Under the pieces are notes generated by a model. That model did not search any database and had not been told where the DNA came from. It saw only the letters and a program-made list of their open reading frames with translations. Positions 1 through 64,000 of a stretch of DNA of 64,000 nt are shown here, one piece after another (position 1 is the stretch's first letter; each line of letters opens with the position of its first letter). This DNA comes from Vreelandella malpeensis (GTDB taxonomy: Bacteria > Pseudomonadota > Gammaproteobacteria > Pseudomonadales > Halomonadaceae), in contig NZ_WHVL01000002.1 in NCBI RefSeq assembly GCF_020622355.1, positions 310,001-374,000 of the forward strand, written 5' to 3'. Made by a program: the position numbers and the translations under genes.

Positions 1-721
1 TCAGCGCGTCGCTATGGGCGCTGCCTTCCTTGATCAGGCCGGCATCGCTGACCTCGAGACCCACGCGCTCGAGCAGCCCGGTGGCGATCAGCTCCTTGGA
101 CATCACCATCGGGCCGCCGGGCATCCAGCGCACCACGAAGGCGCTCTGGCCGGGATGGGCCTGCTCGATTTGCTCGGCGAGCGTGGCGATGCGCGTCTCG
201 ACGGCGTCGATCGCCTCCTCGATCGCCTCCTCGCAGTCGAGGGCTTCGCCGAACAGGCGCGCCTCGGCCTCCCAGTTGTCCGCCGCCAGGTCCTGACCCG
301 GCGGCACCACGGTGGGGGCAATGCGGGAAAGCAGCTGGTACTGCTCCTCGGGAAGCTGGGGGCCGGTGAGAATCAGGTCCGGCTGCTGGGCGAGCACCGC
401 TTCGATATTGATTTCACGCACCACACCCACCATGGCCGGGCGCTCGTCGTCGAAGTAGGCGGTGATGTAGTCGGCAACGTCGGTACCGCCCCGGGTGCTG
501 ACCGCTCCCAGCGGCACGATGCCGGCGGCCATCGAGGCGTCCAGTGCTCCTTCATAGAGCGTCACCACCCTCTCGGGGGTGCCCTCCACTTCCACGTTCC
601 CAAAGGCGGTGTCCAAAGTGCGCGCCTGGGCCTGGCCCATCATCAAGGCCCCCATCAGCGCGCCTGCCGCACTCCACTGCCCCATCTTGGCGAATACCGT
701 ACTGCGAGCGTTGCCTGACAT
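1..721 (-). CDS. Iron-siderophore ABC transporter substrate-binding protein (FecB/FepB type), partial
   Basis: The reading frame on the minus strand starts at 721 and runs off the left window edge, so about 240 N-terminal residues are visible and the C-terminus is missing. The N-terminus is a signal peptide ending near residue 33 (GQAQA), followed by TPERVVTLYEGALDASMAAG, the typical opening of periplasmic siderophore-binding proteins, then EAVLAQQPDLIL. The family captures ferric siderophores in the periplasm and hands them to an inner-membrane ABC permease; that permease would lie beyond the window. The gene is divergent from the TonB receptor at 1011. A Fur-like site lies about 30 bases upstream of its start. 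The substrate cannot be told from the sequence. Confidence 0.85.
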   Translation of the reverse strand, partial: MSGNARSTVFAKMGQWSAAGALMGALMMGQAQARTLDTAFGNVEVEGTPERVVTLYEGALDASMAAGIVPLGAVSTRGGTDVADYITAYFDDERPAMVGVVREINIEAVLAQQPDLILTGPQLPEEQYQLLSRIAPTVVPPGQDLAADNWEAEARLFGEALDCEEAIEEAIDAVETRIATLAEQIEQAHPGQSAFVVRWMPGGPMVMSKELIATGLLERVGLEVSDAGLIKEGSAHSDAL

Positions 722-750
722 TGCCACTCTCCCTTTTTTGATACGCCAAT

Positions 751-769
751 GCTAACGATTCTCAAAAAC
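751..769 (-). promoter_or_regulatory. Fur-box-like site upstream of the siderophore-binding protein gene
   Basis: Read on the minus strand the site is GTTTTTGAGAATCGTTAGC. By eye it matches the 19-bp Fur consensus GATAATGATAATCATTATC at 13 positions, with the conserved right half. Its place just upstream of the start at 721 fits iron-dependent repression. Assigned by inspection only. Confidence 0.55.
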
Positions 770-948
770 AGTTGCATCATGTTTAGCCTTCCTGCCCCGT
801 TCTTCACCCCCTTCCCAAGGCACCTGTCATACCGCCAGCGCCCGGTACCAACGGCCTGAATGGCAGCGTTTCGTTTTCTGCAACGGTATGTTCCGCCGTT
901 ATCCACTCCCCCATGCGAACCATTGCTTTTAGAATCAAAATCCCATTT

Positions 949-967
949 GATAATAAATATCATTAAC
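949..967 (+). promoter_or_regulatory. Fur-box-like site upstream of the first TonB receptor
   Basis: GATAATAAATATCATTAAC matches the 19-bp Fur consensus at 15 positions and lies 43 bases before the receptor start at 1011. It stands out as an AT-rich island in GC-rich surroundings. Repression by Fur-Fe(II) is the expected role. Confidence 0.7.
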
Positions 968-1010
968 AATCTAACCAACGATCGATTTCATTACCAGCAA
1001 GGGATACGCA

Positions 1011-3221
1011 ATGCCTCGTTTCACTCGCAGTACCATTGCCAGCGCCGTCGCGCTCGCGGCTGTCGCCGGCACCGCCCAGGCCCAGCAAAGCACCCAGCTC
1101 GACAACATGGTGGTCACCGCTGCGGGCTACGAGCAGACGTTGAACAGCGCCCCGGCGAGCATCTCGGTGGTGACCCGCGAAGAGCTCGAGCAAAAGCAGT
1201 TCTCCAACATCGCCGAGGCGATCGCTGACGTCCCCGGCGTCGATATCCGCGCCGGCACCGGCAAGACCGGCGGCTACAACATCTCGATTCGTGGCATGCC
1301 CAGTGCCTATACCTTGATCCTGATCGACGGCCGCCGCCAGAACGCCTCTGGTGACGTCACCCCCAATGGCTTCGGCGAGACAGCCACCAGTTTCATGCCA
1401 CCGCTTTCGGCCATCGAGCGTATCGAGGTGATTCGCGGACCGATGTCGACCCTTTACGGCTCGGACGCTATGGGCGGGGTGATCAACATCATCACCCGCC
1501 GGGTGAGCGACGAATGGGCGGGGTCGATCACGGTCGAGAACACTTTCCAGGAGGATCGCGACGCCGGTAACAGCTCGGCGCTGAATCTCTACACCGCCGG
1601 TCCGCTGGTGGAAGATACTCTGGGCCTGCAACTGCGCGGGCGGGTGTTCGACCGCGACAGTTCCGAGCGTCTAGTCGAGGAGAGCGTTGGCCGCGACCCG
1701 CGCCCGTCCGAGGCACGCATCTACTCGATCGGCGGGCGCTTGAGCCTCACCCCGGACGATACCCACGAGTTCTGGCTCGATGCCGAGCGCTCGCGCCAGG
1801 TCTACGACAACAGCGACTGCCGCCTGGGCAGCCTTGACGGCCTGCGCCGCAACGACTGCGCCACCCCCGCGCCGACCCAGTTCTTCGGCTACGAGGACGA
1901 GCTGCGTTTCAACCGCGACCAGATCGCCCTCGGCCACTCGGCGCGGCTTTCCGCCGGCACCTGGGACTCGAGCCTCACACGCAACTTCACCGAGTCGCTC
2001 GGCCGCACCCTGCCCGCCGGCAACGCGCCGGAATACGGCTACGTCGCCCAGGGGGGCGAGCCGCGCCTGCTGGAAAACCGCGACGTGGTGTTCGACACCA
2101 AGTTCGTCGCCCCGCTCGATACGCACATGCTGACCGTGGGCGGCCAGTACATCGACGCCCGGCTCAGGGACGGCACCGCCGGTAACGAAGAGTTCAACCA
2201 GTCGAGCTGGGCGCTGTTCGTCGAGGACGAGTGGTTCTTGAATGACGAACTGGCGCTGACCCTGGGCGGGCGTTACGAGAACCACGATGCCTTCGGCGGC
2301 CACTTCAGCCCGCGCGGCTATCTGGTCTGGAACACCACCGACGAGTGGACATTGAAAGGCGGCATCAGTCAGGGCTACAAGACGCCGACGTTGAACCAGC
2401 TCCACGACGGCATAAACGGCTTCGGCAACCAGGGGCTTTCCGCGAGCCTGGGCTCGCCGAACCTCAAGCCCGAGAAGAGCACCAACTACGAGGTGGGCGC
2501 GATCTACGACAACCTCGACGGCTTCTCCGCCGGGGCCACGGTGTTCTTCACCCAGTTCCGCGACCGCATCGCCAATGGCGACGACCTGCCCAACTGCCAG
2601 TTCACCGACAGCAGCGGCAACCAGCCCTTCGCGGACGCCGCGAACTGCCTGAGCGTGGGCAGCTTCACCACTCAGGAGAGCTTCAACCAGCAGATCAACG
2701 TCGACCGCGCCGAGACCCGCGGCGTCGAGCTGACTTCGAGCTACCAGTTCGCCCCGGACTGGACCATCGGTGGCGGCTATACCTTCACCGACACCGAAGT
2801 GACCTCCGGCGACAACGCAGGCCAGCGGCTGACCAACGCGCCCAGGCACAAGCTCACGGCGAATCTCTCCTGGGCGATCAACGAGCGCTGGAGCACCACG
2901 CTCGAGGGCGAGTACTACTCCTCTCGCGAACGCTTTACCGGTGATGTCACCGGAAGTGACGCCGCGCTGGTCGAGCAGGTGGGCAACAAGCTCGACGGCT
3001 ATGAGCTGTTCAACCTGCGCTCCTCCTATCGCTTCTCGGACAACGTGCGCCTGACCGGCTCCGTCTACAACCTGTTCGACAAGGACTTCTCCGCCTACGA
3101 CACCTATGGCTTCGACGGCGATACCTACGTTGCCTACCGCTACACCCAGACCGGCCGCGCCACCGACGGCGTCGCCCTCGACGGACGCAGCTACTGGCTC
3201 TCGGCCACCTACGAGTTCTAG
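1011..3221 (+). CDS. TonB-dependent outer-membrane siderophore receptor
   Basis: This encodes a 736-residue outer-membrane receptor. Residues 1-25 form a signal peptide ending AQAQ. A TonB-box-like stretch (DNMVVTAAG) follows at about 31-39. The plug domain (about 40-165) contains NISIRGMPSAYTLILIDGRR and IERIEVIRGPMSTLYGSDAMGG. The rest is a beta-barrel ending in the usual terminal aromatic residue (YEF). No N-terminal signalling extension is present, so it is not a FecA-type transducer. Plug motifs resemble the FepA/CirA catecholate branch, but the substrate is not provable here. The start at 1011 has AAGGG eight bases upstream, and a Fur-like site lies further upstream. It is paralogous to the receptor at 3376-5334. 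Confidence 0.9.
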   Translation: MPRFTRSTIASAVALAAVAGTAQAQQSTQLDNMVVTAAGYEQTLNSAPASISVVTREELEQKQFSNIAEAIADVPGVDIRAGTGKTGGYNISIRGMPSAYTLILIDGRRQNASGDVTPNGFGETATSFMPPLSAIERIEVIRGPMSTLYGSDAMGGVINIITRRVSDEWAGSITVENTFQEDRDAGNSSALNLYTAGPLVEDTLGLQLRGRVFDRDSSERLVEESVGRDPRPSEARIYSIGGRLSLTPDDTHEFWLDAERSRQVYDNSDCRLGSLDGLRRNDCATPAPTQFFGYEDELRFNRDQIALGHSARLSAGTWDSSLTRNFTESLGRTLPAGNAPEYGYVAQGGEPRLLENRDVVFDTKFVAPLDTHMLTVGGQYIDARLRDGTAGNEEFNQSSWALFVEDEWFLNDELALTLGGRYENHDAFGGHFSPRGYLVWNTTDEWTLKGGISQGYKTPTLNQLHDGINGFGNQGLSASLGSPNLKPEKSTNYEVGAIYDNLDGFSAGATVFFTQFRDRIANGDDLPNCQFTDSSGNQPFADAANCLSVGSFTTQESFNQQINVDRAETRGVELTSSYQFAPDWTIGGGYTFTDTEVTSGDNAGQRLTNAPRHKLTANLSWAINERWSTTLEGEYYSSRERFTGDVTGSDAALVEQVGNKLDGYELFNLRSSYRFSDNVRLTGSVYNLFDKDFSAYDTYGFDGDTYVAYRYTQTGRATDGVALDGRSYWLSATYEF

Positions 3222-3273
3222 ACGCGGTCGTTCTTGACCCGATCCAATGCGCGCCCCTGGCGCTTGCTGATTC

Positions 3274-3301
3274 AGCCCCGGCTTCGCCCGGGGCTTTTTT
3301 G
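3274..3301 (+). terminator. Rho-independent terminator of the first TonB receptor
   Basis: AGCCCCGG-CTTCG-CCGGGGCT type hairpin followed by six T residues, about 50 bases after the receptor stop codon. Confidence 0.9.
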
Positions 3302-3332
3302 TGCGCGTGTGCGACAGCCAAAAAAAGACCCC

Positions 3333-3358
3333 AAAAAAACGGCCCCGCGAGGGGCCGT
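3333..3358 (-). terminator. Rho-independent terminator of the second TonB receptor
   Basis: On the minus strand the stem ACGGCCCC/GGGGCCGT with a short loop is followed by seven T residues. It lies just beyond the stop of the receptor at 3376 and back to back with the terminator of the converging receptor. Confidence 0.9.
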
Positions 3359-3375
3359 CCTGCCTGCGGGGCGAA

Positions 3376-5334
3376 TCAGAAGTCGACGTTCAGGCCGAGC
3401 CAGAGACGACGGCCATCCTCGACGTAGCCGTACTCGTCGTAGGTGACGTCCTCGTCGAACAGGTTGTAGATGCCCGCGCTGACCGTGGTGGTGTCGTTGA
3501 GCGCGTAGCCCAGCCCCGTATCGACGAAAGTATAGGACGGGGCGATCAGCGAGCCGCTGGAGCGCCCGCCGGTGGGCTGGCTCTCCTCGCCGCGGTAGGT
3601 TACCCGGGTCCACTGGCTGAGCTGACTGTCGATCTGCCAGTCAAGCGTCGCCGACACCTGGTGCTTGGGCAGTTGGGTCAGGGGGTTGCCCTTGTACTCG
3701 CCGCTTTTCTGCTCGGAGTCGGTGTAGGTGTAGCTGGCCGACAGCGCCAGCGCATCGCTCAGGGGAGCCGCAAGGCTCGCCTCCACCCCTTGAGTGACGG
3801 CTTCGTCGATGTTGACGCGGTAGGTCGGGTCGCTGCCGAAGTCGTTGGGGCCGTCGGGGCAGGTGGCGATCGGGCAGGCGATCCGTGAGATCTTGTCGTC
3901 GAAATCGTTGTGGAACACGGTCAGGCTGCCGTTGAGGCCGGTGTCATTGCCGTAAAGAAGACCGATTTCCTTATTGAGCGAGGTTTCCGGCTGAAGGTTC
4001 GGGTTGCCGTAGATATTGCCACCGCGGCTGACCTGCCCCCAGCCGGGCGTGATCTCTCGCAGCGCCGGCGCACGAAAGCCGGTCGAGACGCCGCCTTTCA
4101 GCGTCCACTCCGGGGTCATGTTCCACACGCTGTAGAGCCTGGGGCTCACGTGGCTGCCGAACTCCTCGTCCTTGTCCAGCCGCACGCCGCCGGTCACGGC
4201 GAAGGTCGGCGTCAGCATCCACTCGTCCTCGACGAACAGCGCCCAGCGGTCCTGGTCGATGTGATCGATATCCGAAATCTGGTTGGTGGTAGCGTCGTCC
4301 AGCGCCTCTTTCTCGTAGCTCGCCCCGACGGTCAGCATGTGCATGCCCAGCGGCAGCACCGCGCTGGTCTTGGCCGTGGTGTTGGTGATTTCGATCTCGC
4401 GGGAGCGGTTCTCGCTGCTCTCGCGCTGGATGAAGGTTTCCGTGGTGCCCCAGCCGAAGCTGCCACTGTGGGTCAGCGCGACGTGCTCGTTGGTGTACTC
4501 GCCGAAGCTGTCGGTGCACTCGCCACGGCAGCCCTCGGCCTGGGCCGAGCGCCCGACCCGGGAGCGGCGATCCTGCTCGGTAATACCGGCTTCGAGGCTG
4601 AAATCGTGGTTATCACCGGCGTCGAGGCTGAGCCTTGCGGTCAAGCTCTGCAGGTTTTTCTCTTCGTAACCGTTGACGATGTCGTCCTCGTCGCGCTGGG
4701 AGGCGCGGCCGTACACCTCGAGGCCGACGATGCCTTCCACCAGCGGGCCGCCGGCGTAGAAGTTGGCCTGGCGGCTATCGCCGGCGTCGCTGTCCTGCTG
4801 CAGGGTGGTGTCGAGCTGGACGTTGCCGTGCCAGGCCTCAGAAACGGTGCGGGTGATCACGTTGATCACCCCGCCGATGGCATCGGAGCCGTAAAGCGTC
4901 GACATCGGCCCGCGAATGACCTCGATACGCTCGATCGACTGCAGCGGCGGCAGCCAGTCCTGCTCGAAGCCGGCGCTGCCGTTGGGCCGCGTCTGGCGGC
5001 TGCGCTGCGGGCGACCGTCGACCAGAATCAGGGTGTACTCCGCAGGCATGCCGCGAATCGAGATGTCGTTGCCATTGTCGCCGGAGCCGCCGCCGGTGAT
5101 GATCACACCGGGCACGTCACGCAGCGCGTCGGTGACGTCCTGGTAGCGGCCGCGCTCGATCTGTTCGCGACTGAGCACGCTGATGGAGGCCGGCGCATTC
5201 GTGACCTGCTGTTCGAACCCCGCGGCGGTGACCACGATGTCACCGAGAGACGTGTTTCCGAGCGCCGAGATCGGCGCGGTGGACAAGGCGGAGATGGCGC
5301 TTGCCAGCAGGGTCTTGCGCAATGGGATAGACAT
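3376..5334 (-). CDS. TonB-dependent outer-membrane siderophore receptor, paralogue
   Basis: This is a 652-residue receptor with a signal peptide (about residues 1-27), a TonB-box-like GDIVVTAAG stretch and a plug with DISIRGMPAEYTLILVDGRP and IERIEVIRGPMSTLYGSDAIGG, close to the plug of the receptor at 1011. The barrel ends LNVDF with terminal Phe. It is shorter than its neighbour by about 80 residues, mostly in barrel loops. Two cysteine pairs lie in predicted loops (CRGEC and CPIATC), which could be disulfide-bonded. It converges on the first receptor and has its own terminator. A Fur-like site at 5387-5405 lies upstream of its start, so both receptors are probably iron-repressed. The ligand is unknown; catecholate type is likely. 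Confidence 0.88.
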   Translation of the reverse strand: MSIPLRKTLLASAISALSTAPISALGNTSLGDIVVTAAGFEQQVTNAPASISVLSREQIERGRYQDVTDALRDVPGVIITGGGSGDNGNDISIRGMPAEYTLILVDGRPQRSRQTRPNGSAGFEQDWLPPLQSIERIEVIRGPMSTLYGSDAIGGVINVITRTVSEAWHGNVQLDTTLQQDSDAGDSRQANFYAGGPLVEGIVGLEVYGRASQRDEDDIVNGYEEKNLQSLTARLSLDAGDNHDFSLEAGITEQDRRSRVGRSAQAEGCRGECTDSFGEYTNEHVALTHSGSFGWGTTETFIQRESSENRSREIEITNTTAKTSAVLPLGMHMLTVGASYEKEALDDATTNQISDIDHIDQDRWALFVEDEWMLTPTFAVTGGVRLDKDEEFGSHVSPRLYSVWNMTPEWTLKGGVSTGFRAPALREITPGWGQVSRGGNIYGNPNLQPETSLNKEIGLLYGNDTGLNGSLTVFHNDFDDKISRIACPIATCPDGPNDFGSDPTYRVNIDEAVTQGVEASLAAPLSDALALSASYTYTDSEQKSGEYKGNPLTQLPKHQVSATLDWQIDSQLSQWTRVTYRGEESQPTGGRSSGSLIAPSYTFVDTGLGYALNDTTTVSAGIYNLFDEDVTYDEYGYVEDGRRLWLGLNVDF

Positions 5335-5386
5335 GATGATGCGGTTCCTGTGATGATCCGGTTGAAATTGAGTGTGCGACTTATTA

Positions 5387-5405
5387 TCAAATGATAATTA
5401 TTAGC
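5387..5405 (-). promoter_or_regulatory. Fur-box-like site upstream of the second TonB receptor
   Basis: In plus orientation TCAAATGATAATTATTAGC matches the Fur consensus at 14 of 19 positions, and the neighbouring TTATTATCAAATGATAATTA (5381-5400) forms an overlapping palindrome. It lies about 50 bases upstream of the start at 5334. It could also affect the divergent LysR gene at 5539. Confidence 0.65.
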
Positions 5406-5538
5406 ATTTAAGGATCGCATACTTTCTTTGCTCATCGGTGAAACGACGGGTTCCGCTAAACGCAACACAAATCGCTCTTATTTTCATTTGGCCGGACGGC
5501 TGGCACAATGACGCCTCTTATTGCTTGCGGGCCACCTC

Positions 5539-6441
5539 ATGTTTGATTTCGACGAACTGGCCGCCTTTTCGAGCGTGATGGCCACCGGCAGCGTGACGCA
5601 AAGCGCCCGGCGCATGGGCCTTGCCAAGTCCACCCTTAGTCGGCGCATCAGCCAGCTGGAGGCGCGCCTGAACCAGCCCCTGCTGCGGCGCCAGTCGAAC
5701 CGCCTGATCCCTACCGAAGCGGGCCTGTTGTTCCACCAGTACTGCGAGGAACTTCTGAGCCTGGCAAACCAGAGCCGCGAGGCACTGGCGGAGCTTCGCG
5801 AGGAGATCAGCGGCCAGCTCACCCTCGAGGTGCACGGCGCCCTGGCCCGGGCCTGGGCGGCCCAGGTGGTGGAGGCGTTCCTTGCCCGCCATCCGCGCGT
5901 CGAGCTGACCCTGCGCACCCAGGAAACGCCGCCCAGCCGACTGGATAGCCACAGTGTCCATGTATGGCTTGGCGCGTTCGAGGGAAGCACCCTCAACCAG
6001 GAACCGCTTGGCGAGCTCGAGCGAGGACTCTACGCCAACCCCCGCTACCTGGCGCGGGCACCGGCACTGGAGCGCCCGGGCGACCTGCATCGCCACGCCT
6101 GGATCGACCTGCTGGACAGCGCCGCAAGCGGCGTAGCCCTCACCCACGCCCAGGCGCCGGAGGTGCTGTTCACCCCGCCTCGCTCGCGGCTGCGGGTCGA
6201 CCAGACCCTGCTGCATCTCGACGCTATCGCCTCCGGCCAGGGCATCGGACTTCTGCCCCATTGGCTGGTGGCGCGGCGCGAGGCACACCACCCGGGCGAT
6301 CTCGTTCACTGCCTGCCCGGCTGGGCGCCGGCGCCGCTGCCGGTGTCGCTGCTCTACCCGTTCGGGCGCCAGCCGCGGCGCATAGGGGCGCTGCTGGCCT
6401 TCCTGCGCGAGCAAGCGCCACGCGCGTGGCAGGCCCGGTGA
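5539..6441 (+). CDS. LysR-family transcriptional regulator
   Basis: This encodes a 300-residue LysR regulator. The N-terminal winged helix-turn-helix (about residues 3-62: FDELAAFSSVMATGSVTQSA...LAKSTLSRRISQLEARL) is typical, followed by an effector-binding domain. An upstream TTG at 5521 in frame would add six residues, but MFDFDEL is the usual LysR opening and ATG 5539 is preferred. It is divergent from the second TonB receptor (204 bases between starts) and upstream of the AEC permease at 6511 on the same strand. LysR proteins often control an adjacent gene, so the permease is the first candidate target. The effector is unknown. Confidence 0.85.
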   Translation: MFDFDELAAFSSVMATGSVTQSARRMGLAKSTLSRRISQLEARLNQPLLRRQSNRLIPTEAGLLFHQYCEELLSLANQSREALAELREEISGQLTLEVHGALARAWAAQVVEAFLARHPRVELTLRTQETPPSRLDSHSVHVWLGAFEGSTLNQEPLGELERGLYANPRYLARAPALERPGDLHRHAWIDLLDSAASGVALTHAQAPEVLFTPPRSRLRVDQTLLHLDAIASGQGIGLLPHWLVARREAHHPGDLVHCLPGWAPAPLPVSLLYPFGRQPRRIGALLAFLREQAPRAWQAR

Positions 6442-6510
6442 CGCGACCCGGCTTGCCAGCCGGCCGCTGGATTGCCGACAATAGCCGCGTACGCTCGCCA
6501 AGGAAGTTTC

Positions 6511-7386
6511 ATGCTCGTTGAATTGTTCGCCGTGATGGCGCCGGTGCTGGCTGGCGCCGGGCTCGGTTTCGTCTGGGTTCGCCGAGGCCACCCCTACCCG
6601 ATCGAGTTCGTGACCCGGCTGGTCTTCAATATCGGCACGCCGTCGCTGGTACTGGCCTCGCTCGCTGGCGCCTCCATCGATGCCCACACCTTCGGGCGGA
6701 CCATGCTGGCCACGGCCCTGGTGATCAGCCTGATGGGCGTGGCCGCCTTTGCCATGGCAAGGCTCTTGCGCCGCGACTGGCGGGTGATCCTCGCGCCAAT
6801 GATGTACCCCAATACCGGCAACATGGGCCTGCCGGTGGTGCTCTACGCCTTCGGCAGCGCCGGCTTTGCCTACGGCATCACCGTGATGGTCACCGTGTCG
6901 CTTTTCCAGTTCACCATCGGCGCCATGCTCTCGAGCCAGGGCAACCCGCTCAAGACGCTGGTCAAGACACCGACGGTCTACGCCATCCTGATCAGCATGA
7001 CGCTGCTGTTGACCGATACCGCCCTGCCCGCCTGGATCGCCAACACGGTGGACCTGATGTCCGGCTTCACGGTGCCCTTGATGCTGATCACCCTCGGGGT
7101 GTCGCTTGCCAGCATCCAGGTGAAGAGCCTGCGCTCGGGGCTCGGCTTCACGCTGCTGCGCATTCCCCTGGCCGCCGGCACGGCCTGGGTCGTGGCCGGG
7201 TTGCTGGGGCTGCCGCCGCTGGCCCAGAGCATCCTGGTGGTGCAGATGTGCATGCCGGTGGCAGTGTTCAACTACCTGTTCGCCCAACGTGCCCAGCGCG
7301 AGCCTGCCTACGTGGCGAGCCTGGTGTTCTGCTCGACGCTGCTGGCACTTTTCTACCTGCCGGCGCTGCTTGCGTTGATGATGTAG
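6511..7386 (+). CDS. AEC-family (auxin efflux carrier) permease
   Basis: This is a 291-residue, very hydrophobic inner-membrane protein with about ten predicted membrane spans. It has the AEC hallmarks PYPIEFVTRLVFNIGTPSLV near the N-terminus, MMYPNTGNMGLPVV in the middle and the second inverted half with GFTVPLMLITLGVSLA. Bacterial members move small carboxylates such as malonate or malate, and some are of unknown role. The start at 6511 (MLVELFAV) has AAGGAA eight bases upstream and is preferred over an in-frame ATG at 6472. It follows the LysR gene after 69 bases, so joint control is possible. The substrate is unknown. Confidence 0.85.
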   Translation: MLVELFAVMAPVLAGAGLGFVWVRRGHPYPIEFVTRLVFNIGTPSLVLASLAGASIDAHTFGRTMLATALVISLMGVAAFAMARLLRRDWRVILAPMMYPNTGNMGLPVVLYAFGSAGFAYGITVMVTVSLFQFTIGAMLSSQGNPLKTLVKTPTVYAILISMTLLLTDTALPAWIANTVDLMSGFTVPLMLITLGVSLASIQVKSLRSGLGFTLLRIPLAAGTAWVVAGLLGLPPLAQSILVVQMCMPVAVFNYLFAQRAQREPAYVASLVFCSTLLALFYLPALLALMM

Positions 7387-7470
7387 CCGTGGTGGAACCT
7401 ACCCGGCCGAGGGTAGTCACTGCTAAGTTGACGACAACTATCGACAAAGACCCGTTCGGAGACTCCCGTC

Positions 7471-8652
7471 ATGCCCGCAGCCACGACCCTTTGCTCGACC
7501 CTGACACGCCCGTGCTTCGCCCCTCGCCGCCAAGGCCTTGCGCTGGTCGGCGGCCTGCTGCTGGCCGCTGGCGCCAGCGCCGAGACGATTGTCGACCGGG
7601 TGGAGAGTGAAGCAGCCACTTTCTCGATCGAGCGCGTGGCAAGCGGGCTGCAGCGCCCCTGGGCGGTCGCCTTGCTGCCGGACGGGCGCTATCTGGTCAG
7701 CGAGCGCGCCGGCCGGCTCAAGCTCATCGAGGCGTCCGGTCGTGATGTGAGCGTGCTCGAGGGGCTGCCCGAGGTCAGCGGCCACGGCCAGGGCGGGCTT
7801 CTCGATGTGGTGCTCCATCCCGCCTTCGGCGACGGCGAGCATGACTGGATCTACTTCACCTGGAGCAAGCCCGATGGCGGCAATACCCGTACCGCGCTCT
7901 CCCGGGTACGCTTCGAAGGTGAGGCGCTTGGCGATGCGGAGCTTCTGTTCGAGCAGGATCGCGCCTCCGGGCCGGGGCGCCACTACGGCTCGCGACTGGC
8001 TTGGCTTGGCGATGGCACGCTGCTGATGAGCGTGGGCGATCGGGGATCCAACCCTGGCCGCGCCCAGGATGGCGGCGATCACGCGGGCTCCACTTTGCGC
8101 CTGACCGAAACCGGCGAGGCGCCGAACGACAACCCTTTCGCAGGCGAGCCGGGGACACTCGACGAGATCTATTCGCTCGGCAATCGCAACATCCAGGGCA
8201 TGGTGGTACGCGACAACGGCGAGGCCTGGGTCTCCGAGCACGGCCCGCTCACCGGCGACGAGCTGAACCTGATCGAGGCCGGACACAACTACGGCTGGCC
8301 GGAGGTGACGCTGGGCAACGACTACGCCACCAACGAGCCGATCGGCGCGACTTCCCTGCCCGGCATGACCGACCCGGCTCACGATTTCCAGGGGCGCTTC
8401 GCCCCTTCGGGGCTGGCCGAAGTGAGCGGCGAGCGTTTCCCGGCCTGGCAGGGTAATCTATTGGCCGGCGGGCTCGCCAGCGAGCAGCTGATGCGCTTCG
8501 TCATCGACGAGGGCCGGGTGATGGCCCACGAGCGCCTGCTCCAAGGCGAGCTTGGCCGGATTCGCGACGTGCGCCAGGGCGGGAACGGCGACATTTACCT
8601 GCTGACCGATGCCGACGAGGGCGCCCTCTACCGCCTGAGTCCCGTGGAGTGA
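7471..8652 (+). CDS. Periplasmic PQQ-dependent aldose sugar dehydrogenase-like protein (YliI/GdhB fold)
   Basis: This is a 393-residue protein with a secretion signal (hydrophobic stretch about residues 22-36, ending ASAE) and a six-bladed propeller of the soluble glucose/sorbosone dehydrogenase family. Family motifs include GLQRPWAVALLPDGRYLVSE, LDVVLHPAF, NRNIQGMVVRDNGEAW and SEHGPLTGDELNLIEAGHNYGWP. Members oxidise aldose sugars in the periplasm with bound pyrroloquinoline quinone. No PQQ synthesis genes are in the window. The start has GGAGACTCCC upstream. The histidine kinase gene begins 37 bases after its stop, so the two may share a transcript. The exact sugar is unknown. Confidence 0.82.
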   Translation: MPAATTLCSTLTRPCFAPRRQGLALVGGLLLAAGASAETIVDRVESEAATFSIERVASGLQRPWAVALLPDGRYLVSERAGRLKLIEASGRDVSVLEGLPEVSGHGQGGLLDVVLHPAFGDGEHDWIYFTWSKPDGGNTRTALSRVRFEGEALGDAELLFEQDRASGPGRHYGSRLAWLGDGTLLMSVGDRGSNPGRAQDGGDHAGSTLRLTETGEAPNDNPFAGEPGTLDEIYSLGNRNIQGMVVRDNGEAWVSEHGPLTGDELNLIEAGHNYGWPEVTLGNDYATNEPIGATSLPGMTDPAHDFQGRFAPSGLAEVSGERFPAWQGNLLAGGLASEQLMRFVIDEGRVMAHERLLQGELGRIRDVRQGGNGDIYLLTDADEGALYRLSPVE

Positions 8653-8689
8653 GTCACCACGCTCTCGTTTCATTGATCATGGATACCCG

Positions 8690-10135
8690 ATGCGCCTACG
8701 CAACTTAATGATTCTCACGGTTATCGTGCCGCTGTTCGTCGCCTTGGTGGTGTTCAGCTTCGTGGCCATCAAGGCGCTGGAGGACAACGTTCGCTCCAAG
8801 CTCGAGACCGAAGTGGAGATCATCACCCGGGCGCTGAGCACCTCCTTGAGCTATGCGGTGGCTCGTGACAGCGCCGCGCCGCTCGAGGAGGCTTTGCAGT
8901 CGGCGTTCTCGTTTCATCGCATCTACGGCGCCTACGTGTTCGACGTGCAGGGCCGCGAGATCTACGGGCTGGGGCTTGGCAAGAACCTGTTCAGCCCTGC
9001 GGAAATCCAGAGCGTCATCGAGCGCGATGACCTTTACAGCAACTATCGCCAGCTCGATGGCTGGACCTACTACTCGGCGCTGATCCCGCTGCGTACCCAG
9101 GATGGCAACGTCTACGGGGTGCTGCAGGTCAATCGGCTCAATACCGGTATCGAAAACTATACCGGGTTCATCAGTATCGTCGCCGTGCTGGTGTTCATCA
9201 TCGGTGCCGGTGGCATCGTGCTGAGCATCTGGTGGGGCTTTCGGCGCTACATCGAACGGCCGTTGAACCGTCTGCTGCGTGTTATGCTGCTGGTGGAAGA
9301 CGGCGACCGCAGCCAGCGGGCAAGCGTCGAGGGGCCGGTGGAGTATCGCCGTCTGGCTTCCGGCTTGAACGGCATGCTCGATGCCATGGCCGAGAAGGAT
9401 CGCGACATCGACGCTCGCCGTCGGCGCGAGATCGAGCTCGAGAAGCGCCTGCGCAAGTCCAAGAAGCTCGCCGAGCTCGGCGTGCTCGCCGCGGGCGTGG
9501 CCCACGAGATCGGCGCGCCCTTGACGGTGATCAATGGCCAGGCCCAGCGCCTGGCAAGGCGCGACGTGATCGGCGACGACGAGCGCGCCCGCCTTGGCCG
9601 CATCCGCGGCGAGGTCGAGCGCATCGTCGAGATCGTGCGCCAGCTCATGGAGCTTGGCCGCCAGCACAACGTCGAGAAGGGCCGCCAGTCGCTCGATCAT
9701 CTGGTCGCAAGCGCAGGCGAGCTGGTCGAGGAGGAGCTCGAACCACGCGGCATCCAGCTCGAGGTCGAGCTGCCCACACCAGCGCTCGAGGTGATGGTCA
9801 ACGGCCAGCAGATCGTGCAAGTCCTCACCAACCTGCTGCGCAACGCCGCCCAGGCCCCGGACGTGCACGTGATCAAGGTACGCGCCGAGCGTGAGGGTAG
9901 CGAAATCACCTTGTGCGTGGAGGACGACGGTCCGGGCATTCCGGCATCGCACCACCACCAGGTGTTCGATCCGTTCTTCACCACCAAGCCCGTGGGCCAA
10001 GGCAGCGGCCTGGGGCTTTCGATGGTACACCGCATCATCAATGATCACGGCGGGACGATTGGCGTGTTCGACAGCGCCCTGGGGGGAGCGGGGTTCGAGA
10101 TCACCCTCCCCTTGAGTGAAACCGCATCCGCTTGA
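8690..10135 (+). CDS. Membrane sensor histidine kinase (NtrB/DctB-like, HAMP-containing)
   Basis: This is a 481-residue kinase. Membrane span 1 covers about residues 9-28, a periplasmic sensor about 30-160, membrane span 2 about 161-183, and HAMP about 184-237. The phosphoacceptor is His272 in GVAHEIGAPLTVI, and the ATPase domain has NLLRNAAQ, EDDGPGIP and GSGLGLSMV boxes. The gene continues directly into a sigma-54-dependent response regulator, the normal partner of such kinases. The periplasmic domain has no motif I can assign to a ligand. Its position behind the sugar dehydrogenase suggests, but does not show, a link to periplasmic carbon sensing. Confidence 0.9.
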   Translation: MRLRNLMILTVIVPLFVALVVFSFVAIKALEDNVRSKLETEVEIITRALSTSLSYAVARDSAAPLEEALQSAFSFHRIYGAYVFDVQGREIYGLGLGKNLFSPAEIQSVIERDDLYSNYRQLDGWTYYSALIPLRTQDGNVYGVLQVNRLNTGIENYTGFISIVAVLVFIIGAGGIVLSIWWGFRRYIERPLNRLLRVMLLVEDGDRSQRASVEGPVEYRRLASGLNGMLDAMAEKDRDIDARRRREIELEKRLRKSKKLAELGVLAAGVAHEIGAPLTVINGQAQRLARRDVIGDDERARLGRIRGEVERIVEIVRQLMELGRQHNVEKGRQSLDHLVASAGELVEEELEPRGIQLEVELPTPALEVMVNGQQIVQVLTNLLRNAAQAPDVHVIKVRAEREGSEITLCVEDDGPGIPASHHHQVFDPFFTTKPVGQGSGLGLSMVHRIINDHGGTIGVFDSALGGAGFEITLPLSETASA

Positions 10136-10145
10136 GGAAAACGCT

Positions 10146-11552
10146 TTGACCGATCAGGAACATCTTTTACCGCTACTGGTCGTCGAGGACGACCCCGCCA
10201 TTCGCGAACTTCTCGAAGAGGAGCTTCATGATGCCGGCTACGCCACCCTCGGCGTCTCCAGCGCCGAGGAGGCCATCGCGCTTTTGAGCCATACGGCGGT
10301 CTCGATGATGATCACCGACGTGCGCCTGCCTGGGATGACCGGTATCCAGCTGCTCCAGCAGCTTCGCCAGGAGGGCTCGGAGCTCGGGATCATCGTGATT
10401 ACCGCCTTCGGTACCATCGACCAGGCCGTCGAGGCGCTGAAGCTCGGTGCCGACGACTTCCTCACCAAGCCGCTGGATCTCGACGCCATTCGCGAGGCGG
10501 TGTTTCGCGTGCTGGAGCGCCAGCGCCTGGCGCTCTCCCACGATGACGAGCTCCATCACTTCCACGGTATCGTCGGCAAGAGCCCGACCATGCAGGCACT
10601 TTTCCATGACGCCTCGCGCCTGGCCAAGAGCAGCGCACCGATCCTGATCCTCGGCGAAAGCGGCACAGGCAAGGAGTTGCTCGCCCGGGCCATTCACCTG
10701 GAGAGCCCGCGTCACGAGGCGCCTTTCGTGCCAGTCAACTGCGCCAGCATTCCTGCGGACCTGATGGAAAGCGAGTTCTTCGGTCACGTGAAGGGTGCCT
10801 TCACCGGCGCCAACGAAGCGCGCAAGGGCCTTTTCCAGAGTGCTCAGGGTGGTAGCCTGTTTCTCGACGAGATCGGCGAAATGCCGATCAATCTGCAGGC
10901 CAAGCTGCTGCGCGCCCTGCAGGAGAAAACGGTGCGCCCGGTGGGCGGTGAGCGCGAGGAGCCGGTGGATGTGCGCATCATCGCCGCCACCCACAGGAAC
11001 CTCGAAAAGGAGATCGAGGAGCAGAACTTTCGAAGCGACCTCTTCTACCGCCTGGAGACCTTTTCGCTGCGGATACCGCCGCTTCGCGAGCGCGGAAGCG
11101 ACATCGAGCACCTGGTCTTCGCGTTGATCGACAAGCACGCCGACGCTCAAGGCAAGCAGATCGAGCAGATCGAGCCCGAGGCACTCAACACCCTGTTGAG
11201 CTACTCCTACCCAGGCAACGTGCGCGAGCTCGAGAACGCCGTGATGCGTGCGGTGACCCTGAGCGAGGAAGGCGTTCTGCAACACGGCGACCTGCCGGAG
11301 CGACTGCGCGATCATGTCAGCACCCAGGCCAGCGCCGAGCTCATGCCAGCGCTTAGCGGTGAAGTGCTGGCCGGCACCCAGGCGCCGGCGCCGGCACCCG
11401 CGCGCTGGCCAAGCCTTGAAGAGGTCGAAAAGCGCTACATCAAGAAGGTGCTCGAGGCGACTGGAGGCAACAAACGCCGCACCGCAGAGGTTCTGGGTAT
11501 TGCCCGCCGCACGCTCTATCGCCGCCTGGAAGACGACAACGAACAGCCTTGA
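10146..11552 (+). CDS. Sigma-54-dependent two-component response regulator (NtrC family)
   Basis: This encodes 468 residues: a receiver domain (about 8-120, phospho-acceptor Asp58 in ITDVRLPG), an AAA+ domain (about 135-365) with Walker A GESGTGKE, the sigma-54 contact loop KGAFTGAN and Walker B SLFLDEIGEM, then a Fis-type helix-turn-helix (GGNKRRTAEVLGIARRTLYRRL). It should activate RpoN-dependent promoters when phosphorylated by the adjacent kinase. Start choice: an in-frame GTG at 10116 lies inside the kinase gene without a good ribosome site. The TTG at 10146 has GAGGAAA at 10134-10140 just upstream, so TTG is preferred. Transcription ends at the strong hairpin at 11570-11611. Its target genes are unknown. 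Confidence 0.88.
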   Translation: MTDQEHLLPLLVVEDDPAIRELLEEELHDAGYATLGVSSAEEAIALLSHTAVSMMITDVRLPGMTGIQLLQQLRQEGSELGIIVITAFGTIDQAVEALKLGADDFLTKPLDLDAIREAVFRVLERQRLALSHDDELHHFHGIVGKSPTMQALFHDASRLAKSSAPILILGESGTGKELLARAIHLESPRHEAPFVPVNCASIPADLMESEFFGHVKGAFTGANEARKGLFQSAQGGSLFLDEIGEMPINLQAKLLRALQEKTVRPVGGEREEPVDVRIIAATHRNLEKEIEEQNFRSDLFYRLETFSLRIPPLRERGSDIEHLVFALIDKHADAQGKQIEQIEPEALNTLLSYSYPGNVRELENAVMRAVTLSEEGVLQHGDLPERLRDHVSTQASAELMPALSGEVLAGTQAPAPAPARWPSLEEVEKRYIKKVLEATGGNKRRTAEVLGIARRTLYRRLEDDNEQP

Positions 11553-11569
11553 AAATCAGGTGAAAAGTG

Positions 11570-11611
11570 AAAAAGAGGGCCGGGAAGCAGTGCTTCCCGG
11601 CCCTCTTTTTC
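11570..11611. terminator. Strong bidirectional terminator
   Basis: AAAAAGAGGGCCGGGAAGCA pairs with TGCTTCCCGGCCCTCTTTTT, giving a very long stem with A-rich and T-rich flanks. It can end transcription of the response regulator (plus) and of the small lipoprotein gene (minus). Confidence 0.92.
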
Positions 11612-11642
11612 ACTGACTGCCCAGCGCGCAAGAGCGCCTTGC

Positions 11643-11837
11643 CTAGATGTCGTCGCTCGGAGTTTCGCCGGCGTCGTCGTTGGACATCGGGCCGGTTCCC
11701 ATGGGCTGTTCTTCCTCGGGGGCGGCATCCGGATTGGGCGGGTCGTCGTTTCCGCAGCCGGCGAGCGCAAGCGCGCCGAAAGCCATCATCACGCTGAGCA
11801 GCAGCGCTTTGAAACGCTTGTTGCGTTGGTCACCCAT
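11643..11837 (-). CDS. Small acidic lipoprotein A (unknown function)
   Basis: This 64-residue protein has a positively charged N-terminus (MGDQRNKRFK), a hydrophobic segment and the lipobox LALAGC with lipidation at Cys28. The mature part is only about 37 residues, dominated by Asp, Glu and Pro (GNDDPPNPDAAPEEEQ) and ending GETPSDDI, and is probably unstructured. The start at 11837 has AAGGAGAA upstream; upstream in-frame ATGs lack this. Residue +2 is Gly, which favours outer-membrane sorting. It resembles the lipoprotein at 12080-12511 (same LAGCGNDD junction), suggesting duplication. No function is recognised. Confidence 0.75.
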   Translation of the reverse strand: MGDQRNKRFKALLLSVMMAFGALALAGCGNDDPPNPDAAPEEEQPMGTGPMSNDDAGETPSDDI

Positions 11838-11970
11838 GTCGTTCTCCTTGACGTTGTGGTCACGATCCATGCAGCGAATTGCCATGATCAAGCCTATTCA
11901 ACGTAGTGCGCTGAGCACCGATTTACCAGCGGGATCGACGTCGCCAATGGACTCGGCGTATCTACAAGGC

Positions 11971-11997
11971 AAAAAAACCCCCGCAAGGGTGCGGGGG
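11971..11997 (-). terminator. Rho-independent terminator of lipoprotein B
   Basis: On the minus strand CCCCCGC-ACCC-TTGCGGGGG type hairpin is followed by seven T residues, about 80 bases beyond the stop of the lipoprotein gene at 12080. Confidence 0.85.
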
Positions 11998-12079
11998 AAA
12001 TGGTGATAGACCGTGTGGAGCAGCCGCAGGGAACAGACAGCTGGCCCGATCTATCACCGTAGGGAGCGGGGTGAATCGA

Positions 12080-12511
12080 TCAGTTCGTGGTGGTTTCTTC
12101 GTCATCTGCATCGCCCGGCGCTGAACCCGGCATCGGCTCGGTACCATCCCCGAATCCTGGATTCTCTTCCGGATCTTCGGCTGTGGTCATGCCCGGCTCA
12201 CCGCCTGGCATCGGTTCCTGCGAGGTCGCCGCGTCATCTTCAAGGCCCGGATCGCTCATGGCGGGATCGGACGGGGCGGGATCGGACGGGGCGGGATCGG
12301 ACGGGGCGGGTTCGGTCATGGCGGGATCATCGTTCAGGGCAGGCTCGTCCATGGAGCCACTCTGCTCCATGGTTTCCGGCTGCTGAGCGGGCGGCAGCTC
12401 GTCTTCGTCGTCGTTGCCGCAACCAGCCAGTGTGAGCGAGGTCACGGTAGCCAACATGCCCAGCGCGATGAGATGTTTACGCTTGAACGTCGGTTTGTCT
12501 TGCTTATCCAT
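12080..12511 (-). CDS. Acidic lipoprotein B with DPAPS repeats (unknown function)
   Basis: This 143-residue protein has a basic N-terminus, a hydrophobic segment and lipobox LTLAGC (Cys31). The mature part is highly acidic and low in complexity: NDDEDELPP, then several DPAPS/DPAMS pentapeptides, then more Glu/Asp/Pro/Gly/Met-rich sequence to the end (EETTTN). The start at 12511 (MDKQDKP) has a perfect AAGGAGG ribosome site; longer in-frame starts do not. It shares the CGNDD junction with the 64-residue lipoprotein downstream, with which it is tandem. An acidic flexible tail on an outer-membrane anchor fits a halophile envelope protein, but this is inference; no family is recognised. Confidence 0.78.
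   Translation of the reverse strand: MDKQDKPTFKRKHLIALGMLATVTSLTLAGCGNDDEDELPPAQQPETMEQSGSMDEPALNDDPAMTEPAPSDPAPSDPAPSDPAMSDPGLEDDAATSQEPMPGGEPGMTTAEDPEENPGFGDGTEPMPGSAPGDADDEETTTN
12251..12325 (-). repeat. 15-bp tandem repeat inside lipoprotein B
   Basis: Three identical 15-bp units (ATCGGACGGGGCGGG on the plus strand) lie at 12266-12310, flanked on each side by one diverged unit. Each unit encodes one DPAPS-type pentapeptide, so copy-number change keeps the frame. Confidence 0.9.
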
Positions 12512-12950
12512 AAGACCTGCCTCCTTTAGGTTCATTGAACGTCTCGAGATGCGCCTGCCTGGCTTGTTGGGCCACTCCGTGGCCATTTCTCAAGATCATA
12601 AAAGTCGAATAAATGCATTCACTTCTCGCGCCAAAAACTTTAAAAAACAAATAATAAAATATAAAAACAACGACTTATAAAATAAGTCGCACTGACGTCG
12701 ATTTAACCTACGCTATATCGGAAGGGGATAGAAATGACACATGTAACGTTGGCTCACTACGTTGTCCAGGGGCGTTGTGACACATAGGCCAGCTTCATGT
12801 ATAATAATTGGTAATAAATTCAGCGCTTATTGCTAATTTCTAATTATTTAACTGCAGTGATGTGCCCTTCCACGCCTCTCTTAACGGGCAAGCCTGGTCG
12901 TGGACGCTGAAAGGACTGCAACAAGATTATTCAACCATAAGGTTTCATCG
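12512..12950 (+). other. Intergenic control region between lipoprotein B and proV
   Basis: This 439-base stretch holds no credible gene. It contains the lipoprotein B promoter region, an AT-rich island (about 12596-12690), a perfect inverted repeat CGACTTAT-AAA-ATAAGTCG (12671-12689), a CTGACG/TATATC promoter-like pair (12692-12719) and a strong promoter candidate at 12777-12805. The rest of the window is much richer in GC. Confidence 0.7.
12777..12805 (+). promoter_or_regulatory. Sigma-70-type promoter candidate for proVWX
   Basis: GTGACA (12777-12782) and TATAAT (12800-12805) are separated by exactly 17 bases, about 145 bases before the proV start at 12951. Five of six and six of six positions match the consensus hexamers. 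Confidence 0.65.
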
Positions 12951-14156
12951 ATGGAAGAAACACGTCCTGTCAAGATTCAGGTACGCGGCTTGAGCAAGGT
13001 GTTCGGCAAGCAACCCAAGAGGGCCCTAGAACTACGTGACCAAGGGCTCAAACGCCCCGAAATTCTCGAAAAGACCGGCCAGACCCTTGGCCTTTCCAAT
13101 ATCTCCTTCGATGTCTACGAAGGAGAGCTTCTGGTCATCATGGGGTTGTCGGGTTCGGGCAAGTCAACGCTGATTCGCTGCCTTAACCGACTGATCGATT
13201 CCACCGAAGGCGACATCGTCATCGACGGGGAAAACATTCCCACCCTGGGCGAAAAGGCATTGCTGGAGTGTCGCCGGCGCCATTTCTCGATGGTTTTTCA
13301 AAATTTCGCTCTGTTCCCCCATCGTACGGTTCAGCAAAATGCTGAGTTCGGCCTCGAGATTCGCGGCATTGACAAGGCCAAGCGGCGCGAGATCGCCCAC
13401 GGTGCCCTGCAACAGGTGGGTCTGGGCGGCTGGGAAGATGCCTACCCCAATCAGCTTTCCGGCGGCATGCAGCAGCGCGTGGGCCTTGCACGGGCACTGG
13501 CCAACGATGCGAGCGTGTTGCTGATGGACGAAGCGTTCTCGGCACTCGACCCCTTGATTCGCAAGGACATGCAGCAGGAGCTTCTGCAACTTCAGACCCG
13601 CATGCAGAAGACTACCGTCTTCATCACCCACGACCTGGACGAAGCGCTCTCCATCGGGGATCGCATCGTGCTGCTCAAGGATGGCGAAGTGGTTCAGATC
13701 GGCACGCCCGAGGAGATTCTCACCCAACCGGCCGACGACTACGTGCGCCGCTTCATCGAAGGGGTGGATCGCGCACGTATCCTGACCGCCGAAAGCGCCA
13801 TGCGCCCGGTACGCACCAGCGCCCGCGACAGCGACGGTCCGCGCACCGCGCTGCACCGCATGCGCGACTACAGCCTGGATTCCATCTACGTGACCGACCG
13901 CGACCGCCGCCTGCTCGGCCTGCTGGAGGCGGATGCCGCCAGCCGCGCCATCGAGGAGCGCGCCGACAAGCTCACCGCCTATCTGACCCAGGATTTTCGT
14001 CGCGTATCGCCGGAGGAGCCGCTTCAGAACCTGTTCGCCATGTTCAGCGAAAAGAGCTACCCCATTGCCGTGGTGGATGACGAACAGCGCCTGCTGGGCG
14101 TCGTCGTCAAGGGCGCGGTATTGCACGAACTGGCACGAGCAGGAGAAGAGCACTGA
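12951..14156 (+). CDS. proV: Glycine betaine/proline betaine ABC transporter, ATP-binding protein
   Basis: This 401-residue ATPase powers compatible-solute import. The ProV/OpuAA-type N-terminal region (SKVFGKQPKRALEL, about 15-30) precedes Walker A GLSGSGKST, the Q-loop FQNFALFPHRTV, the signature LSGGMQQRVGLARAL, Walker B VLLMDEAFSALDP and the switch His in FITHD. Two C-terminal CBS motifs (about 280-395) are the osmosensing part in OpuA/ProV homologues. ATG 12951 (MEETRPVK) with AAGG upstream is preferred over an in-frame ATG/GTG further upstream. Its stop overlaps the proW start (TGATG), so the two are translationally coupled. The AT-rich upstream region is the likely site of osmotic control. 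Confidence 0.93.
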   Translation: MEETRPVKIQVRGLSKVFGKQPKRALELRDQGLKRPEILEKTGQTLGLSNISFDVYEGELLVIMGLSGSGKSTLIRCLNRLIDSTEGDIVIDGENIPTLGEKALLECRRRHFSMVFQNFALFPHRTVQQNAEFGLEIRGIDKAKRREIAHGALQQVGLGGWEDAYPNQLSGGMQQRVGLARALANDASVLLMDEAFSALDPLIRKDMQQELLQLQTRMQKTTVFITHDLDEALSIGDRIVLLKDGEVVQIGTPEEILTQPADDYVRRFIEGVDRARILTAESAMRPVRTSARDSDGPRTALHRMRDYSLDSIYVTDRDRRLLGLLEADAASRAIEERADKLTAYLTQDFRRVSPEEPLQNLFAMFSEKSYPIAVVDDEQRLLGVVVKGAVLHELARAGEEH

Positions 14157-14986
14157 TGGATATCCCACGCATCCCCCTGGGCAGCTGGATCGAGAGCGGC
14201 CTGCGCTGGCTGACCAGCGAGTATTCGGTCGTCACCCGGGGCATTTCCCGGTTCACCCAGAGCGGCATCGACGGCTTGAACGATGGCTTGATGTGGCTAC
14301 CCGACTGGGCGCTGATGGCGTTGATCGCCCTATTGTGCTGGCGCCTGGCGAGCGTTCGCCTGGCGATCGGCGCCGTGGCGGGTCTGGCTCTGATCTGGAA
14401 CCTGGGCCTCTGGAACCCGATGATCGAGACCCTGACGCTGGTGGTGATCGCCACCCTGGTCGCGGTGGTGATCGCGCTTCCGATCGGCATCGTCGCGGCG
14501 CTCTCCGAGCGCCTCTATCGGGTGATCATGCCGGTGCTCGACTTCATGCAGACCATGCCGGCCTTCGTCTACCTGATTCCGGCCATTCCGTTCTTCGGTA
14601 TCGGGGCGGTATCGGCGATCTTCGCCACCGTGATCTTCTCCATGCCGCCGGCGATCCGTTTCACGACCCTCGGTATTCGCCAGGTGCCGACGGAGCTGAT
14701 CGAGGCCGCCGACGCCTATGGCGCTACTCGCGGCCAGAAGCTCTTCAAGGTGCAGCTGCCGCTGTCGCTGCCTACCGTGATGGCGGGGATCAACCAGACC
14801 ATCATGCTGGCGCTCTCGATGGTCGTGATCGCCGCGATGATCGGCGCCGACGGGCTGGGCAGCGAAGTGTGGCGCGCCATCCAGCGCCTGCGCCCCGGCG
14901 ATGGCTTCGAGGCTGGCATCGCGGTAGTCATTCTGGCCATGCTGCTCGACCGTTTGACCCAGTCGCTGCGCAAGTCGCGCCGTTGA
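14156..14986 (+). CDS. proW: Glycine betaine ABC transporter, permease
   Basis: This 276-residue inner-membrane permease has a hydrophilic N-terminal stretch of about 45 residues, then six to seven predicted spans. The binding-protein-dependent transport motif is visible as EAADAYGATRGQKLFKVQLP, the loop that docks on the ATPase, followed by LPTVMAGINQTIMLALSMVVIAAMIGADGLG, characteristic of ProW/OpuAB. It starts inside the proV stop codon. The binding-protein gene proX follows after 158 bases that contain a stable stem-loop. A dimer of ProW with two ProV subunits is the expected complex. Confidence 0.93.
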   Translation: MDIPRIPLGSWIESGLRWLTSEYSVVTRGISRFTQSGIDGLNDGLMWLPDWALMALIALLCWRLASVRLAIGAVAGLALIWNLGLWNPMIETLTLVVIATLVAVVIALPIGIVAALSERLYRVIMPVLDFMQTMPAFVYLIPAIPFFGIGAVSAIFATVIFSMPPAIRFTTLGIRQVPTELIEAADAYGATRGQKLFKVQLPLSLPTVMAGINQTIMLALSMVVIAAMIGADGLGSEVWRAIQRLRPGDGFEAGIAVVILAMLLDRLTQSLRKSRR

Positions 14987-15049
14987 CGAACATGCGGGCT
15001 CGAGAAGACGCTTGAGCGGTACACGCGTCGCACGAGCCGTCATGTCCGG

Positions 15050-15081
15050 CAAGCGCCAGGCGGTTTCGGCCGCCGTGCTTG
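15050..15081 (+). other. Stem-loop between proW and proX
   Basis: CAAGC...GGCGG-TTTCGG-CCGCC...GCTTG forms a two-part stem with a six-base loop. No T-run follows, so it is not a classical terminator. A role in differential mRNA stability or partial attenuation is possible. Confidence 0.55.
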
Positions 15082-15144
15082 TCGCACCACGAGGCCTCGG
15101 CCTTGATTCATAAGAGTGTCAATCACCAACAAGGGAAACATCAC

Positions 15145-16011
15145 ATGAAAACACGTATCCAAGCGTCGATTCGCCTCGCTTCTCTCGGCTTGCTCGCCAC
15201 GACTGGTCTCGCCGGCGGCTTCGCTCAAGCCCAGGACAAGGGCACGGTCAACCTCGCCTACGTCGAATGGTCCTCGGAAGTGGCGTCCACCAACGTGGTG
15301 GCCGCCGTGCTCGAGCAGGCCGGCTTCGACGTGAACCTGACTTCGCTCTCGGCGGCGGCCATGTTCCAGGCGCTCTCCACCGGTGATGCCGACGCGATCG
15401 TTGCGGCCTGGCTGCCCACTACCCACGCCGAGTACATGGAGCGCATCGGTGACAGCGTCGAGGACCTGGGACCGAACCTGGACGGCACCAAGCTCGGCCT
15501 GGTGGTGCCCGCCTACACCGAGGTGGACTCCATTGCCGATCTCAACGACAACGCGGCGCTGTTCGACAGCGAGATCATCGGTATCGACCCGGGGGCGGGC
15601 CTGATGGGTCTGGCCGAGGAAGTCGTGGATACCTATGACCTCGATTTGCGTCTGCGCAGCGGCAGCGACGCCACCATGGTGGCCGCGCTTTCCAACGCGA
15701 TCGACAACGAGGAAGACATCGTCGTGACCAGCTGGACGCCGCACTGGATGTTCGCGCGCTGGGACCTGAAGTATCTCGAGGACCCGGAGAACGTCTTCGG
15801 CGGCGCCGAGCAGATCCATACCGTGGTGCGCAGCGGTTTCGACGATGATATGCCTGAAGCCTATGCCATTCTCGATGCCTTCGAGTGGACGCCGGAGCAG
15901 ATGGGCGAAGTGATGCTGATGAACCAGGAAGAAGGCAGCGACCCGCGCGAGAACGCCAGACAGTGGGTCGAGGAGAATCAGGATGTCGTCGAGCAGTGGA
16001 TCGACGGTTGA
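15145..16011 (+). CDS. proX: Glycine betaine periplasmic binding protein
   Basis: This 288-residue protein has a signal peptide (about residues 1-29, ending FAQAQ) and a type II binding-protein fold of the OpuAC/ProX family: VNLAYVEWSSEVASTNVVAAVLEQAGF, YVEW and WLPTTH segments near the N-terminus and VVTSWTPHWMFARWDLKYLEDP near the C-terminus. Trp residues in these motifs normally form the aromatic cage that holds the trimethylammonium group. The start at 15145 (MKTRIQAS) has AAGGGA upstream and is preferred over 15079. It completes the proVWX set; the stem-loop upstream may set its higher expression. Confidence 0.92.
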   Translation: MKTRIQASIRLASLGLLATTGLAGGFAQAQDKGTVNLAYVEWSSEVASTNVVAAVLEQAGFDVNLTSLSAAAMFQALSTGDADAIVAAWLPTTHAEYMERIGDSVEDLGPNLDGTKLGLVVPAYTEVDSIADLNDNAALFDSEIIGIDPGAGLMGLAEEVVDTYDLDLRLRSGSDATMVAALSNAIDNEEDIVVTSWTPHWMFARWDLKYLEDPENVFGGAEQIHTVVRSGFDDDMPEAYAILDAFEWTPEQMGEVMLMNQEEGSDPRENARQWVEENQDVVEQWIDG

Positions 16012-16065
16012 TGTCGAGCCCATCCAGCGCAGGATGAAGGCTCCCTGCGCACGGTTGTAATTATT

Positions 16066-16092
16066 TTGTACAGACCGAACAAAACTTGTACA
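16066..16092 (+). promoter_or_regulatory. Paired TTGTACA repeats upstream of the BCCT gene
   Basis: TTGTACA occurs at 16066 and again at 16086, 20 bases apart (about two helical turns), with A/T flanks that also make them an inverted pair. The second copy could serve as a -35 element. This looks like a regulator-binding site, but no known operator is recognised. Confidence 0.4.
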
Positions 16093-16199
16093 AACCAGCA
16101 GCGACGTTTGCTATTTTTAACGCATGCGTGCCCGAGACTTGCCGACCCTGTCGACCGGCGGCAAGCCTCGGGCTTTCGTTTCAAAATGGAGAAGACCCA

Positions 16200-17840
16200 G
16201 TGGATAACGAGAAGTCCAACCACTCCCCGGATGAGCCGGTCGGCGAGGGAATCCCCTCCCCGGATGGTCCGGCCAACCTCATCGATACCGATTACGTCAT
16301 CGGCCAGGACAACTTCACCCGCGAAGCCATGGGGTTCAAGCTCGATCTGCACGGCAAGGTATTCACGATCTCGGCGATCGTGGTATCACTGTTCGTCATC
16401 CTGACCCTGGCGCTGCAGGATGACATCGCCCACGTCTACGACAGCATCTTTGCGTTTCTGACCGGCAACCTGGCCTGGTTCTTCATGATGGCCGCTAACG
16501 TCTTCGTGATTCTCTGCCTGGGATTGATCGTCTCGCCATTAGGCAAGATCCGCATCGGTGGCGCCAACGCCAAGCCCGACTACACCTATACCGGCTGGTT
16601 CTCGATGCTGTTTGCCGCCGGCATGGGGATCGGTCTCATGTTCTTCGGCGTCAACGAGCCACTGACCCACTTCGGCACCTCCTTCGAGGGTGCCGCTGGC
16701 GCTCCGCTCGGCGGCGCCGAGGGTGACGCGGCGGCGGCGACGGCGCTGGGCATGGCGGCGACCATCTACCACTGGGGCCTGCACCCCTGGGCGATCTACG
16801 CCGTGGTGGCGCTGTCGCTGGCGCTGTTCTCCTTCAACAAGGGGCTGCCGCTCTCCATGCGTTCGGTGTTCTACCCGATCCTGGGCGAGCGGGTATGGGG
16901 CTGGCCGGGCCACGTGATCGACATTCTGGCGGTCTTCGCCACGCTGTTTGGCCTCGCGACCTCGCTGGGTCTCGGCGCGACCCAGGCAGCGGCGGGCCTG
17001 ACCTACCTGTTCGGCGCGCCGGAAAGCGACGTGACCATGATCCTGTTGATCATTGGCATCACCATCATCGCGATCGGCTCGATCGTTGCCGGCGTCGACA
17101 AGGGCGTCCAGCTGCTTTCCAAGATCAACATCGCGCTGGCCGCAGCGCTGCTGTTCTTCGTGATTGGCGTGGGCCCGACCCTGTTCATCGCCACCGGCTT
17201 CTTCGAGAACCTCTACCACTACGCCATCAACTTGCCGGCACTTTCCAACCCCTTCGGCCGCGAAGACACCGGCTTCGTTCAGGGTTGGACCGCCTTCTAC
17301 TGGGCGTGGTGGATCTCCTGGTCGCCCTATGTCGGCATGTTCATCGCACGAGTTTCGCGTGGCCGTACCGTACGTGAGTTCCTGATTTCGGTGCTCATCG
17401 TGCCAACGTTGGTCTCGGTATTGTGGATGACAGCCTTCGGTGGCACGGCGATCGACCAGTTCGTGAGCCAGGGCATCGACGCGGTACGCCAACAGGGGGT
17501 CGACCTGCAGCTGTTCGTGATGCTTGAGCAGTTGCCGCTGTCCCAGATCACCTCATTCCTCGGTATCGTGCTGGTGGTCGTGTTCTTCGTGACCTCTTCG
17601 GACTCCGGATCGCTGGTGATCGACTCCATCACGGCCGGCGGCAAGGTGGATGCGCCGAAGCCGCAGCGGGTCTTCTGGGCGCTGATCGAAGGGGCGATCG
17701 CCATCGCGCTGCTGCTCGGTGGCGGTCTGACGGCGCTGCAGAGCATGGCGGTGTCCACCGGCCTGCCCTTCACCCTCATCCTGCTGGTATCGTGCTACGC
17801 CATCGTCAAGGGTCTCATGAGCGAGCCCAAGGCGGTCTGA
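16200..17840 (+). CDS. BCCT-family betaine/choline/carnitine transporter
   Basis: This is a 546-residue secondary transporter with about twelve spans. Family hallmarks are the glycine-rich GMGIGLMFFGVNEPLTHF (sodium- and substrate-binding helix) and the tryptophan-rich FYWAWWISWSPYVGMFIARV with the following RGRTVREF. The GMGIG motif rather than GMGMG/proton-type variants points to a sodium-coupled betaine carrier such as BetP/OpuD, but choline cannot be excluded. The GTG at 16200 has GGAGAAG just upstream; an ATG at 16086 would add an implausible Cys-rich extension. The N-terminal tail is hydrophilic and acidic, and the C-terminal tail is very short, unlike the long osmosensing tail of BetP. 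It lies directly downstream of proX. Confidence 0.9.
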   Translation: MDNEKSNHSPDEPVGEGIPSPDGPANLIDTDYVIGQDNFTREAMGFKLDLHGKVFTISAIVVSLFVILTLALQDDIAHVYDSIFAFLTGNLAWFFMMAANVFVILCLGLIVSPLGKIRIGGANAKPDYTYTGWFSMLFAAGMGIGLMFFGVNEPLTHFGTSFEGAAGAPLGGAEGDAAAATALGMAATIYHWGLHPWAIYAVVALSLALFSFNKGLPLSMRSVFYPILGERVWGWPGHVIDILAVFATLFGLATSLGLGATQAAAGLTYLFGAPESDVTMILLIIGITIIAIGSIVAGVDKGVQLLSKINIALAAALLFFVIGVGPTLFIATGFFENLYHYAINLPALSNPFGREDTGFVQGWTAFYWAWWISWSPYVGMFIARVSRGRTVREFLISVLIVPTLVSVLWMTAFGGTAIDQFVSQGIDAVRQQGVDLQLFVMLEQLPLSQITSFLGIVLVVVFFVTSSDSGSLVIDSITAGGKVDAPKPQRVFWALIEGAIAIALLLGGGLTALQSMAVSTGLPFTLILLVSCYAIVKGLMSEPKAV

Positions 17841-17868
17841 ACCGCGCAGTAACCGAGACGGCAATACG

Positions 17869-17897
17869 AAAACGGGCAGCCCAGCTGCCCGTTTTTT
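17869..17897. terminator. Bidirectional terminator between the BCCT gene and the exonuclease gene
   Basis: AAACGGGCAGC-CC-AGCTGCCCGTTTTTT type hairpin with A-tract on the left and T-tract on the right. It serves two convergent genes. Confidence 0.9.
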
Positions 17898-17912
17898 ATG
17901 TGTGCAAGAGTG

Positions 17913-18641
17913 TCAGCACCAGAAGCGCTCGAGTGGGGTCTCGGGACTGTAGTGATGCGCCACTTGAGCCTGGAAGAGCTCGGCGGTGGCCAGTGCGTCG
18001 ACCAGGGCGTGATGCCCCTGGTAGCTCGGAAGCCCGTAGCGCTGGCGGCTCGCATCGAGGCGAATCGACACCGGCGGGCGCCCCAGCCAGCGGCGAAAGC
18101 GCGCCCACAGCGTCTGGCGGTGCAGGCGGGCCTCGAGCGACATCGTGTCGATCATGGGAAACAGTACGCCTTCGCCTCGACGAGCCTTGACGGCGGCGTC
18201 GAGAAACGGGCGCTCGATGTTGCGAAAATGCACCACCACCAGGCGTCCGGCCAGCTCCTCGAGTAGCGCTTCAAGAATGAGATCGAGATCCGGCGCGTGA
18301 TCGACCTCGGAGTGGGTGATGTGATGGTAGGCGACGGAGCTCTCCTCCAGCGGCCGAGGCGGCTTGACCACCCAATAGCGCCGCGTGGCGAGGGGAATGC
18401 GCGCGAGCGTGAAATGGACGAGCCCGATGCTGACAATCGCGTGGCGCCGCTCGTCGAGCCCGGTGGTCTCCATGTCGAGCGCCACCATGGGCACGTCGGC
18501 GATAGGTGTGTCCGGGGCCGGCAGGCGCGCCTGGAAAAAGCGCGCGAGCATGTCATCCTGAGCGTGGTCGGCGCGACGCGCCAGATAGCCCGCCCAGTCG
18601 GTCTGCGTGATACGTTGGCGGGGACGTATTCCCTTCATCAT
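17913..18641 (-). CDS. DEDDh-family 3'-5' exonuclease (DnaQ-like)
   Basis: This 242-residue protein has the three exonuclease motifs: Exo I ALDMETTGLD (Asp56, Glu58), an Exo II segment VVVHFRNIERPFLD in which the usual Asp is Glu, and Exo III GHHALVDALATAELF with the His and Asp of the DEDDh type. It is not the replicative epsilon subunit; the roughly 50-residue N-terminal helix-rich extension and the genomic pairing with a DUF294 protein mark a separate subfamily, often annotated polymerase III epsilon-like. The gene is 24 bases downstream of the DUF294 gene and probably cotranscribed with it. The substrate is unknown. Confidence 0.8.
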   Translation of the reverse strand: MMKGIRPRQRITQTDWAGYLARRADHAQDDMLARFFQARLPAPDTPIADVPMVALDMETTGLDERRHAIVSIGLVHFTLARIPLATRRYWVVKPPRPLEESSVAYHHITHSEVDHAPDLDLILEALLEELAGRLVVVHFRNIERPFLDAAVKARRGEGVLFPMIDTMSLEARLHRQTLWARFRRWLGRPPVSIRLDASRQRYGLPSYQGHHALVDALATAELFQAQVAHHYSPETPLERFWC

Positions 18642-18665
18642 GCTTTTCTCATCGTTGACGGCGCC

Positions 18666-20567
18666 TCATCGCTGACTGGGAACTGGATAGCGGAACTTGA
18701 GAAACTTCTGCGCGTTGCTCAACACCTGGAAAGCGTCCTTGAGCGTGTGGCGCTCGCTGTCCTCGACATTCTCGGGCTCGATGTTGTTGTCCGGCGTGCG
18801 CTCCTCCTCGAGGTCGATCATCTGGTGACGAAGCCGTGACATGCACAGGAATTCAAAGGCGTAGCTCAGCTTGTCGCTCACCCCGGAGGCGAGCAGCTGG
18901 GTGTGGTTGATGTCCTCGAGGCGCCGAAAGCTGTTTTGCGCCTTTGAGCCGCAGGCGAGCGCGTGAACGCGAATCAGGTCCACCATCGGTGCAGTGCCGC
19001 GGCGCTTCAAGTTGATCGAGTTGTTGTGCTTGCCGTCCTTCTCCATCACGAAGGTGCGAAAGAATCCCAGCGGCGGCGTGCGATTGAGCGCATTACGGGC
19101 CATGGCAGCCAGAAACAGCGGCGCCTGGGGCGCGCGGGTGGCAATCAGATCCTGCAGCGTCTCCACGAAATGACTCTCCCCGTAGACGCTGTCCAAGTCG
19201 AAGAAAATCGAGCTGTGCAGCAGCTTCTCCGGCGTCGGGTTGGCGATCCACTCCTCGAAATACTCCTTCCACACCTTGAGCGGCTGGCGCCAGCGCGGGT
19301 TGGTCGCCATGATGTCACCCTTGCAGTAGGTGTAACCGCAGGCATCGAGGCCATCGCTGACGTAGGCGGCCAACGCCTTGAAGTAGTCGTCGTGGGTGTC
19401 CGGGTCGAAGTCATCGGAAAGGATCAGGGCGTTGTCCTGATCGGTGACGATGCTCTGCTCGTTGCGCGCCATCGAGCCGTTGACCATGAAGCAGTACGGC
19501 ACCGGCGGCGGGCCGAGCTCGGCCTCGGCGAGCTCGAGCAATCGCCGGGTGAAGCTGCGCCCGATAGTCGAGAGCGCGCTGCCGAGCATGACCGAATTGG
19601 CGCCCTCCTGCACCATGCGCACAAACGCCGCGCGCACATCGGCGGAGAGTCGCGCAAGCCCGTAGGCACTCGACTGGTTGAAGATGTTGCTGACCAGATA
19701 AAGGCCGCTGTGGGTCTCGTAGCGAATGATGTCCGACAGATGCACCACGCCCACCGGACGCTGGCGGTAGAGTACCGGCAGATGATGGACGTTGTTGCGC
19801 AGCATGGTGAGCATGGCCTCGTAGATCGAGGCGTCGGACTGGATGGTGATCAGCGCGTGGGAAATCACCTCGCCTACCGGCGTCTGCGGCGACAACCCCT
19901 TCGCGACCACGCGGTTGCGAAAATCGCTGTCGGTCAGAATACCGCACATCTGCCAGCTTTTGCCCTCGCTGTCCTTGAAGCTGTAGCGGGGGTTGTCGCT
20001 GCCTTCGTCGATCACCAGTACCGCCGAGGCCTGGGCGTTACCCACCTGCAGCGCGGCTTCCTGCACGCTCATGGTCGACTCCACCATCACCGGATAGCGT
20101 GAGACCAGCTTGCGAATCCGCGTGACCATCATGTCGTTGGACTTCTTCTGCAGCTCTGCGGCACTTTCGAGGCGCGGTCGCTCGAGCTCGACGAAGTCGG
20201 CGAAATCGTCGTCCTCCTCGCACAGGCGCTGGAACATCGCGTCGCTGATGAAGTAGATCAGCGTATCCTCGATGGCCGTCGCGGGAAAGCGCACCCGGTG
20301 GTTTCGCAGCAGGCTGAAGTGGCCGAAGATGTCGCCCTCGACCAGGCGGTTGTAGAGCTCGCCGCGGCGCCGATACACCTCCACCGCACCGCTGCGGATG
20401 TAGCAAAGCTCATCGATTGTGTCGTTGAGGACGAGGATGTCGGTGCCAGTCTTGAAGTAGCGCACCTCCACGCCCTCGGCGAGCGCATCGAGCAGCTCGT
20501 CGGAAAGGCCATCGAAAGGTGGAAACTGCCCCATGTGCTGACGTATTTCCCAAAGCTCCACGTCCAT
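18666..20567 (-). CDS. cNMP-binding / CBS / DUF294 putative nucleotidyltransferase
   Basis: This 633-residue cytosolic protein has a cyclic-nucleotide-binding domain (about 10-125, with VEGDIFGHFSLL), a CBS pair (about 155-290), a GlnD-like nucleotidyltransferase domain (about 330-470) with GSMARNEQSIVTDQDNAL (364-381), and a C-terminal helical DUF294_C domain. Both catalytic Asp residues are present, so nucleotidyl transfer is plausible. In the cNMP domain the phosphate-binding cassette Arg is not obvious, so nucleotide binding is uncertain. The start has AAGGAG nine bases upstream. In related bacteria this gene and the exonuclease commonly sit beside solute transporters such as acetate permease; here a BCCT carrier is next to them. 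Confidence 0.85.
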   Translation of the reverse strand: MDVELWEIRQHMGQFPPFDGLSDELLDALAEGVEVRYFKTGTDILVLNDTIDELCYIRSGAVEVYRRRGELYNRLVEGDIFGHFSLLRNHRVRFPATAIEDTLIYFISDAMFQRLCEEDDDFADFVELERPRLESAAELQKKSNDMMVTRIRKLVSRYPVMVESTMSVQEAALQVGNAQASAVLVIDEGSDNPRYSFKDSEGKSWQMCGILTDSDFRNRVVAKGLSPQTPVGEVISHALITIQSDASIYEAMLTMLRNNVHHLPVLYRQRPVGVVHLSDIIRYETHSGLYLVSNIFNQSSAYGLARLSADVRAAFVRMVQEGANSVMLGSALSTIGRSFTRRLLELAEAELGPPPVPYCFMVNGSMARNEQSIVTDQDNALILSDDFDPDTHDDYFKALAAYVSDGLDACGYTYCKGDIMATNPRWRQPLKVWKEYFEEWIANPTPEKLLHSSIFFDLDSVYGESHFVETLQDLIATRAPQAPLFLAAMARNALNRTPPLGFFRTFVMEKDGKHNNSINLKRRGTAPMVDLIRVHALACGSKAQNSFRRLEDINHTQLLASGVSDKLSYAFEFLCMSRLRHQMIDLEEERTPDNNIEPENVEDSERHTLKDAFQVLSNAQKFLKFRYPVPSQR

Positions 20568-20643
20568 GTCGTCTCCTTGGCGAAGCGGTCGTCAAAGCCT
20601 TGAAGTTTGGCGGCAATCCGCCCAGCGGTAAAGGCCGGACACG

Positions 20644-20670
20644 AAAAAGCCCGGTGAAAACACCGGGCTT
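20644..20670 (-). terminator. Rho-independent terminator of the DUF4168 gene
   Basis: On the minus strand AAGCCCGGTG-TTTT-CACCGGGCTTTTT: a ten-base stem with a T-run, lying about 100 bases after the DUF4168 stop and before the DUF294 start. Confidence 0.85.
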
Positions 20671-20774
20671 CATGGAACAGATTACAGACCCTGACACCTC
20701 TTGAAGCTATCGACGCGCCTGACTTGCGCAAACAAGAGCAGTACTCATAAGAGAAGTATCAGGGATGGTCACGA

Positions 20775-21164
20775 TCAGGACTGGTTGGCCATTTCCTGAA
20801 CGCGCTGCATCATTTCCGGATCCTGCTGGATGGATTGACCGATGGCGTTGAAGGTATCGACGTCCAGGCCGCTGTTCTCGACCACTTCGATCATGCGGTC
20901 GTTGGCTTCGGCGCGTACTTCCTGTTGAGCCGCCTCGTCTTCTGCTTCCTGCAGACGCTGTGTGTACTCTTGCGAGATCACGGCGATTTCTTGAGAAGCA
21001 TCGGCGAACTGCTGCAGCTGCTCATCGCTGAAATCCTGGGCCGGGGCTTGCTGGGTGGCCATCGGATCTTGAGCCGGGTCCTGAGCTTGCTGGGCATTGG
21101 CGGTTCCCGCCATCAGACCGGTGGCAAGCAGGGCAGCTGAGAACAAAGCAGTCATACGTTGCAT
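20775..21164 (-). CDS. DUF4168-family secreted protein
   Basis: This 129-residue protein has a signal peptide (about 1-24, ending ANAQQ) followed by a Gln/Asp/Pro-rich linker and the DUF4168 helical region DFSDEQLQQFADASQEIAVI...TFNAIGQSIQQDPEMMQRV. The mature protein should be soluble in the periplasm or surface-associated and mostly alpha-helical. Members are widespread in marine gammaproteobacteria and cyanobacteria and have no established function. It is transcribed alone, with its own terminator. A weak GAGG ribosome site precedes the start. Confidence 0.82.
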   Translation of the reverse strand: MQRMTALFSAALLATGLMAGTANAQQAQDPAQDPMATQQAPAQDFSDEQLQQFADASQEIAVISQEYTQRLQEAEDEAAQQEVRAEANDRMIEVVENSGLDVDTFNAIGQSIQQDPEMMQRVQEMANQS

Positions 21165-21306
21165 GATAAGAAACCTCGTTGGCGCGTTATGAATGTGGTG
21201 AATCTGACGCGGGCATTCAGCACAGGTTCAAATTTTTATGTAACGGTAAGTAAAAATGCATGAAACGATGGCCGCTACCCCGCAAGGCTACCTTTCGGTG
21301 GGCGGC

Positions 21307-22023
21307 TTAGAGACGCTGAAGGTAGCCCACTCCGCCGAGGTTGCGCATCTGTTGACGAACCCACTGGCTGCGCCGTTCCACCTGGGCGTCCGGGCGCGCG
21401 GCGCTGCGGGTGCGCGGGCTTGGCAGGATCGCCGCCAGAAGGCTTGCCTGGCGTTCGGTCAAGGCGCTTCCCGAGGCGCCGAAATAGTGCTGCGCCGCGG
21501 CTTCCAGGCCGAACACGCCGGTGTCCCACTCGGCGACGTTCAAGTACACCTCGAGAATGCGCGACTTGCTCCAGAAGGTCTCGATCAACAGCGTGAACCA
21601 CGCTTCGAGCCCCTTGCGAAACCAGCTGCGCCCGCTCCACAGGAACACGTTCTTGGCGGTCTGCTGACTCAGGGTGCTCGCCCCGCGCAGGCGCGAGCCG
21701 TCCTGGCTTGCCTGCCAGGCGCGCTTGAGCTCGACCAGATCGAAGCCACGATGATAGGGAAAGCGCTGGTCCTCCGCGGCGATCACCGCGAGCTTAGCGT
21801 TACTCGACAGCTCATCGAAGCTTCGCCACTGCCGGGTGATGGTGATCGGCTCGCCCTGGAAAAGGCCTTGCACCTTGCGCTCGACCATGACCATCGACCC
21901 CGGCGGCGGCACCACGCTGAAAAGCAGCACCAGCGCCACCGAAAAAACCACGAAGGCGAGTGCGCCACGCCAGACAAAGCGCCAGACAAGACGCAGGTAA
22001 TGGCGCAGCGCACGGTTGAGCAT
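21307..22023 (-). CDS. mtgA: Monofunctional biosynthetic peptidoglycan transglycosylase
   Basis: This 238-residue GT51 enzyme polymerises lipid II into glycan strands at the inner membrane. One N-terminal membrane span (about residues 20-38) precedes the catalytic domain with Glu84 in AAEDQRFPYHRGFD and the second motif RGASTLSQQTAKNVFLWSGRS; ILEVYLNVAEWD is also typical. There is no transpeptidase domain, and the length is normal for MtgA. It starts ten bases after the fghA stop and may share that transcript, though the functions are unrelated. A perfect 9-bp inverted repeat (21286-21294/21319-21327) overlaps its 3' end. Confidence 0.93.
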   Translation of the reverse strand: MLNRALRHYLRLVWRFVWRGALAFVVFSVALVLLFSVVPPPGSMVMVERKVQGLFQGEPITITRQWRSFDELSSNAKLAVIAAEDQRFPYHRGFDLVELKRAWQASQDGSRLRGASTLSQQTAKNVFLWSGRSWFRKGLEAWFTLLIETFWSKSRILEVYLNVAEWDTGVFGLEAAAQHYFGASGSALTERQASLLAAILPSPRTRSAARPDAQVERRSQWVRQQMRNLGGVGYLQRL

Positions 22024-22033
22024 GTCGGTATCC

Positions 22034-22888
22034 CTAGCGTTTCATGAGGTGTTGGGCATGATAGCGCAGATGCTCCTCGATGAACGAGGCGATGAAGAAG
22101 TAGCTGTGATCGTAACCCGGCTGGCGACGCAGCGTCAGCGGATGATCGTGCTCTTCGCACACGGCTTCCAGACGTTCGGGCTTGAGCTGCTCTTCCAGGA
22201 ACTGATCGGCGTCGCCCTGATCGATGAACAGGCGCTGGCGCGAAGCGCCGTTGGCGACCAGCTCGCAGGCATCGTACTGGCGCCACCGGGACTCATCCTC
22301 GCCCAGGTAGCTGGTGAACGCCTTCTGCCCCCAGGGGCAGTTCATCGGGTTGACGATGGGCGAGAACGCCGACACCGAGCAGAAGCGCCCCGGATGGCGC
22401 AGGGCAAGAATGAGCGCGCCATGACCGCCCATGGAGTGGCCGCTGATCGACTCGCGCCCGTTGACCGGGAAGTGCTGGCGCACCACCGACGGCAGCTCCT
22501 CGACCACGTAGTCGTACATGCGGTAGTGCCCTTTCCAGGGCGCCTGGGTGGCGTTGACGTAGAAGCCTGCGCCGGAGCCCAGGTCGAAGCTTTCGTGCTC
22601 GCCGGGCAGATCTGTGCCGCGCGGGCTGGTGTCCGGACAGACGATCGCCACGCCGAGCTCGGCGGCCACGCGGTGGGCGCCGGCCTTCTGCATGAAGTTC
22701 TCGTCGCTGCAGGTGAGGCCTGACAGCCACCACAGCAGCGGCACGCGCTCGTTTTCCGCCTGGGGCGGCAGGTAGACGGCGAAGACCATGTTGCAATCCA
22801 ACGCCCGGGAGTAGTGGCGGTAGCGCTTGTGCCAGCCGCCGAAACTGCGGTTGGCGGACAATAGCTCCAGCGTTTCGCTCATGCTCAT
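22034..22888 (-). CDS. fghA: S-formylglutathione hydrolase
   Basis: This is a 284-residue alpha/beta hydrolase of the esterase D family, which cleaves S-formylglutathione to formate and glutathione, the second step of formaldehyde detoxification. The nucleophile Ser is in GHSMGGHGAL, and other family marks are LLWWLSGLTCSDENFMQKAG and CPDTSPRG; the catalytic His is in PGYDHSYFF. ATG 22888 (MSMSETLEL) has AGGAG seven bases upstream. adhC lies 108 bases upstream on the same strand, separated by a perfect hairpin, so fghA is expressed with adhC or with partial attenuation. Confidence 0.93.
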   Translation of the reverse strand: MSMSETLELLSANRSFGGWHKRYRHYSRALDCNMVFAVYLPPQAENERVPLLWWLSGLTCSDENFMQKAGAHRVAAELGVAIVCPDTSPRGTDLPGEHESFDLGSGAGFYVNATQAPWKGHYRMYDYVVEELPSVVRQHFPVNGRESISGHSMGGHGALILALRHPGRFCSVSAFSPIVNPMNCPWGQKAFTSYLGEDESRWRQYDACELVANGASRQRLFIDQGDADQFLEEQLKPERLEAVCEEHDHPLTLRRQPGYDHSYFFIASFIEEHLRYHAQHLMKR

Positions 22889-22910
22889 GGGTAGGCTCCT
22901 GAGATGCAAA

Positions 22911-22932
22911 CGCGGTGGGAAGACCCACCGCG
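22911..22932 (-). other. Intercistronic hairpin between adhC and fghA
   Basis: CGCGGTGGG-AAGA-CCCACCGCG is a perfect nine-base stem with a four-base loop. Only a TTT follows on the minus strand, so it is at best a leaky terminator or mRNA stabiliser. Confidence 0.6.
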
Positions 22933-22955
22933 CTCTTGGTTCACGTTCACTATAA

Positions 22956-22987
22956 CGTCAATCGACCCAAATAGCGTCAATCGATCC
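22956..22987. repeat. Short direct repeat downstream of adhC
   Basis: CGTCAATCGACCC (22956-22968) and CGTCAATCGATCC (22975-22987) differ at one base and are spaced by 19 bases. They lie just past the adhC stop. Their role is unknown. Confidence 0.6.
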
Positions 22988-22996
22988 GACGCGTAC

Positions 22997-24109
<1,113 letters not shown>

Positions 24110-24198
24110 TCATCTCCCTGTTCAAAACGTAAACGACTTATGCATGGCGCACAGTGTAGTCAGCTAGTGGAGGGGGATAAATAGGGATACACTCACAA

Positions 24199-24222
24199 GA
24201 TTATTGCCCAGCAGCAATAATC
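24199..24222 (+). promoter_or_regulatory. Palindromic LysR-type operator candidate between adhC and its regulator
   Basis: GATTATTGC-CCAGCA-GCAATAATC is a perfect nine-base inverted repeat with a six-base centre. It contains T-N11-A spacing typical of LysR sites and lies 40 bases before the LysR start and about 95 bases before adhC. Confidence 0.65.
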
Positions 24223-24261
24223 CTCTATCGTCATAGGCGATGATGTAGAAAAGGAAACTGC

Positions 24262-25152
24262 ATGCAGCGTTGGGACCGAATCGAGGCCTTTGTCGAAGTG
24301 GTGAGGCTCGGCAGCTTCTCTGCCGCAGCGCGCCACCTGAAAGTGTCCACCTCGCATACCAGCCGGCTGGTGAGCCAGCTCGAGAACCAGCTCGGCATAC
24401 AGCTTCTCTATCGCACCACGCGTCAGATTCGCCTGACCGATGCCGGGACGATCTACGTCGAGCACTGCCGCCACCTGTTCGATGGCCTGCGCGACGCCGA
24501 ACAGGCGATCAACGAGCTGCAGGCCCGGCCCAGCGGACTTTTGAAGCTTACGGCGGCCACCACCTTCGGCGAGCGCTTCGTCGCGCCGCTGGTCAACGAT
24601 TTCCAGTGCCTGCACCCAGAGCTCGAAGTGCACATGCACTTCACCAATCGCGCGGTCGAACTGATCGACGAGGGATTCGATATCGCGATTCGCATGGGGG
24701 TGCTGAAGGATTCGAGCCTGATCGCCAAGCGTCTTTGCGAGCGCCGCGAGTACATCGTGGGCGCCAGCGACTATTTTCGCCAGGCGCCCCGGCCGCACAC
24801 CCTTGCCGAGCTCAACCAGCACCCGTGCCTTCTAGGCTCGCGGCCGTTCTGGCTGTTCGAGGTCAACGGCCAGCGCCGCGAAGTGCGCCTCGAAGGTCGC
24901 TGGAGCGGCAACTCCGGCCCGGCCCTTCTCGATGCCGCGCTCAAGGGGCTGGGCCTTGCCCAGCTTCCGGACTACTACGTGGCTCCTTACCTTGAAAGCG
25001 GGGAACTGGTCGCAGTGCTCGAGCCGTTCCAGCATCACGACACCGCCGTGTGGGCGGTCTATCCGCGCCACCGCCATCTTTCTCCCAAGATTCGCCAGTT
25101 GGTCGACTACCTGGCCACCCATCTCGAGGCGCAGCTGCCTGGACGCCGGTAG
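24262..25152 (+). CDS. LysR-family regulator, probably of formaldehyde detoxification genes
   Basis: This 296-residue protein opens with a LysR helix-turn-helix (about 1-60: RIEAFVEVVRLGSFSAAARHLKVSTSHTSRLVSQLENQLG) and continues into the standard effector domain with GFDIAIRMGVLKDSSL, of the GcvA/CrgA-like subgroup. It is divergent from adhC-fghA across 155 bases that contain a perfect palindrome. A LysR gene beside adhC-fghA is also found in Pseudomonas, where it governs formaldehyde response. Control of adhC-fghA is therefore the best guess, with formaldehyde-related effector unknown. Confidence 0.85.
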   Translation: MQRWDRIEAFVEVVRLGSFSAAARHLKVSTSHTSRLVSQLENQLGIQLLYRTTRQIRLTDAGTIYVEHCRHLFDGLRDAEQAINELQARPSGLLKLTAATTFGERFVAPLVNDFQCLHPELEVHMHFTNRAVELIDEGFDIAIRMGVLKDSSLIAKRLCERREYIVGASDYFRQAPRPHTLAELNQHPCLLGSRPFWLFEVNGQRREVRLEGRWSGNSGPALLDAALKGLGLAQLPDYYVAPYLESGELVAVLEPFQHHDTAVWAVYPRHRHLSPKIRQLVDYLATHLEAQLPGRR

Positions 25153-25234
25153 CTGCGGGAAGCGGCATGCCCTCGCCGCGCCTTGGGACATGCAAGGAAA
25201 GCGATATCGGCGTGCGGGCGCGCTTCAAGAGCGA

Positions 25235-25278
25235 TATAATGCAACATTCATCAATGAATGTTTATAGCCTACGCTATA
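25235..25278 (+). promoter_or_regulatory. Promoter with two adjacent palindromes upstream of the unknown membrane protein gene
   Basis: TATAAT at 25235-25240 is followed at once by ACATTCAT-CA-ATGAATGT (25244-25261) and TATAGC-CTAC-GCTATA (25263-25278), both perfect inverted repeats. The end, GCTATAGTT, also resembles the RpoS-type extended -10. No good -35 element was found for TATAAT. Confidence 0.5.
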
Positions 25279-25295
25279 GTTAGCAAGGATACTCG

Positions 25296-25955
25296 ATGTC
25301 ACTCCCCCCACCCCACTGGCCTATCGACTTCAAGACGACACTCATGCGCGCCATTCTTTACGTGCTGTTCATCGCGGCGATCACCCAGGGCGCCTACCTG
25401 GAGGCGCTCTACATGCCGGAGCTTCGCTTCAGCGAATACGGCTTCACCGAGCTGACCCAGACCGCCGTGCTCGCCACATGCTGTCTGATGCTGCTTTACG
25501 TTCGCCATGTCCTGAAGGTTTGGCCGACGGTGACGCTGTTGCTCTTCGCCTTCATCGCCTCGTCGCTGGTGCGCGAGCAGGATTACTTTCTGGACGAGTA
25601 CGTTGCTCGCCACACCTGGAAGATTCTGGTCGCGCTGATCGTGATTCCCTCGATCGCCTGGATTGTGATCAAGCGCCACGCGTTTCTCGACGAGTTTCGC
25701 CATTACAGCAACACTTTCGCCTTCGGCCTGTTCGCCGGCGGCGTACTGACGACCTATGTGTTCTCGCGCCTTTATGGGCGCAGCATCTTCTGGCAGGCGG
25801 TACTCGAGGACAACTACGTACGCGATTTCAAGGATGCCGCCGAAGAGGTCGTCGAGCTTTTGGGCTACAGCCTGATCCTGTTCGCCACCCTGGAACTTCT
25901 GCTGCTGGCACGACGCATGCACTTGAGGCGCAAGGCGTCTCAGACACTGCTCTGA
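25296..25955 (+). CDS. Inner-membrane protein of unknown function
   Basis: This 219-residue protein has about six predicted membrane spans (around 18-35, 52-68, 76-90, 105-124, 143-160, 188-206) with short charged loops such as REQDYFLDEY and EDNYVRDFKDAAEEVVELLGY. The C-terminus is basic (RRMHLRRK), probably cytosolic. No transport or enzyme motif is recognised; conserved-looking acidic and aromatic residues between spans could be functional. AAGGAT lies six bases before the start. It is monocistronic: unusual palindromes lie upstream and a terminator at 25980-26012. Confidence 0.8.
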   Translation: MSLPPPHWPIDFKTTLMRAILYVLFIAAITQGAYLEALYMPELRFSEYGFTELTQTAVLATCCLMLLYVRHVLKVWPTVTLLLFAFIASSLVREQDYFLDEYVARHTWKILVALIVIPSIAWIVIKRHAFLDEFRHYSNTFAFGLFAGGVLTTYVFSRLYGRSIFWQAVLEDNYVRDFKDAAEEVVELLGYSLILFATLELLLLARRMHLRRKASQTLL

Positions 25956-25979
25956 CGCCACCCCGGTACCACGACCCCA

Positions 25980-26012
25980 GCGCCGCCCCTCCCGGGCGGC
26001 GTTTCATTTTTT
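25980..26012 (+). terminator. Rho-independent terminator after the unknown membrane protein gene
   Basis: CGCCGCCC-CTCCC-GGGCGGCG followed by TTTCATTTTTT. Confidence 0.85.
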
Positions 26013-26119
26013 ATATACCCCTATGCGTAAAGCGATTTGCGCCACCCCGAGCTTGTCCGTAGTGTCCTTCGACTCACCCTTTTTCAACCCTCTCGACTCT
26101 CGATGGATACCGACGCCTC

Positions 26120-27691
26120 ATGGATAACCACAACAACGCCGGCAAACCCGCTCGGCGCGGCGCCTTCACGCGCTTTCTCGACACCGTGGAGTGGCTTGGC
26201 AACCTTCTGCCCCACCCGGTCACCCTGTTCGCCATCCTGTGCGTGCTGGTGGTGCTGGCCAGCGGCATCGCCGGTGCGCTCGGTGTCTCGGTAGCGGACC
26301 CGCGCCCGGCCAACGAGGGCGAGTGGATCGCGGTCAACTCGCTGCTCAACGCCGATGGCCTGCGCCGCCTGATCACCGAGATGGTCACCAACTTCACCAG
26401 CTTCGCGCCGCTCGGTACCGTGCTGGTCGCCATGCTCGGCGTGGGCGTGGCCGAGCACTCCGGGCTGATCTCGGCCACCATGCGCTCACTTGTGCTCAAC
26501 CGCTCGCCGCGCATCGTCACCTACGCCATCGTGTTCGCCGGCATTCTTTCCAACATGGCCGCGGAGCTTGGCTACGTGGTGCTGATTCCACTGGCAGCGA
26601 TGATCTTCCACTCGCTGGGGCGTCACCCGCTGGCGGGGCTGGCGGCGGCGTTTTGCGGTGTCTCCGGTGGCTACAGCGCCAACCTGCTGATCGGCACCGT
26701 CGACCCGCTGCTTTCAGGCATCACCCAGGAGGCCGCACAGCTGCTCGACCCGGCCTACACCGTGGGCGCCGAGGCCAACTGGTTCTTCATGTTCGTGAGC
26801 ACCTTCGTCGTCACGCTGATCGGCGGGCTGGTCACCGAACGCATCGTCGAGCCCAAGCTCGGCAAGTTCGACGCGACGCAGGCCAGCGACGAGATCGATG
26901 ACCAGCAGATGGTCACGCTCGAGCCCATCGAAAAGCGCGCGCTGAAGGGCACCGGCCTTGCGATGCTCGCCATCGTCGCCGTGCTGCTGGTACTGGTGGT
27001 GCCGGAAAACGCCATCTTGCGCAACCAGGAGACCGGGACCATCGGCGGCTCGCCCTTCCTGAGCGGGATCGTGGTGATCGTGGCGGTGTCGTTCACGCTG
27101 CTCGGCTTCGTCTACGGGCGCCTGGCCGGCACCATGCACACCGACCGCGACGTGGTCGACGCCATGGCCAAGAGCATGAGCCGGCTGGGACTTTATATCG
27201 TGCTGGTGTTTTTCGCCGCGCAGTTCGTGGCGCTGTTCAACTGGAGCAACTTCGGCACCGTGACAGCGGTAGCCGGTGCCAGCCTGCTGGATTCGCTGGG
27301 GCTCAGTGGCCCGGGGCTCTTTGCGCTGTTCATCCTGATGTGCGCTTTCATCAACCTGTCGCTGGGTAGCGCCTCGGCCCAGTGGGCGGTGACCGCGCCG
27401 ATCTTCGTGCCGATGTTGATGCTGATGGGCTACGCCCCGGAAGTGATCCAGGCCGCCTACCGGATCGGAGACTCCACCACCAACCTGATCACACCGATGA
27501 TGAGCTATTTCGGCTTGATCCTGGCCGTTGCCTCGCGCTACCAGAAGGATATGGGCATCGGCACCATGGTCGCGCTGATGCTGCCCTACACGCTGTTCAT
27601 GCTGGTGGGGTGGAGCGTGCTGTTCTTCGTCTGGGTGTTCGTTTTCGGCCTGCCGGTCGGGCCGGGCGCACCGACCTACTACACCTTATAA
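26120..27691 (+). CDS. AbgT-family transporter
   Basis: This is a 523-residue inner-membrane protein with about eleven spans, of the AbgT (p-aminobenzoyl-glutamate transporter) family. Recognisable features are the opening FLDTVEWLGNLLPHPVTLFAI, FAPLGTVLVAMLGVGVAEHSGLIS, GVSGGYSANLLIGTVDPLL and the C-terminal GDSTTNLITPMMSYFGLILA, which correspond to the two re-entrant hairpins. E. coli AbgT imports folate catabolites; others (MtrF, YdaH) export sulfonamide-type antimetabolites. No abgA/abgB hydrolase genes are adjacent, which gives no support for an import-and-cleave role. It is followed by a strong bidirectional terminator. The ribosome site is weak. Confidence 0.9.
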   Translation: MDNHNNAGKPARRGAFTRFLDTVEWLGNLLPHPVTLFAILCVLVVLASGIAGALGVSVADPRPANEGEWIAVNSLLNADGLRRLITEMVTNFTSFAPLGTVLVAMLGVGVAEHSGLISATMRSLVLNRSPRIVTYAIVFAGILSNMAAELGYVVLIPLAAMIFHSLGRHPLAGLAAAFCGVSGGYSANLLIGTVDPLLSGITQEAAQLLDPAYTVGAEANWFFMFVSTFVVTLIGGLVTERIVEPKLGKFDATQASDEIDDQQMVTLEPIEKRALKGTGLAMLAIVAVLLVLVVPENAILRNQETGTIGGSPFLSGIVVIVAVSFTLLGFVYGRLAGTMHTDRDVVDAMAKSMSRLGLYIVLVFFAAQFVALFNWSNFGTVTAVAGASLLDSLGLSGPGLFALFILMCAFINLSLGSASAQWAVTAPIFVPMLMLMGYAPEVIQAAYRIGDSTTNLITPMMSYFGLILAVASRYQKDMGIGTMVALMLPYTLFMLVGWSVLFFVWVFVFGLPVGPGAPTYYTL

Positions 27692-27708
27692 ACGCCTCGC
27701 CCGCGCAT

Positions 27709-27742
27709 AAAAAAACCCGCCGTTCCAAACGGCGGGTTTTTT
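27709..27742. terminator. Bidirectional terminator between the AbgT-family gene and rpoD
   Basis: AAAAAACCCGCCGTT-CCA-AACGGCGGGTTTTTT: perfect stem with A- and T-tracts on the two sides, between convergent genes. Confidence 0.95.
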
Positions 27743-27775
27743 GCGGCTCACGATTCACTACTTATCATTCACTAC

Positions 27776-29632
<1,857 letters not shown>

Positions 29633-29703
29633 AGAAACCCTATCTCGACGAAGAAGAATGAAACACCTGGGGCGCTGAATCGATGAAACTCAACAAGCCG
29701 CCC

Positions 29704-29709
29704 ATTATA
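29704..29709 (-). promoter_or_regulatory. -10 element of a possible internal promoter for rpoD
   Basis: TATAAT on the minus strand, about 70 bases upstream of the rpoD start, in the 263-base dnaG-rpoD spacer. The -35 side is weak (TGGGAA at 18 bases). Internal rpoD promoters are known from other bacteria with this operon. Confidence 0.4.
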
Positions 29710-29895
29710 GCGTAATTTGCTGCACTTTTCCCAGCTAAACGTATTTGCGCCGTGATTCAGGTGTGTTAGGTTATTCGGTTAGGCCATTTCAAGGCCCCTA
29801 TGCTTTCCTATATGGAGGTGGCCGACGGGAGTTCAACCCCGCCTGCCGCCCCATTCGCCTTCCCCTGGCCTCGGGCACCGTTGCTGGCGCCTGTG

Positions 29896-31725
29896 TCAAC
29901 GCATTCGAGTGAGTTCGACCACCAGCGTTGCCAAACGTTGCCGCTGCGCCTTGTCGAGCTTCTGTCCCGAACGCTCGAGTGCCAGCAGCGCGTTGTACTC
30001 CTCTTCCGGCGAGCGCTTGCGCTGCTTGCCGACGAGATGCTCGACGAGCCCCGTAAGCTCCGCCTGACGGGTAGCACCGGGGATCAGAAGCTCCCGCCGG
30101 GCCAGCTCGGCCAGCACCTCGCCCTCCTCGCTTCCCTGAAAGTGCGCCAGTACCACCTGGGGGCTCTTGTAGCGCCCGGCGCGCAACAGCGCCACGAGTT
30201 CGCGGCAAAGCGGCCCGTGGGCGCTATCGTCCGGCAGCCAGTCGAAGCCTTCCGGCAGCGACTCCACCAGTCGCGGCTCGTGAAGCAGCAGCTGGACGAT
30301 GCGCTCGACGCTCGAAAGCACCCGCCCGAGCGCCTTCGGCCTGGTCGTCCGCGCGGCCTGAACCGGCGCCTGTTCGGGCAAGGGCATAGCGCTTTCGGGC
30401 GCGACCACGGGCGCCGGGGCGCGCCGGGCGAGAAGCCCCTGGAGCTCTTCCCGCGAGAGCCCGCTTCGCTTGGCGAGCGCCTCGAGCAACAGCGACTTGA
30501 GCATGCCCTCGGGCACCCGCTCGAGCGCCTGGAGCACTTGGCTGGCAAAACGCTCGCGCCCTTCCACGGTGTTCAGGTCGCGTCCTTGAGCTGCCTGCTC
30601 GAAGAGGAACTCGGAGAGCGGCATCGCGCAGGTGACGCGATCCTGAAAGGCCTGCTCGCCCTCGCGGCGCACCAGCGAATCCGGGTCTTCGCCTTCGGGC
30701 AGGAATAGAAAGCGCGCCTCGCGACCATCGATCATCTGCGGCAGCGCCGTCTCGAGAGCCCGGCTCGCCGCCTGGCGTCCGGCGCGGTCGCCGTCGAAGC
30801 AGAACACCACTCGGTTGACCAGACGGAACAGCCGGTGCAGGTGGTCCTCCGTGGTCGCAGTGCCGAGCGTGGCCACGGCGTTGTGGATGCCGTACTGGGC
30901 CAGCGCCACCACGTCCATGTAACCCTCCACCATGATCAACTGCTCGAGCTTGCTGACCGCCTGGCGCGCCTCGTAGAGCCCGTAGAGCTCGCGCCCCTTG
31001 TGAAAGACCGGCGTTTCCGGGGAGTTCAGGTATTTCGGCTGGCCATCGCCCATGATGCGCCCGCCGAAGGCGATGGTGCGCCCGCGCAGATCGCGAATGG
31101 GAAACATCACCCGGTCGCGAAAGCGGTCGTAGGTGCGATTGGTCTCCTCGCGATGGACCAGCAGGCCGTACTCGACCTGCACCTCCTCGCTCACGCCCTT
31201 GGCGCTCAGGTGCTGCTTGAGCGCCTCCCAGCCATCCGGCGCGTAGCCGATGCCGTAGGTAGCGATCACCTCTTTCGACAGGTCGCGCCCGTCCAGATAG
31301 CGCCTGGCGGCCTCCCCCTCCTGCATCTTCATGCGCTCGCGGTAGAAGCTCGCGGCCAATTCCAGAAGACTTACCGCCTCCTTGCGCTTCTGCTCGCGCT
31401 GGCGCGCCCTGGGGTCGTCGCCGCCTTCGCGGGGCACGTCGAGCCCGAGGCGGCCGGCGAGCTGCTCCACCGCTTCGGGAAACGAGAGCTTGTCGTACTC
31501 CATCAGAAAGCGCAGGGCATTGCCGTTGGCGCTGCAGCCAAAGCAGTGGTAGAACTGCTTGTCGGCGCTGACCGTGAAGGAGGGGGTCTTTTCCTGATGG
31601 AACGGGCACAAACCCGAGTAGTTGCGCCCGGCCTTCTTGAGCTGCACGCGCTCGCCCACCACCTCGACCACGTCGGTGCGGTCCAGAAGATCATCGATGA
31701 AGCGCTGTGGGATCTGTCCGGCCAT
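29896..31725 (-). CDS. dnaG: DNA primase
   Basis: This 609-residue enzyme makes RNA primers at the replication fork. It has an N-terminal CHC2 zinc domain (CPFHQEKTPSFTVSADKQFYHCFGC, about 40-64), the catalytic core (about 115-240), a TOPRIM domain (about 258-345) with EGYMDVVAL and the acidic FCFDGDRAGRQAA, and a C-terminal helicase-binding region. It is the middle gene of the macromolecular-synthesis operon, downstream of rpsU across a hairpin and upstream of rpoD. Length is normal for gammaproteobacteria. Confidence 0.97.
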   Translation of the reverse strand: MAGQIPQRFIDDLLDRTDVVEVVGERVQLKKAGRNYSGLCPFHQEKTPSFTVSADKQFYHCFGCSANGNALRFLMEYDKLSFPEAVEQLAGRLGLDVPREGGDDPRARQREQKRKEAVSLLELAASFYRERMKMQEGEAARRYLDGRDLSKEVIATYGIGYAPDGWEALKQHLSAKGVSEEVQVEYGLLVHREETNRTYDRFRDRVMFPIRDLRGRTIAFGGRIMGDGQPKYLNSPETPVFHKGRELYGLYEARQAVSKLEQLIMVEGYMDVVALAQYGIHNAVATLGTATTEDHLHRLFRLVNRVVFCFDGDRAGRQAASRALETALPQMIDGREARFLFLPEGEDPDSLVRREGEQAFQDRVTCAMPLSEFLFEQAAQGRDLNTVEGRERFASQVLQALERVPEGMLKSLLLEALAKRSGLSREELQGLLARRAPAPVVAPESAMPLPEQAPVQAARTTRPKALGRVLSSVERIVQLLLHEPRLVESLPEGFDWLPDDSAHGPLCRELVALLRAGRYKSPQVVLAHFQGSEEGEVLAELARRELLIPGATRQAELTGLVEHLVGKQRKRSPEEEYNALLALERSGQKLDKAQRQRLATLVVELTRMR

Positions 31726-31850
31726 GAATGGTGGGTTCCGCGCAAGGACTTAATGGCCTAACCCAAGAAAAGCTTGGGTTACACCACTCGTCGGCTGTCT
31801 ATCTTTCTTGGCGATCTATCTTTCTTACAATCTATCAAGACGATCTGTCT

Positions 31851-31881
31851 AAAAACAAACGGCCACCTGACGGCGGCCGCT
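31851..31881 (-). terminator. Attenuating terminator between rpsU and dnaG
   Basis: On the minus strand GCGGCC-GCCGTCAGGT-GGCCGT is followed by TTGTTTTT. A second hairpin (GAGACGCC/GGGTGTCTC, 31897-31919) lies directly after the rpsU stop. A partial terminator at this position is known in E. coli, where it lets rpsU be expressed more than dnaG. Confidence 0.65.
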
Positions 31882-31927
31882 TGGCATCCCTCTCGAGACA
31901 CCCACGAAAGGCGTCTCTAGGTACGGA

Positions 31928-32143
31928 TCAATAGAGCCGTTCGAAACGCTTGCGCTCACGCTGGACTTTCTTGGCGTGACGCTTCACGGCCGCAGCCGCT
32001 TTGCGCTTGCGCTCGGCAGTCGGCTTCTCGTAATGCTCACGACGACGTACTTCGGAAAGAACGCCGGCTTTTTCGCAAGAACGCTTGAAGCGACGCAGGG
32101 CGACGTCAAACGGCTCGTTATCACGTACTTTTACAGAAGGCAT
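31928..32143 (-). CDS. rpsU: 30S ribosomal protein S21
   Basis: This 71-residue basic protein ([27 protein letters not shown]...) is bS21 at its full usual length, with the Arg/Lys-rich C-terminus [14 protein letters not shown]. It helps initiation of translation on the small subunit. The start at 32143 is fixed by family alignment; an in-frame upstream ATG would add 16 unsupported residues. It leads the rpsU-dnaG-rpoD operon. No convincing promoter was found in the 168 bases between it and the amidohydrolase gene. Confidence 0.97.
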
Positions 32144-32311
32144 TAAGCACTCACCTACCTTAAGGAGTCTTGGTTCGGATAGTGCGCACACCGCTTAATA
32201 CCACGCCGAAAGCGACGTCTGCAGATACAGTGTACGACCCATTTTTTACAGCGCCAGGTAGTCTAGTCGCGACCGCGCCATTTTGCAACCGACGCCCCCG
32301 CCTGGCAGCGC

Positions 32312-33739
32312 TCACAGGTAGTCACGCAGGTGCGATAGCGACGCGTCGATGCGCGAGGCGAGCTCGTCCTCGTCGATATCCACGAGCTGCCCATCGCGCT
32401 TGGCGATGTGCCCGCCTACCGAGACCAGCGACACGTTGGCTGGCGTCGCGGCGAACACCACGAAGGCGTAGGGCTCGGTGGGCAGCATGCCCAGGTTGGC
32501 TCGACGGGTATCGAGCATGATCAGGTCCGCCTGCTTGCCCGGCGTGAGCGTACCGACCTGATCGCTCATACCGATCGACTCGGCACCGATCCGGGTGGCG
32601 AGTGACACGATCCGCTCGCAGTTGATACCGGTCTGGTCTTCACTTGCGCCGAGCTCGGTCAGCGCGGCGTGCTTCATCACCTCGAACATGTCGCCGCGCC
32701 CGGCCAGGGCGTTGCCGTCGATGCCAAGCCCCAGCCGCTCGAGGCGCTCGAAATGAGAGAGCCGGGTAAGACCGTAGCCCACCCGGTGCTCGGTGATCGG
32801 CGTGAGCGCAAGGCTCGACCCGGCCTCGAGCAAGGCGTCCAGATGCTCCTCGCGGGCATTCGTTGCGTGCACCACCTGAAGCTCGGGAACCAGGAACTCG
32901 CCGTCGATGAGGCGCTGGAACATGGCGTGATGCTCCTCGCCGCTGACATGCACGGCGATCGGCAGCTCCATCTCGCGGGCGGCGTCGAACTCGCGACGCT
33001 TCATGGCCATCGCGTCCTGATCGCTCAGATCGCTCGGTAGCCGCCAGGCCAGACCCAGCGAGAGCCGCCCACGCTCGGCGTAGCGCTCCCAGCCGTCGTA
33101 CAGCTCGCGCAGGTGTTCCAGATCGATCGAATTGCCCGACGTCTTGCTCTCGTTGCCGAACATCAGCCGCGCGCGCAAGGGGGAGGCCGCCAGCGCCTCG
33201 AGCGCGGCCTGGGCATGCTCCGGGCCGCGATTATTGTCAAAGAAATCGACACTGGTAGTGATGCCGGCGCCGACGTTCTCCATCGCCGCGAGGTACTCGC
33301 CTACCCAGGTATCCGCCGGCCGAAAATGCTCGCCCAGCCGGTTGGTCAGCGGGAAGAACAGGCTGCCTTCGGTTTGCCCGAACATGCCGCGCATCTGGGT
33401 CTGCCACATGTGGTTGTGGGTATCGACCAGCCCCGGCATGACGATGCAGCCCTCCCCGTTGATCATCTCGCTGTCTTCGCTATCGAGCTTCTCGCCGATT
33501 GCCTCGATGCGCTCGTCCACCACCCAGACATCGGCTTTCTCGAGCGGCGGCCGGCCGGGTTCCATGGTCAGCACGGTGGCGTTCCTGATGCACCAGCGCC
33601 TGGGCGATTCGCTCGCGGCGTCCGCATCGCTCTCGCCCGAAGCCTCCCCGGCGTAGGCGCCGGGAATCAACCCCGACCCTGCCAGGGCGGTCATGGCACC
33701 GAGCAGCCGGCGTCGGGTCATGCTGAACTGGTTCCACAT
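32312..33739 (-). CDS. Tat-exported amidohydrolase (metal-dependent deaminase/hydrolase family)
   Basis: This 475-residue protein has a twin-arginine signal (SMTRRRLLGAMTALAG, residues 6-21) and an amidohydrolase fold. Metal-binding VDTHNHMWQ (about 105-113) gives the HxH motif; HVSGEEHHAMF and HATNAREEHLD supply further likely ligands, and LGIDGNALAGRGDMFEVMK contains the late Asp position. The C-terminal strand TPGKQADLIMLDT is typical. It belongs to the SsnA/TrzA/cytosine-deaminase branch, but the substrate is unknown. Export of this family by Tat is less usual than a cytosolic location. The start has GGAGAAGAG upstream. It lies between rpsU and tsaD, two genes that are neighbours in Pseudomonas. 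Confidence 0.82.
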   Translation of the reverse strand: MWNQFSMTRRRLLGAMTALAGSGLIPGAYAGEASGESDADAASESPRRWCIRNATVLTMEPGRPPLEKADVWVVDERIEAIGEKLDSEDSEMINGEGCIVMPGLVDTHNHMWQTQMRGMFGQTEGSLFFPLTNRLGEHFRPADTWVGEYLAAMENVGAGITTSVDFFDNNRGPEHAQAALEALAASPLRARLMFGNESKTSGNSIDLEHLRELYDGWERYAERGRLSLGLAWRLPSDLSDQDAMAMKRREFDAAREMELPIAVHVSGEEHHAMFQRLIDGEFLVPELQVVHATNAREEHLDALLEAGSSLALTPITEHRVGYGLTRLSHFERLERLGLGIDGNALAGRGDMFEVMKHAALTELGASEDQTGINCERIVSLATRIGAESIGMSDQVGTLTPGKQADLIMLDTRRANLGMLPTEPYAFVVFAATPANVSLVSVGGHIAKRDGQLVDIDEDELASRIDASLSHLRDYL

Positions 33740-33894
33740 TACGCTCTTCTCCTTGAACGGTGGGCGATCTCCACTAAACCTAGTCGAGCGTTATGCACCG
33801 TCAACCGCGGCCGGGCGGGCAAATGCGTGTCACGCCAGCGTTCTCGGCGTGATAAAATCGACGCCATTTTCACCATCTTCTACAGAGATTCCCT

Positions 33895-34941
33895 ATGCGA
33901 GTGCTCGGCATCGAAACTTCCTGCGACGAAACTGGCGTGGCGCTTTTCGACACCCGCCTTCCGGCGGGTGAAGGACTGCTGGCCGACGCCCTCTATAGTC
34001 AGGTGGCGATGCACGCCGAGTACGGCGGCGTGGTACCGGAACTCGCCTCGCGAGACCATACCCGCAAGCTCTTGCCGCTGATCGACCAGGTACTGGGTGA
34101 GGCCGGGCTTGAAAAGCGCGACCTCGACGGCATCGCCTACACCGCAGGCCCGGGGCTGGTGGGCGCGCTGATGGTGGGCGCGAGTACCGCCCACGGCATG
34201 GCCTGGGCGCTGGGCGTTCCGGTGCTCGGCGTACACCACATGGAGGGGCATCTGCTCGCGCCGATGCTTGAGGAGAATGCCCCGGCCTTTCCCTTCGTCG
34301 CGCTCCTGGTCTCCGGCGGACACACCCAGCTGGTGGAAGTCGCGGGGCTCGGGCGCTACCGGCTGCTCGGCGAGTCGGTGGACGACGCTGCGGGTGAGGC
34401 CTTCGACAAGGCCGCCAAGATGCTGGGGCTGGCCTACCCCGGGGGGCCACGGGTGGCGAAACTCGCCGAGCAGGGCGACCCGACCCGCTTTCGCTTTCCG
34501 CGCCCGATGACCGACCGCCCCGGACTCGACTTCAGCTTTTCCGGGCTCAAGACCCACACCCTGACCACGCTCAAGAAGCTCGAGGCCGATGGCGTCCTCG
34601 ACGATCAGGCCCGCGCGGACGTCGCCCGCGCCTTCGAGGAGGCGGTGGTGGATACCATGGTGATCAAGTGTCGCCGGGCGCTCGACGAGACCGGCCTGAA
34701 GCGGCTGGTGATGGCCGGCGGCGTCAGCGCCAATACGCGCCTGCGCGAGCGCCTGGCCGTCGAGATCGAAAAGCGCGGTGCGAAGACCTTCTACCCCCGC
34801 GCGCGCTTTTGTACCGACAACGGCGCCATGATCGCCTACGTGGGCGCCCAGCGCCTGGCCACCGGCGAGCGTGACACTCGAGGGCTGATGCAGGCCACGC
34901 CCCGCTGGCCGCTGGACCAGTTGGCGCCGCCCGCCGAGTGA
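33895..34941 (+). CDS. tsaD: tRNA N6-adenosine threonylcarbamoyltransferase
   Basis: This 348-residue ASKHA-fold enzyme transfers the threonylcarbamoyl group to A37 of tRNAs reading ANN codons, with TsaB, TsaE and TsaC. It opens [19 protein letters not shown], has the metal-binding [11 protein letters not shown] (HxxxH), and contains [23 protein letters not shown] and [14 protein letters not shown]. The length is normal. It converges on plsY with no base between the two stop codons (34941/34942). Confidence 0.96.
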
Positions 34942-35523
34942 CTAGCGATCGGAAAGCCCAGGCTCCTCGCCGCGACGCAGCCGGCGGATGTTGAGTGCGT
35001 GGCGCAGACCGACCAGAAGCGTGAAGGCGCTCACCACCAGGACATAGTCAGCAGCGAGCCATAGCGTGATCAGCGGCGCGGCCACGGCGCTGATCAGCGA
35101 GGCCGCGGCAGCGGTGCGCAGCCGCCAGGCACACAGCGCCCAGAGCAGGGAGCTTGAAAGCGCCACCCAAGGCACCAGCACCAGCAGCACGCCAAAGGCG
35201 CTGGCCACCGCCTTGCCGCCGCGAAACCCGTGCCACAGCGGGTAGCTGTGGCCCAGGAGCACCGCCAGCCCCACCGCCCCCTGTACCCAGATCGGCAGCC
35301 CCTGGCTCTTGGCCGCCGCCACCGCAGGCATCGCCTTGGCCACATCGAGGGCCAGCGTCGCCAAGGCCAGGCGCGGCCCGTAGAGACGCAGCACGTTCGA
35401 CACGCCCGGATTGCAGGAGCCGCTGCCGCGCGGGTCGGCCACGCCCGCCAGCCGGCACACCCAGGGGGCCGCCAGACAGCTGCCGCTCAGGTAGCCCAGC
35501 AGCATCCAGCCGAGCGCTTGCAT
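34942..35523 (-). CDS. plsY: Acyl-phosphate:glycerol-3-phosphate acyltransferase
   Basis: This 193-residue inner-membrane enzyme moves the acyl group from acyl-phosphate to glycerol-3-phosphate in the first step of phospholipid synthesis. It has about five spans. Motif 3 is clear (RHALNIRRLRRGEEP). Motif 1, usually GSGNPGATN, reads GSCNPGVSN, and motif 2 has GGKAVASAFG where GGKGVA is usual. The ATG at 35523 (MQALGWMLL) is chosen because the upstream frame is antisense to the folB leader. It is divergent from folB across 79 bases, an arrangement shared with other gammaproteobacteria. Confidence 0.9.
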   Translation of the reverse strand: MQALGWMLLGYLSGSCLAAPWVCRLAGVADPRGSGSCNPGVSNVLRLYGPRLALATLALDVAKAMPAVAAAKSQGLPIWVQGAVGLAVLLGHSYPLWHGFRGGKAVASAFGVLLVLVPWVALSSSLLWALCAWRLRTAAAASLISAVAAPLITLWLAADYVLVVSAFTLLVGLRHALNIRRLRRGEEPGLSDR

Positions 35524-35602
35524 CACGGCCCTGACCGCCGTCGTGTATCGCTTGTCGGGTGGGTCACGTACAATGCTCCCTGATCGAGAGGGGGTAAGAC
35601 GC

Positions 35603-35983
35603 ATGGACCGTATTTTAATCGAAGGCTTGAACATCGACACCGTGATCGGCGTGTATGACTGGGAGCGCACCATCACCCAGTCGCTGCGCCTCGACGTGAC
35701 GCTGGCCACCGACATCCGCCCGGCGGCCGCCACCGACGATCTTGCCCTGACCCTGAATTATGCCGCGATCAGCGAGCGAATCCAGCGCTTCGCGCACGAA
35801 CACCAGTTCTCCCTGATCGAAACCTTCGCCGAGCGCCTGTGCGACTGCCTGCGCCGCGAGTTCCCCATCACCTGGATGCGCCTGGCGGTACGCAAGCCCG
35901 CTGCCGTGCCCGCCGCCCAAAGCGTGGGTCTGGTGATCGAGCGCGGCGAGTGGCCCGACGGCCCGGCGGGCGAGACGCCGTGA
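35603..35983 (+). CDS. folB: Dihydroneopterin aldolase
   Basis: This 126-residue enzyme of folate synthesis cleaves dihydroneopterin to hydroxymethyl-dihydropterin and glycolaldehyde. It has GLNIDTVIGVYDWERTITQ with the conserved Glu, LNYAAISERIQRF and the catalytic Lys in VRKPAAVPAA. The start at 35603 follows GGGGGTAAG; a longer in-frame start reaches into the plsY leader and is unlikely. The last codons overlap the GTG start of the folK-like gene (GTGA). Confidence 0.93.
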   Translation: MDRILIEGLNIDTVIGVYDWERTITQSLRLDVTLATDIRPAAATDDLALTLNYAAISERIQRFAHEHQFSLIETFAERLCDCLRREFPITWMRLAVRKPAAVPAAQSVGLVIERGEWPDGPAGETP

Positions 35984-36489
35984 ACCTGGTCTGCCTCGGC
36001 CTTGGCAGCAACGCCGACCCGCACATCCACCTCGGTGCTTGCCTCGACGCTCTGGAGGCGACTTTTGGCGCGCTCAAGGTATCACGGGTGTTCGAAAGCG
36101 AGCCGGTCGGCATCAGCAGTCCCACCAACTTCCATAACGCCGTGGTGGCCTTTGAAAGCGACTGGGCGCCGGGGGCAATCGCCGCCTGGGCCAAGGATCT
36201 GGAGGCGCGCCACGCCGACGCCCCGGCGGGCGGGCATCACCCCAAGGCGCTGGACATCGACCTGCTGAGCGTCGGCGACACCTGCGCTCAGGTTGACGGC
36301 ATCACCTTGCCGCGCCCGGACATCACCACCTGTGCCTTCGTGCTCACACCGCTGGCGGAGCTTCTGCCCGACCAGCGCCACCCCTGCTGCCAGACGCCCT
36401 ACAAGACGCTCTTCGAGCGCGCCGACTTCAGCGGCCAGCGCCTCTGGCCGGTGGCGTTTCGCTGGCGCGGCATCGTGCTCTCGCCCTAG
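35980..36489 (+). CDS. HPPK-family protein (FolK-like, divergent)
   Basis: This 169-residue protein has the fold of 6-hydroxymethyl-dihydropterin pyrophosphokinase: LGLGSNADPHIHL at the N-terminus, NFHNAVVAFESDWAP, and the metal-binding LDIDLL with both Asp. Two Arg-containing landmarks of E. coli FolK are changed: the WGPRTLDLD segment reads HHPKALDID, and the preceding QGR motif is absent. The gene starts with GTG at 35980 overlapping the folB stop. Pseudomonas has a comparable second HPPK-like gene between folB and cca, while its main folK lies elsewhere, so this may not be the only or main folK. Confidence 0.78.
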   Translation: MNLVCLGLGSNADPHIHLGACLDALEATFGALKVSRVFESEPVGISSPTNFHNAVVAFESDWAPGAIAAWAKDLEARHADAPAGGHHPKALDIDLLSVGDTCAQVDGITLPRPDITTCAFVLTPLAELLPDQRHPCCQTPYKTLFERADFSGQRLWPVAFRWRGIVLSP

Positions 36490-36501
36490 CGACCTTCCCC
36501 A

Positions 36502-37620
36502 TTAGCCTCCTTCGACGGCCGCTACCACCGCCGTCTCGCGCCGGGTGCGCAGCGCGCGGCCGAGCTCGCCGCCGGAAAGTCCTTCGGCCATCAACACCTG
36601 GGGATTCACCTTGCGCACGCTCTCGAAGGCTCGGGCAAGCGGCGGCGCCCGCTCCGGCGAGAGCGTCTTCACCAGCGCCAGCTGAGCTTTAACCTGCTCG
36701 GGCTTGCGAAAGGCGTCCAGCCGCTCGAGCCAGTGAAACACCGCCTCGGCGTCGAGCGGCGTCGCCACCAGCGCCCGGGTCAGCGCCACCTGGCGGCACA
36801 GCGCGGCCACGGCATTGGGCAGACGCAGCCGCGCGATCAGCGCCTCGCGCCCGGCCTCGTCCAGCGCGCTTGCCATGAGCGCCATGCGCCAGTGCTCGAG
36901 TGGCGCGTGGCTCGAAGGCGCTCGGGGCAGAAGCGCCAGCGCCGCATCAAGGCGTGCCGCGAGCCCCGGCCACCAGCTCTCGAGCGCGTCGCACGCCTTC
37001 AGGGCATGAAAATAGTGCTCCGGGGTGGGCTCCTTGAGCGCCTTTTCGGTCTCCACCCAGACCCGTTCGGCGGCCAGGTGCGCAAGCTCGCCTCGCGCAC
37101 TCATGGCTCGCATCAGCGCCAGGGTCTCGTCGGCGATGCGAAAGCCGAGCCCGGCGTAGCGGGCCAGAAAGCGCGCGGTGCGCAGCACCCGCAGCGGGTC
37201 CTCGGCAAACGCCAAGGAGACGTGGCGCAGCAGGCGCCGGGCGATGTCTGCCTGACCGTCGAAGGGGTCGACCAGCGTGCCCTCCGGCGCCTGGGCAATG
37301 GCGTTGATGGTCAGATCCCGGCGGGAAAGATCCTCCTCGAGGGTCACCTCCGGACTTGCGTGCACCTCGAAGCCGGTGTAGCCATGCCCGGCCTTGCGCT
37401 CGGTGCGCGCCAGGGCGTACTCCTCGAGACTTTGCGGGTGCAGGAAAACGGGAAAATCGCGGCCCACGGGCTTGAAGCCGCGCCGAGTCATTTCCTCTGC
37501 GGTGGCGCCGACCACTACCCAGTCGTTGTCGAACACCGGCCAGCCGAGCAGTTCGTCGCGCACTGCCCCGCCCACTCGGTAGACCTCGAGGCCGTCGAGC
37601 ACATCGTCGTCTTTAGCCAT
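36502..37620 (-). CDS. cca: CCA tRNA nucleotidyltransferase
   Basis: This 372-residue class II enzyme adds or repairs the 3' CCA of tRNAs. It has [14 protein letters not shown], the catalytic DND in [42 protein letters not shown], the RRD template motif in [14 protein letters not shown], and [17 protein letters not shown]. Compared with E. coli Cca it lacks the C-terminal HD phosphohydrolase domain and instead carries a short alpha-helical tail, like Pseudomonas Cca. A 12-residue acidic N-terminal extension is present. It lies two bases downstream of apaH and is probably cotranscribed. Confidence 0.94.
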
Positions 37621-37621
37621 G

Positions 37622-38437
37622 TCAGCCTCCCACCTGGCGGCTCGGCACCGAGGTGCGCTCGCCGGTCTCGAGGTTCATCGCGGTAAGCTCCCCGCCCCAC
37701 ACGCAGCCGGTGTCCAGGGCATGGACATCGATGCGCGCACCGGGCGTCTCGCCCTCGAGCGCCGCCCAGTGGCCGAAAAGCAGGCGCAGCGTATCGCCGC
37801 GCGGATACTGAAACCAAGGATGGAAACCATGCGGGGCGCTGTCGAGGCCCTCCTTGGCGGCGAAATCGAGGGTCTCGTCGGCGCGAATGAAGCGCATGCG
37901 GGCGAAGACGTTGACCAGCGCGCGCAGCCGATCCATGCCGTCGAGGTCGGCATGAAAGCGCGCCGGCTCGTCGCCGTAGAGCGCCTCGAGAAATCGACCG
38001 GCGTGCTCACCGCCAAGCGCCGCCTCCACTTCACGGCTGTAACCCAGCGCCGCCTCCCGGCTCCAGCTCGGAAGCACTCCGGCGTGGGCCATCAGCGTAT
38101 TGCCCTCAGCCACCGCCAGCGGCTGCGCCTGCAGCCAGTCGAGCAGCGTCTCGCGCTCCGGGGCGGCGAGAATGCCTTCCAGGGTGTCGCGACGCTTGAG
38201 ACGACCGCCGCCGCGAGCGGCTACCAGAAGGTGGAAGTCGTGGTTGCCCAGCACGCAATGCGCCGCGTTCCCCAGGGCTTTCACCTCCCGCAGGCATTCG
38301 AGCGAGCCGGGGCCGCGGTTGATCAGGTCACCGACCAGCCAGAGCGTGTCCCGGGCCGGGCTGAAGTCGAGCGCCTCGAGCAGTTCGACGAACTCCGCGT
38401 GACAGCCGTGCAGGTCGCCGATGGCGTATGTGGTCAT
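37622..38437 (-). CDS. apaH: Bis(5'-nucleosyl)-tetraphosphatase, symmetrical
   Basis: This 271-residue calcineurin-like phosphoesterase splits diadenosine tetraphosphate to two ADP and can remove Np4-type RNA caps. Metal motifs are visible in order: [28 protein letters not shown] and the late HAGVLPSW. Length is normal. It is followed immediately by cca. Elsewhere apaH commonly sits next to apaG; here a small protein gene and a GMC oxidoreductase gene on the other strand separate them. Confidence 0.95.
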
Positions 38438-38584
38438 GTCAACACCTGTCGATCGTTAAAAAATGAGTGGATAAAAGCGCTTTTGCTGGCGCCAGGGCGA
38501 CCAGTTTGGGTACAAAGGAGAAGCGGGCACGATAGCGCAAGCGACCCAGCACGACGAACTCCTACAACGAACGAAGCGGGCCTC

Positions 38585-38794
38585 ATGTTACCCATCCACG
38601 ACTCGAAACCCCAACCGATACCCGTACCCACCGCTCAGGATCCGGCGCGTCGAAGCGTGCTGAAGGCACTTGCGCTGGGCACCTGCGCTGCGCTGGTACC
38701 GGTGCCCGACGCCCTGGCGAGCAGCGAGCCGGGGCCACGTCTGAGCGGCGGCTGGCTGTTGCGCGAAAGCGATCTTGCCGGCAGGCGGCGCTGA
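38585..38794 (+). CDS. Tiny Tat-signal protein preceding a GMC oxidoreductase
   Basis: This 69-residue protein consists of a hydrophilic N-terminus (MLPIHDSKPQPIPVPTAQDP), a twin-arginine motif RRSVLKAL with a hydrophobic segment (about residues 23-45), and a tail of only about 20 residues (SGGWLLRESDLAGRRR). Its stop overlaps the start of the GMC oxidoreductase gene (TGATG), indicating coupling. Two-subunit GMC dehydrogenases have a small Tat-bearing partner of roughly 150-250 residues that carries the signal-less large subunit across the membrane. This gene looks like a minimal or reduced form of it. A frameshifted remnant is the alternative. Confidence 0.65.
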   Translation: MLPIHDSKPQPIPVPTAQDPARRSVLKALALGTCAALVPVPDALASSEPGPRLSGGWLLRESDLAGRRR

Positions 38795-40236
38795 TGTACC
38801 TGCCCTTCGATGCGCTGGACGAGAACGCGCCGTTCGACTGCTGCGTGATCGGCGCCGGGGCGGCGGGGATCACCGTCGCCATGACGCTCGCCCAGCAGGG
38901 CCACCGGGTGCTGCTCTGCGAAGGCGGCGAGGCTTCCTTCAGCGAGCGCTCTCAGGCGCTCTATCGCGGCGAGAACGTCGGCGACACCTACCTGCCGCTG
39001 GAGAGCGCCCGGCTTCGCTACCTGGGTGGGTCGACCAATCACTGGGGAGGCGTGTGCCGACCGCTCGATGCCATCGACTTCACCGCCAGGCCCGCCGCTC
39101 CCGAGACCCGCTGGCCGATCGGCCGTGAGGCGCTGGATCCTTACTTCACCGCCGCCGCCGCGCTGCTGGACCTGGAGACGATCCCTGCCGACGTACCCGT
39201 CGACGGCGCCCAGCTTTCCCGCATCCACTTCTCGCTCGGGCCTCCCACCCGCATGAAGGACAAGTTCGCGGCCACCCTCAACGGGCTCGACACGCTCACC
39301 TACTGCCTGACCGCCAACCTGGTGGGACTCGAGGTGGGCGACGAGCGCGTCGAGGCAGCCACCTTCAGCGACTTCGACGGCCGGCGCAAGCGGGTGCGGG
39401 CGCGTACCTTCGTGCTCGCCTGCGGCGGCATCGAGAACTCGCGGCTGCTGCTGTGGTGCAACCAGCAAAGCGGCCAGCGCCTGGTACCCGACGACACCAC
39501 GCTCGGGCGCTACTGGATGGAGCATCCCCACGCCACCATCGGCCAGGCGCTGCTGTTCGAGCCCGCCGTTTTCGGGCTTGAGCGCGACTACAACGTCTAC
39601 CTCTCGCCGACCGCCGACGCGATGGGCGAGCGCGGCATCCTCAACTGCGGGCTGCGCCTGCATCGCATGGCGCCGGAGGCCACTGCCGAGCTCGTCGAGG
39701 CGCTTTGCCGCCAGGCCCCGGCGCTGGCGCCGGAGATCGCCGCGCGCCGAGCCCGGGGGCGCGTGATGCACGGCGTCTACCTGCGCGCCGCCTGGGAGCA
39801 GGAGCCACGCTTCGCCAACGCGGTGGAGCTTGCAAGCACCCGCGACGCCCTCGGCGTGCCGCAGAGCCGGCTGGTGTGGCAGCAGTCGGCGCTGGATCGC
39901 CACACCATCCGCGAAAGCCTGCTGCTGTTGGGAGAGTACCTGCTCGAGCGCGATATTGGCCGGGTGCTGCTCGCCGACTGGCTGGTGCGCGAGCCCGTCG
40001 AGCTTCCCGAGGAGGGCGAGATCGCCGGGCGCCACCACATGGGCGGAACGCGCATGAGCGATGACCCGCGACAAGGCGTAGTGGACCGCAACTGCCGCCT
40101 GTTCGCCCAGCAGAACATGTACGTGGCAGGCTCCAGCGTGTTCGCAAGCGCGGGTCACGCCAATCCGACGCTGACCATCGTCCAGCTCGCCCTGCGTCTG
40201 AGCGTTCACCTGGACGAGGCGCTCAAGTGTGCCTAG
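38794..40236 (+). CDS. GMC-family FAD-dependent oxidoreductase
   Basis: This 480-residue flavoprotein has the N-terminal Rossmann motif VIGAGAAGITVAMTLAQQGHRVLLCEGG (about 18-45), the GMC segment LGGSTNHWGGVCRPLD, LACGGIENSRLLLW, and the C-terminal catalytic/FAD region HHMGGTRMSDDP...VDRNCRLF...VAGSSVFASAGHANPTLTIVQLALRLS. GMC enzymes oxidise alcohols or sugars. It has no signal peptide, consistent with export on the Tat signal of the small upstream protein if that works as a carrier. The end overlaps the end of apaG at a shared CTAG. The substrate is unknown. Confidence 0.85.
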   Translation: MYLPFDALDENAPFDCCVIGAGAAGITVAMTLAQQGHRVLLCEGGEASFSERSQALYRGENVGDTYLPLESARLRYLGGSTNHWGGVCRPLDAIDFTARPAAPETRWPIGREALDPYFTAAAALLDLETIPADVPVDGAQLSRIHFSLGPPTRMKDKFAATLNGLDTLTYCLTANLVGLEVGDERVEAATFSDFDGRRKRVRARTFVLACGGIENSRLLLWCNQQSGQRLVPDDTTLGRYWMEHPHATIGQALLFEPAVFGLERDYNVYLSPTADAMGERGILNCGLRLHRMAPEATAELVEALCRQAPALAPEIAARRARGRVMHGVYLRAAWEQEPRFANAVELASTRDALGVPQSRLVWQQSALDRHTIRESLLLLGEYLLERDIGRVLLADWLVREPVELPEEGEIAGRHHMGGTRMSDDPRQGVVDRNCRLFAQQNMYVAGSSVFASAGHANPTLTIVQLALRLSVHLDEALKCA

Positions 40237-40610
40237 TGGAGCTTGCTGGGAGCGGCAAGTCGAAACGCGACGACCGGCACGTCGAAGGCGCGCTGGGTAG
40301 TGATGTCGAGCAGCGTATAGGCGCCCTCCATCACCCCGACCGGGGTCTGCAGGATCGCCCGGCTGGTATAGCGAAAGCGCTGGCCGGGGCCGATCAGCGG
40401 CTGCTGGCCGACCACGCCCTTTCCGCGTACCTCCTGGGCATCGCCACTGCCTTGGGTGATCTTCCAGTAGCGCGCCATCAGCTGGACACTGTGCGGGCTC
40501 TGGTTATGCACCGTGACGGTGTAGCTGAACACGTAGCGCGCCTCGCTGTCGCTGGACTCCTCGGCGCGATACTCCGGCGTGACGCTGACCTCGATCGCAA
40601 GCTGGCTCAC
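40233..40610 (-). CDS. apaG: ApaG-domain protein (Co2+/Mg2+ efflux protein family)
   Basis: This 125-residue beta-sandwich protein has SQLAIEVSVTPEYRAEESSD, YVFSYTVTVHNQSPHSVQLMARYWKI and the glycine-rich GKGVVGQQPLIGPGQRFRYTS. Its biochemical role is not settled; mutants in enteric bacteria affect Co2+ resistance. It begins with GTG overlapping the rsmA stop (GTGA), so it is translationally coupled as the last gene of lptD-surA-pdxA-rsmA-apaG. Confidence 0.94.
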   Translation of the reverse strand: MSQLAIEVSVTPEYRAEESSDSEARYVFSYTVTVHNQSPHSVQLMARYWKITQGSGDAQEVRGKGVVGQQPLIGPGQRFRYTSRAILQTPVGVMEGAYTLLDITTQRAFDVPVVAFRLAAPSKLH

Positions 40611-41437
40611 CCTTGCTCTCCCCGCTCGGCCTCGAGCGCTTCTGCCTGGGCGACGTGGTTGGCGATCTTGACGTACTCCGCCACCGTCAGCGTCTGAGGA
40701 CGACGTCCCGGGTCGATCTCGAGCGCCTCGAGGGTTTCGCTGCTCACCCGTCCCTTGAGATTGTTGCGCAGGGTCTTGCGCCGCTGGCCGAAGGCAAGCT
40801 TGACCAGCTCGAACAGCAGCGCCGGGTCGCTCGCCGGATGCGGCAGCGTATCGAAAGGGGTCAGGCGCACGATGGCGGAGTCGACCTTGGGCCGCGGCAC
40901 GAAGGCTTCCGGCGGCACGATGAACAGTTGCTCCACCTGGCAGTAGTACTGCGCCATCACCGTGAAGCGCCCGTAGTCGGTGCCGCCGGGCTCGGCGGCC
41001 AGGCGCTCGACCACCTCCTTTTGCAGCATGAAGTGCATGTCCCGAATCGCCGTACCCATGCCGAGCAGATGCACGATCAGGGGCGTGGAGATGTTGTAGG
41101 GCAGGTTTCCCACCACGCGCAGCGCCGGGCCGTCGCCCTTGAGCGCCTTGAAGTCGAACTTCAGCGCATCGCCTTCATGGATCACGAAGCCGGGGTAGTT
41201 GAAGAACTGCACGCGCAGCCCCGGGATCAGGTCGCGGTCGAGCTCGACCACTTCAAGCTCGCCGGTGGCCTCGAGAAGCGGCGCGGTCAATGCTCCCTGG
41301 CCCGGGCCGATCTCGATCAGCCGGTCGCCCTTCGCTGGCCCGATGGCGCGAATGATGCGCGAGATGATGCCGAGGTCGCGAAGAAAGTTCTGACCGAAGC
41401 GTTTTCGGGCGCGGTGTTGAAGGGGCGCTTGAGACAT
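40607..41437 (-). CDS. rsmA: 16S rRNA (adenine1518-N6/adenine1519-N6)-dimethyltransferase
   Basis: This 276-residue methyltransferase dimethylates two adjacent adenines near the 3' end of 16S rRNA during 30S maturation. It has ARKRFGQNFLRD, the SAM motif IGPGQGALT, the catalytic NLPYNIST and VPPEAFVPRPKVDSAIVRL. Length is normal for KsgA. It lies 50 bases downstream of pdxA and overlaps apaG. Confidence 0.96.
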   Translation of the reverse strand: MSQAPLQHRARKRFGQNFLRDLGIISRIIRAIGPAKGDRLIEIGPGQGALTAPLLEATGELEVVELDRDLIPGLRVQFFNYPGFVIHEGDALKFDFKALKGDGPALRVVGNLPYNISTPLIVHLLGMGTAIRDMHFMLQKEVVERLAAEPGGTDYGRFTVMAQYYCQVEQLFIVPPEAFVPRPKVDSAIVRLTPFDTLPHPASDPALLFELVKLAFGQRRKTLRNNLKGRVSSETLEALEIDPGRRPQTLTVAEYVKIANHVAQAEALEAERGEQG

Positions 41438-41487
41438 CTAACGAAGATCCTTGAATGGGCTTTAACGTAGAGCGAAGGGTGTCGGCA

Positions 41488-42531
41488 TCAGGACAACGGC
41501 ACTTTGGCGCGCGCGCTCAGGCGTCGAGCGAGGCTGACCGCCACCGCCAGGCTTTCGGCGCTGGCCACGCCCTTGCCGGCCAGATCGAGCGCGGTGCCGT
41601 GGTCCACCGAGGTGCGCACCAGGGGAAGGCCCAGGGTGATGTTGGCGGCCTGACCGAACCCTGCATACTTTAGCACCGAAAGCCCCTGGTCGTGATACAT
41701 CGCCAGCACCGCGTCCACCTCGGCGAGGTGGCGCGGGGTGAACAGCGTATCGGCAGGGTAAGGGCCGCGCACGTCGAGTCCCTCGCCGCGCAGGTGTTCG
41801 ATGGCAGGAATGATGGTATCGATCTCCTCGCGACCCAGGTGCCCGCCCTCGCCGGCATGCGGGTTGAGCCCGCATACGGCGATGCGCGGGCACGCAATAC
41901 CGAACTGGCGGGTCAGGTCACGGGCCAGGATGTGCGCCACCCGCGTCAGGCCCTCGAAAGTGATCGCATCCGCCACCTCGCGAAGCGGCAGGTGGGTACT
42001 CGCCAGCGCCACGCGAAGATCGCGGCTGGCGCGCCAGTCCGGCGCCTGGGCGTGCAGGGCGCACTCGGTCGCCAGCAGCATCACCACCTCGTCGACGCCG
42101 CAGGCATCGCGCAGCCACTCGGTGTGGCCGGTGAAGCCGGGGTAGCCGCCCTCGACGATCGCGGCCTTGCTGATCGGCGCGGTGACGATCCCTCCAGCCC
42201 GCCCCGCCAGGCATTCGCGTACGCCGAGAGCCAGCGTCTCGATCACGTAGGCGGCATTGGCGGGATCGCACACGCCGGGGGTCGATGGCGCGCGCAGCAC
42301 CACCGGCATCACCGCCAGGTGCGCCCCGTGCGCGGCGGGCTCGCCTCTGCCGGCGACGACGATCTCGACCTCGAGGCCGAGCCGCGCGGCGCGCTCGGCC
42401 AGCATGGTCGGATCACCCACCGCGACGACGTCCGCTCCCAGCCGGCCTTCGGCGGCAAGCATCAGCACGAGCTCCGGGCCGATGCCGGCCGGCTCGCCGG
42501 TGGTGATCAGCAGCGGCGTCACCGCGCTCAT
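41488..42531 (-). CDS. pdxA: 4-hydroxythreonine-4-phosphate dehydrogenase
   Basis: This 347-residue enzyme of pyridoxal-phosphate synthesis oxidises and decarboxylates 4-phosphohydroxy-L-threonine. Marks are TTGEPAGIGPELVL, TAPISKAAI, FTGHTEWLRD (metal His), GLNPHAGEGGHLG and MYHDQGLSVLKYAGF. The start at 42531 overlaps the surA stop by one base (TAATG). It is the third gene of the lptD-surA-pdxA-rsmA-apaG operon. Confidence 0.96.
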   Translation of the reverse strand: MSAVTPLLITTGEPAGIGPELVLMLAAEGRLGADVVAVGDPTMLAERAARLGLEVEIVVAGRGEPAAHGAHLAVMPVVLRAPSTPGVCDPANAAYVIETLALGVRECLAGRAGGIVTAPISKAAIVEGGYPGFTGHTEWLRDACGVDEVVMLLATECALHAQAPDWRASRDLRVALASTHLPLREVADAITFEGLTRVAHILARDLTRQFGIACPRIAVCGLNPHAGEGGHLGREEIDTIIPAIEHLRGEGLDVRGPYPADTLFTPRHLAEVDAVLAMYHDQGLSVLKYAGFGQAANITLGLPLVRTSVDHGTALDLAGKGVASAESLAVAVSLARRLSARAKVPLS

Positions 42532-43568
42532 TACAGGCGGATGTCCACGAAGGCCTGCTCGCGGATCTCGCGCTGCCAGCTCTGCAGCTCCTCGTTGGCG
42601 CGACGCTGGAAGATCGCCTGGCGTACCTGCTCGCGACGGCTCTCGCTGGTGACGTCCTGGCGGCGGCGGTCCTCCACCTCGATGATGTGGTAGCCGAACT
42701 GGGAGCGCACCGGCGCCGAGACCTGGCCCGGGCTCAACGCGTTCATCGCCTCCTCGAAGGCGGGTACGGTCTGGCCCGGGCGCACCCAGCCAAGCTCGCC
42801 GCCGTTCATGGCGCTGCCGCTGTCGTCGCTGTACTCGCGGGCCACGGCGGCGAACGCCTCGCCCTGCTGCAGTCGGGCGCGGGCCTCGTCGGCGCGCGCA
42901 CGGGCCTGCTCCTCGCTGCGCGTGGGCGTCAGCTCGACGAGGATATGACGTGCCTGACTCTCCTCGATGAACGATTGGCCTTGCTGGCCGCCCTGCTGCT
43001 CGAGGAAACGATCGACCTCGCGCTCGCTGATGTTGACGCGCTGCTGGGCCTGGCGCTGCTGGACCTGGCGCATGAGAATCTCGCGGCGCACGTCCTCGCG
43101 CACCTCGGCCAGGCTCATGCCGTCCGCCTCGACGGCGTCGGCGAAGGCATCGAGGGTCATGCCGTTGGACTCGGCGATGCTTCTGAGCTGGCGGTTGAGC
43201 TGGGTGTCGTCGACGCTCAGGTTGGCCTGGCGAGCCATCTGCAGCTGGATCTCGTCGAGCACCATGCGCTCGAGCACCTGCTCCTCGAGCTGGCGGCGCG
43301 GCGGCAACTGGCCGCCCTGGGCATTGGCCTGCTGCTCGATCTGGCGTACCCGATCCTCGAGCTCGCTTTTCATGATCACGCCGTCGTTGACCACCGCCGC
43401 CACACTATCCAGCGCCTGGCGCTGGGAGGACTGGAAGGTCTGGGCGTGAACGGCATCGCTCACGATCGCCGCACTCGCGCCCAGGCACAGCGCCAGGGTA
43501 GCACCGACGGATAACCGTCTGGCGCGCTTGGACAGAGCTCGTAGCGGTAGGCTGTGTTGCATCGTCAT
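42531..43568 (-). CDS. surA: Periplasmic chaperone and peptidyl-prolyl isomerase, single-parvulin form
   Basis: This roughly 345-residue protein has an N-terminal signal peptide (about 1-43, ending AVHAQ), the SurA N-domain with LDSVAAVVNDGVIMKSELEDRV and LLLRN-type helices, and only one parvulin domain (SQARHILVELTPTRSEEQARA...GELGWVRPGQTVPAFEEAMNAL...FGYHIIEVEDRR) before the C-terminal helix. E. coli SurA has two parvulin domains in 428 residues. It chaperones outer-membrane proteins such as LptD, encoded just upstream. ATG 43568 is preferred because GAGAG lies upstream; 43562 or 43592 are possible. Confidence 0.9.
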   Translation of the reverse strand: MTMQHSLPLRALSKRARRLSVGATLALCLGASAAIVSDAVHAQTFQSSQRQALDSVAAVVNDGVIMKSELEDRVRQIEQQANAQGGQLPPRRQLEEQVLERMVLDEIQLQMARQANLSVDDTQLNRQLRSIAESNGMTLDAFADAVEADGMSLAEVREDVRREILMRQVQQRQAQQRVNISEREVDRFLEQQGGQQGQSFIEESQARHILVELTPTRSEEQARARADEARARLQQGEAFAAVAREYSDDSGSAMNGGELGWVRPGQTVPAFEEAMNALSPGQVSAPVRSQFGYHIIEVEDRRRQDVTSESRREQVRQAIFQRRANEELQSWQREIREQAFVDIRL

Positions 43569-43622
43569 AGAAAACTCTCTCGTCATCGCCATCCAGTGAC
43601 AGCGGGGCTCGTGATGAAAATG

Positions 43623-46070
43623 TTACAGCGCGGTGGGACGGTAGCCCGGGATCGCCTGGTCGAAGTAGGTGTTCGCGCCCTGCCCGACGCCGCCGAGACC
43701 GCGGAAGACGAAGCGCAGAAACAGACCGCGATCGCTGAAATCATCGCCGACCTGGGCGGTATCGTTGTCGTCGATCCACTCGCGCCAGACCACCTGGACG
43801 CCATAGCAACAGTCGTTCCACTGGATGCCGGCGAGCTGCTCCAGCGCCCGGTCGTTGGTCTGGTCGTACAGGTAGCGACCGATCAGGTCGATCTGCGGGG
43901 TGGCTTTGTAGCCCACCGAGAGATCCCACTCCTCGCGACTGTAGTCGCGAAAGCCGTCGTCACCGGGTATCACGCCCGGATCGAAGCCTTCGATCTCCCA
44001 ACGGTAGCCAAGGTTCACTACATGGCCTTCGGGGTGGCGGTAGCGCAGGTCGACCGAGGAGCGTTCGGTCTGCTCGCGCTGGTCGTCGTAGAGCCATTCG
44101 TAGCCGGTGCTGAAACGATCGGTGATCTGCCAATCGAGGCGGGTGACCAGCGGCGAGCGGTCACGCGTGGCTTGATAACGGCTCTGGGGGTTGACGAAGG
44201 GGTTCTCCTCCGGGCGATCCGGCAGGGTGTCCGGGTCGCCGTCTGCATCGATGCGCCGCTCGGCGAAGTAGGCGCTCTGGCCGACGCCGAAGGTGAGCCG
44301 GTCGCGCCCGTTGGCATCCTCGATCAGCCGCGATTGCACTCCGTAGGAAATCCGGTTGAGATCGCCCACCCGGTCGGCGCCGGAGAAGCGGTGCGGCGAC
44401 CAGAGCTGGTCCCAGGAGAACGCCCGTTCGCGGCTGTCGAACTCCGGCAGCTGAGTCTGATCGGTGCGCGGCACGAACGCGTAGTTGAGCCGTGGCTCCA
44501 GGGTCTGGCGATAGCCGCGGCTGCCCAGGTCGAGCTCGCGCTCGAACACCAGGCCGCCATCGATGGAGGTGATCGCCACGTTGCGGGTGGGGGACGTGGC
44601 GCGGTCGGTCTCGAGGGCGCCGTAGTCGAGCTCGTAGGCGGTGCTCCAGAGCTCGGTGCGCGGTTCGATGTAGCCCCAGGGCCGCTCGAATCGCCAGCCC
44701 AGTGCCGGGGTCAGGTGAAGCCGCGAGCCGGTAGCGGCCTCGCGCTCGGGCACCAGGGTCTCGTCGATGTCGCGCCAGAAGTAGGTGGCGTTGGAGCGCC
44801 ACTGGCCGTAGAAGCCTCCACCGAACTGCCAGTCGGTGGTATTGGCGGTCAAACTCGGCAGCCGGTAGAAGGGCTTGTCGCTGTCGCTGAGCGGGTCCTC
44901 CAGACGCTGGAAACCCTGGGCACGAGCGTCGAGCTGCCAGAGATCACCGCGGTAATCGATTTGCGCCAGCCGTTCCATCGCGACCCGGTCGCTGCGCCCG
45001 AACTCGGCACCGAAGTCGTCGAAGTAGCGTCCGTCGCTGGCCGCGCCATAGCGCAGCGCATAGTTGCTGCGCGGGTTCATTCGCCCTTGGTGCTGGGCGT
45101 CGATGTACCAGCGATCTTCGCCCTCGAAGCGGTTGTCGCCGGTGCTGGTGCCCCCATCGTTTGCCAAGTAGCCACCCTCGATCATGCCCTGGCTCTGCTC
45201 GAACAGGTAGCGGTACTCGCCGTTGAGCAAGAGCCCCCGGTCGCTCATGAAGCGCGGCGTGATGGTGGCGTCGTGGTTGGGGGCGATGTTCCAGTAGAAC
45301 GGCTGGGCGTAGTCGAGCCCGTCGGTGGAGAAGCCAAGCGTCGGCCACAGAAGGCCGGTATGGCGCCGGTCGTCGAGCGGAAAGCGCACCCAGGGCCAGT
45401 AGAAGACCGGCACGTCCTTGACCTTGAGCCGGGCATTGCGCGCGGTGCCGAACCCCTCGGCCTGATTCAGGCGAATGTCGCTGCTCACCAGCTCCCAGGT
45501 ATTCTCGCCCGGATCGCAAGTGGTGAAGCTCGCGCTGTGAAGACGGTACTGGTTCTCGCCGGTCTGCTCGAGCTGTGCGGCCTGGCCACGCAGGTGCGAC
45601 TCGTAGAGCACGTAGTGGCTGTTGTCGACGGTGGCACGGTCCTCGTTCAGGCGCAGCATCGCCTGGTCACCGCGCACCAGCGCCTGGCCGTTGCGCAGCA
45701 CTAGATTCCCCTCGGCATCGACCTGCTCGCGGCTGCCCGGCAAGAACACCTGCTCGGCCTGCAGCTCGCTGTCGCCCCGGCGCAGCACCACATCGCCGCG
45801 CAGGAGCGCCTCGCCGTCCTGGGCATAGTCGGCGCTCGCGGTCTCGACCGACAGCGTCTCGGGGTCGGCTTCGCCGGGCAGCCGGTAGCCGGGCATCACG
45901 TAGCGCCCGCGGCACAGCTGGCCGGCGGCCTCTTCTCGGCTGTAGGGCTGCCAGTCGAGCGCCTCGAAGGGCAGCGCCTCGCTCTGCGCGAAGGCGTGAG
46001 TCGAGGTCAGCGCCACCACGCCCAGCAGCGTGTGTCCCATCGGCGCGGTTCGCGCAAATCGCTTGCCCAT
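43623..46070 (-). CDS. lptD: LPS-assembly outer-membrane protein LptD
   Basis: This 815-residue protein inserts lipopolysaccharide into the outer leaflet with LptE. It has a signal peptide (about 1-28), an N-terminal jellyroll domain (AQDGEALLRGDVVLRRGDSELQAEQVFL) and a large C-terminal beta-barrel. Four Cys fit the classical disulfide pattern: one near residue 53 (LCRGRY), one in SFTTCDPGE, and the adjacent pair in NDCCYG near the end. The start at 46070 (MGKRFART) has AAGGAT upstream. It leads the lptD-surA-pdxA-rsmA-apaG operon and is divergent from amgK-murU. Confidence 0.95.
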   Translation of the reverse strand: MGKRFARTAPMGHTLLGVVALTSTHAFAQSEALPFEALDWQPYSREEAAGQLCRGRYVMPGYRLPGEADPETLSVETASADYAQDGEALLRGDVVLRRGDSELQAEQVFLPGSREQVDAEGNLVLRNGQALVRGDQAMLRLNEDRATVDNSHYVLYESHLRGQAAQLEQTGENQYRLHSASFTTCDPGENTWELVSSDIRLNQAEGFGTARNARLKVKDVPVFYWPWVRFPLDDRRHTGLLWPTLGFSTDGLDYAQPFYWNIAPNHDATITPRFMSDRGLLLNGEYRYLFEQSQGMIEGGYLANDGGTSTGDNRFEGEDRWYIDAQHQGRMNPRSNYALRYGAASDGRYFDDFGAEFGRSDRVAMERLAQIDYRGDLWQLDARAQGFQRLEDPLSDSDKPFYRLPSLTANTTDWQFGGGFYGQWRSNATYFWRDIDETLVPEREAATGSRLHLTPALGWRFERPWGYIEPRTELWSTAYELDYGALETDRATSPTRNVAITSIDGGLVFERELDLGSRGYRQTLEPRLNYAFVPRTDQTQLPEFDSRERAFSWDQLWSPHRFSGADRVGDLNRISYGVQSRLIEDANGRDRLTFGVGQSAYFAERRIDADGDPDTLPDRPEENPFVNPQSRYQATRDRSPLVTRLDWQITDRFSTGYEWLYDDQREQTERSSVDLRYRHPEGHVVNLGYRWEIEGFDPGVIPGDDGFRDYSREEWDLSVGYKATPQIDLIGRYLYDQTNDRALEQLAGIQWNDCCYGVQVVWREWIDDNDTAQVGDDFSDRGLFLRFVFRGLGGVGQGANTYFDQAIPGYRPTAL

Positions 46071-46099
46071 GTTCGTTATCCTTGGCATCCAGAATCGGT

Positions 46100-46105
46100 A
46101 TTATA
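46100..46105 (-). promoter_or_regulatory. -10 element for the lptD operon
   Basis: Minus-strand TATAAT (CTGTATAATACC) lies 30 bases before the lptD start, leaving a short leader that still contains the AAGGAT ribosome site. The -35 side is weak (TGGTCG). The opposite strand here reads towards amgK. Confidence 0.5.
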
Positions 46106-46140
46106 CAGCTCGCATCATGCCCGACCAGCCAGGAGCTTGC

Positions 46141-47807
<1,667 letters not shown>

Positions 47808-47902
47808 GCCTTGCGAGGACTGGGCGTGCTATGCTGCGCGCCACGACCACCGGCGTACTGCCAGGCGAATCCACAACCCCACCCAACGAGAAGGAGAGCC
47901 GC

Positions 47903-48331
47903 GTGAAAGCACGGGTAAAATGGACAGACGGGCGCCAGTTCGTGGCGGAATCGGGCAGCGGCCACAGCGTGGTGATCGACGGACCGCCCGATCACGGCGG
48001 ACGCAACACCGGCCCACGCCCGATGGAAATGCTGTTGATGGGCATGGGCAGCTGCACGGCGTTCGACGTGCTGAACATCCTCGACAAGGCGCGGGCCGAG
48101 GTGAGTGACTGTGTGGCCGAGATCGACGCCGAGCGCGCCGATGAAGTGCCCGCCGTCTTCACCAGGATCCACGTGCACTTCGTGGTCACCGGGCGCAACC
48201 TCAAGGAGAAGCAGGTGCAGCGCGCCGTCGAGCTCTCCGCCGAGAAGTACTGCAGCGCTTCGATCATGCTGGTCAAGGGGGGCGTGGACGTGACTCACTC
48301 CTTCGAGATCCGCCAGGCGGACGCCGCTTGA
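47903..48331 (+). CDS. OsmC/YhfA-family protein
   Basis: This 142-residue protein belongs to the OsmC superfamily of thiol-dependent peroxidases. Both conserved Cys are present: MGSCTAFDVLNIL and KYCSASIMLVKG; GPRPMEMLLMG is also typical. The YhfA-like branch, as here, is often linked to speD in gammaproteobacteria. GTG 47903 with AAGGAGA upstream is preferred over ATG 47804, which would overlap murU by four bases and add 33 residues. The substrate of this branch is unknown. Confidence 0.87.
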   Translation: MKARVKWTDGRQFVAESGSGHSVVIDGPPDHGGRNTGPRPMEMLLMGMGSCTAFDVLNILDKARAEVSDCVAEIDAERADEVPAVFTRIHVHFVVTGRNLKEKQVQRAVELSAEKYCSASIMLVKGGVDVTHSFEIRQADAA

Positions 48332-48381
48332 AAAGACGCCCCGGCAAAAAAGTGCCCGGGCAGGATGCAACGCACCCTTGA

Positions 48382-48402
48382 GGCGGGCATAATACGCCCG
48401 CC
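48382..48402 (+). promoter_or_regulatory. Palindrome with embedded -10-like sequence upstream of speD
   Basis: GGCGGGC-ATAATAC-GCCCGCC is a perfect seven-base inverted repeat. The loop with its flanks contains CATAAT, a -10-like hexamer, about 100 bases before speD, so a repressor or a structured leader could act here. The -35 region is weak. Confidence 0.45.
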
Positions 48403-48493
48403 CTCGCGCACTCGATGCCGAGGGATCTTCTTGTACGCACGGTTCCGGCGCTGGCTCGTCGGGGTGTTTTCACTGCCATAGGGAGGTGCGGAC

Positions 48494-49288
48494 GTGTCAG
48501 ACAATCTCCGACTCCACGGGTTTAACAACCTCACCAGCTCGTTAAGCTTCAACATCTACGATATCTGCTACGCCAAGACCGAAGAGCAGCGCGCCGCTTA
48601 TATCGACTATATCGACGAGCTCTACAACGCCGAGCGCTTGACGCAGATCCTCAAGGACGTGACCAACATCATCGGGGCTCACGTGCTCAACATCGCCCGC
48701 CAGGACTACGAGCCCCATGGGGCGAGCGTGACCATCCTGATCGCCGAGCACGAGCTCGACGAGCCGCTGCCCGGCCAGACCAAGCCAGGCCCTGGCCCCT
48801 TGCCGGAAACCGTGGTCGCGCACCTGGACAAGAGCCATGTCACGGTACACAGCTACCCGGAATCCCACCCGGACAACGGCATCAGCACCTTCCGCCTGGA
48901 CATCGATGTCTCGACCTGCGGTCACATCAGCCCGCTCAAGGCGCTGAACTACCTGATCCACAGCTTCGATTCCGACATCGTCACCATGGACTACCGGGTG
49001 CGCGGCTTCACCCGCGACGTGGATGGCAAGAAGCTGTTCATCGACCACGATATCGCCTCGATCCAGGACTACCTGGCCGACGATACCAAGCAGGCGTATC
49101 AGATGATGGATGTGAACGTGTATCAGGACAACATGTTCCACACCAAGATGCTGCTCAAGGACTTTGAGCTTGACAACTACCTGTTCGGCACCTCGCGGCG
49201 CGACATCACCTTCGAGGAGGCCCGCGACATCGAGAGCCGCCTGCGCAAGGAGATGCTGGAAATATTCTATTCGCGTAACCTGGACTAG
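48494..49288 (+). CDS. speD: S-adenosylmethionine decarboxylase proenzyme
   Basis: This 264-residue class 1A enzyme supplies decarboxylated SAM for spermidine synthesis. It self-cleaves to create a pyruvoyl group; the site is the Lys-Ser pair in [17 protein letters not shown]. Other marks are [36 protein letters not shown]. The GTG start follows GGGAGGTGC. No spermidine synthase gene (speE) is adjacent. A bidirectional terminator follows. Confidence 0.95.
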
Positions 49289-49317
49289 GCCGGCGTTTGC
49301 AACGAACGCTCGAGACG

Positions 49318-49346
49318 AAAAAGCCGACGCATGCGTCGGCTTTTTC
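49318..49346. terminator. Bidirectional terminator between speD and the acyltransferase gene
   Basis: AAAAAGCCGACGC-AT-GCGTCGGCTTTTT: near-perfect stem with A- and T-tracts, between converging genes. Confidence 0.95.
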
Positions 49347-49351
49347 GTGGG

Positions 49352-50266
49352 TCAGTAAAGACTCTGCTCCCCTTCCGGGCGCGTCTTGAAGCGCCGATGC
49401 AGCCACAGGTACTGTTCCGGATGCTTGCGAATCGCCCGCTCGATGAACTGGTTGACCCGGGTGGCGTCCGCCACCTCGTCGCTGCTCGGGAAGTGCTCGA
49501 AGGCCGGCAGGCACTCGATGGTGTAAGTGCGATCGTCCGGGTTGCGGTGGAACATCAAGGGCACCACCGGCGCGCCGGTCATGCGCGCGATCTTCGCGGT
49601 CAGCCGAATGGTCGCCGCCTGCTGGTCGAACAGCGGCGCGAAGACGCTGACATCGCGGCCGAAGTCCTGGTCCGGCGAGTACCACACGATGTGCCCTGCC
49701 TTGATGCGGCGCACCACGCCACGCAGGTCGTGACGGTCGATCGCCTGACCGAAGATGCGCGAGCGCGCCCGGGTCATGAAACGCTCGAACAGCGGATTGT
49801 TGTGCGGGCGGTAGACCACGTCCGCGGGGAAGAACAGCGAGTGCAGCGCCCCGCCGAGATCCAGCGTCGAGAAGTGGATCCCCACCACCAGCACGCCTTT
49901 GCCCTGGGCCTTGGCACGCGCCAGGTGCTCCTGGCCGTTGTAGGCCACCCGGTGGCGAAAGCCCTCGGCGCGCCGACACCAGGCGGTGGCGGTCTCGACC
50001 AGCCCGATGCCGTTGGCGATAAAGGTCTCCTTGACCAGCCGACGCTGGGCTTCAAAGCTCTTGTCGGGAAAGCACAGCGCGATGTTGGTCTCGGTGATGC
50101 GCCGACGGCGACCGGCCAACCGCCAGGCCAGAAGGCCAAGGCCGCGGCCGACGGCGAGCTTCAGCTGCCAGGGCAGCCAGGCAGCGACATACATTGCGCC
50201 GATGGCGAGCCAGGTCGGCCAGTAGCGCGGGTGGGCAAACGAGCGGGGAAAGGGTTTCTTCGACAT
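49352..50266 (-). CDS. Lipid A biosynthesis acyltransferase (LpxL/HtrB family)
   Basis: This 304-residue inner-membrane enzyme adds a secondary acyl chain to the lipid A precursor. It has an N-terminal hydrophobic anchor (about 18-37), the HX4D motif in GIHFSTLDLGG, VVYRPHNNPLFERF, WYSPDQDFG and the C-terminal PEQYLWLHRRFKTRPEG, all typical. Whether it is LpxL or LpxM (lauroyl or myristoyl step) cannot be told. ATG 50266 (MSKKPFPRSF) is preferred over a TTG at 50302, which would overlap alr. It lies 32 bases downstream of alr. Confidence 0.88.
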   Translation of the reverse strand: MSKKPFPRSFAHPRYWPTWLAIGAMYVAAWLPWQLKLAVGRGLGLLAWRLAGRRRRITETNIALCFPDKSFEAQRRLVKETFIANGIGLVETATAWCRRAEGFRHRVAYNGQEHLARAKAQGKGVLVVGIHFSTLDLGGALHSLFFPADVVYRPHNNPLFERFMTRARSRIFGQAIDRHDLRGVVRRIKAGHIVWYSPDQDFGRDVSVFAPLFDQQAATIRLTAKIARMTGAPVVPLMFHRNPDDRTYTIECLPAFEHFPSSDEVADATRVNQFIERAIRKHPEQYLWLHRRFKTRPEGEQSLY

Positions 50267-50298
50267 TCCGACAACCGTGTTGGGGGCAACCGTCTCAA

Positions 50299-51393
50299 TC
50301 AAGTGCCGCTATAATAGCGCGGCACGCGGGGAAGTACGCCGGTCAGCAGCGTATAGCTGATCGTATCGCAGTGGCGGGCCACCTCGTCCACCGAGAGCCT
50401 GGCGCCGCCGGCGCTTTCACCCCACAGCACCACTTCGCTGCCAATGGCAGCACTGGCCACCTCGGTCACGTCTACCGTGAGCATGTCCATCGACACGCGC
50501 CCGGCGATGGCGCAGCGCTGACCATCGACCAGCACCGGCGTGCCATCGGCGGCGTGGCGATCGACGCCGTCGCCGTAGCCTGCCGCCACGACCGCGATCT
50601 TCGAGGGCCGAGGGGCCCGCCAGCGCCCGCCATAGCCCACCGGCTCGCCGGCGGCTATCTCGCGCAGGCTGATGATCTTCGAGCGCAGGCTCATCACCGG
50701 ACGCAGCGACGCCGCGATGGGGTTGTCCACCTCCAGGGGGTTGCTGCCGTAGAGCATCACCCCGGGGCGATTCCAGGCGCCGTGGGCGGTGCGGTGAGCG
50801 AGCGTCGCCGGGGAGTTTGCCAGGCAAAGTGGCGCTTCGAGGGTGCGCGAGAGCGCCTTCACGGTCTCGAGCTGGGTCTCGAAGTAGCCGCTGTCACCGG
50901 CATCGGCGGTAGCGAAGTGGCTCATCAGGTGAAGTTCGCCGACCTGGGAGGCGGCGGCCAGGCGATGCCAGAGCGGCGCCACCCGAGCAGGCTCGAAGCC
51001 CAGCCGATGCATGCCGGAATCGACCTTCAGCCAGACCGGAATGGGCTGCCTGGGCGTGAAGGCGAGCAGTGCCTCGACCTGCCAGTCGCTGTGCACGCTG
51101 ACCCAGAAGCCGTGTTCATCGATGAGCGCAAGCTCATCGGCGTCGAAAAACCCCTCGAGCAGCACGATGGGCTTGGTGATACCGCCGGCGCGAAGCGCGA
51201 GCGCCTCCTCGATCGAGGCGACCGCCAGAGCCGGGGCGAGGGGTTCGAGCGCCCGGGCGCAGGCCAACGCCCCGTGGCCGTAGGCGTCGGCCTTGATGAC
51301 CGCCACGGATCGGCTTTGCGGCGCGCAGTCGGCGGCGATACGGTAGTTGTGACGCAGCGCGTCCAGGTCGATATGGGCCGCTAACGGGCGCAT
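50299..51393 (-). CDS. alr: Alanine racemase
   Basis: This 364-residue PLP enzyme makes D-alanine for peptidoglycan. The PLP Lys is in VIKADAYGHG near the N-terminus. The second-domain catalytic Tyr is in GYGGRWRA, and AGRVSMDMLTVDV is the usual C-terminal motif. The start at 51393 (MRPLAAHIDL) is favoured by family length; the longer in-frame start at 51525 reaches past the rpoS terminator and is unlikely. The biosynthetic Alr and catabolic DadX types cannot be separated by sequence; no dadA lies nearby. Confidence 0.93.
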   Translation of the reverse strand: MRPLAAHIDLDALRHNYRIAADCAPQSRSVAVIKADAYGHGALACARALEPLAPALAVASIEEALALRAGGITKPIVLLEGFFDADELALIDEHGFWVSVHSDWQVEALLAFTPRQPIPVWLKVDSGMHRLGFEPARVAPLWHRLAAASQVGELHLMSHFATADAGDSGYFETQLETVKALSRTLEAPLCLANSPATLAHRTAHGAWNRPGVMLYGSNPLEVDNPIAASLRPVMSLRSKIISLREIAAGEPVGYGGRWRAPRPSKIAVVAAGYGDGVDRHAADGTPVLVDGQRCAIAGRVSMDMLTVDVTEVASAAIGSEVVLWGESAGGARLSVDEVARHCDTISYTLLTGVLPRVPRYYSGT

Positions 51394-51451
51394 GACGGAT
51401 TCTCGCTTAGCAGACCGGCCGCGGCGGCCTGTCACTGATGGCTTGGGTATA

Positions 51452-51471
51452 AAAATGCCCACGTAGTGGGC
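51452..51471 (-). terminator. Rho-independent terminator of rpoS
   Basis: Minus-strand GCCCAC-TAC-GTGGGC followed by ATTTTTATA, about 85 bases beyond the rpoS stop codon. Confidence 0.75.
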
Positions 51472-51503
51472 TCTGTGGTGATGCTTGGTACTGGAAAACG
51501 ACG

Positions 51504-51544
51504 CACCGGCGTCGATCCGGTGCATCGTCCTTGCCTAGGCAAGG
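51504..51544. other. Palindromes between rpoS stop and its terminator
   Basis: CCTTGCCTAGGCAAGG (51529-51544) is a perfect 16-base palindrome just after the rpoS stop. GCACCGG-CGTCGAT-CCGGTGC (about 51503-51523) is a second hairpin; on the minus strand it is followed by GTCGTTTT. Both would be part of the rpoS 3' untranslated region. Confidence 0.6.
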
Positions 51545-51553
51545 CACTGAAGC

Positions 51554-52528
51554 TCAGCTTTCGAAGATGGCGTCGAGGGACAGCCCTTGCTTTTCCAGCG
51601 AGCGACGAAGCTTCTTTAAGGCTTCCACCTGAATCTGGCGAACCCGCTCACGGGTCAGTCCGATCTCGGCGCCCACCTCTTCAAGGGTCGCCGCTTCATG
51701 GCCGCGCAAACCAAAGCGGCGTACCACCACCTCGCGCTGCTTCTCGCTGAGCTCGTCGAGCCAATGGTCGACGTGCTCGCGCACGTCGCCGTCGACCAGC
51801 GACGATTCGGGGCCGGCGACGTCATCGTCCGCCAGGGTGTCGATCAGCGGCTTGTCGCTCTCCCCCCCCATCGGGTAGTCGACCGACGAAACCCGCTCGT
51901 TGAGCCCCAGCATCTTCTTGACGGTGTCCACCGGCTTGTCCAAGTGCTCGGCGATCTCCTCGGCGGTGGCCTCGTGATCGAGCTTCTGGGTCAGTTCCCG
52001 CGCGGCGCGCAGGTAGATGTTGAGCTCCTTGACCACGTGGATCGGCAGACGAATCGTGCGGGTCTGGTTCATCAGCGCCCGCTCGATGGTCTGGCGAATC
52101 CACCAGGTGGCGTAGGTCGAAAAGCGAAACCCGCGCTCGGGGTCGAACTTCTCCACCGCGCGAATGAGGCCCAGGTTGCCCTCCTCGATCAGATCGAGCA
52201 GCGTCAGGCCGCGGTTCAGATAGCGTCGGGCGATCTTGACCACCAGGCGCAGGTTCGACTCGATCATGCGCGAGCGCCCGAGCGGGTCACCCTTGCGCGC
52301 CAGACGACCGTAGTAGACCTCCTCCTCCGGCGTCAGAAGCGGCGAGAAGCCGATCTCGTTGAGATAGATTTGCGTCGCATCCAGGCTCTGGGTCGACTGA
52401 CGATCCTCGCGCCCCAGCGCTTTCTCGAAGGCATCTTCCTCTTCGGTGACCGTGTCATCGGCGTCATCCAGTGCCTCTTCCGCGGTCTCCAGGTCAACCT
52501 CCTGCAGGTCCTTCTCCAGTATACTCAT
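51554..52528 (-). CDS. rpoS: RNA polymerase sigma factor RpoS
   Basis: This 324-residue stationary-phase sigma factor has a short acidic N-terminus ([20 protein letters not shown]), region 1.2 [21 protein letters not shown], region 2 with [51 protein letters not shown], region 3 and region 4.2 [27 protein letters not shown]. The absence of a long non-conserved region separates it from RpoD. It lies downstream of nlpD, as in most gammaproteobacteria, where an rpoS promoter sits inside nlpD. Confidence 0.97.
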
Positions 52529-52695
52529 GGTCTTACCCCCGTTGTCTTGCCAACCGCCATGTAGAAAATCAAAGGTGGTCGCACTGCATGTGCGCGTGCA
52601 CCGTTATTGTTATATGACGCTCCAATCAAAATATCCGGGTTCTTTTCGAGACGTCGAGCGTCCTCTCCAAGCCGATTTTATGGATATAGAACGCG

Positions 52696-53787
52696 TTAGC
52701 GCGATGGTAAAAAGTCCAAGGGGTTCTGAGGCTGGCCGTCGCGGCGCACCTCAAAATGCAGTTTGACGCTGTCGGTGTCGCTATCGCCCATGGTGGCAAT
52801 GACTTCTCCCGCTTCGACCACATCGTTTTCGCTGACCCGCAAGCTGTCGTTGTGGGCATAGGCGCTCAGATACTGGTCGTTATGTTTCAGTAGTATGAGG
52901 TTGCCGTAACCTCGTACACCGCTGCCGGCGTAGACGACGATGCCGGGACCAGCTGCCTTCACAGGTTGCCCCTTTTGGCCGGTGATATCAATCCCGGCGG
53001 TGATGGTTCCTCCCTCACCGAAGGCGCCGCTGACCTGGCCATCCGTAGGCCACTGCCATTGGACATTGTCGACCGGGGTAAAGGTCCGCGAAGAGCGATC
53101 CGGAGTACTCGCCTGGGCGGGGGCGGTCTGGGGCGTCGGCTCCGGCTCGGCTACAGGGGTCGGCTCGGGCTCGGGCTCGCGCGGCGCCTCGGGTTCGGAG
53201 ACATCGACGACCGAGGCGGCTGGAGTGGCGTCGACCTCATCGACCTGGCGCGGCTCGCGTTCGACAGGTGTCTCGCGCTGCTCCGGCGGCGCGCCCTCAC
53301 TCTGGGCGCGCTCGGTAGTGATGCGCTGGTTGCGCTCGATGGCGCTCTCATCGGGGAGCAGCCAGTCCATCTGCTGGTCGCCTTGCTGGCTCGCCTGAGC
53401 GCCCTGACTGCTGGCGACCGCCACTGCCGAAGGATTCAGCCCGGTGGCCACCGCGCCGCTCGGGCGCTGGGAAGGCGGATTCTGTGCATTCTGGCCAGCC
53501 CCGCCCGCCGGGGCGCCGCCAGCGCCCTGGCGCAGTGCGATGGTCTGGCCGGGATGGATCTGGTAGGGGGCACCGATATTGTTGAACGCCGCCAGCTCCC
53601 GGTAGTCCAGATCGTGCTGCCAGGCGATGCCGTAAAGGGTATCGCCAGGCTTGACGGTGTACTGCGCAGAGCTCTCCACCGCGCGCTTGGCCTCGCTCAA
53701 ATCCCTTACCTGAGGCGTGTGTGGCTGCTGGTTGGCGCAGCCGCTGATGGCCAGTGCGACCAGAGACAGTGTGAAAACCTTACGCAT
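52696..53787 (-). CDS. nlpD: NlpD-type LysM/LytM lipoprotein
   Basis: This 363-residue outer-membrane lipoprotein (lipobox LAISGC, Cys17) has a LysM domain (YTVKPGDTLYGIAWQHDLDYRELAAFNNI, about 43-87), a long low-complexity Pro/Glu/Gln-rich linker and a C-terminal LytM (M23) domain. The M23 metal ligands are degraded (the first His motif reads TAGIDITG), as in E. coli NlpD, which activates the amidase AmiC instead of cutting peptidoglycan itself. The acidic linker is longer than usual. It is 26 bases downstream of the DUF368 gene. Confidence 0.94.
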   Translation of the reverse strand: MRKVFTLSLVALAISGCANQQPHTPQVRDLSEAKRAVESSAQYTVKPGDTLYGIAWQHDLDYRELAAFNNIGAPYQIHPGQTIALRQGAGGAPAGGAGQNAQNPPSQRPSGAVATGLNPSAVAVASSQGAQASQQGDQQMDWLLPDESAIERNQRITTERAQSEGAPPEQRETPVEREPRQVDEVDATPAASVVDVSEPEAPREPEPEPTPVAEPEPTPQTAPAQASTPDRSSRTFTPVDNVQWQWPTDGQVSGAFGEGGTITAGIDITGQKGQPVKAAGPGIVVYAGSGVRGYGNLILLKHNDQYLSAYAHNDSLRVSENDVVEAGEVIATMGDSDTDSVKLHFEVRRDGQPQNPLDFLPSR

Positions 53788-53812
53788 GCAAACCTTACTC
53801 CTTTAAACGCCG

Positions 53813-54757
53813 CTACGTATCGAACTGCGTGGCCTGACGGGCTGCACGCCGATTGAGCAATACTACCAGCAGAGCGCCGACGACCATAAGTGACACCACC
53901 GCCAGCAACTGGGCGGAGTCACCGGTCAGTCGAGCGTAGTCGTCCGGCAGCAGATAGCGGTGGGCCAGCGGAATCACCTGGCCCTCGGGACCCATCTGAT
54001 AACGTGTGAGTTCGCGCCAGGGCCAGAGCATCGGCAAGGAGCCGACGATGAACCCTAGAAGCAGCGCCATGGTACTGTCGTGGTGGCGCTTCAAGAGCCA
54101 CCAGAGAAGCCGTGAAAAGAGCATCAGCCCAATCAGACAACCGATCCCGAACAGCATGATAATACCGATGTCGAGGCTTTTGATAGCCCCCATGATGGTG
54201 CCGTAGAGCCCCATGGTGAGCAGCAGGAAGCTGCCCGACACTCCGGGCAGCAGCATCGCGCTGATGGCGATGGCGCCGGCGAGGACGACGATCACCGCCT
54301 CGTTGCCCACCAGCAGCACCAGCGGCATCAGACCGGGCAACATCTGCGCGAGCAACAGCCCTGCCAGTAGCGGCAGCAGGTGCCAGAACCGGCGACGCCC
54401 CCCGGCGTGCCCCACCACCAGGCCCGAGGCGGCCACCAGCCCGAAGAAGAATCCGTCGAGCAGCAGCGGATGCGCCTCCATCAGCCAGAGCGCCAGGTGC
54501 GCCACGCTCACGAGGCTCAACGCCACCCCGGCAAGCAGCGGAATCAGAAACCCCAGATTGAGGTGCACGACGAGCCCGCGCAGTCCCCCCTGGCGCCAGG
54601 CAGGCCAGGCACTGGGGCCGAACTGCTTGATGGTGAGGAGCAGCTCCTCGTAGATGCCGGTAATGAAGGCGATCGTGCCGCCCGAGACCCCAGGCACCGC
54701 GTCGGCGGCGCCCATGCCGGCGCCTTTCAGAAATATGCTCAAGCGTCGATGCTTCAA
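53813..54757 (-). CDS. DUF368 family polyprenyl-phosphate transporter
   Basis: This 314-residue inner-membrane protein has about eight to ten spans and two related halves with GMGAADAVPGVSGGTIAFITGIYEELLLTIK and AISAMLLPGVSGSFLLLTMGLYGTIMGAIK, the DUF368 signature. DUF368 members (PopT) were shown to recycle undecaprenyl phosphate across the membrane. The start is a TTG at 54757 that overlaps the pcm stop (TTGA), with AAGGAG upstream. An ATG further upstream would give a 75-residue antisense-like extension and is rejected. It sits inside the rpoS-nlpD-pcm-surE block. Confidence 0.9.
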   Translation of the reverse strand: MKHRRLSIFLKGAGMGAADAVPGVSGGTIAFITGIYEELLLTIKQFGPSAWPAWRQGGLRGLVVHLNLGFLIPLLAGVALSLVSVAHLALWLMEAHPLLLDGFFFGLVAASGLVVGHAGGRRRFWHLLPLLAGLLLAQMLPGLMPLVLLVGNEAVIVVLAGAIAISAMLLPGVSGSFLLLTMGLYGTIMGAIKSLDIGIIMLFGIGCLIGLMLFSRLLWWLLKRHHDSTMALLLGFIVGSLPMLWPWRELTRYQMGPEGQVIPLAHRYLLPDDYARLTGDSAQLLAVVSLMVVGALLVVLLNRRAARQATQFDT

Positions 54758-55386
54758 TCCACCACTCCTTGCAGTAAAGGGACGAACCGGACCGGCTCCA
54801 GGCGACGCTTCTCGAACGCCCCGCCGATCCGTCTTATCTGGGTCAGCCACTGGCTGCCGTCCGGCGACGCCAGCGGCGCGATCAGCACGCCATCGCGGCC
54901 AAGCTGCTCGAGCAGCGCCTCGGGCAGCGTGCGCGCGCAGGCAGTGAGCAGTATCACGTCGAAGCTGCCCGCCTCGGGCCACCCCTCACCGCCGTCGGCG
55001 ACGGCAAGCTCGACCTCGGCCTCGAGTCGCCACAGCCGGTCGGCGGCGCGCTCGGCCAGCGTCACGATGCGCTCCACCGAATAGAGTTCCGGCACCAGCC
55101 GCGACAGTATCAACGCCTGGTAGCCGGAGCCGGTGCCCACCTCGAGCACGCGCTGCGGCCGTGCACGCAGCACGAGTTCGGTCATCCGCGCGACGATCAA
55201 GGGCTGCGACAGGGTCTGGCCGAACCCGATGGGCAGCGCCGTATCCTCGTAGGCGCGGTGAGCCAGCGCCTCGTCGACGAACAGGTGACGCGGCTCGCGG
55301 GCCATCACCTCGAGCACCCTTTTATCGCCGATCCCCTGCTGGACCAAGCGCTCGATCATGCGATCGCGCGTGCGCTGGGAGGTCAT
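54754..55386 (-). CDS. pcm: Protein-L-isoaspartate O-methyltransferase
   Basis: This 210-residue enzyme repairs isoaspartyl residues in aged proteins with SAM. It opens MTSQRTRDRMIERLVQQGI, has MAREPRHLFVDEALAHRAYEDTALPIGFGQTLSQPLIVARM (substrate loop) and the SAM motif VLEVGTGSGYQA. The start at 55386 is chosen by alignment with Pseudomonas Pcm; an in-frame ATG at 55431 would overlap surE. The stop is shared with the TTG start of the DUF368 gene. Confidence 0.94.
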   Translation of the reverse strand: MTSQRTRDRMIERLVQQGIGDKRVLEVMAREPRHLFVDEALAHRAYEDTALPIGFGQTLSQPLIVARMTELVLRARPQRVLEVGTGSGYQALILSRLVPELYSVERIVTLAERAADRLWRLEAEVELAVADGGEGWPEAGSFDVILLTACARTLPEALLEQLGRDGVLIAPLASPDGSQWLTQIRRIGGAFEKRRLEPVRFVPLLQGVVD

Positions 55387-55417
55387 TCCCCGTCCGCGGC
55401 GATCATAAGGCGAGAGC

Positions 55418-56164
55418 TCAGTCAAAAGCATCCAGCCATGCGTGCACGTCGCGCTGCGCGGTGTGCAGCGTGAGGTCGGTATGCAGCGGCGTGATCGAGA
55501 CGTAGCGCGCCTCGATGGCGGCGAAATCGGTATCCTCCCCGTCGTCGGCGTTGGCTGCCACCGGGGCGATCCAGTAGCGGGTGCGACCGCGCGGATCCTT
55601 GATGGGTACCGCCTTCTCCGCCGGGCCGCGATAGCCCAGCCGAGTGACGCGAAACCCTTGAAGCTCGCTCCAGGGCACATCCGGCACGTTGACGTTCAGC
55701 AGCGTGCGCGGCGGCAGCGACAGCGTCCCCGAGGCGCCGACCAGCGTGGCCGCCACCCGGGCAGCAGTGTCGAAGTGGCGTTCGCCGCACAGCGACATGG
55801 CGATCGCGCTCATGCCGAGGTTGCGCCCCTCCATGGCCGCCGCCACGGTGCCGGAGTAGAGCACGTCGTCACCGAGGTTGCTGCAGTGGTTGATGCCCGA
55901 GATCACCAGGTCCGGACGCTCCTCCCAGACGCCGTTGACGCCCAGGTAGACGCAGTCCGCCGGTGTGCCGTCGACGCTGTAGAAGCCGTTGTCGAGCGCG
56001 CTCAGCGACAGCGGCCGCGACAGGGTCAGCGAGTTGCTCGCGCCGCTGCGGTCACGGTCCGGTGCCACCACGCGCAGGTGAGCGTGGTCGAGAAGCCCCT
56101 CGTACAGAGCGCGCAGTCCCGGCGCGTGGACGCCGTCGTCGTTGGATAGCAGCAGTCGCCGCAT
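55418..56164 (-). CDS. surE: 5'/3'-nucleotidase SurE
   Basis: This 248-residue survival protein removes phosphate from nucleoside monophosphates and short polyphosphates. The metal site is in [12 protein letters not shown] (Asp8-Asp9) with [26 protein letters not shown] (Asn, conserved) and PADCVYLG. Length is normal. The ribosome site GGAGAGG precedes the start. It lies between truD and pcm, the usual order. Confidence 0.96.
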
Positions 56165-56203
56165 TCGCCTCTCCTTGGACGTGATGAAAGCTCGAAGCCT
56201 GGG

Positions 56204-57244
56204 TCAGAAAAAGTCCGGGTGCGCGATCAGCTCACCGACCAGGGAGGTCGCGAAGCTGCCGCGCGGCAGCGAGAACTCGAGCACTACCGAGTCGACGCCT
56301 TCACGGGTCGAGCTCGGCTCGATCACCCGCGCCCGAAGCGCGCGTTGCGCCTTGCTCACCCCGGCGCGAACGAGCCCGTCGCACAGCGCCGGGTGGCGCA
56401 CTTGAAGCATCCGTTCGAGTGCCAGCGCCGCCCCGCTCGCCTGCTCGCCCACGCCCCACAAGGGCCCGGTCGGGTGCAGGTCGAGTGACGCCGTGCGCGC
56501 CTCTAGCGTAGCGTCCACCGTCTCGGCGGTGAACACGCTCTGGGTGCCGTCGAGCATCAGCGTGTCGCCGGCCAGCGGCGTGGCCCAGGTGCCTTCGTCG
56601 AGGCGCGCGCTCAACCCCTCATTAAACAGAAAGCTGCGCGCGGTGGAAAGCATCATGCCCTGGCGATCGTCGCGCTTGCGCCAGCCCTTTTCCAGCAGCG
56701 CCCGGGCGCGCTCGAGGTTGCGCCGGCCCGCGCCGAAGCGCTGGGGGCCGAAATAGTTGGGCACGCCCTCGGCGCACAGCGCCTCCCAGCGCGCCTCGAA
56801 CGAGGCCGCCGCGACCGCCTCGCCGCGAAGGCGCAGGCGAAAGCGGTTGGTGCGATGTACGCCACGTTTGAGCTTGCGCGGATGGCGGCCCTGCTCGACG
56901 AGCCGCAGATCGAGCGCGCGAAGCGATGCTTCTAGCGCCGAGGGCGCCTTGCGCCCGGGCAAGTGAACGCTGAACCACTGGCGCGTCACCGCGAAGCGGT
57001 CCTTCATGCCCGAGTAGCCCACGTCGCGCTGGCCGACCTCGCATAGCCGACTCAGCGCCTTCACCACTTCGAGGGTGGTCTGGCGGCGCTTCTCGAGGCG
57101 CAGCCACAGGTGCTCGCCGCTGCCCTCCGGGGTAAAATCGAGCTGCTCATCGACGATGAAGTCTTCTGGCTGAAGCCGGTATTCGCCCGGCAGCGGCGGT
57201 TTGAGGCGCGCATCGAGCGAGCGCGTCCAGGGCGATACGCTCAT
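56204..57244 (-). CDS. truD: tRNA pseudouridine(13) synthase
   Basis: This 346-residue enzyme isomerises U13 of tRNA-Glu. It has [26 protein letters not shown], the catalytic Asp in [27 protein letters not shown], and the C-terminal [26 protein letters not shown]. Its start overlaps the ispF stop (ATGA). Normal length and usual place beside surE and ispF. Confidence 0.96.
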
Positions 57245-57714
57245 CGCGCCACCAGCAGCACCACCGCCTCGGCGGCGATGCCCTCGCCGCGACCGGTGAA
57301 ACCCAGACGCTCGGTGGTGGTCGCCTTGACGTTCACCTGGCCGAGTGCGGCGTCGATGTCGTCGGCGATCACCGCGCGCATGGCCTCGATATGCGGGGCC
57401 ATTTTGGGCGCCTGGGCCATGATCGTGGCATCCAGGTTGCCGAGCTCGAACCCCGCCTCGTGGACCAGCGCCATGACGTGGCGCAGAAGCGCACGGCTGT
57501 CAGCCCCTTCAAAAGCTGGGTCGGTGTCCGGGAAGTGGTGGCCGATGTCGCCAAGCGCCAAGGCGCCGAGCAGCGCGTCGCTGATCGCGTGCAGCAGCAC
57601 GTCGCCGTCGGAATGGGCGACGAAGCCCTGATCGAAAGGCAGCCGGACGCCGCCGACCATCAGGTGGTCGCCGGGCCCGAAGCGGTGTACGTCAAATCCA
57701 TGGCCGATTCGCAT
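57241..57714 (-). CDS. ispF: 2-C-methyl-D-erythritol 2,4-cyclodiphosphate synthase
   Basis: This 157-residue enzyme of the MEP isoprenoid pathway forms the cyclodiphosphate. It has [14 protein letters not shown] (zinc Asp and His), [28 protein letters not shown], the FPDTDPAF motif and [20 protein letters not shown]. The start at 57714 is fixed by the family N-terminus; a longer in-frame start would overlap ispD. It is four bases downstream of ispD, and truD overlaps its end. Confidence 0.96.
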
Positions 57715-57718
57715 GAGG

Positions 57719-58423
57719 CTACTCTTCTTTGCCGTCGCCTGCCTGCAGCGCCAGGATGGCCGCCGCCAGGGCAAGATCGTCGGGATGCGTGATTTTCAGG
57801 TTGTCGCGCCGGGCGCTGACCAGTTTGGGCGCCCCGCCCAGCGCCTCGACAGCGGAGGCGTCGTCGGTGACGGCGATACCGCGCGCCGCCGCCTGGGAAA
57901 GCGCGTGCTCGAGCAGCGCGAAGCGAAACCCCTGGGGCGTGAGCGCGTGCCAGAGCCCATCGCGGGGCTCGGTGGTCACGCTCTGACGCTCGCCGCCTTC
58001 GCGCTTCATGGTATCCGCCACGGGCATGGCTAACAGCGCCCCGTCCGGATGCGCGCCGGCGGCGAGGTGCAGCGCCTGCAGGTCGGCGACGGTCACGCAG
58101 GGGCGCGCCACGTCGTGTACCATCACCAGGTCATCGGCGGCGGCGTCGATGGCGGCCAGGGCGTTGCGCACGCTCTCCATGCGCTCGCGTCCGCCATCGA
58201 TGCGCTGCCAGTGCGCAAACGGCACCCAGGCGGGATCGAACCAGCGATCGTCGGCGTCCAGGCACAGTGCCAGGCGCGCCGTCGGGAAGGCGCCGTGCAG
58301 GCGCGCCAGAGTATGGGCCAGCACCGGTCGCCCGGCCAGCGGCAGATACTGCTTGGGCCGGTCGGCGCCCATGCGCCGACCCTGGCCCGCCGCGGGCACC
58401 ACCAGCCAGAGACGCTCACTCAT
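57719..58423 (-). CDS. ispD: 2-C-methyl-D-erythritol 4-phosphate cytidylyltransferase
   Basis: This 234-residue enzyme precedes IspE and IspF in the MEP pathway. The nucleotide-binding motif is [38 protein letters not shown] and [12 protein letters not shown] are also typical. It overlaps the end of ftsB by eight bases and is followed by ispF, so the three genes form a coupled unit. Confidence 0.96.
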
Positions 58424-58781
58424 CGGCGAGCTCGTCGGCGTTCGGCAAGCCTGGCGTTGGCGGGGTGACCAGCGCGGCGTTGAGGCCGATCAGCTCGTTC
58501 TGGATCGCCACTCCCGGCACCCAGAAGAACTGCTCGTCGCTGCGCACCATGCCCATGTCGCTGCGCGCGCGCTCCTCGATGGCGTCGAGCCCGTTCTTGA
58601 GGTCGGTGACCTCGGCGGCGAGTCGAGCGTTGCGCTCACGCATGGGGGCGTTGGCCTCGTCCTGCACGACCACGCGCCGCTCGACGCGCTGCAGGTCCTG
58701 CCAGCCGCCGTTACCCAGCCATAGCTGGTACTGCAAAAATCCCAGAATGCCCACTAAGGCCATCACTAGCCAACGATGCAT
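58416..58781 (-). CDS. ftsB: Cell division protein FtsB
   Basis: This 121-residue bitopic protein has a short cytosolic start (MHRW), one membrane span (about 5-21), a periplasmic coiled coil (about 28-70) and a flexible acidic C-terminus. FLQYQLWLGNGGWQDLQRV and EERARSDMGMVRSDEQFFWV match FtsB. It works with FtsL and FtsQ at the divisome. ATG 58781 follows AGGACAAG. The C-terminal tail after the coil is somewhat longer than in E. coli (103 residues). Confidence 0.93.
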   Translation of the reverse strand: MHRWLVMALVGILGFLQYQLWLGNGGWQDLQRVERRVVVQDEANAPMRERNARLAAEVTDLKNGLDAIEERARSDMGMVRSDEQFFWVPGVAIQNELIGLNAALVTPPTPGLPNADELADE

Positions 58782-58865
58782 CGTCTTGTCCTGTTGCCGG
58801 GCGCCTGACCGCAGCGCGTGAACGGCGCGCATTATGCCATCAAGCGCGCCGGGCGGCGAGCTGCG

Positions 58866-60023
58866 TCACGCGCGCTCCTTGAAAGGCAGTGCGGCGCAGG
58901 CGGCATCGCGATAGGCCGCCACCTGGCGCGCCTCCTCGGCGCAGAACCGCGCCACCGCAGTCGCAAGCCCGGGGTGTGCCAGATAATGAAGCGAACGGGT
59001 CGGCGTGGGAGAGAAACCGCGCACCAGCTTGTGTTCGCCCTGAGTACCGGGATCGAACAGCGTCAGTCCCTGCTCGAGGCAGTACTCGATGCCTTGGTAG
59101 TAGCACGCCTCGAAGTGCAGGCAGTCGGCCACGACTTCGCTTCCCCAGTAGCGCCCGTAGAGCGTGGTGGCGCCGCGAAAGTAGAGCGCCGCCGCCACGG
59201 GCCGCCCGTCGACCAGCGCCTGGACGAGCACCAGCGACGCGGGCATGGTCACGCGCAGGGCGTCAAAAAACGCCTGGTTGAGATACGGCGGGCGGCCGCG
59301 CTCGTGATAGGTGATCGCGTAGCAGCGGTAGAAGTGCGCCATCGCCGAGGCGTCGATCGCTTCGCCTTCGAGCCGGCGCAGGGTGATGCCCTGCTCCGCC
59401 ATCCGGCGGCGCTCGCGCTTGATCGTCTTGCGCCGTTTGGCGGTCAGGCTGGCCAGGAATCCCTCGAAGTCGCCGTAGTCGTTATCGTGCCACTGGAACT
59501 GAACGCCTTCACGGGCGATCAGTTCCGGGCGTTGTGCCTGCCAGGCGGCCACCTCGGCTGGACGTGCGAACAGCAGGTGCCAGCTCGAGAGCCCCAGCTC
59601 GTCGCACAGCGCCTTCCAGCCATCGCCAAGCCGTGCACAGGCCTCGCCCGGGTCGACGTCCGGGGCGATCAGCAGGCGCTGGCCGGGCACCGGGGTAAAG
59701 GGTACCGCGCTCAGCGCCTTGGGGTAGTAATCTCCGCCGGCGCGCTCGAAGGCCTCCGCCCACCCCCAGTCAAACACGTACTCGCCATAGGAGTGGCTCT
59801 TGAGGTACAAGGGTAGCGCCGCCAGCAGGTGCTCCCCTTGCCACAGGGTCAATTGCCGGGGCTGCCAGCCTGTCGCCGCGCTGACCGAGCCGCTATGTTC
59901 GAGCGCGGCCAGAAAGGCGTGGCGCAGAAACGGCTGCTCGTCGTCGACCAGGGCGTTCCAGCGCCTGGGCGAGACATCGTCCATGGAAGAGAGGATCGCG
60001 AGTTTCGCAGTGGAAAGGGACAT
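58866..60023 (-). CDS. DUF482 (GNAT-fold) family protein
   Basis: This 385-residue protein belongs to the DUF482/peptidogalycan-biosynthesis-like family, a GNAT superfamily. Visible are FLRHAFLAALEHSGSVSAATGWQPRQLTL, KSHSYGEYVFDWGWAEAFERAGGDYYPK, RRKTIKRERRRM and the C-terminal FEACYYQGIEYCLEQGLTLFDPGTQGEHKLVRGFSP. ATG 60023 follows GCGAGGTGCC. The biochemical role of the family is not established; tRNA-dependent amino-acid transfer in the manner of FemABX has been suggested. It lies 84 bases downstream of the divergent kinase region and upstream of ftsB. Confidence 0.82.
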   Translation of the reverse strand: MSLSTAKLAILSSMDDVSPRRWNALVDDEQPFLRHAFLAALEHSGSVSAATGWQPRQLTLWQGEHLLAALPLYLKSHSYGEYVFDWGWAEAFERAGGDYYPKALSAVPFTPVPGQRLLIAPDVDPGEACARLGDGWKALCDELGLSSWHLLFARPAEVAAWQAQRPELIAREGVQFQWHDNDYGDFEGFLASLTAKRRKTIKRERRRMAEQGITLRRLEGEAIDASAMAHFYRCYAITYHERGRPPYLNQAFFDALRVTMPASLVLVQALVDGRPVAAALYFRGATTLYGRYWGSEVVADCLHFEACYYQGIEYCLEQGLTLFDPGTQGEHKLVRGFSPTPTRSLHYLAHPGLATAVARFCAEEARQVAAYRDAACAALPFKERA

Positions 60024-60206
60024 GGCACCTCGCGTTGCTGGGGTGGATCGCGGTCGACCAGTATCGCCCAATCGCGCCGTCACTAGAACCACCCGCCACG
60101 GGTCATCCTCGCGGTGTCAAAAAAATCGCTCGCGAACGGCTCGATCGTTAAAGCTTGATTGAAACAGACCGATATTGAGTAGATTGCCCACTTTCCTAGG
60201 ATCGCC

Positions 60207-62813
60207 ATGCAACCCGCCGCCCTACCCGATCGAGAACCGGAGCGCCTGTCGGCCTTGCGACGCCTGGAAGTGATGGACACGCCCGCGGACGAGTCGCTGG
60301 AACGCCTGACCGATCTGGTCTGCGAGATCTTCGCCGCGCCCATCGCGCTGGTGTCTCTGGTCGACGAGCACCGTCAGTGGTTCAAGTCCCGCGCGGGGCT
60401 CGAGGTGAATCAGACGCCTCGCGAGGACTCCTTCTGCGCCCACGCGCTCGCCCTCGACTCGGCGCTGGTCGTCGAGGATGCCTTGAAGGACGCGCGCTTT
60501 GCCGACAACCCGCTGGTGCTGGGCGAGCCACGCATTCGCTTCTACGCGGGCCATCCGCTGCGCCCGCTCGACGGCATCGCCGTGGGCACGCTGTGCGTCA
60601 TCGACACCGCCCCGCGCACCTTCGATGCGCGCGAGAAGCGCCTGCTGGAAAAGCTCGCCGCCCAGGTCGACGACATACTGCGCCAGCGCAAGCTTCAGGC
60701 CGAGCTGACCCGCACCGCGCGGCGCTTCGAGGCGCTGTTCAGCAAGAGTGCCACCGCCAAGATCCGCATCGACCGCCAGGGGCGGATCATCGCGATCAAC
60801 CCCTTTGCGCTGAGCCTTCTGGGCTACGAGGCCCACGAGCTGCTCGACCGGAACATCGCTGTGCTCACGCCACCGCATATCGCCGTCGAGCACGATCAGT
60901 TCATCGCGCGCTTTCTTTCCGGCGGTGCGCCGACGGTCATTGGCCGCGGCCGCGAGGTCGAGGCGATGCACAAGCAAGGGCACCGGGTGCCGGTCCACCT
61001 GGCGGTCAACGCCATCCACGACAACCAGGGCGAGGTGGTCGAGTTTCTCGGCGTGCTGACCGACCTGACCAGCATCTACGCGGCCAACCGGCGAATCATC
61101 AAGGAGCAGAGCCTGTTGAAGGTGCTTCACCAGGGGATCACCGACTACCAGGCGCTGATGTCCGGCCAGGGCCTCTGGACCTTCCTGATGGAGGCGCTGC
61201 GGGAGCTCACCGACAGCGACTACGCGCTGATCGGTGAGGTGCTGCCGACCGATACCACCAACACGCTCAAGATCCACGCCATCACCGACCTCTCCTGGAG
61301 CGACTCGTCCCGGGAGCTGATGGACCGCCTGCGCAGCGGCGACATGACGCTGACCAGGCCCGATACGCTGCTGGGACGCGTCTACGCCCACGGCGAAGTG
61401 GTGATGACCGACGATGTTTACGGCCTTGGCGCCCAGCGCAACTTTCCCCACGGCCACCCGCGCCTGGACAACTATCTGGGCGTACCGATCATCAGTGGTG
61501 ACCGACTGATCGGCATGTACGCCATCGCCAACAGCAAACAGCCGCTCAACCAGGCACTGCTCGACTGGCTGCAGCCGTTCACCGACACCTGCGCGCTGCT
61601 GATCAACCTCTACCGCCAGATGGCCGAGCGCGAGCAAGTGACCCGCGACCTGGCCATCGCCCGCGACCTGGCAGAGAAGGCAAGCCAGGCCAAGAGCGAG
61701 TTTCTGTCGTCGATGAGCCACGAACTGCGCACGCCCCTGAACGCGATCATCGGCTTCGCCCAACTGCTGTCCAAGGGGCGCCGCGCCCCGCTCGACGACA
61801 GGCAGCAGCGCCAGGTCCATCAGATCGAGACCAGTGGGCAGCACCTTTTGAGCCTGATCAACGAGATTCTCGATCTGGCCCGGATCGAGGCGGGGCATCT
61901 AACGCTCGCCATCGAGCCGATCTCGATCCTCGCCGTGCTCAACGACGCCTGCGACACGCTCGAGGCCAACATCGAGGCGGCAGGCATCACCCTCACGCGC
62001 CCTCATGTCGCCCGCGACTGGCGAGTCGCCGCCGATCCTACGCGCACCAAGCAGGTGTTCTTGAATCTGCTCTCCAACGCGATCAAGTACAACCGCCCGC
62101 GCGGCAGCATCGCGCTGAGCATCGCGCCAATGGGCGATGCGCTGCGCATCAGCGTGACGGATACCGGCCTAGGCATCGACGAGCAGCGCCGCCACGAGCT
62201 GTTCGAGCCCTTCAACCGTCTGGACGCCGAGCACGGCCCCATCGAGGGTACCGGCATCGGCCTTGCCATCACTCGCGAGCTGGTTACCCGCATGCAGGGC
62301 GAGATCGGTGTCGAGAGCACGTCCGGCCAGGGCTCGACCTTCTGGTTCACCCTGCCGCTGACCGACGAGCACGCCCACGACGAGAAGGACACAAAGCAGC
62401 GCCCCGAGGCGCCGGCGGCAGGCAAGCGTCGCCAGCTGCTGTACATCGAGGACAATCCTGCCAATCAGTGCCTGATGCAGGATATCATCGACGATTTCAC
62501 AGACATCGAGCTGCAAAGCGTGACCAGCGCCGAACTGGCGCTGGAAATCCTGCGTCACGCCACGCCGGATCTGATCCTCATGGACATCCACCTGCCGGGC
62601 ATGAACGGTTTTCAGGCGCTCGAGGCGCTGCGCCGCAATGCCCGGCTCGACGCTACCCCGGTCGTGGCGCTTTCCGCCAACGCCATGCCGGCGGATATCG
62701 ACAAGGGCCTGGCGGCCGGGTTCAACGACTACCTCACCAAGCCGATCGACATCGACAAGCTCTCGCACATGCTCGAGGCGCTTCTCCCCGCTCTACAGGG
62801 ATGTGACCCATGA
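60207..62813 (+). CDS. Hybrid sensor histidine kinase with GAF, PAS and receiver domains
   Basis: This 868-residue cytosolic kinase has GAF (about 20-160; LVDEHRQWFKSRAGL, DSFCAHAL), PAS (about 165-290), a second GAF (about 310-470), HisKA with the acceptor His in SSMSHELRTPLNAIIGFAQLL (about 505-525), HATPase (about 610-725; NLLSNAIKYN, DTGLGIDE, GTGIGLAI) and a C-terminal receiver (about 745-865; Asp in LILMDIHLPGMNG). There is no membrane span. AGGATC lies upstream of the start. Its last bases overlap the start of the next gene (ATGA), a REC-GGDEF-EAL protein, so the kinase probably acts on it through c-di-GMP. The ligand is unknown. Confidence 0.9.
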   Translation: MQPAALPDREPERLSALRRLEVMDTPADESLERLTDLVCEIFAAPIALVSLVDEHRQWFKSRAGLEVNQTPREDSFCAHALALDSALVVEDALKDARFADNPLVLGEPRIRFYAGHPLRPLDGIAVGTLCVIDTAPRTFDAREKRLLEKLAAQVDDILRQRKLQAELTRTARRFEALFSKSATAKIRIDRQGRIIAINPFALSLLGYEAHELLDRNIAVLTPPHIAVEHDQFIARFLSGGAPTVIGRGREVEAMHKQGHRVPVHLAVNAIHDNQGEVVEFLGVLTDLTSIYAANRRIIKEQSLLKVLHQGITDYQALMSGQGLWTFLMEALRELTDSDYALIGEVLPTDTTNTLKIHAITDLSWSDSSRELMDRLRSGDMTLTRPDTLLGRVYAHGEVVMTDDVYGLGAQRNFPHGHPRLDNYLGVPIISGDRLIGMYAIANSKQPLNQALLDWLQPFTDTCALLINLYRQMAEREQVTRDLAIARDLAEKASQAKSEFLSSMSHELRTPLNAIIGFAQLLSKGRRAPLDDRQQRQVHQIETSGQHLLSLINEILDLARIEAGHLTLAIEPISILAVLNDACDTLEANIEAAGITLTRPHVARDWRVAADPTRTKQVFLNLLSNAIKYNRPRGSIALSIAPMGDALRISVTDTGLGIDEQRRHELFEPFNRLDAEHGPIEGTGIGLAITRELVTRMQGEIGVESTSGQGSTFWFTLPLTDEHAHDEKDTKQRPEAPAAGKRRQLLYIEDNPANQCLMQDIIDDFTDIELQSVTSAELALEILRHATPDLILMDIHLPGMNGFQALEALRRNARLDATPVVALSANAMPADIDKGLAAGFNDYLTKPIDIDKLSHMLEALLPALQGCDP

Positions 62814-64000
62814 AACTCGCCCGCAAGCATCTGTTGGTGGTCGACGACAACGTCGCCAACGTCGAGCTGCTGATGGATTTGCTCGACGATCACGGCTTCG
62901 ATGACCTGCACGGCCTGCACGACCCGCGCGACGTGGTGGGATATTGCCAGGCCCGGTGTCCGGACCTGATCCTGCTGGATATTCGCATGCCGCACCTCGA
63001 CGGCTACGCGGTCATGCAGGCGCTCGCCGCGCAACTCGGCGAGGCCGTACCGCCGATCATCGTGCTCACCGCGCAGATCGACGACGAGACGCGCCGCCGT
63101 GCGCAGCGCATGGGCGTGCGCGACTTCATCACCAAGCCGTTCCAGCACGATGACGTGCTCATGCGCATTCGCAACGCCCTGGCGCTCGAACAGCGCTACC
63201 AGCAGCGCCACGCCGAGGCGACCACCCTCGAACGCCTGGCCGTTGAACAGGCCCAAAGCCTCGACCGAGAGTCGCGCACGGACACCCTCACCAAGCTGCC
63301 CAACCGCCGGGCGCTGACTCAGATGCTGCGCATGGCGTCGAGCGACGGCACGCCTACGGGCCTTTTGTTCATCGCCATCGACCAGCTCGACGAGGTGATA
63401 CGCTTTCATGGCTACGCCGTGGCCGACGCGCTGATGCTGCACGTCAGCCAGCAGCTCTACGACAAGCTCGGCGAGACCGCCAGGCTCGGCATCTGGGGCG
63501 GCAGCGAGCTGCTGGTGATCCTGCCCGTCGTAAGCCCCGAGCAGCTCATCCTCCAGGCAATGTCGCTGCTCGAGTGCTTCAACCAGGATCAGACCCTGGA
63601 CAACCTGCTGCTGCCCTTGGGAGTCAGGATCGGCATCAGTACCGCCGCCGAGCCCTTCGAGCCTGAACGGCTGGTCCACATGGCAGCCCTGGCGCTGCCG
63701 CAGAAGAACGGCCCGGTACGCGTGCAGAGCTACAACGAGGAGCTCGAGGCGCGCCAGCGCCATCGCCTGCACCTGCAGCAGTCGATTCGCCAGGCCGCCG
63801 AGCGCGGCGAGATGAGCCTGGTCTTCCAACCGAAGCTGTCGCTTTCGACCCACCGTGTGATCGGTGCCGAGGCGCTTCTGCGCTGGCACCATCCGACGCT
63901 CGGTCCGGTATCGCCGGTGGAGTTCATTCCGCTGGCCGAGGCCAGCGGCGACATCCTGTCGATCGGCGAATGGGTGCTCGACGAGGCGATGCGCCATATC
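62810..64000 (+). CDS. Response regulator with degenerate GGDEF and EAL domain, partial
   Basis: The gene runs past the right window edge; about 397 residues are visible. It has a receiver (about 5-125; phospho-Asp in LILLDIRMPHLDG), then a GGDEF domain whose active site reads GGSEL in IWGGSELLVILP, so cyclase activity is unlikely, then the start of an EAL domain (MSLVFQPKLSLSTHRVIGAEALLRWHHP) with the catalytic EAL motif intact. The protein should break down c-di-GMP under control of phosphorylation, with the GGDEF domain perhaps binding GTP as a regulator. It is translationally coupled to the hybrid kinase upstream. Confidence 0.87.
   Translation, partial: MKLARKHLLVVDDNVANVELLMDLLDDHGFDDLHGLHDPRDVVGYCQARCPDLILLDIRMPHLDGYAVMQALAAQLGEAVPPIIVLTAQIDDETRRRAQRMGVRDFITKPFQHDDVLMRIRNALALEQRYQQRHAEATTLERLAVEQAQSLDRESRTDTLTKLPNRRALTQMLRMASSDGTPTGLLFIAIDQLDEVIRFHGYAVADALMLHVSQQLYDKLGETARLGIWGGSELLVILPVVSPEQLILQAMSLLECFNQDQTLDNLLLPLGVRIGISTAAEPFEPERLVHMAALALPQKNGPVRVQSYNEELEARQRHRLHLQQSIRQAAERGEMSLVFQPKLSLSTHRVIGAEALLRWHHPTLGPVSPVEFIPLAEASGDILSIGEWVLDEAMRHI

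Follow-up and report, generated by a model that had tools for sequence, protein, structure and literature searches.

The window, by which we mean the whole 64,000-nucleotide stretch of Vreelandella malpeensis DNA analyzed here, carries a gene for a putative DUF294 nucleotidyltransferase followed by a gene for an exonuclease-fold protein, beside a BCCT carrier. Such pairs were found next to nutrient and salt-protectant carriers across many genomes, and this recurrence suggests that an on/off switch of uptake has been overlooked. The pair is real and widespread and our survey supports its link to carriers. A two-gene switch that controls carriers by reversible nucleotidylation was the favored and best single explanation, and we hold it tentatively. 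The features of the window on which the argument draws are as follows.

18666 to 20567, minus strand: DUF294 protein, 633 aa, a sensor plus putative protein nucleotidyltransferase (four Pfam domains; predicted model)
20211 to 20462, minus strand: cNMP_binding domain, residues 36-119 (49.7 bits, cut-off 27.5)
19710 to 20123, minus strand: CBS pair, residues about 149-286 (second repeat at 231-283 by Pfam; structure matches over about 145-286)
19227 to 19640, minus strand: DUF294 (PF03445) nucleotidyltransferase domain, residues 310-447 (164.8 bits, above cut-off)
19197 to 19199, minus strand: codon of D457, candidate third catalytic carboxylate (in 111 of 111 homologues; putative role)
18687 to 19118, minus strand: DUF294_C (PF10335) domain, residues 484-627 (150.4 bits, above cut-off)
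17913 to 18641, minus strand: exonuclease-fold protein, 242 aa, with D56, E58, E143, H210 and D215 (Pfam, NCBIfam, predicted model)
18213 to 18215, minus strand: codon of Glu143, the Exo II residue (motif alignment, clade comparison)
17873 to 17891, no strand assigned: inverted repeat with A and T runs at its flanks between the convergent genes, likely a shared terminator (by eye)
16200 to 17840, plus strand: BCCT carrier, likely GTG start (Pfam; start judged by eye)
16293 to 16295, plus strand: codon for Tyr32, part of the TDYxIGQDN motif in the BCCT N-tail; no more than a candidate modification site (tail conservation)

Both open reading frames that the initial annotation had described as an exonuclease plus cNMP/CBS/nucleotidyltransferase module were present beside the BCCT gene. 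The exonuclease-fold gene lay 24 bp downstream of the DUF294 gene, both on the minus strand, and the BCCT gene was convergent with the pair, 72 bp separating the stop codons. By eye, GTG at 16200 was a likelier BCCT start than 16086. The carrier matched PF02028 over its full length (583 bits, profile positions 1-484 of 485), scoring above the TIGR00842 subfamily cut-off and below the betaine equivalog cut-off of NCBIfam, and a ProVWX- or choline-type ABC transporter was encoded upstream of it on the same strand (Pfam, NCBIfam). The DUF294 protein was 99% identical to a protein of Halomonas sp. 707D7.

Pfam and a predicted model confirmed that the larger protein combines a cNMP-like sensor, a CBS pair and a nucleotidyltransferase, as had been proposed; Pfam missed the first CBS repeat, where the model matched CBS-pair structures. 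The GS...DxD transferase motif was present, and its residues G364, S365, D376 and D378 were conserved in 110, 111, 110 and 111 of 111 aligned homologues, respectively. The model, built from 26 sequences (mean pLDDT 79.9, pTM 0.60), aligned over residues about 285-628 with the N-terminal half of GlnE (1v4a; Z 25.6, rmsd 3.2, 315 aligned), the adenylylation half of GlnE (3k7d; Z 24.1, rmsd 3.3, 307 aligned) and DrrA (6yx5; Z 22.6, rmsd 4.3, 299 aligned), which outranked all other rows among the 50 structure matches listed. GlnE and DrrA are enzymes that AMPylate proteins. CD-NTases and RNA-modifying transferases were absent among those 50 matches, which excludes neither, and when the transferase half was searched by sequence against solved structures, nothing matched up to E 10. 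A transferase fold with a GlnE-type helical C-terminal domain was seen on the predicted model, and DUF294_C is placed with the GlnD/GlnE C-terminal domain in passages of an earlier report (PMC3710099). The initial annotation's term "GlnD-like" was right in kind, but the best solved-structure match was GlnE. Since Pfam detected one transferase domain and no HD domain, the protein may work like GlnE or GlnD but is not filed as one.

The smaller protein scored 46.5 bits against Pfam RNase_T (cut-off 24) and 338 bits against NCBIfam PRK09146 (NF006602; cut-off 266), and its model (25 sequences, mean pLDDT 85.2) matched PolC 9qpc (Z 20.3) and DnaQ 2gui (Z 19.6). It resembled the DnaQ/PolC proofreading exonucleases in fold, active-site carboxylates and His, with Exo I DxE (D56, E58) and Exo III H-x4-D (H210, D215) present, and differed from them in being a stand-alone gene tied to a DUF294 transferase and in having Glu at Exo II. 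That Glu, already remarked upon in place of the usual Asp, was seen as E143; because of it the protein is not a strict DEDDh nuclease and is classed with the RNase_T/DnaQ-fold proteins, its site being D-E-E-H-D. Among 82 exonucleases directly behind DUF294 genes, labelled by their linked carrier, Exo II was Glu in 32 of 32 linked to BCCT, in the single one linked to both BCCT and SSF, in 22 of 42 linked to SSF (Asp in 17, another residue in 3) and in 5 of 7 with neither carrier (Asp in 2). Sorted by partner instead, it was Glu in 60 of the 61 whose partners fell inside one 65-row DUF294 clade and in none of the 21 outside. As this distribution follows the DUF294 clade, the Glu is neither decay nor BCCT-specific, and a private mutation was ruled out; judged by these alignments, it is an old subgroup marker.

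The pair recurred well beyond the window, as had been claimed. Across 185 gammaproteobacterial genomes, DUF294_C was detected in 62 (58 above cut-off), and 36 had PRK09146 relatives at E 1e-20 (6 above cut-off). When the two tables were compared, 32 of the 34 PRK09146 matches of at least 140 bits lay directly downstream of a same-strand DUF294_C match. One exception (G048) had its exonuclease at the start of a contig and its DUF294 gene at the start of another; the second (G141) stood apart, near an acetyl-CoA synthetase gene. The pairing was looser when seen from the DUF294 side. There, 81 DUF294_C matches were listed, 66 of them in fetched stretches (2 from the window's genome) and 15, mostly the weakest, left out; two short matches (the second of L071, and L092) were excluded and 62 genes counted, of which 42 had an adjacent exonuclease. 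Among the other 20, 5 were followed in their operon by a second DUF294 gene that has one and 4 had a long RNase_T-ended protein in the region, while for 11 of the 62 no exonuclease was seen nearby. Within the window's own family, 77 of 81 genomes had a DUF294 relative at E 1e-30 or better, 70 of 81 had one with at least 51% identity over nearly its full length, and the exonuclease stood behind DUF294 in all 60 named loci (L134-L193), two frame-broken genes being taken by their last piece.

The carrier survey was systematic for SSF and BCCT, with neighbor profiles derived from these same fetched loci. For 43 of the 62 DUF294 genes in the class sample, the 3.5 kb limit enclosed an SSF gene, for 4 a BCCT gene and for 15 neither. 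The wider survey that the initial annotation had called for came out in favor of a link to carriers. At the loci with neither, Pfam found no carrier among 10 chosen neighbors; the neighbor labels "SSSHK" and "HKEXO" were ad hoc, and Pfam found only kinase/PAS and RNase_T domains on their representatives. The usual order at SSF loci was DUF4212-SSF-DUF294-exonuclease, often with an acetyl-CoA synthetase gene. In a DUF294 tree of 102 proteins (quick method, SH-aLRT support only), the window's protein fell in a 35-row clade with support 100. A BCCT gene lay within 3.5 kb in 33 of these 35 rows, and most relatives of the clade were linked to acetate-type sodium symporters, in keeping with the earlier statement that such pairs occur near solute carriers. 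As for the other two rows, L116 had a BCCT gene about 9.6 kb off and L061 had no linked BCCT. SSF versus BCCT linkage required one change on the tree, the type of carrier following the tree.

The nearest BCCT gene in the 33 rows was convergent downstream in 29, upstream and co-directional in 3, and downstream and co-directional in 1. Among the 60 named loci, it was convergent within 4 kb in 55, and in the other 5 the contig ended less than 900 bp from DUF294; Photobacterium and Vibrio records showed the same BCCT arrangement. The window's genome (3.6 Mb) has 6 BCCT and 7 SSF genes, and with 6 BCCT genes simple arithmetic puts the chance that a random gene has one within 3.5 kb at about 2%. Given this expectation, the count of 33 of 35 and the recurrence of the arrangement, a BCCT neighbor by chance was ruled out. 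Co-inheritance of a single linked BCCT orthologue was likewise ruled out by a BCCT tree of 83 sequences (33 linked and 50 others), in which the linked carriers did not form one clade, its starred branches forcing at least 7 changes, and the linked BCCT of Vibrio came from a different subclade than that of Halomonas. Linkage thus outlives swaps of the carrier gene, which on the evidence of these trees seems to have been exchanged while staying a BCCT. The T, D and Y of the N-tail motif TDYxIGQDN were present in 33 of 33 linked BCCTs versus 24% of the 50 others. As the unlinked BCCTs that keep TDY appeared, from the printed tails, within the same wider clade, descent alone may explain this enrichment.

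Outside the main sample, 64 plasmid-collection records matched, of which 14 were opened, two of these being unannotated in the stretch. The unit was preceded by galK, galM and a sodium/sugar symporter in Salinivibrio, lay inside a kdgR/kduD locus on three Vibrio plasmids (with a chemoreceptor next in two), had a DMT transporter and an SSF protein close by in V. penaeicida, and stood in reversed order inside a glycoside hydrolase locus in Hymenobacter (Bacteroidota). In 4 of 5 alphaproteobacterial records a long exonuclease-matching protein was found a few genes after DUF4212-SSF-DUF294; the Skermanella record had no exonuclease-matching protein after these genes. P. putida (PP_0354-PP_0353) and P. 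aeruginosa (PA3233-PA3232) have pairs with the domain types and gene order of the window's pair. One P. aeruginosa record reads DUF485, ActP, DUF294, exonuclease, with a 4 bp overlap between the last two genes, whereas the pair in the window adjoins a BCCT and not ActP. With 25.6% identity, the P. aeruginosa DUF294 protein is only distantly related to that of the window, and its exonuclease partner has an Asp-type Exo II where the window's has Glu.

Several exonucleases of such pairs were degenerate. The window's own genome has a second pair, linked to a symporter (L075); in it and likewise in L124, the exonuclease lacked its catalytic residues and the transferase was intact; the exonuclease of L120 was without Exo I residues, and that of L121 had Asn at Exo II. 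The L075 protein counts against a universal eraser role: in that branch reversibility may have been lost, another exonuclease may serve the pair, or the protein may function without catalysis.

In P. putida KT2440, pp_0354 (a CBS-domain protein) and pp_0353 (RNase_T) form an operon under MxtR/ErdR that does not adjoin actP-I, and both genes were deleted (PMC9927547). In the growth results of that study, neither gene matters on acetate; on pyruvate, the pp_0353 and actP-I mutants were impaired and the pp_0354 mutant was not, the strains being delayed yet reaching equal final density (PMC9927547). The DUF294 gene and actP are both placed in the CrbS/R (MxtR/ErdR) regulon in excerpts of two reports (PMC5715377, PMC8402216), with ErdR binding the promoters of the pp_0354 and actP-I operons (PMC8402216), and PA3232-PA3235 are raised on propionate according to a passage of a third (PMC9765439). 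The P. fluorescens homologue is called a predicted nucleotidylating regulator, its mutant having no phenotype in the section concerned (PMC5715377). On pyruvate, loss of pp_0353 thus resembles loss of the carrier and loss of pp_0354 is harmless, the asymmetry expected if pp_0354 marks a target and pp_0353 removes the mark. It fits an inhibitory mark laid by pp_0354 and removed by pp_0353, which is our reading and not that of the authors; the lack of a phenotype of the P. putida and P. fluorescens DUF294 mutants also fits irrelevance. Protein nucleotidylation by a DUF294 transferase is already predicted in print, while the exonuclease as an eraser and the BCCT branch were not found in the literature searched. 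Nor did the sources examined yield a case of nucleotide transfer, a modified carrier or removal of a nucleotide by the exonuclease. Searches of titles and abstract openings for the DUF294-exonuclease combination returned nothing beyond the Pseudomonas regulon papers; for DUF294 they returned no title containing it, several matches being longer names such as DUF2946, and for DUF4212 no paper.

Reversible nucleotidylation is textbook nitrogen control, exerted by GlnE and GlnD. These unite writer and eraser in one polypeptide through a second transferase or an HD domain, an architecture not found in the DUF294 protein; it is like GlnE in the predicted fold of residues 285-628, and differs in having a single transferase domain where GlnE has two, cNMP and CBS sensors preceding it and a separate exonuclease-fold partner. 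In the switch that we tentatively favor, the DUF294 protein would sense a ligand via its cNMP-like and CBS domains, and its transferase would put a nucleotide, probably AMP, on the carrier or a carrier-bound partner, whereupon uptake would fall. The exonuclease-fold protein would hydrolyze the protein-nucleotide phosphodiester and restore uptake. The BCCT would take the part of the carrier in the window, and an ActP-type symporter in the related branch. The pairing, the carrier linkage, the conserved catalytic residues and the GlnE/DrrA-like predicted fold were computed here; we infer the modification, its target, the sign of its effect and the part of the exonuclease as eraser. RNase Z has a fold different from that of the window's exonuclease and, to our knowledge, is not encoded together with its writer. 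It is a nuclease that takes AMP off proteins, described as a deAMPylase of SelO targets in the relevant passages of one report, and so offers a precedent for a nuclease as an AMP eraser (PMC12663964). The carrier link, the fold, the conserved carboxylates and the P. putida asymmetry all favor the reversible transporter control that the initial annotation had ventured, as does the occurrence of BCCT linkage in three arrangements, but the L075 exonuclease without catalytic residues does not agree with it. Also against the switch are the 11 of 62 DUF294 genes without an exonuclease, the 15 of 62 without SSF or BCCT, the position of the KT2440 pair away from actP-I and the distance of the Pseudomonas proteins. 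A broader version, which we regard as doubtful, would make DUF294-exonuclease pairs an exchangeable unit that controls secondary carriers in general, in which the transferase nucleotidylates the carrier itself (in the BCCT perhaps at Tyr32), a repurposed proofreading-type exonuclease acts as a dedicated protein de-nucleotidylase, and acetate-type, sugar and betaine-type carriers are swapped while the unit is kept.

Rather than acting on a protein, the exonuclease could trim RNA (mRNA or tRNA 3' ends) and so tune the carrier or central metabolism, with the DUF294 protein regulating it or adding nucleotides to the same RNA. Its DnaQ/PolC fold, closest to PolC, and its intact acidic site speak for this, and mRNA degradation is what the P. 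putida authors propose in the passages concerned, leaving other mechanisms possible (PMC9927547). We nevertheless consider RNA trimming unlikely, given that the top structural matches of the transferase act on proteins and that the 32 of 34 tie of exonuclease to DUF294 would be left unexplained. Ranking next, and unlikely too, is a real switch whose target is another protein, such as a regulator, a metabolic enzyme (e.g., acetyl-CoA synthetase) or the exonuclease itself, the carriers being merely co-regulated neighbors. The frequency of acetyl-CoA synthetase genes in SSF-linked loci and the regulon shared with actP in excerpts on Pseudomonas (PMC5715377, PMC8402216) would agree with it; the BCCT linkage, however, survives changes of orientation and of BCCT paralogue, and on pyruvate the published passages show the exonuclease and carrier mutants behaving alike (PMC9927547).

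Much of the Halomonadaceae neighborhood is common by descent, and the two genes might be neighbors without a shared mechanism, their linkage being inherited synteny. This was the least probable explanation that we considered, as the pair has different neighbors in Vibrio, Salinivibrio and P. aeruginosa and is reversed in Hymenobacter. Only slightly more credible, and still quite improbable, is a small nucleotide messenger that the DUF294 protein would synthesize, that the exonuclease-fold protein would degrade and that would control the carrier. cNMP and CBS domains are nucleotide binders in other proteins, and a polymerase-beta-type transferase and a phosphodiesterase-like partner could be maker and breaker. 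On the other hand, we know of no messenger for the DUF294 family, and GlnE and DrrA are the structures that the predicted fold resembles. The grouping of DUF294_C with the C-terminal domain of GlnD and GlnE, which act on proteins, in the passages cited above (PMC3710099) also tells against a messenger.

If the favored switch of transferase and exonuclease-fold protein is true, it would constitute a widespread level of control over transport, with cNMP and CBS domains as its sensors, and an exonuclease fold would have been turned into a protein eraser. It would also give a function to two uncharacterized families and explain the pyruvate phenotype of P. putida.

In the second, symporter-linked pair of the window genome (locus L075), the transferase was intact, though the catalytic residues were missing from its exonuclease partner:

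Contig C9, 9154-9726, minus strand: exonuclease partner, catalytic residues gone.

The same state was found in another surveyed locus (L124), and in two more (L120 and L121) the exonuclease had lost its catalytic residues in part. The DUF294 genes of three Halomonas/Vreelandella assemblies (L182, L184 and L186) spanned more than one reading frame, reflecting either sequencing error or decay.

Five loci (L036, L042, L045, L060 and L064) had one symporter flanked by two DUF294 genes within an operon, in the order DUF294, DUF4212, SSF (sodium:solute symporter), DUF294, exonuclease, acetyl-CoA synthetase. Two alphaproteobacterial symporter-DUF294 operons encoded, after a response regulator, a long protein ending in an exonuclease domain:

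L253, 6646-8625: long exonuclease-ended protein.
L264, 7710-9794: long exonuclease-ended protein.

Six Halomonadaceae loci (L128-L133) encoded a short DUF294 protein comprising only the transferase and C-terminal domain. Nearby lay genes for a histidine kinase and for a long protein ending in RNase_T, along with a small response-regulator-cluster gene in L128, L129, L132 and L133.

One DUF294 protein had other domains in place of the cNMP domain:

L090, 5978-8533, plus strand: DUF294 protein with N-terminal Cache and PAS domains.

Here, another sensor is placed over the same transferase.
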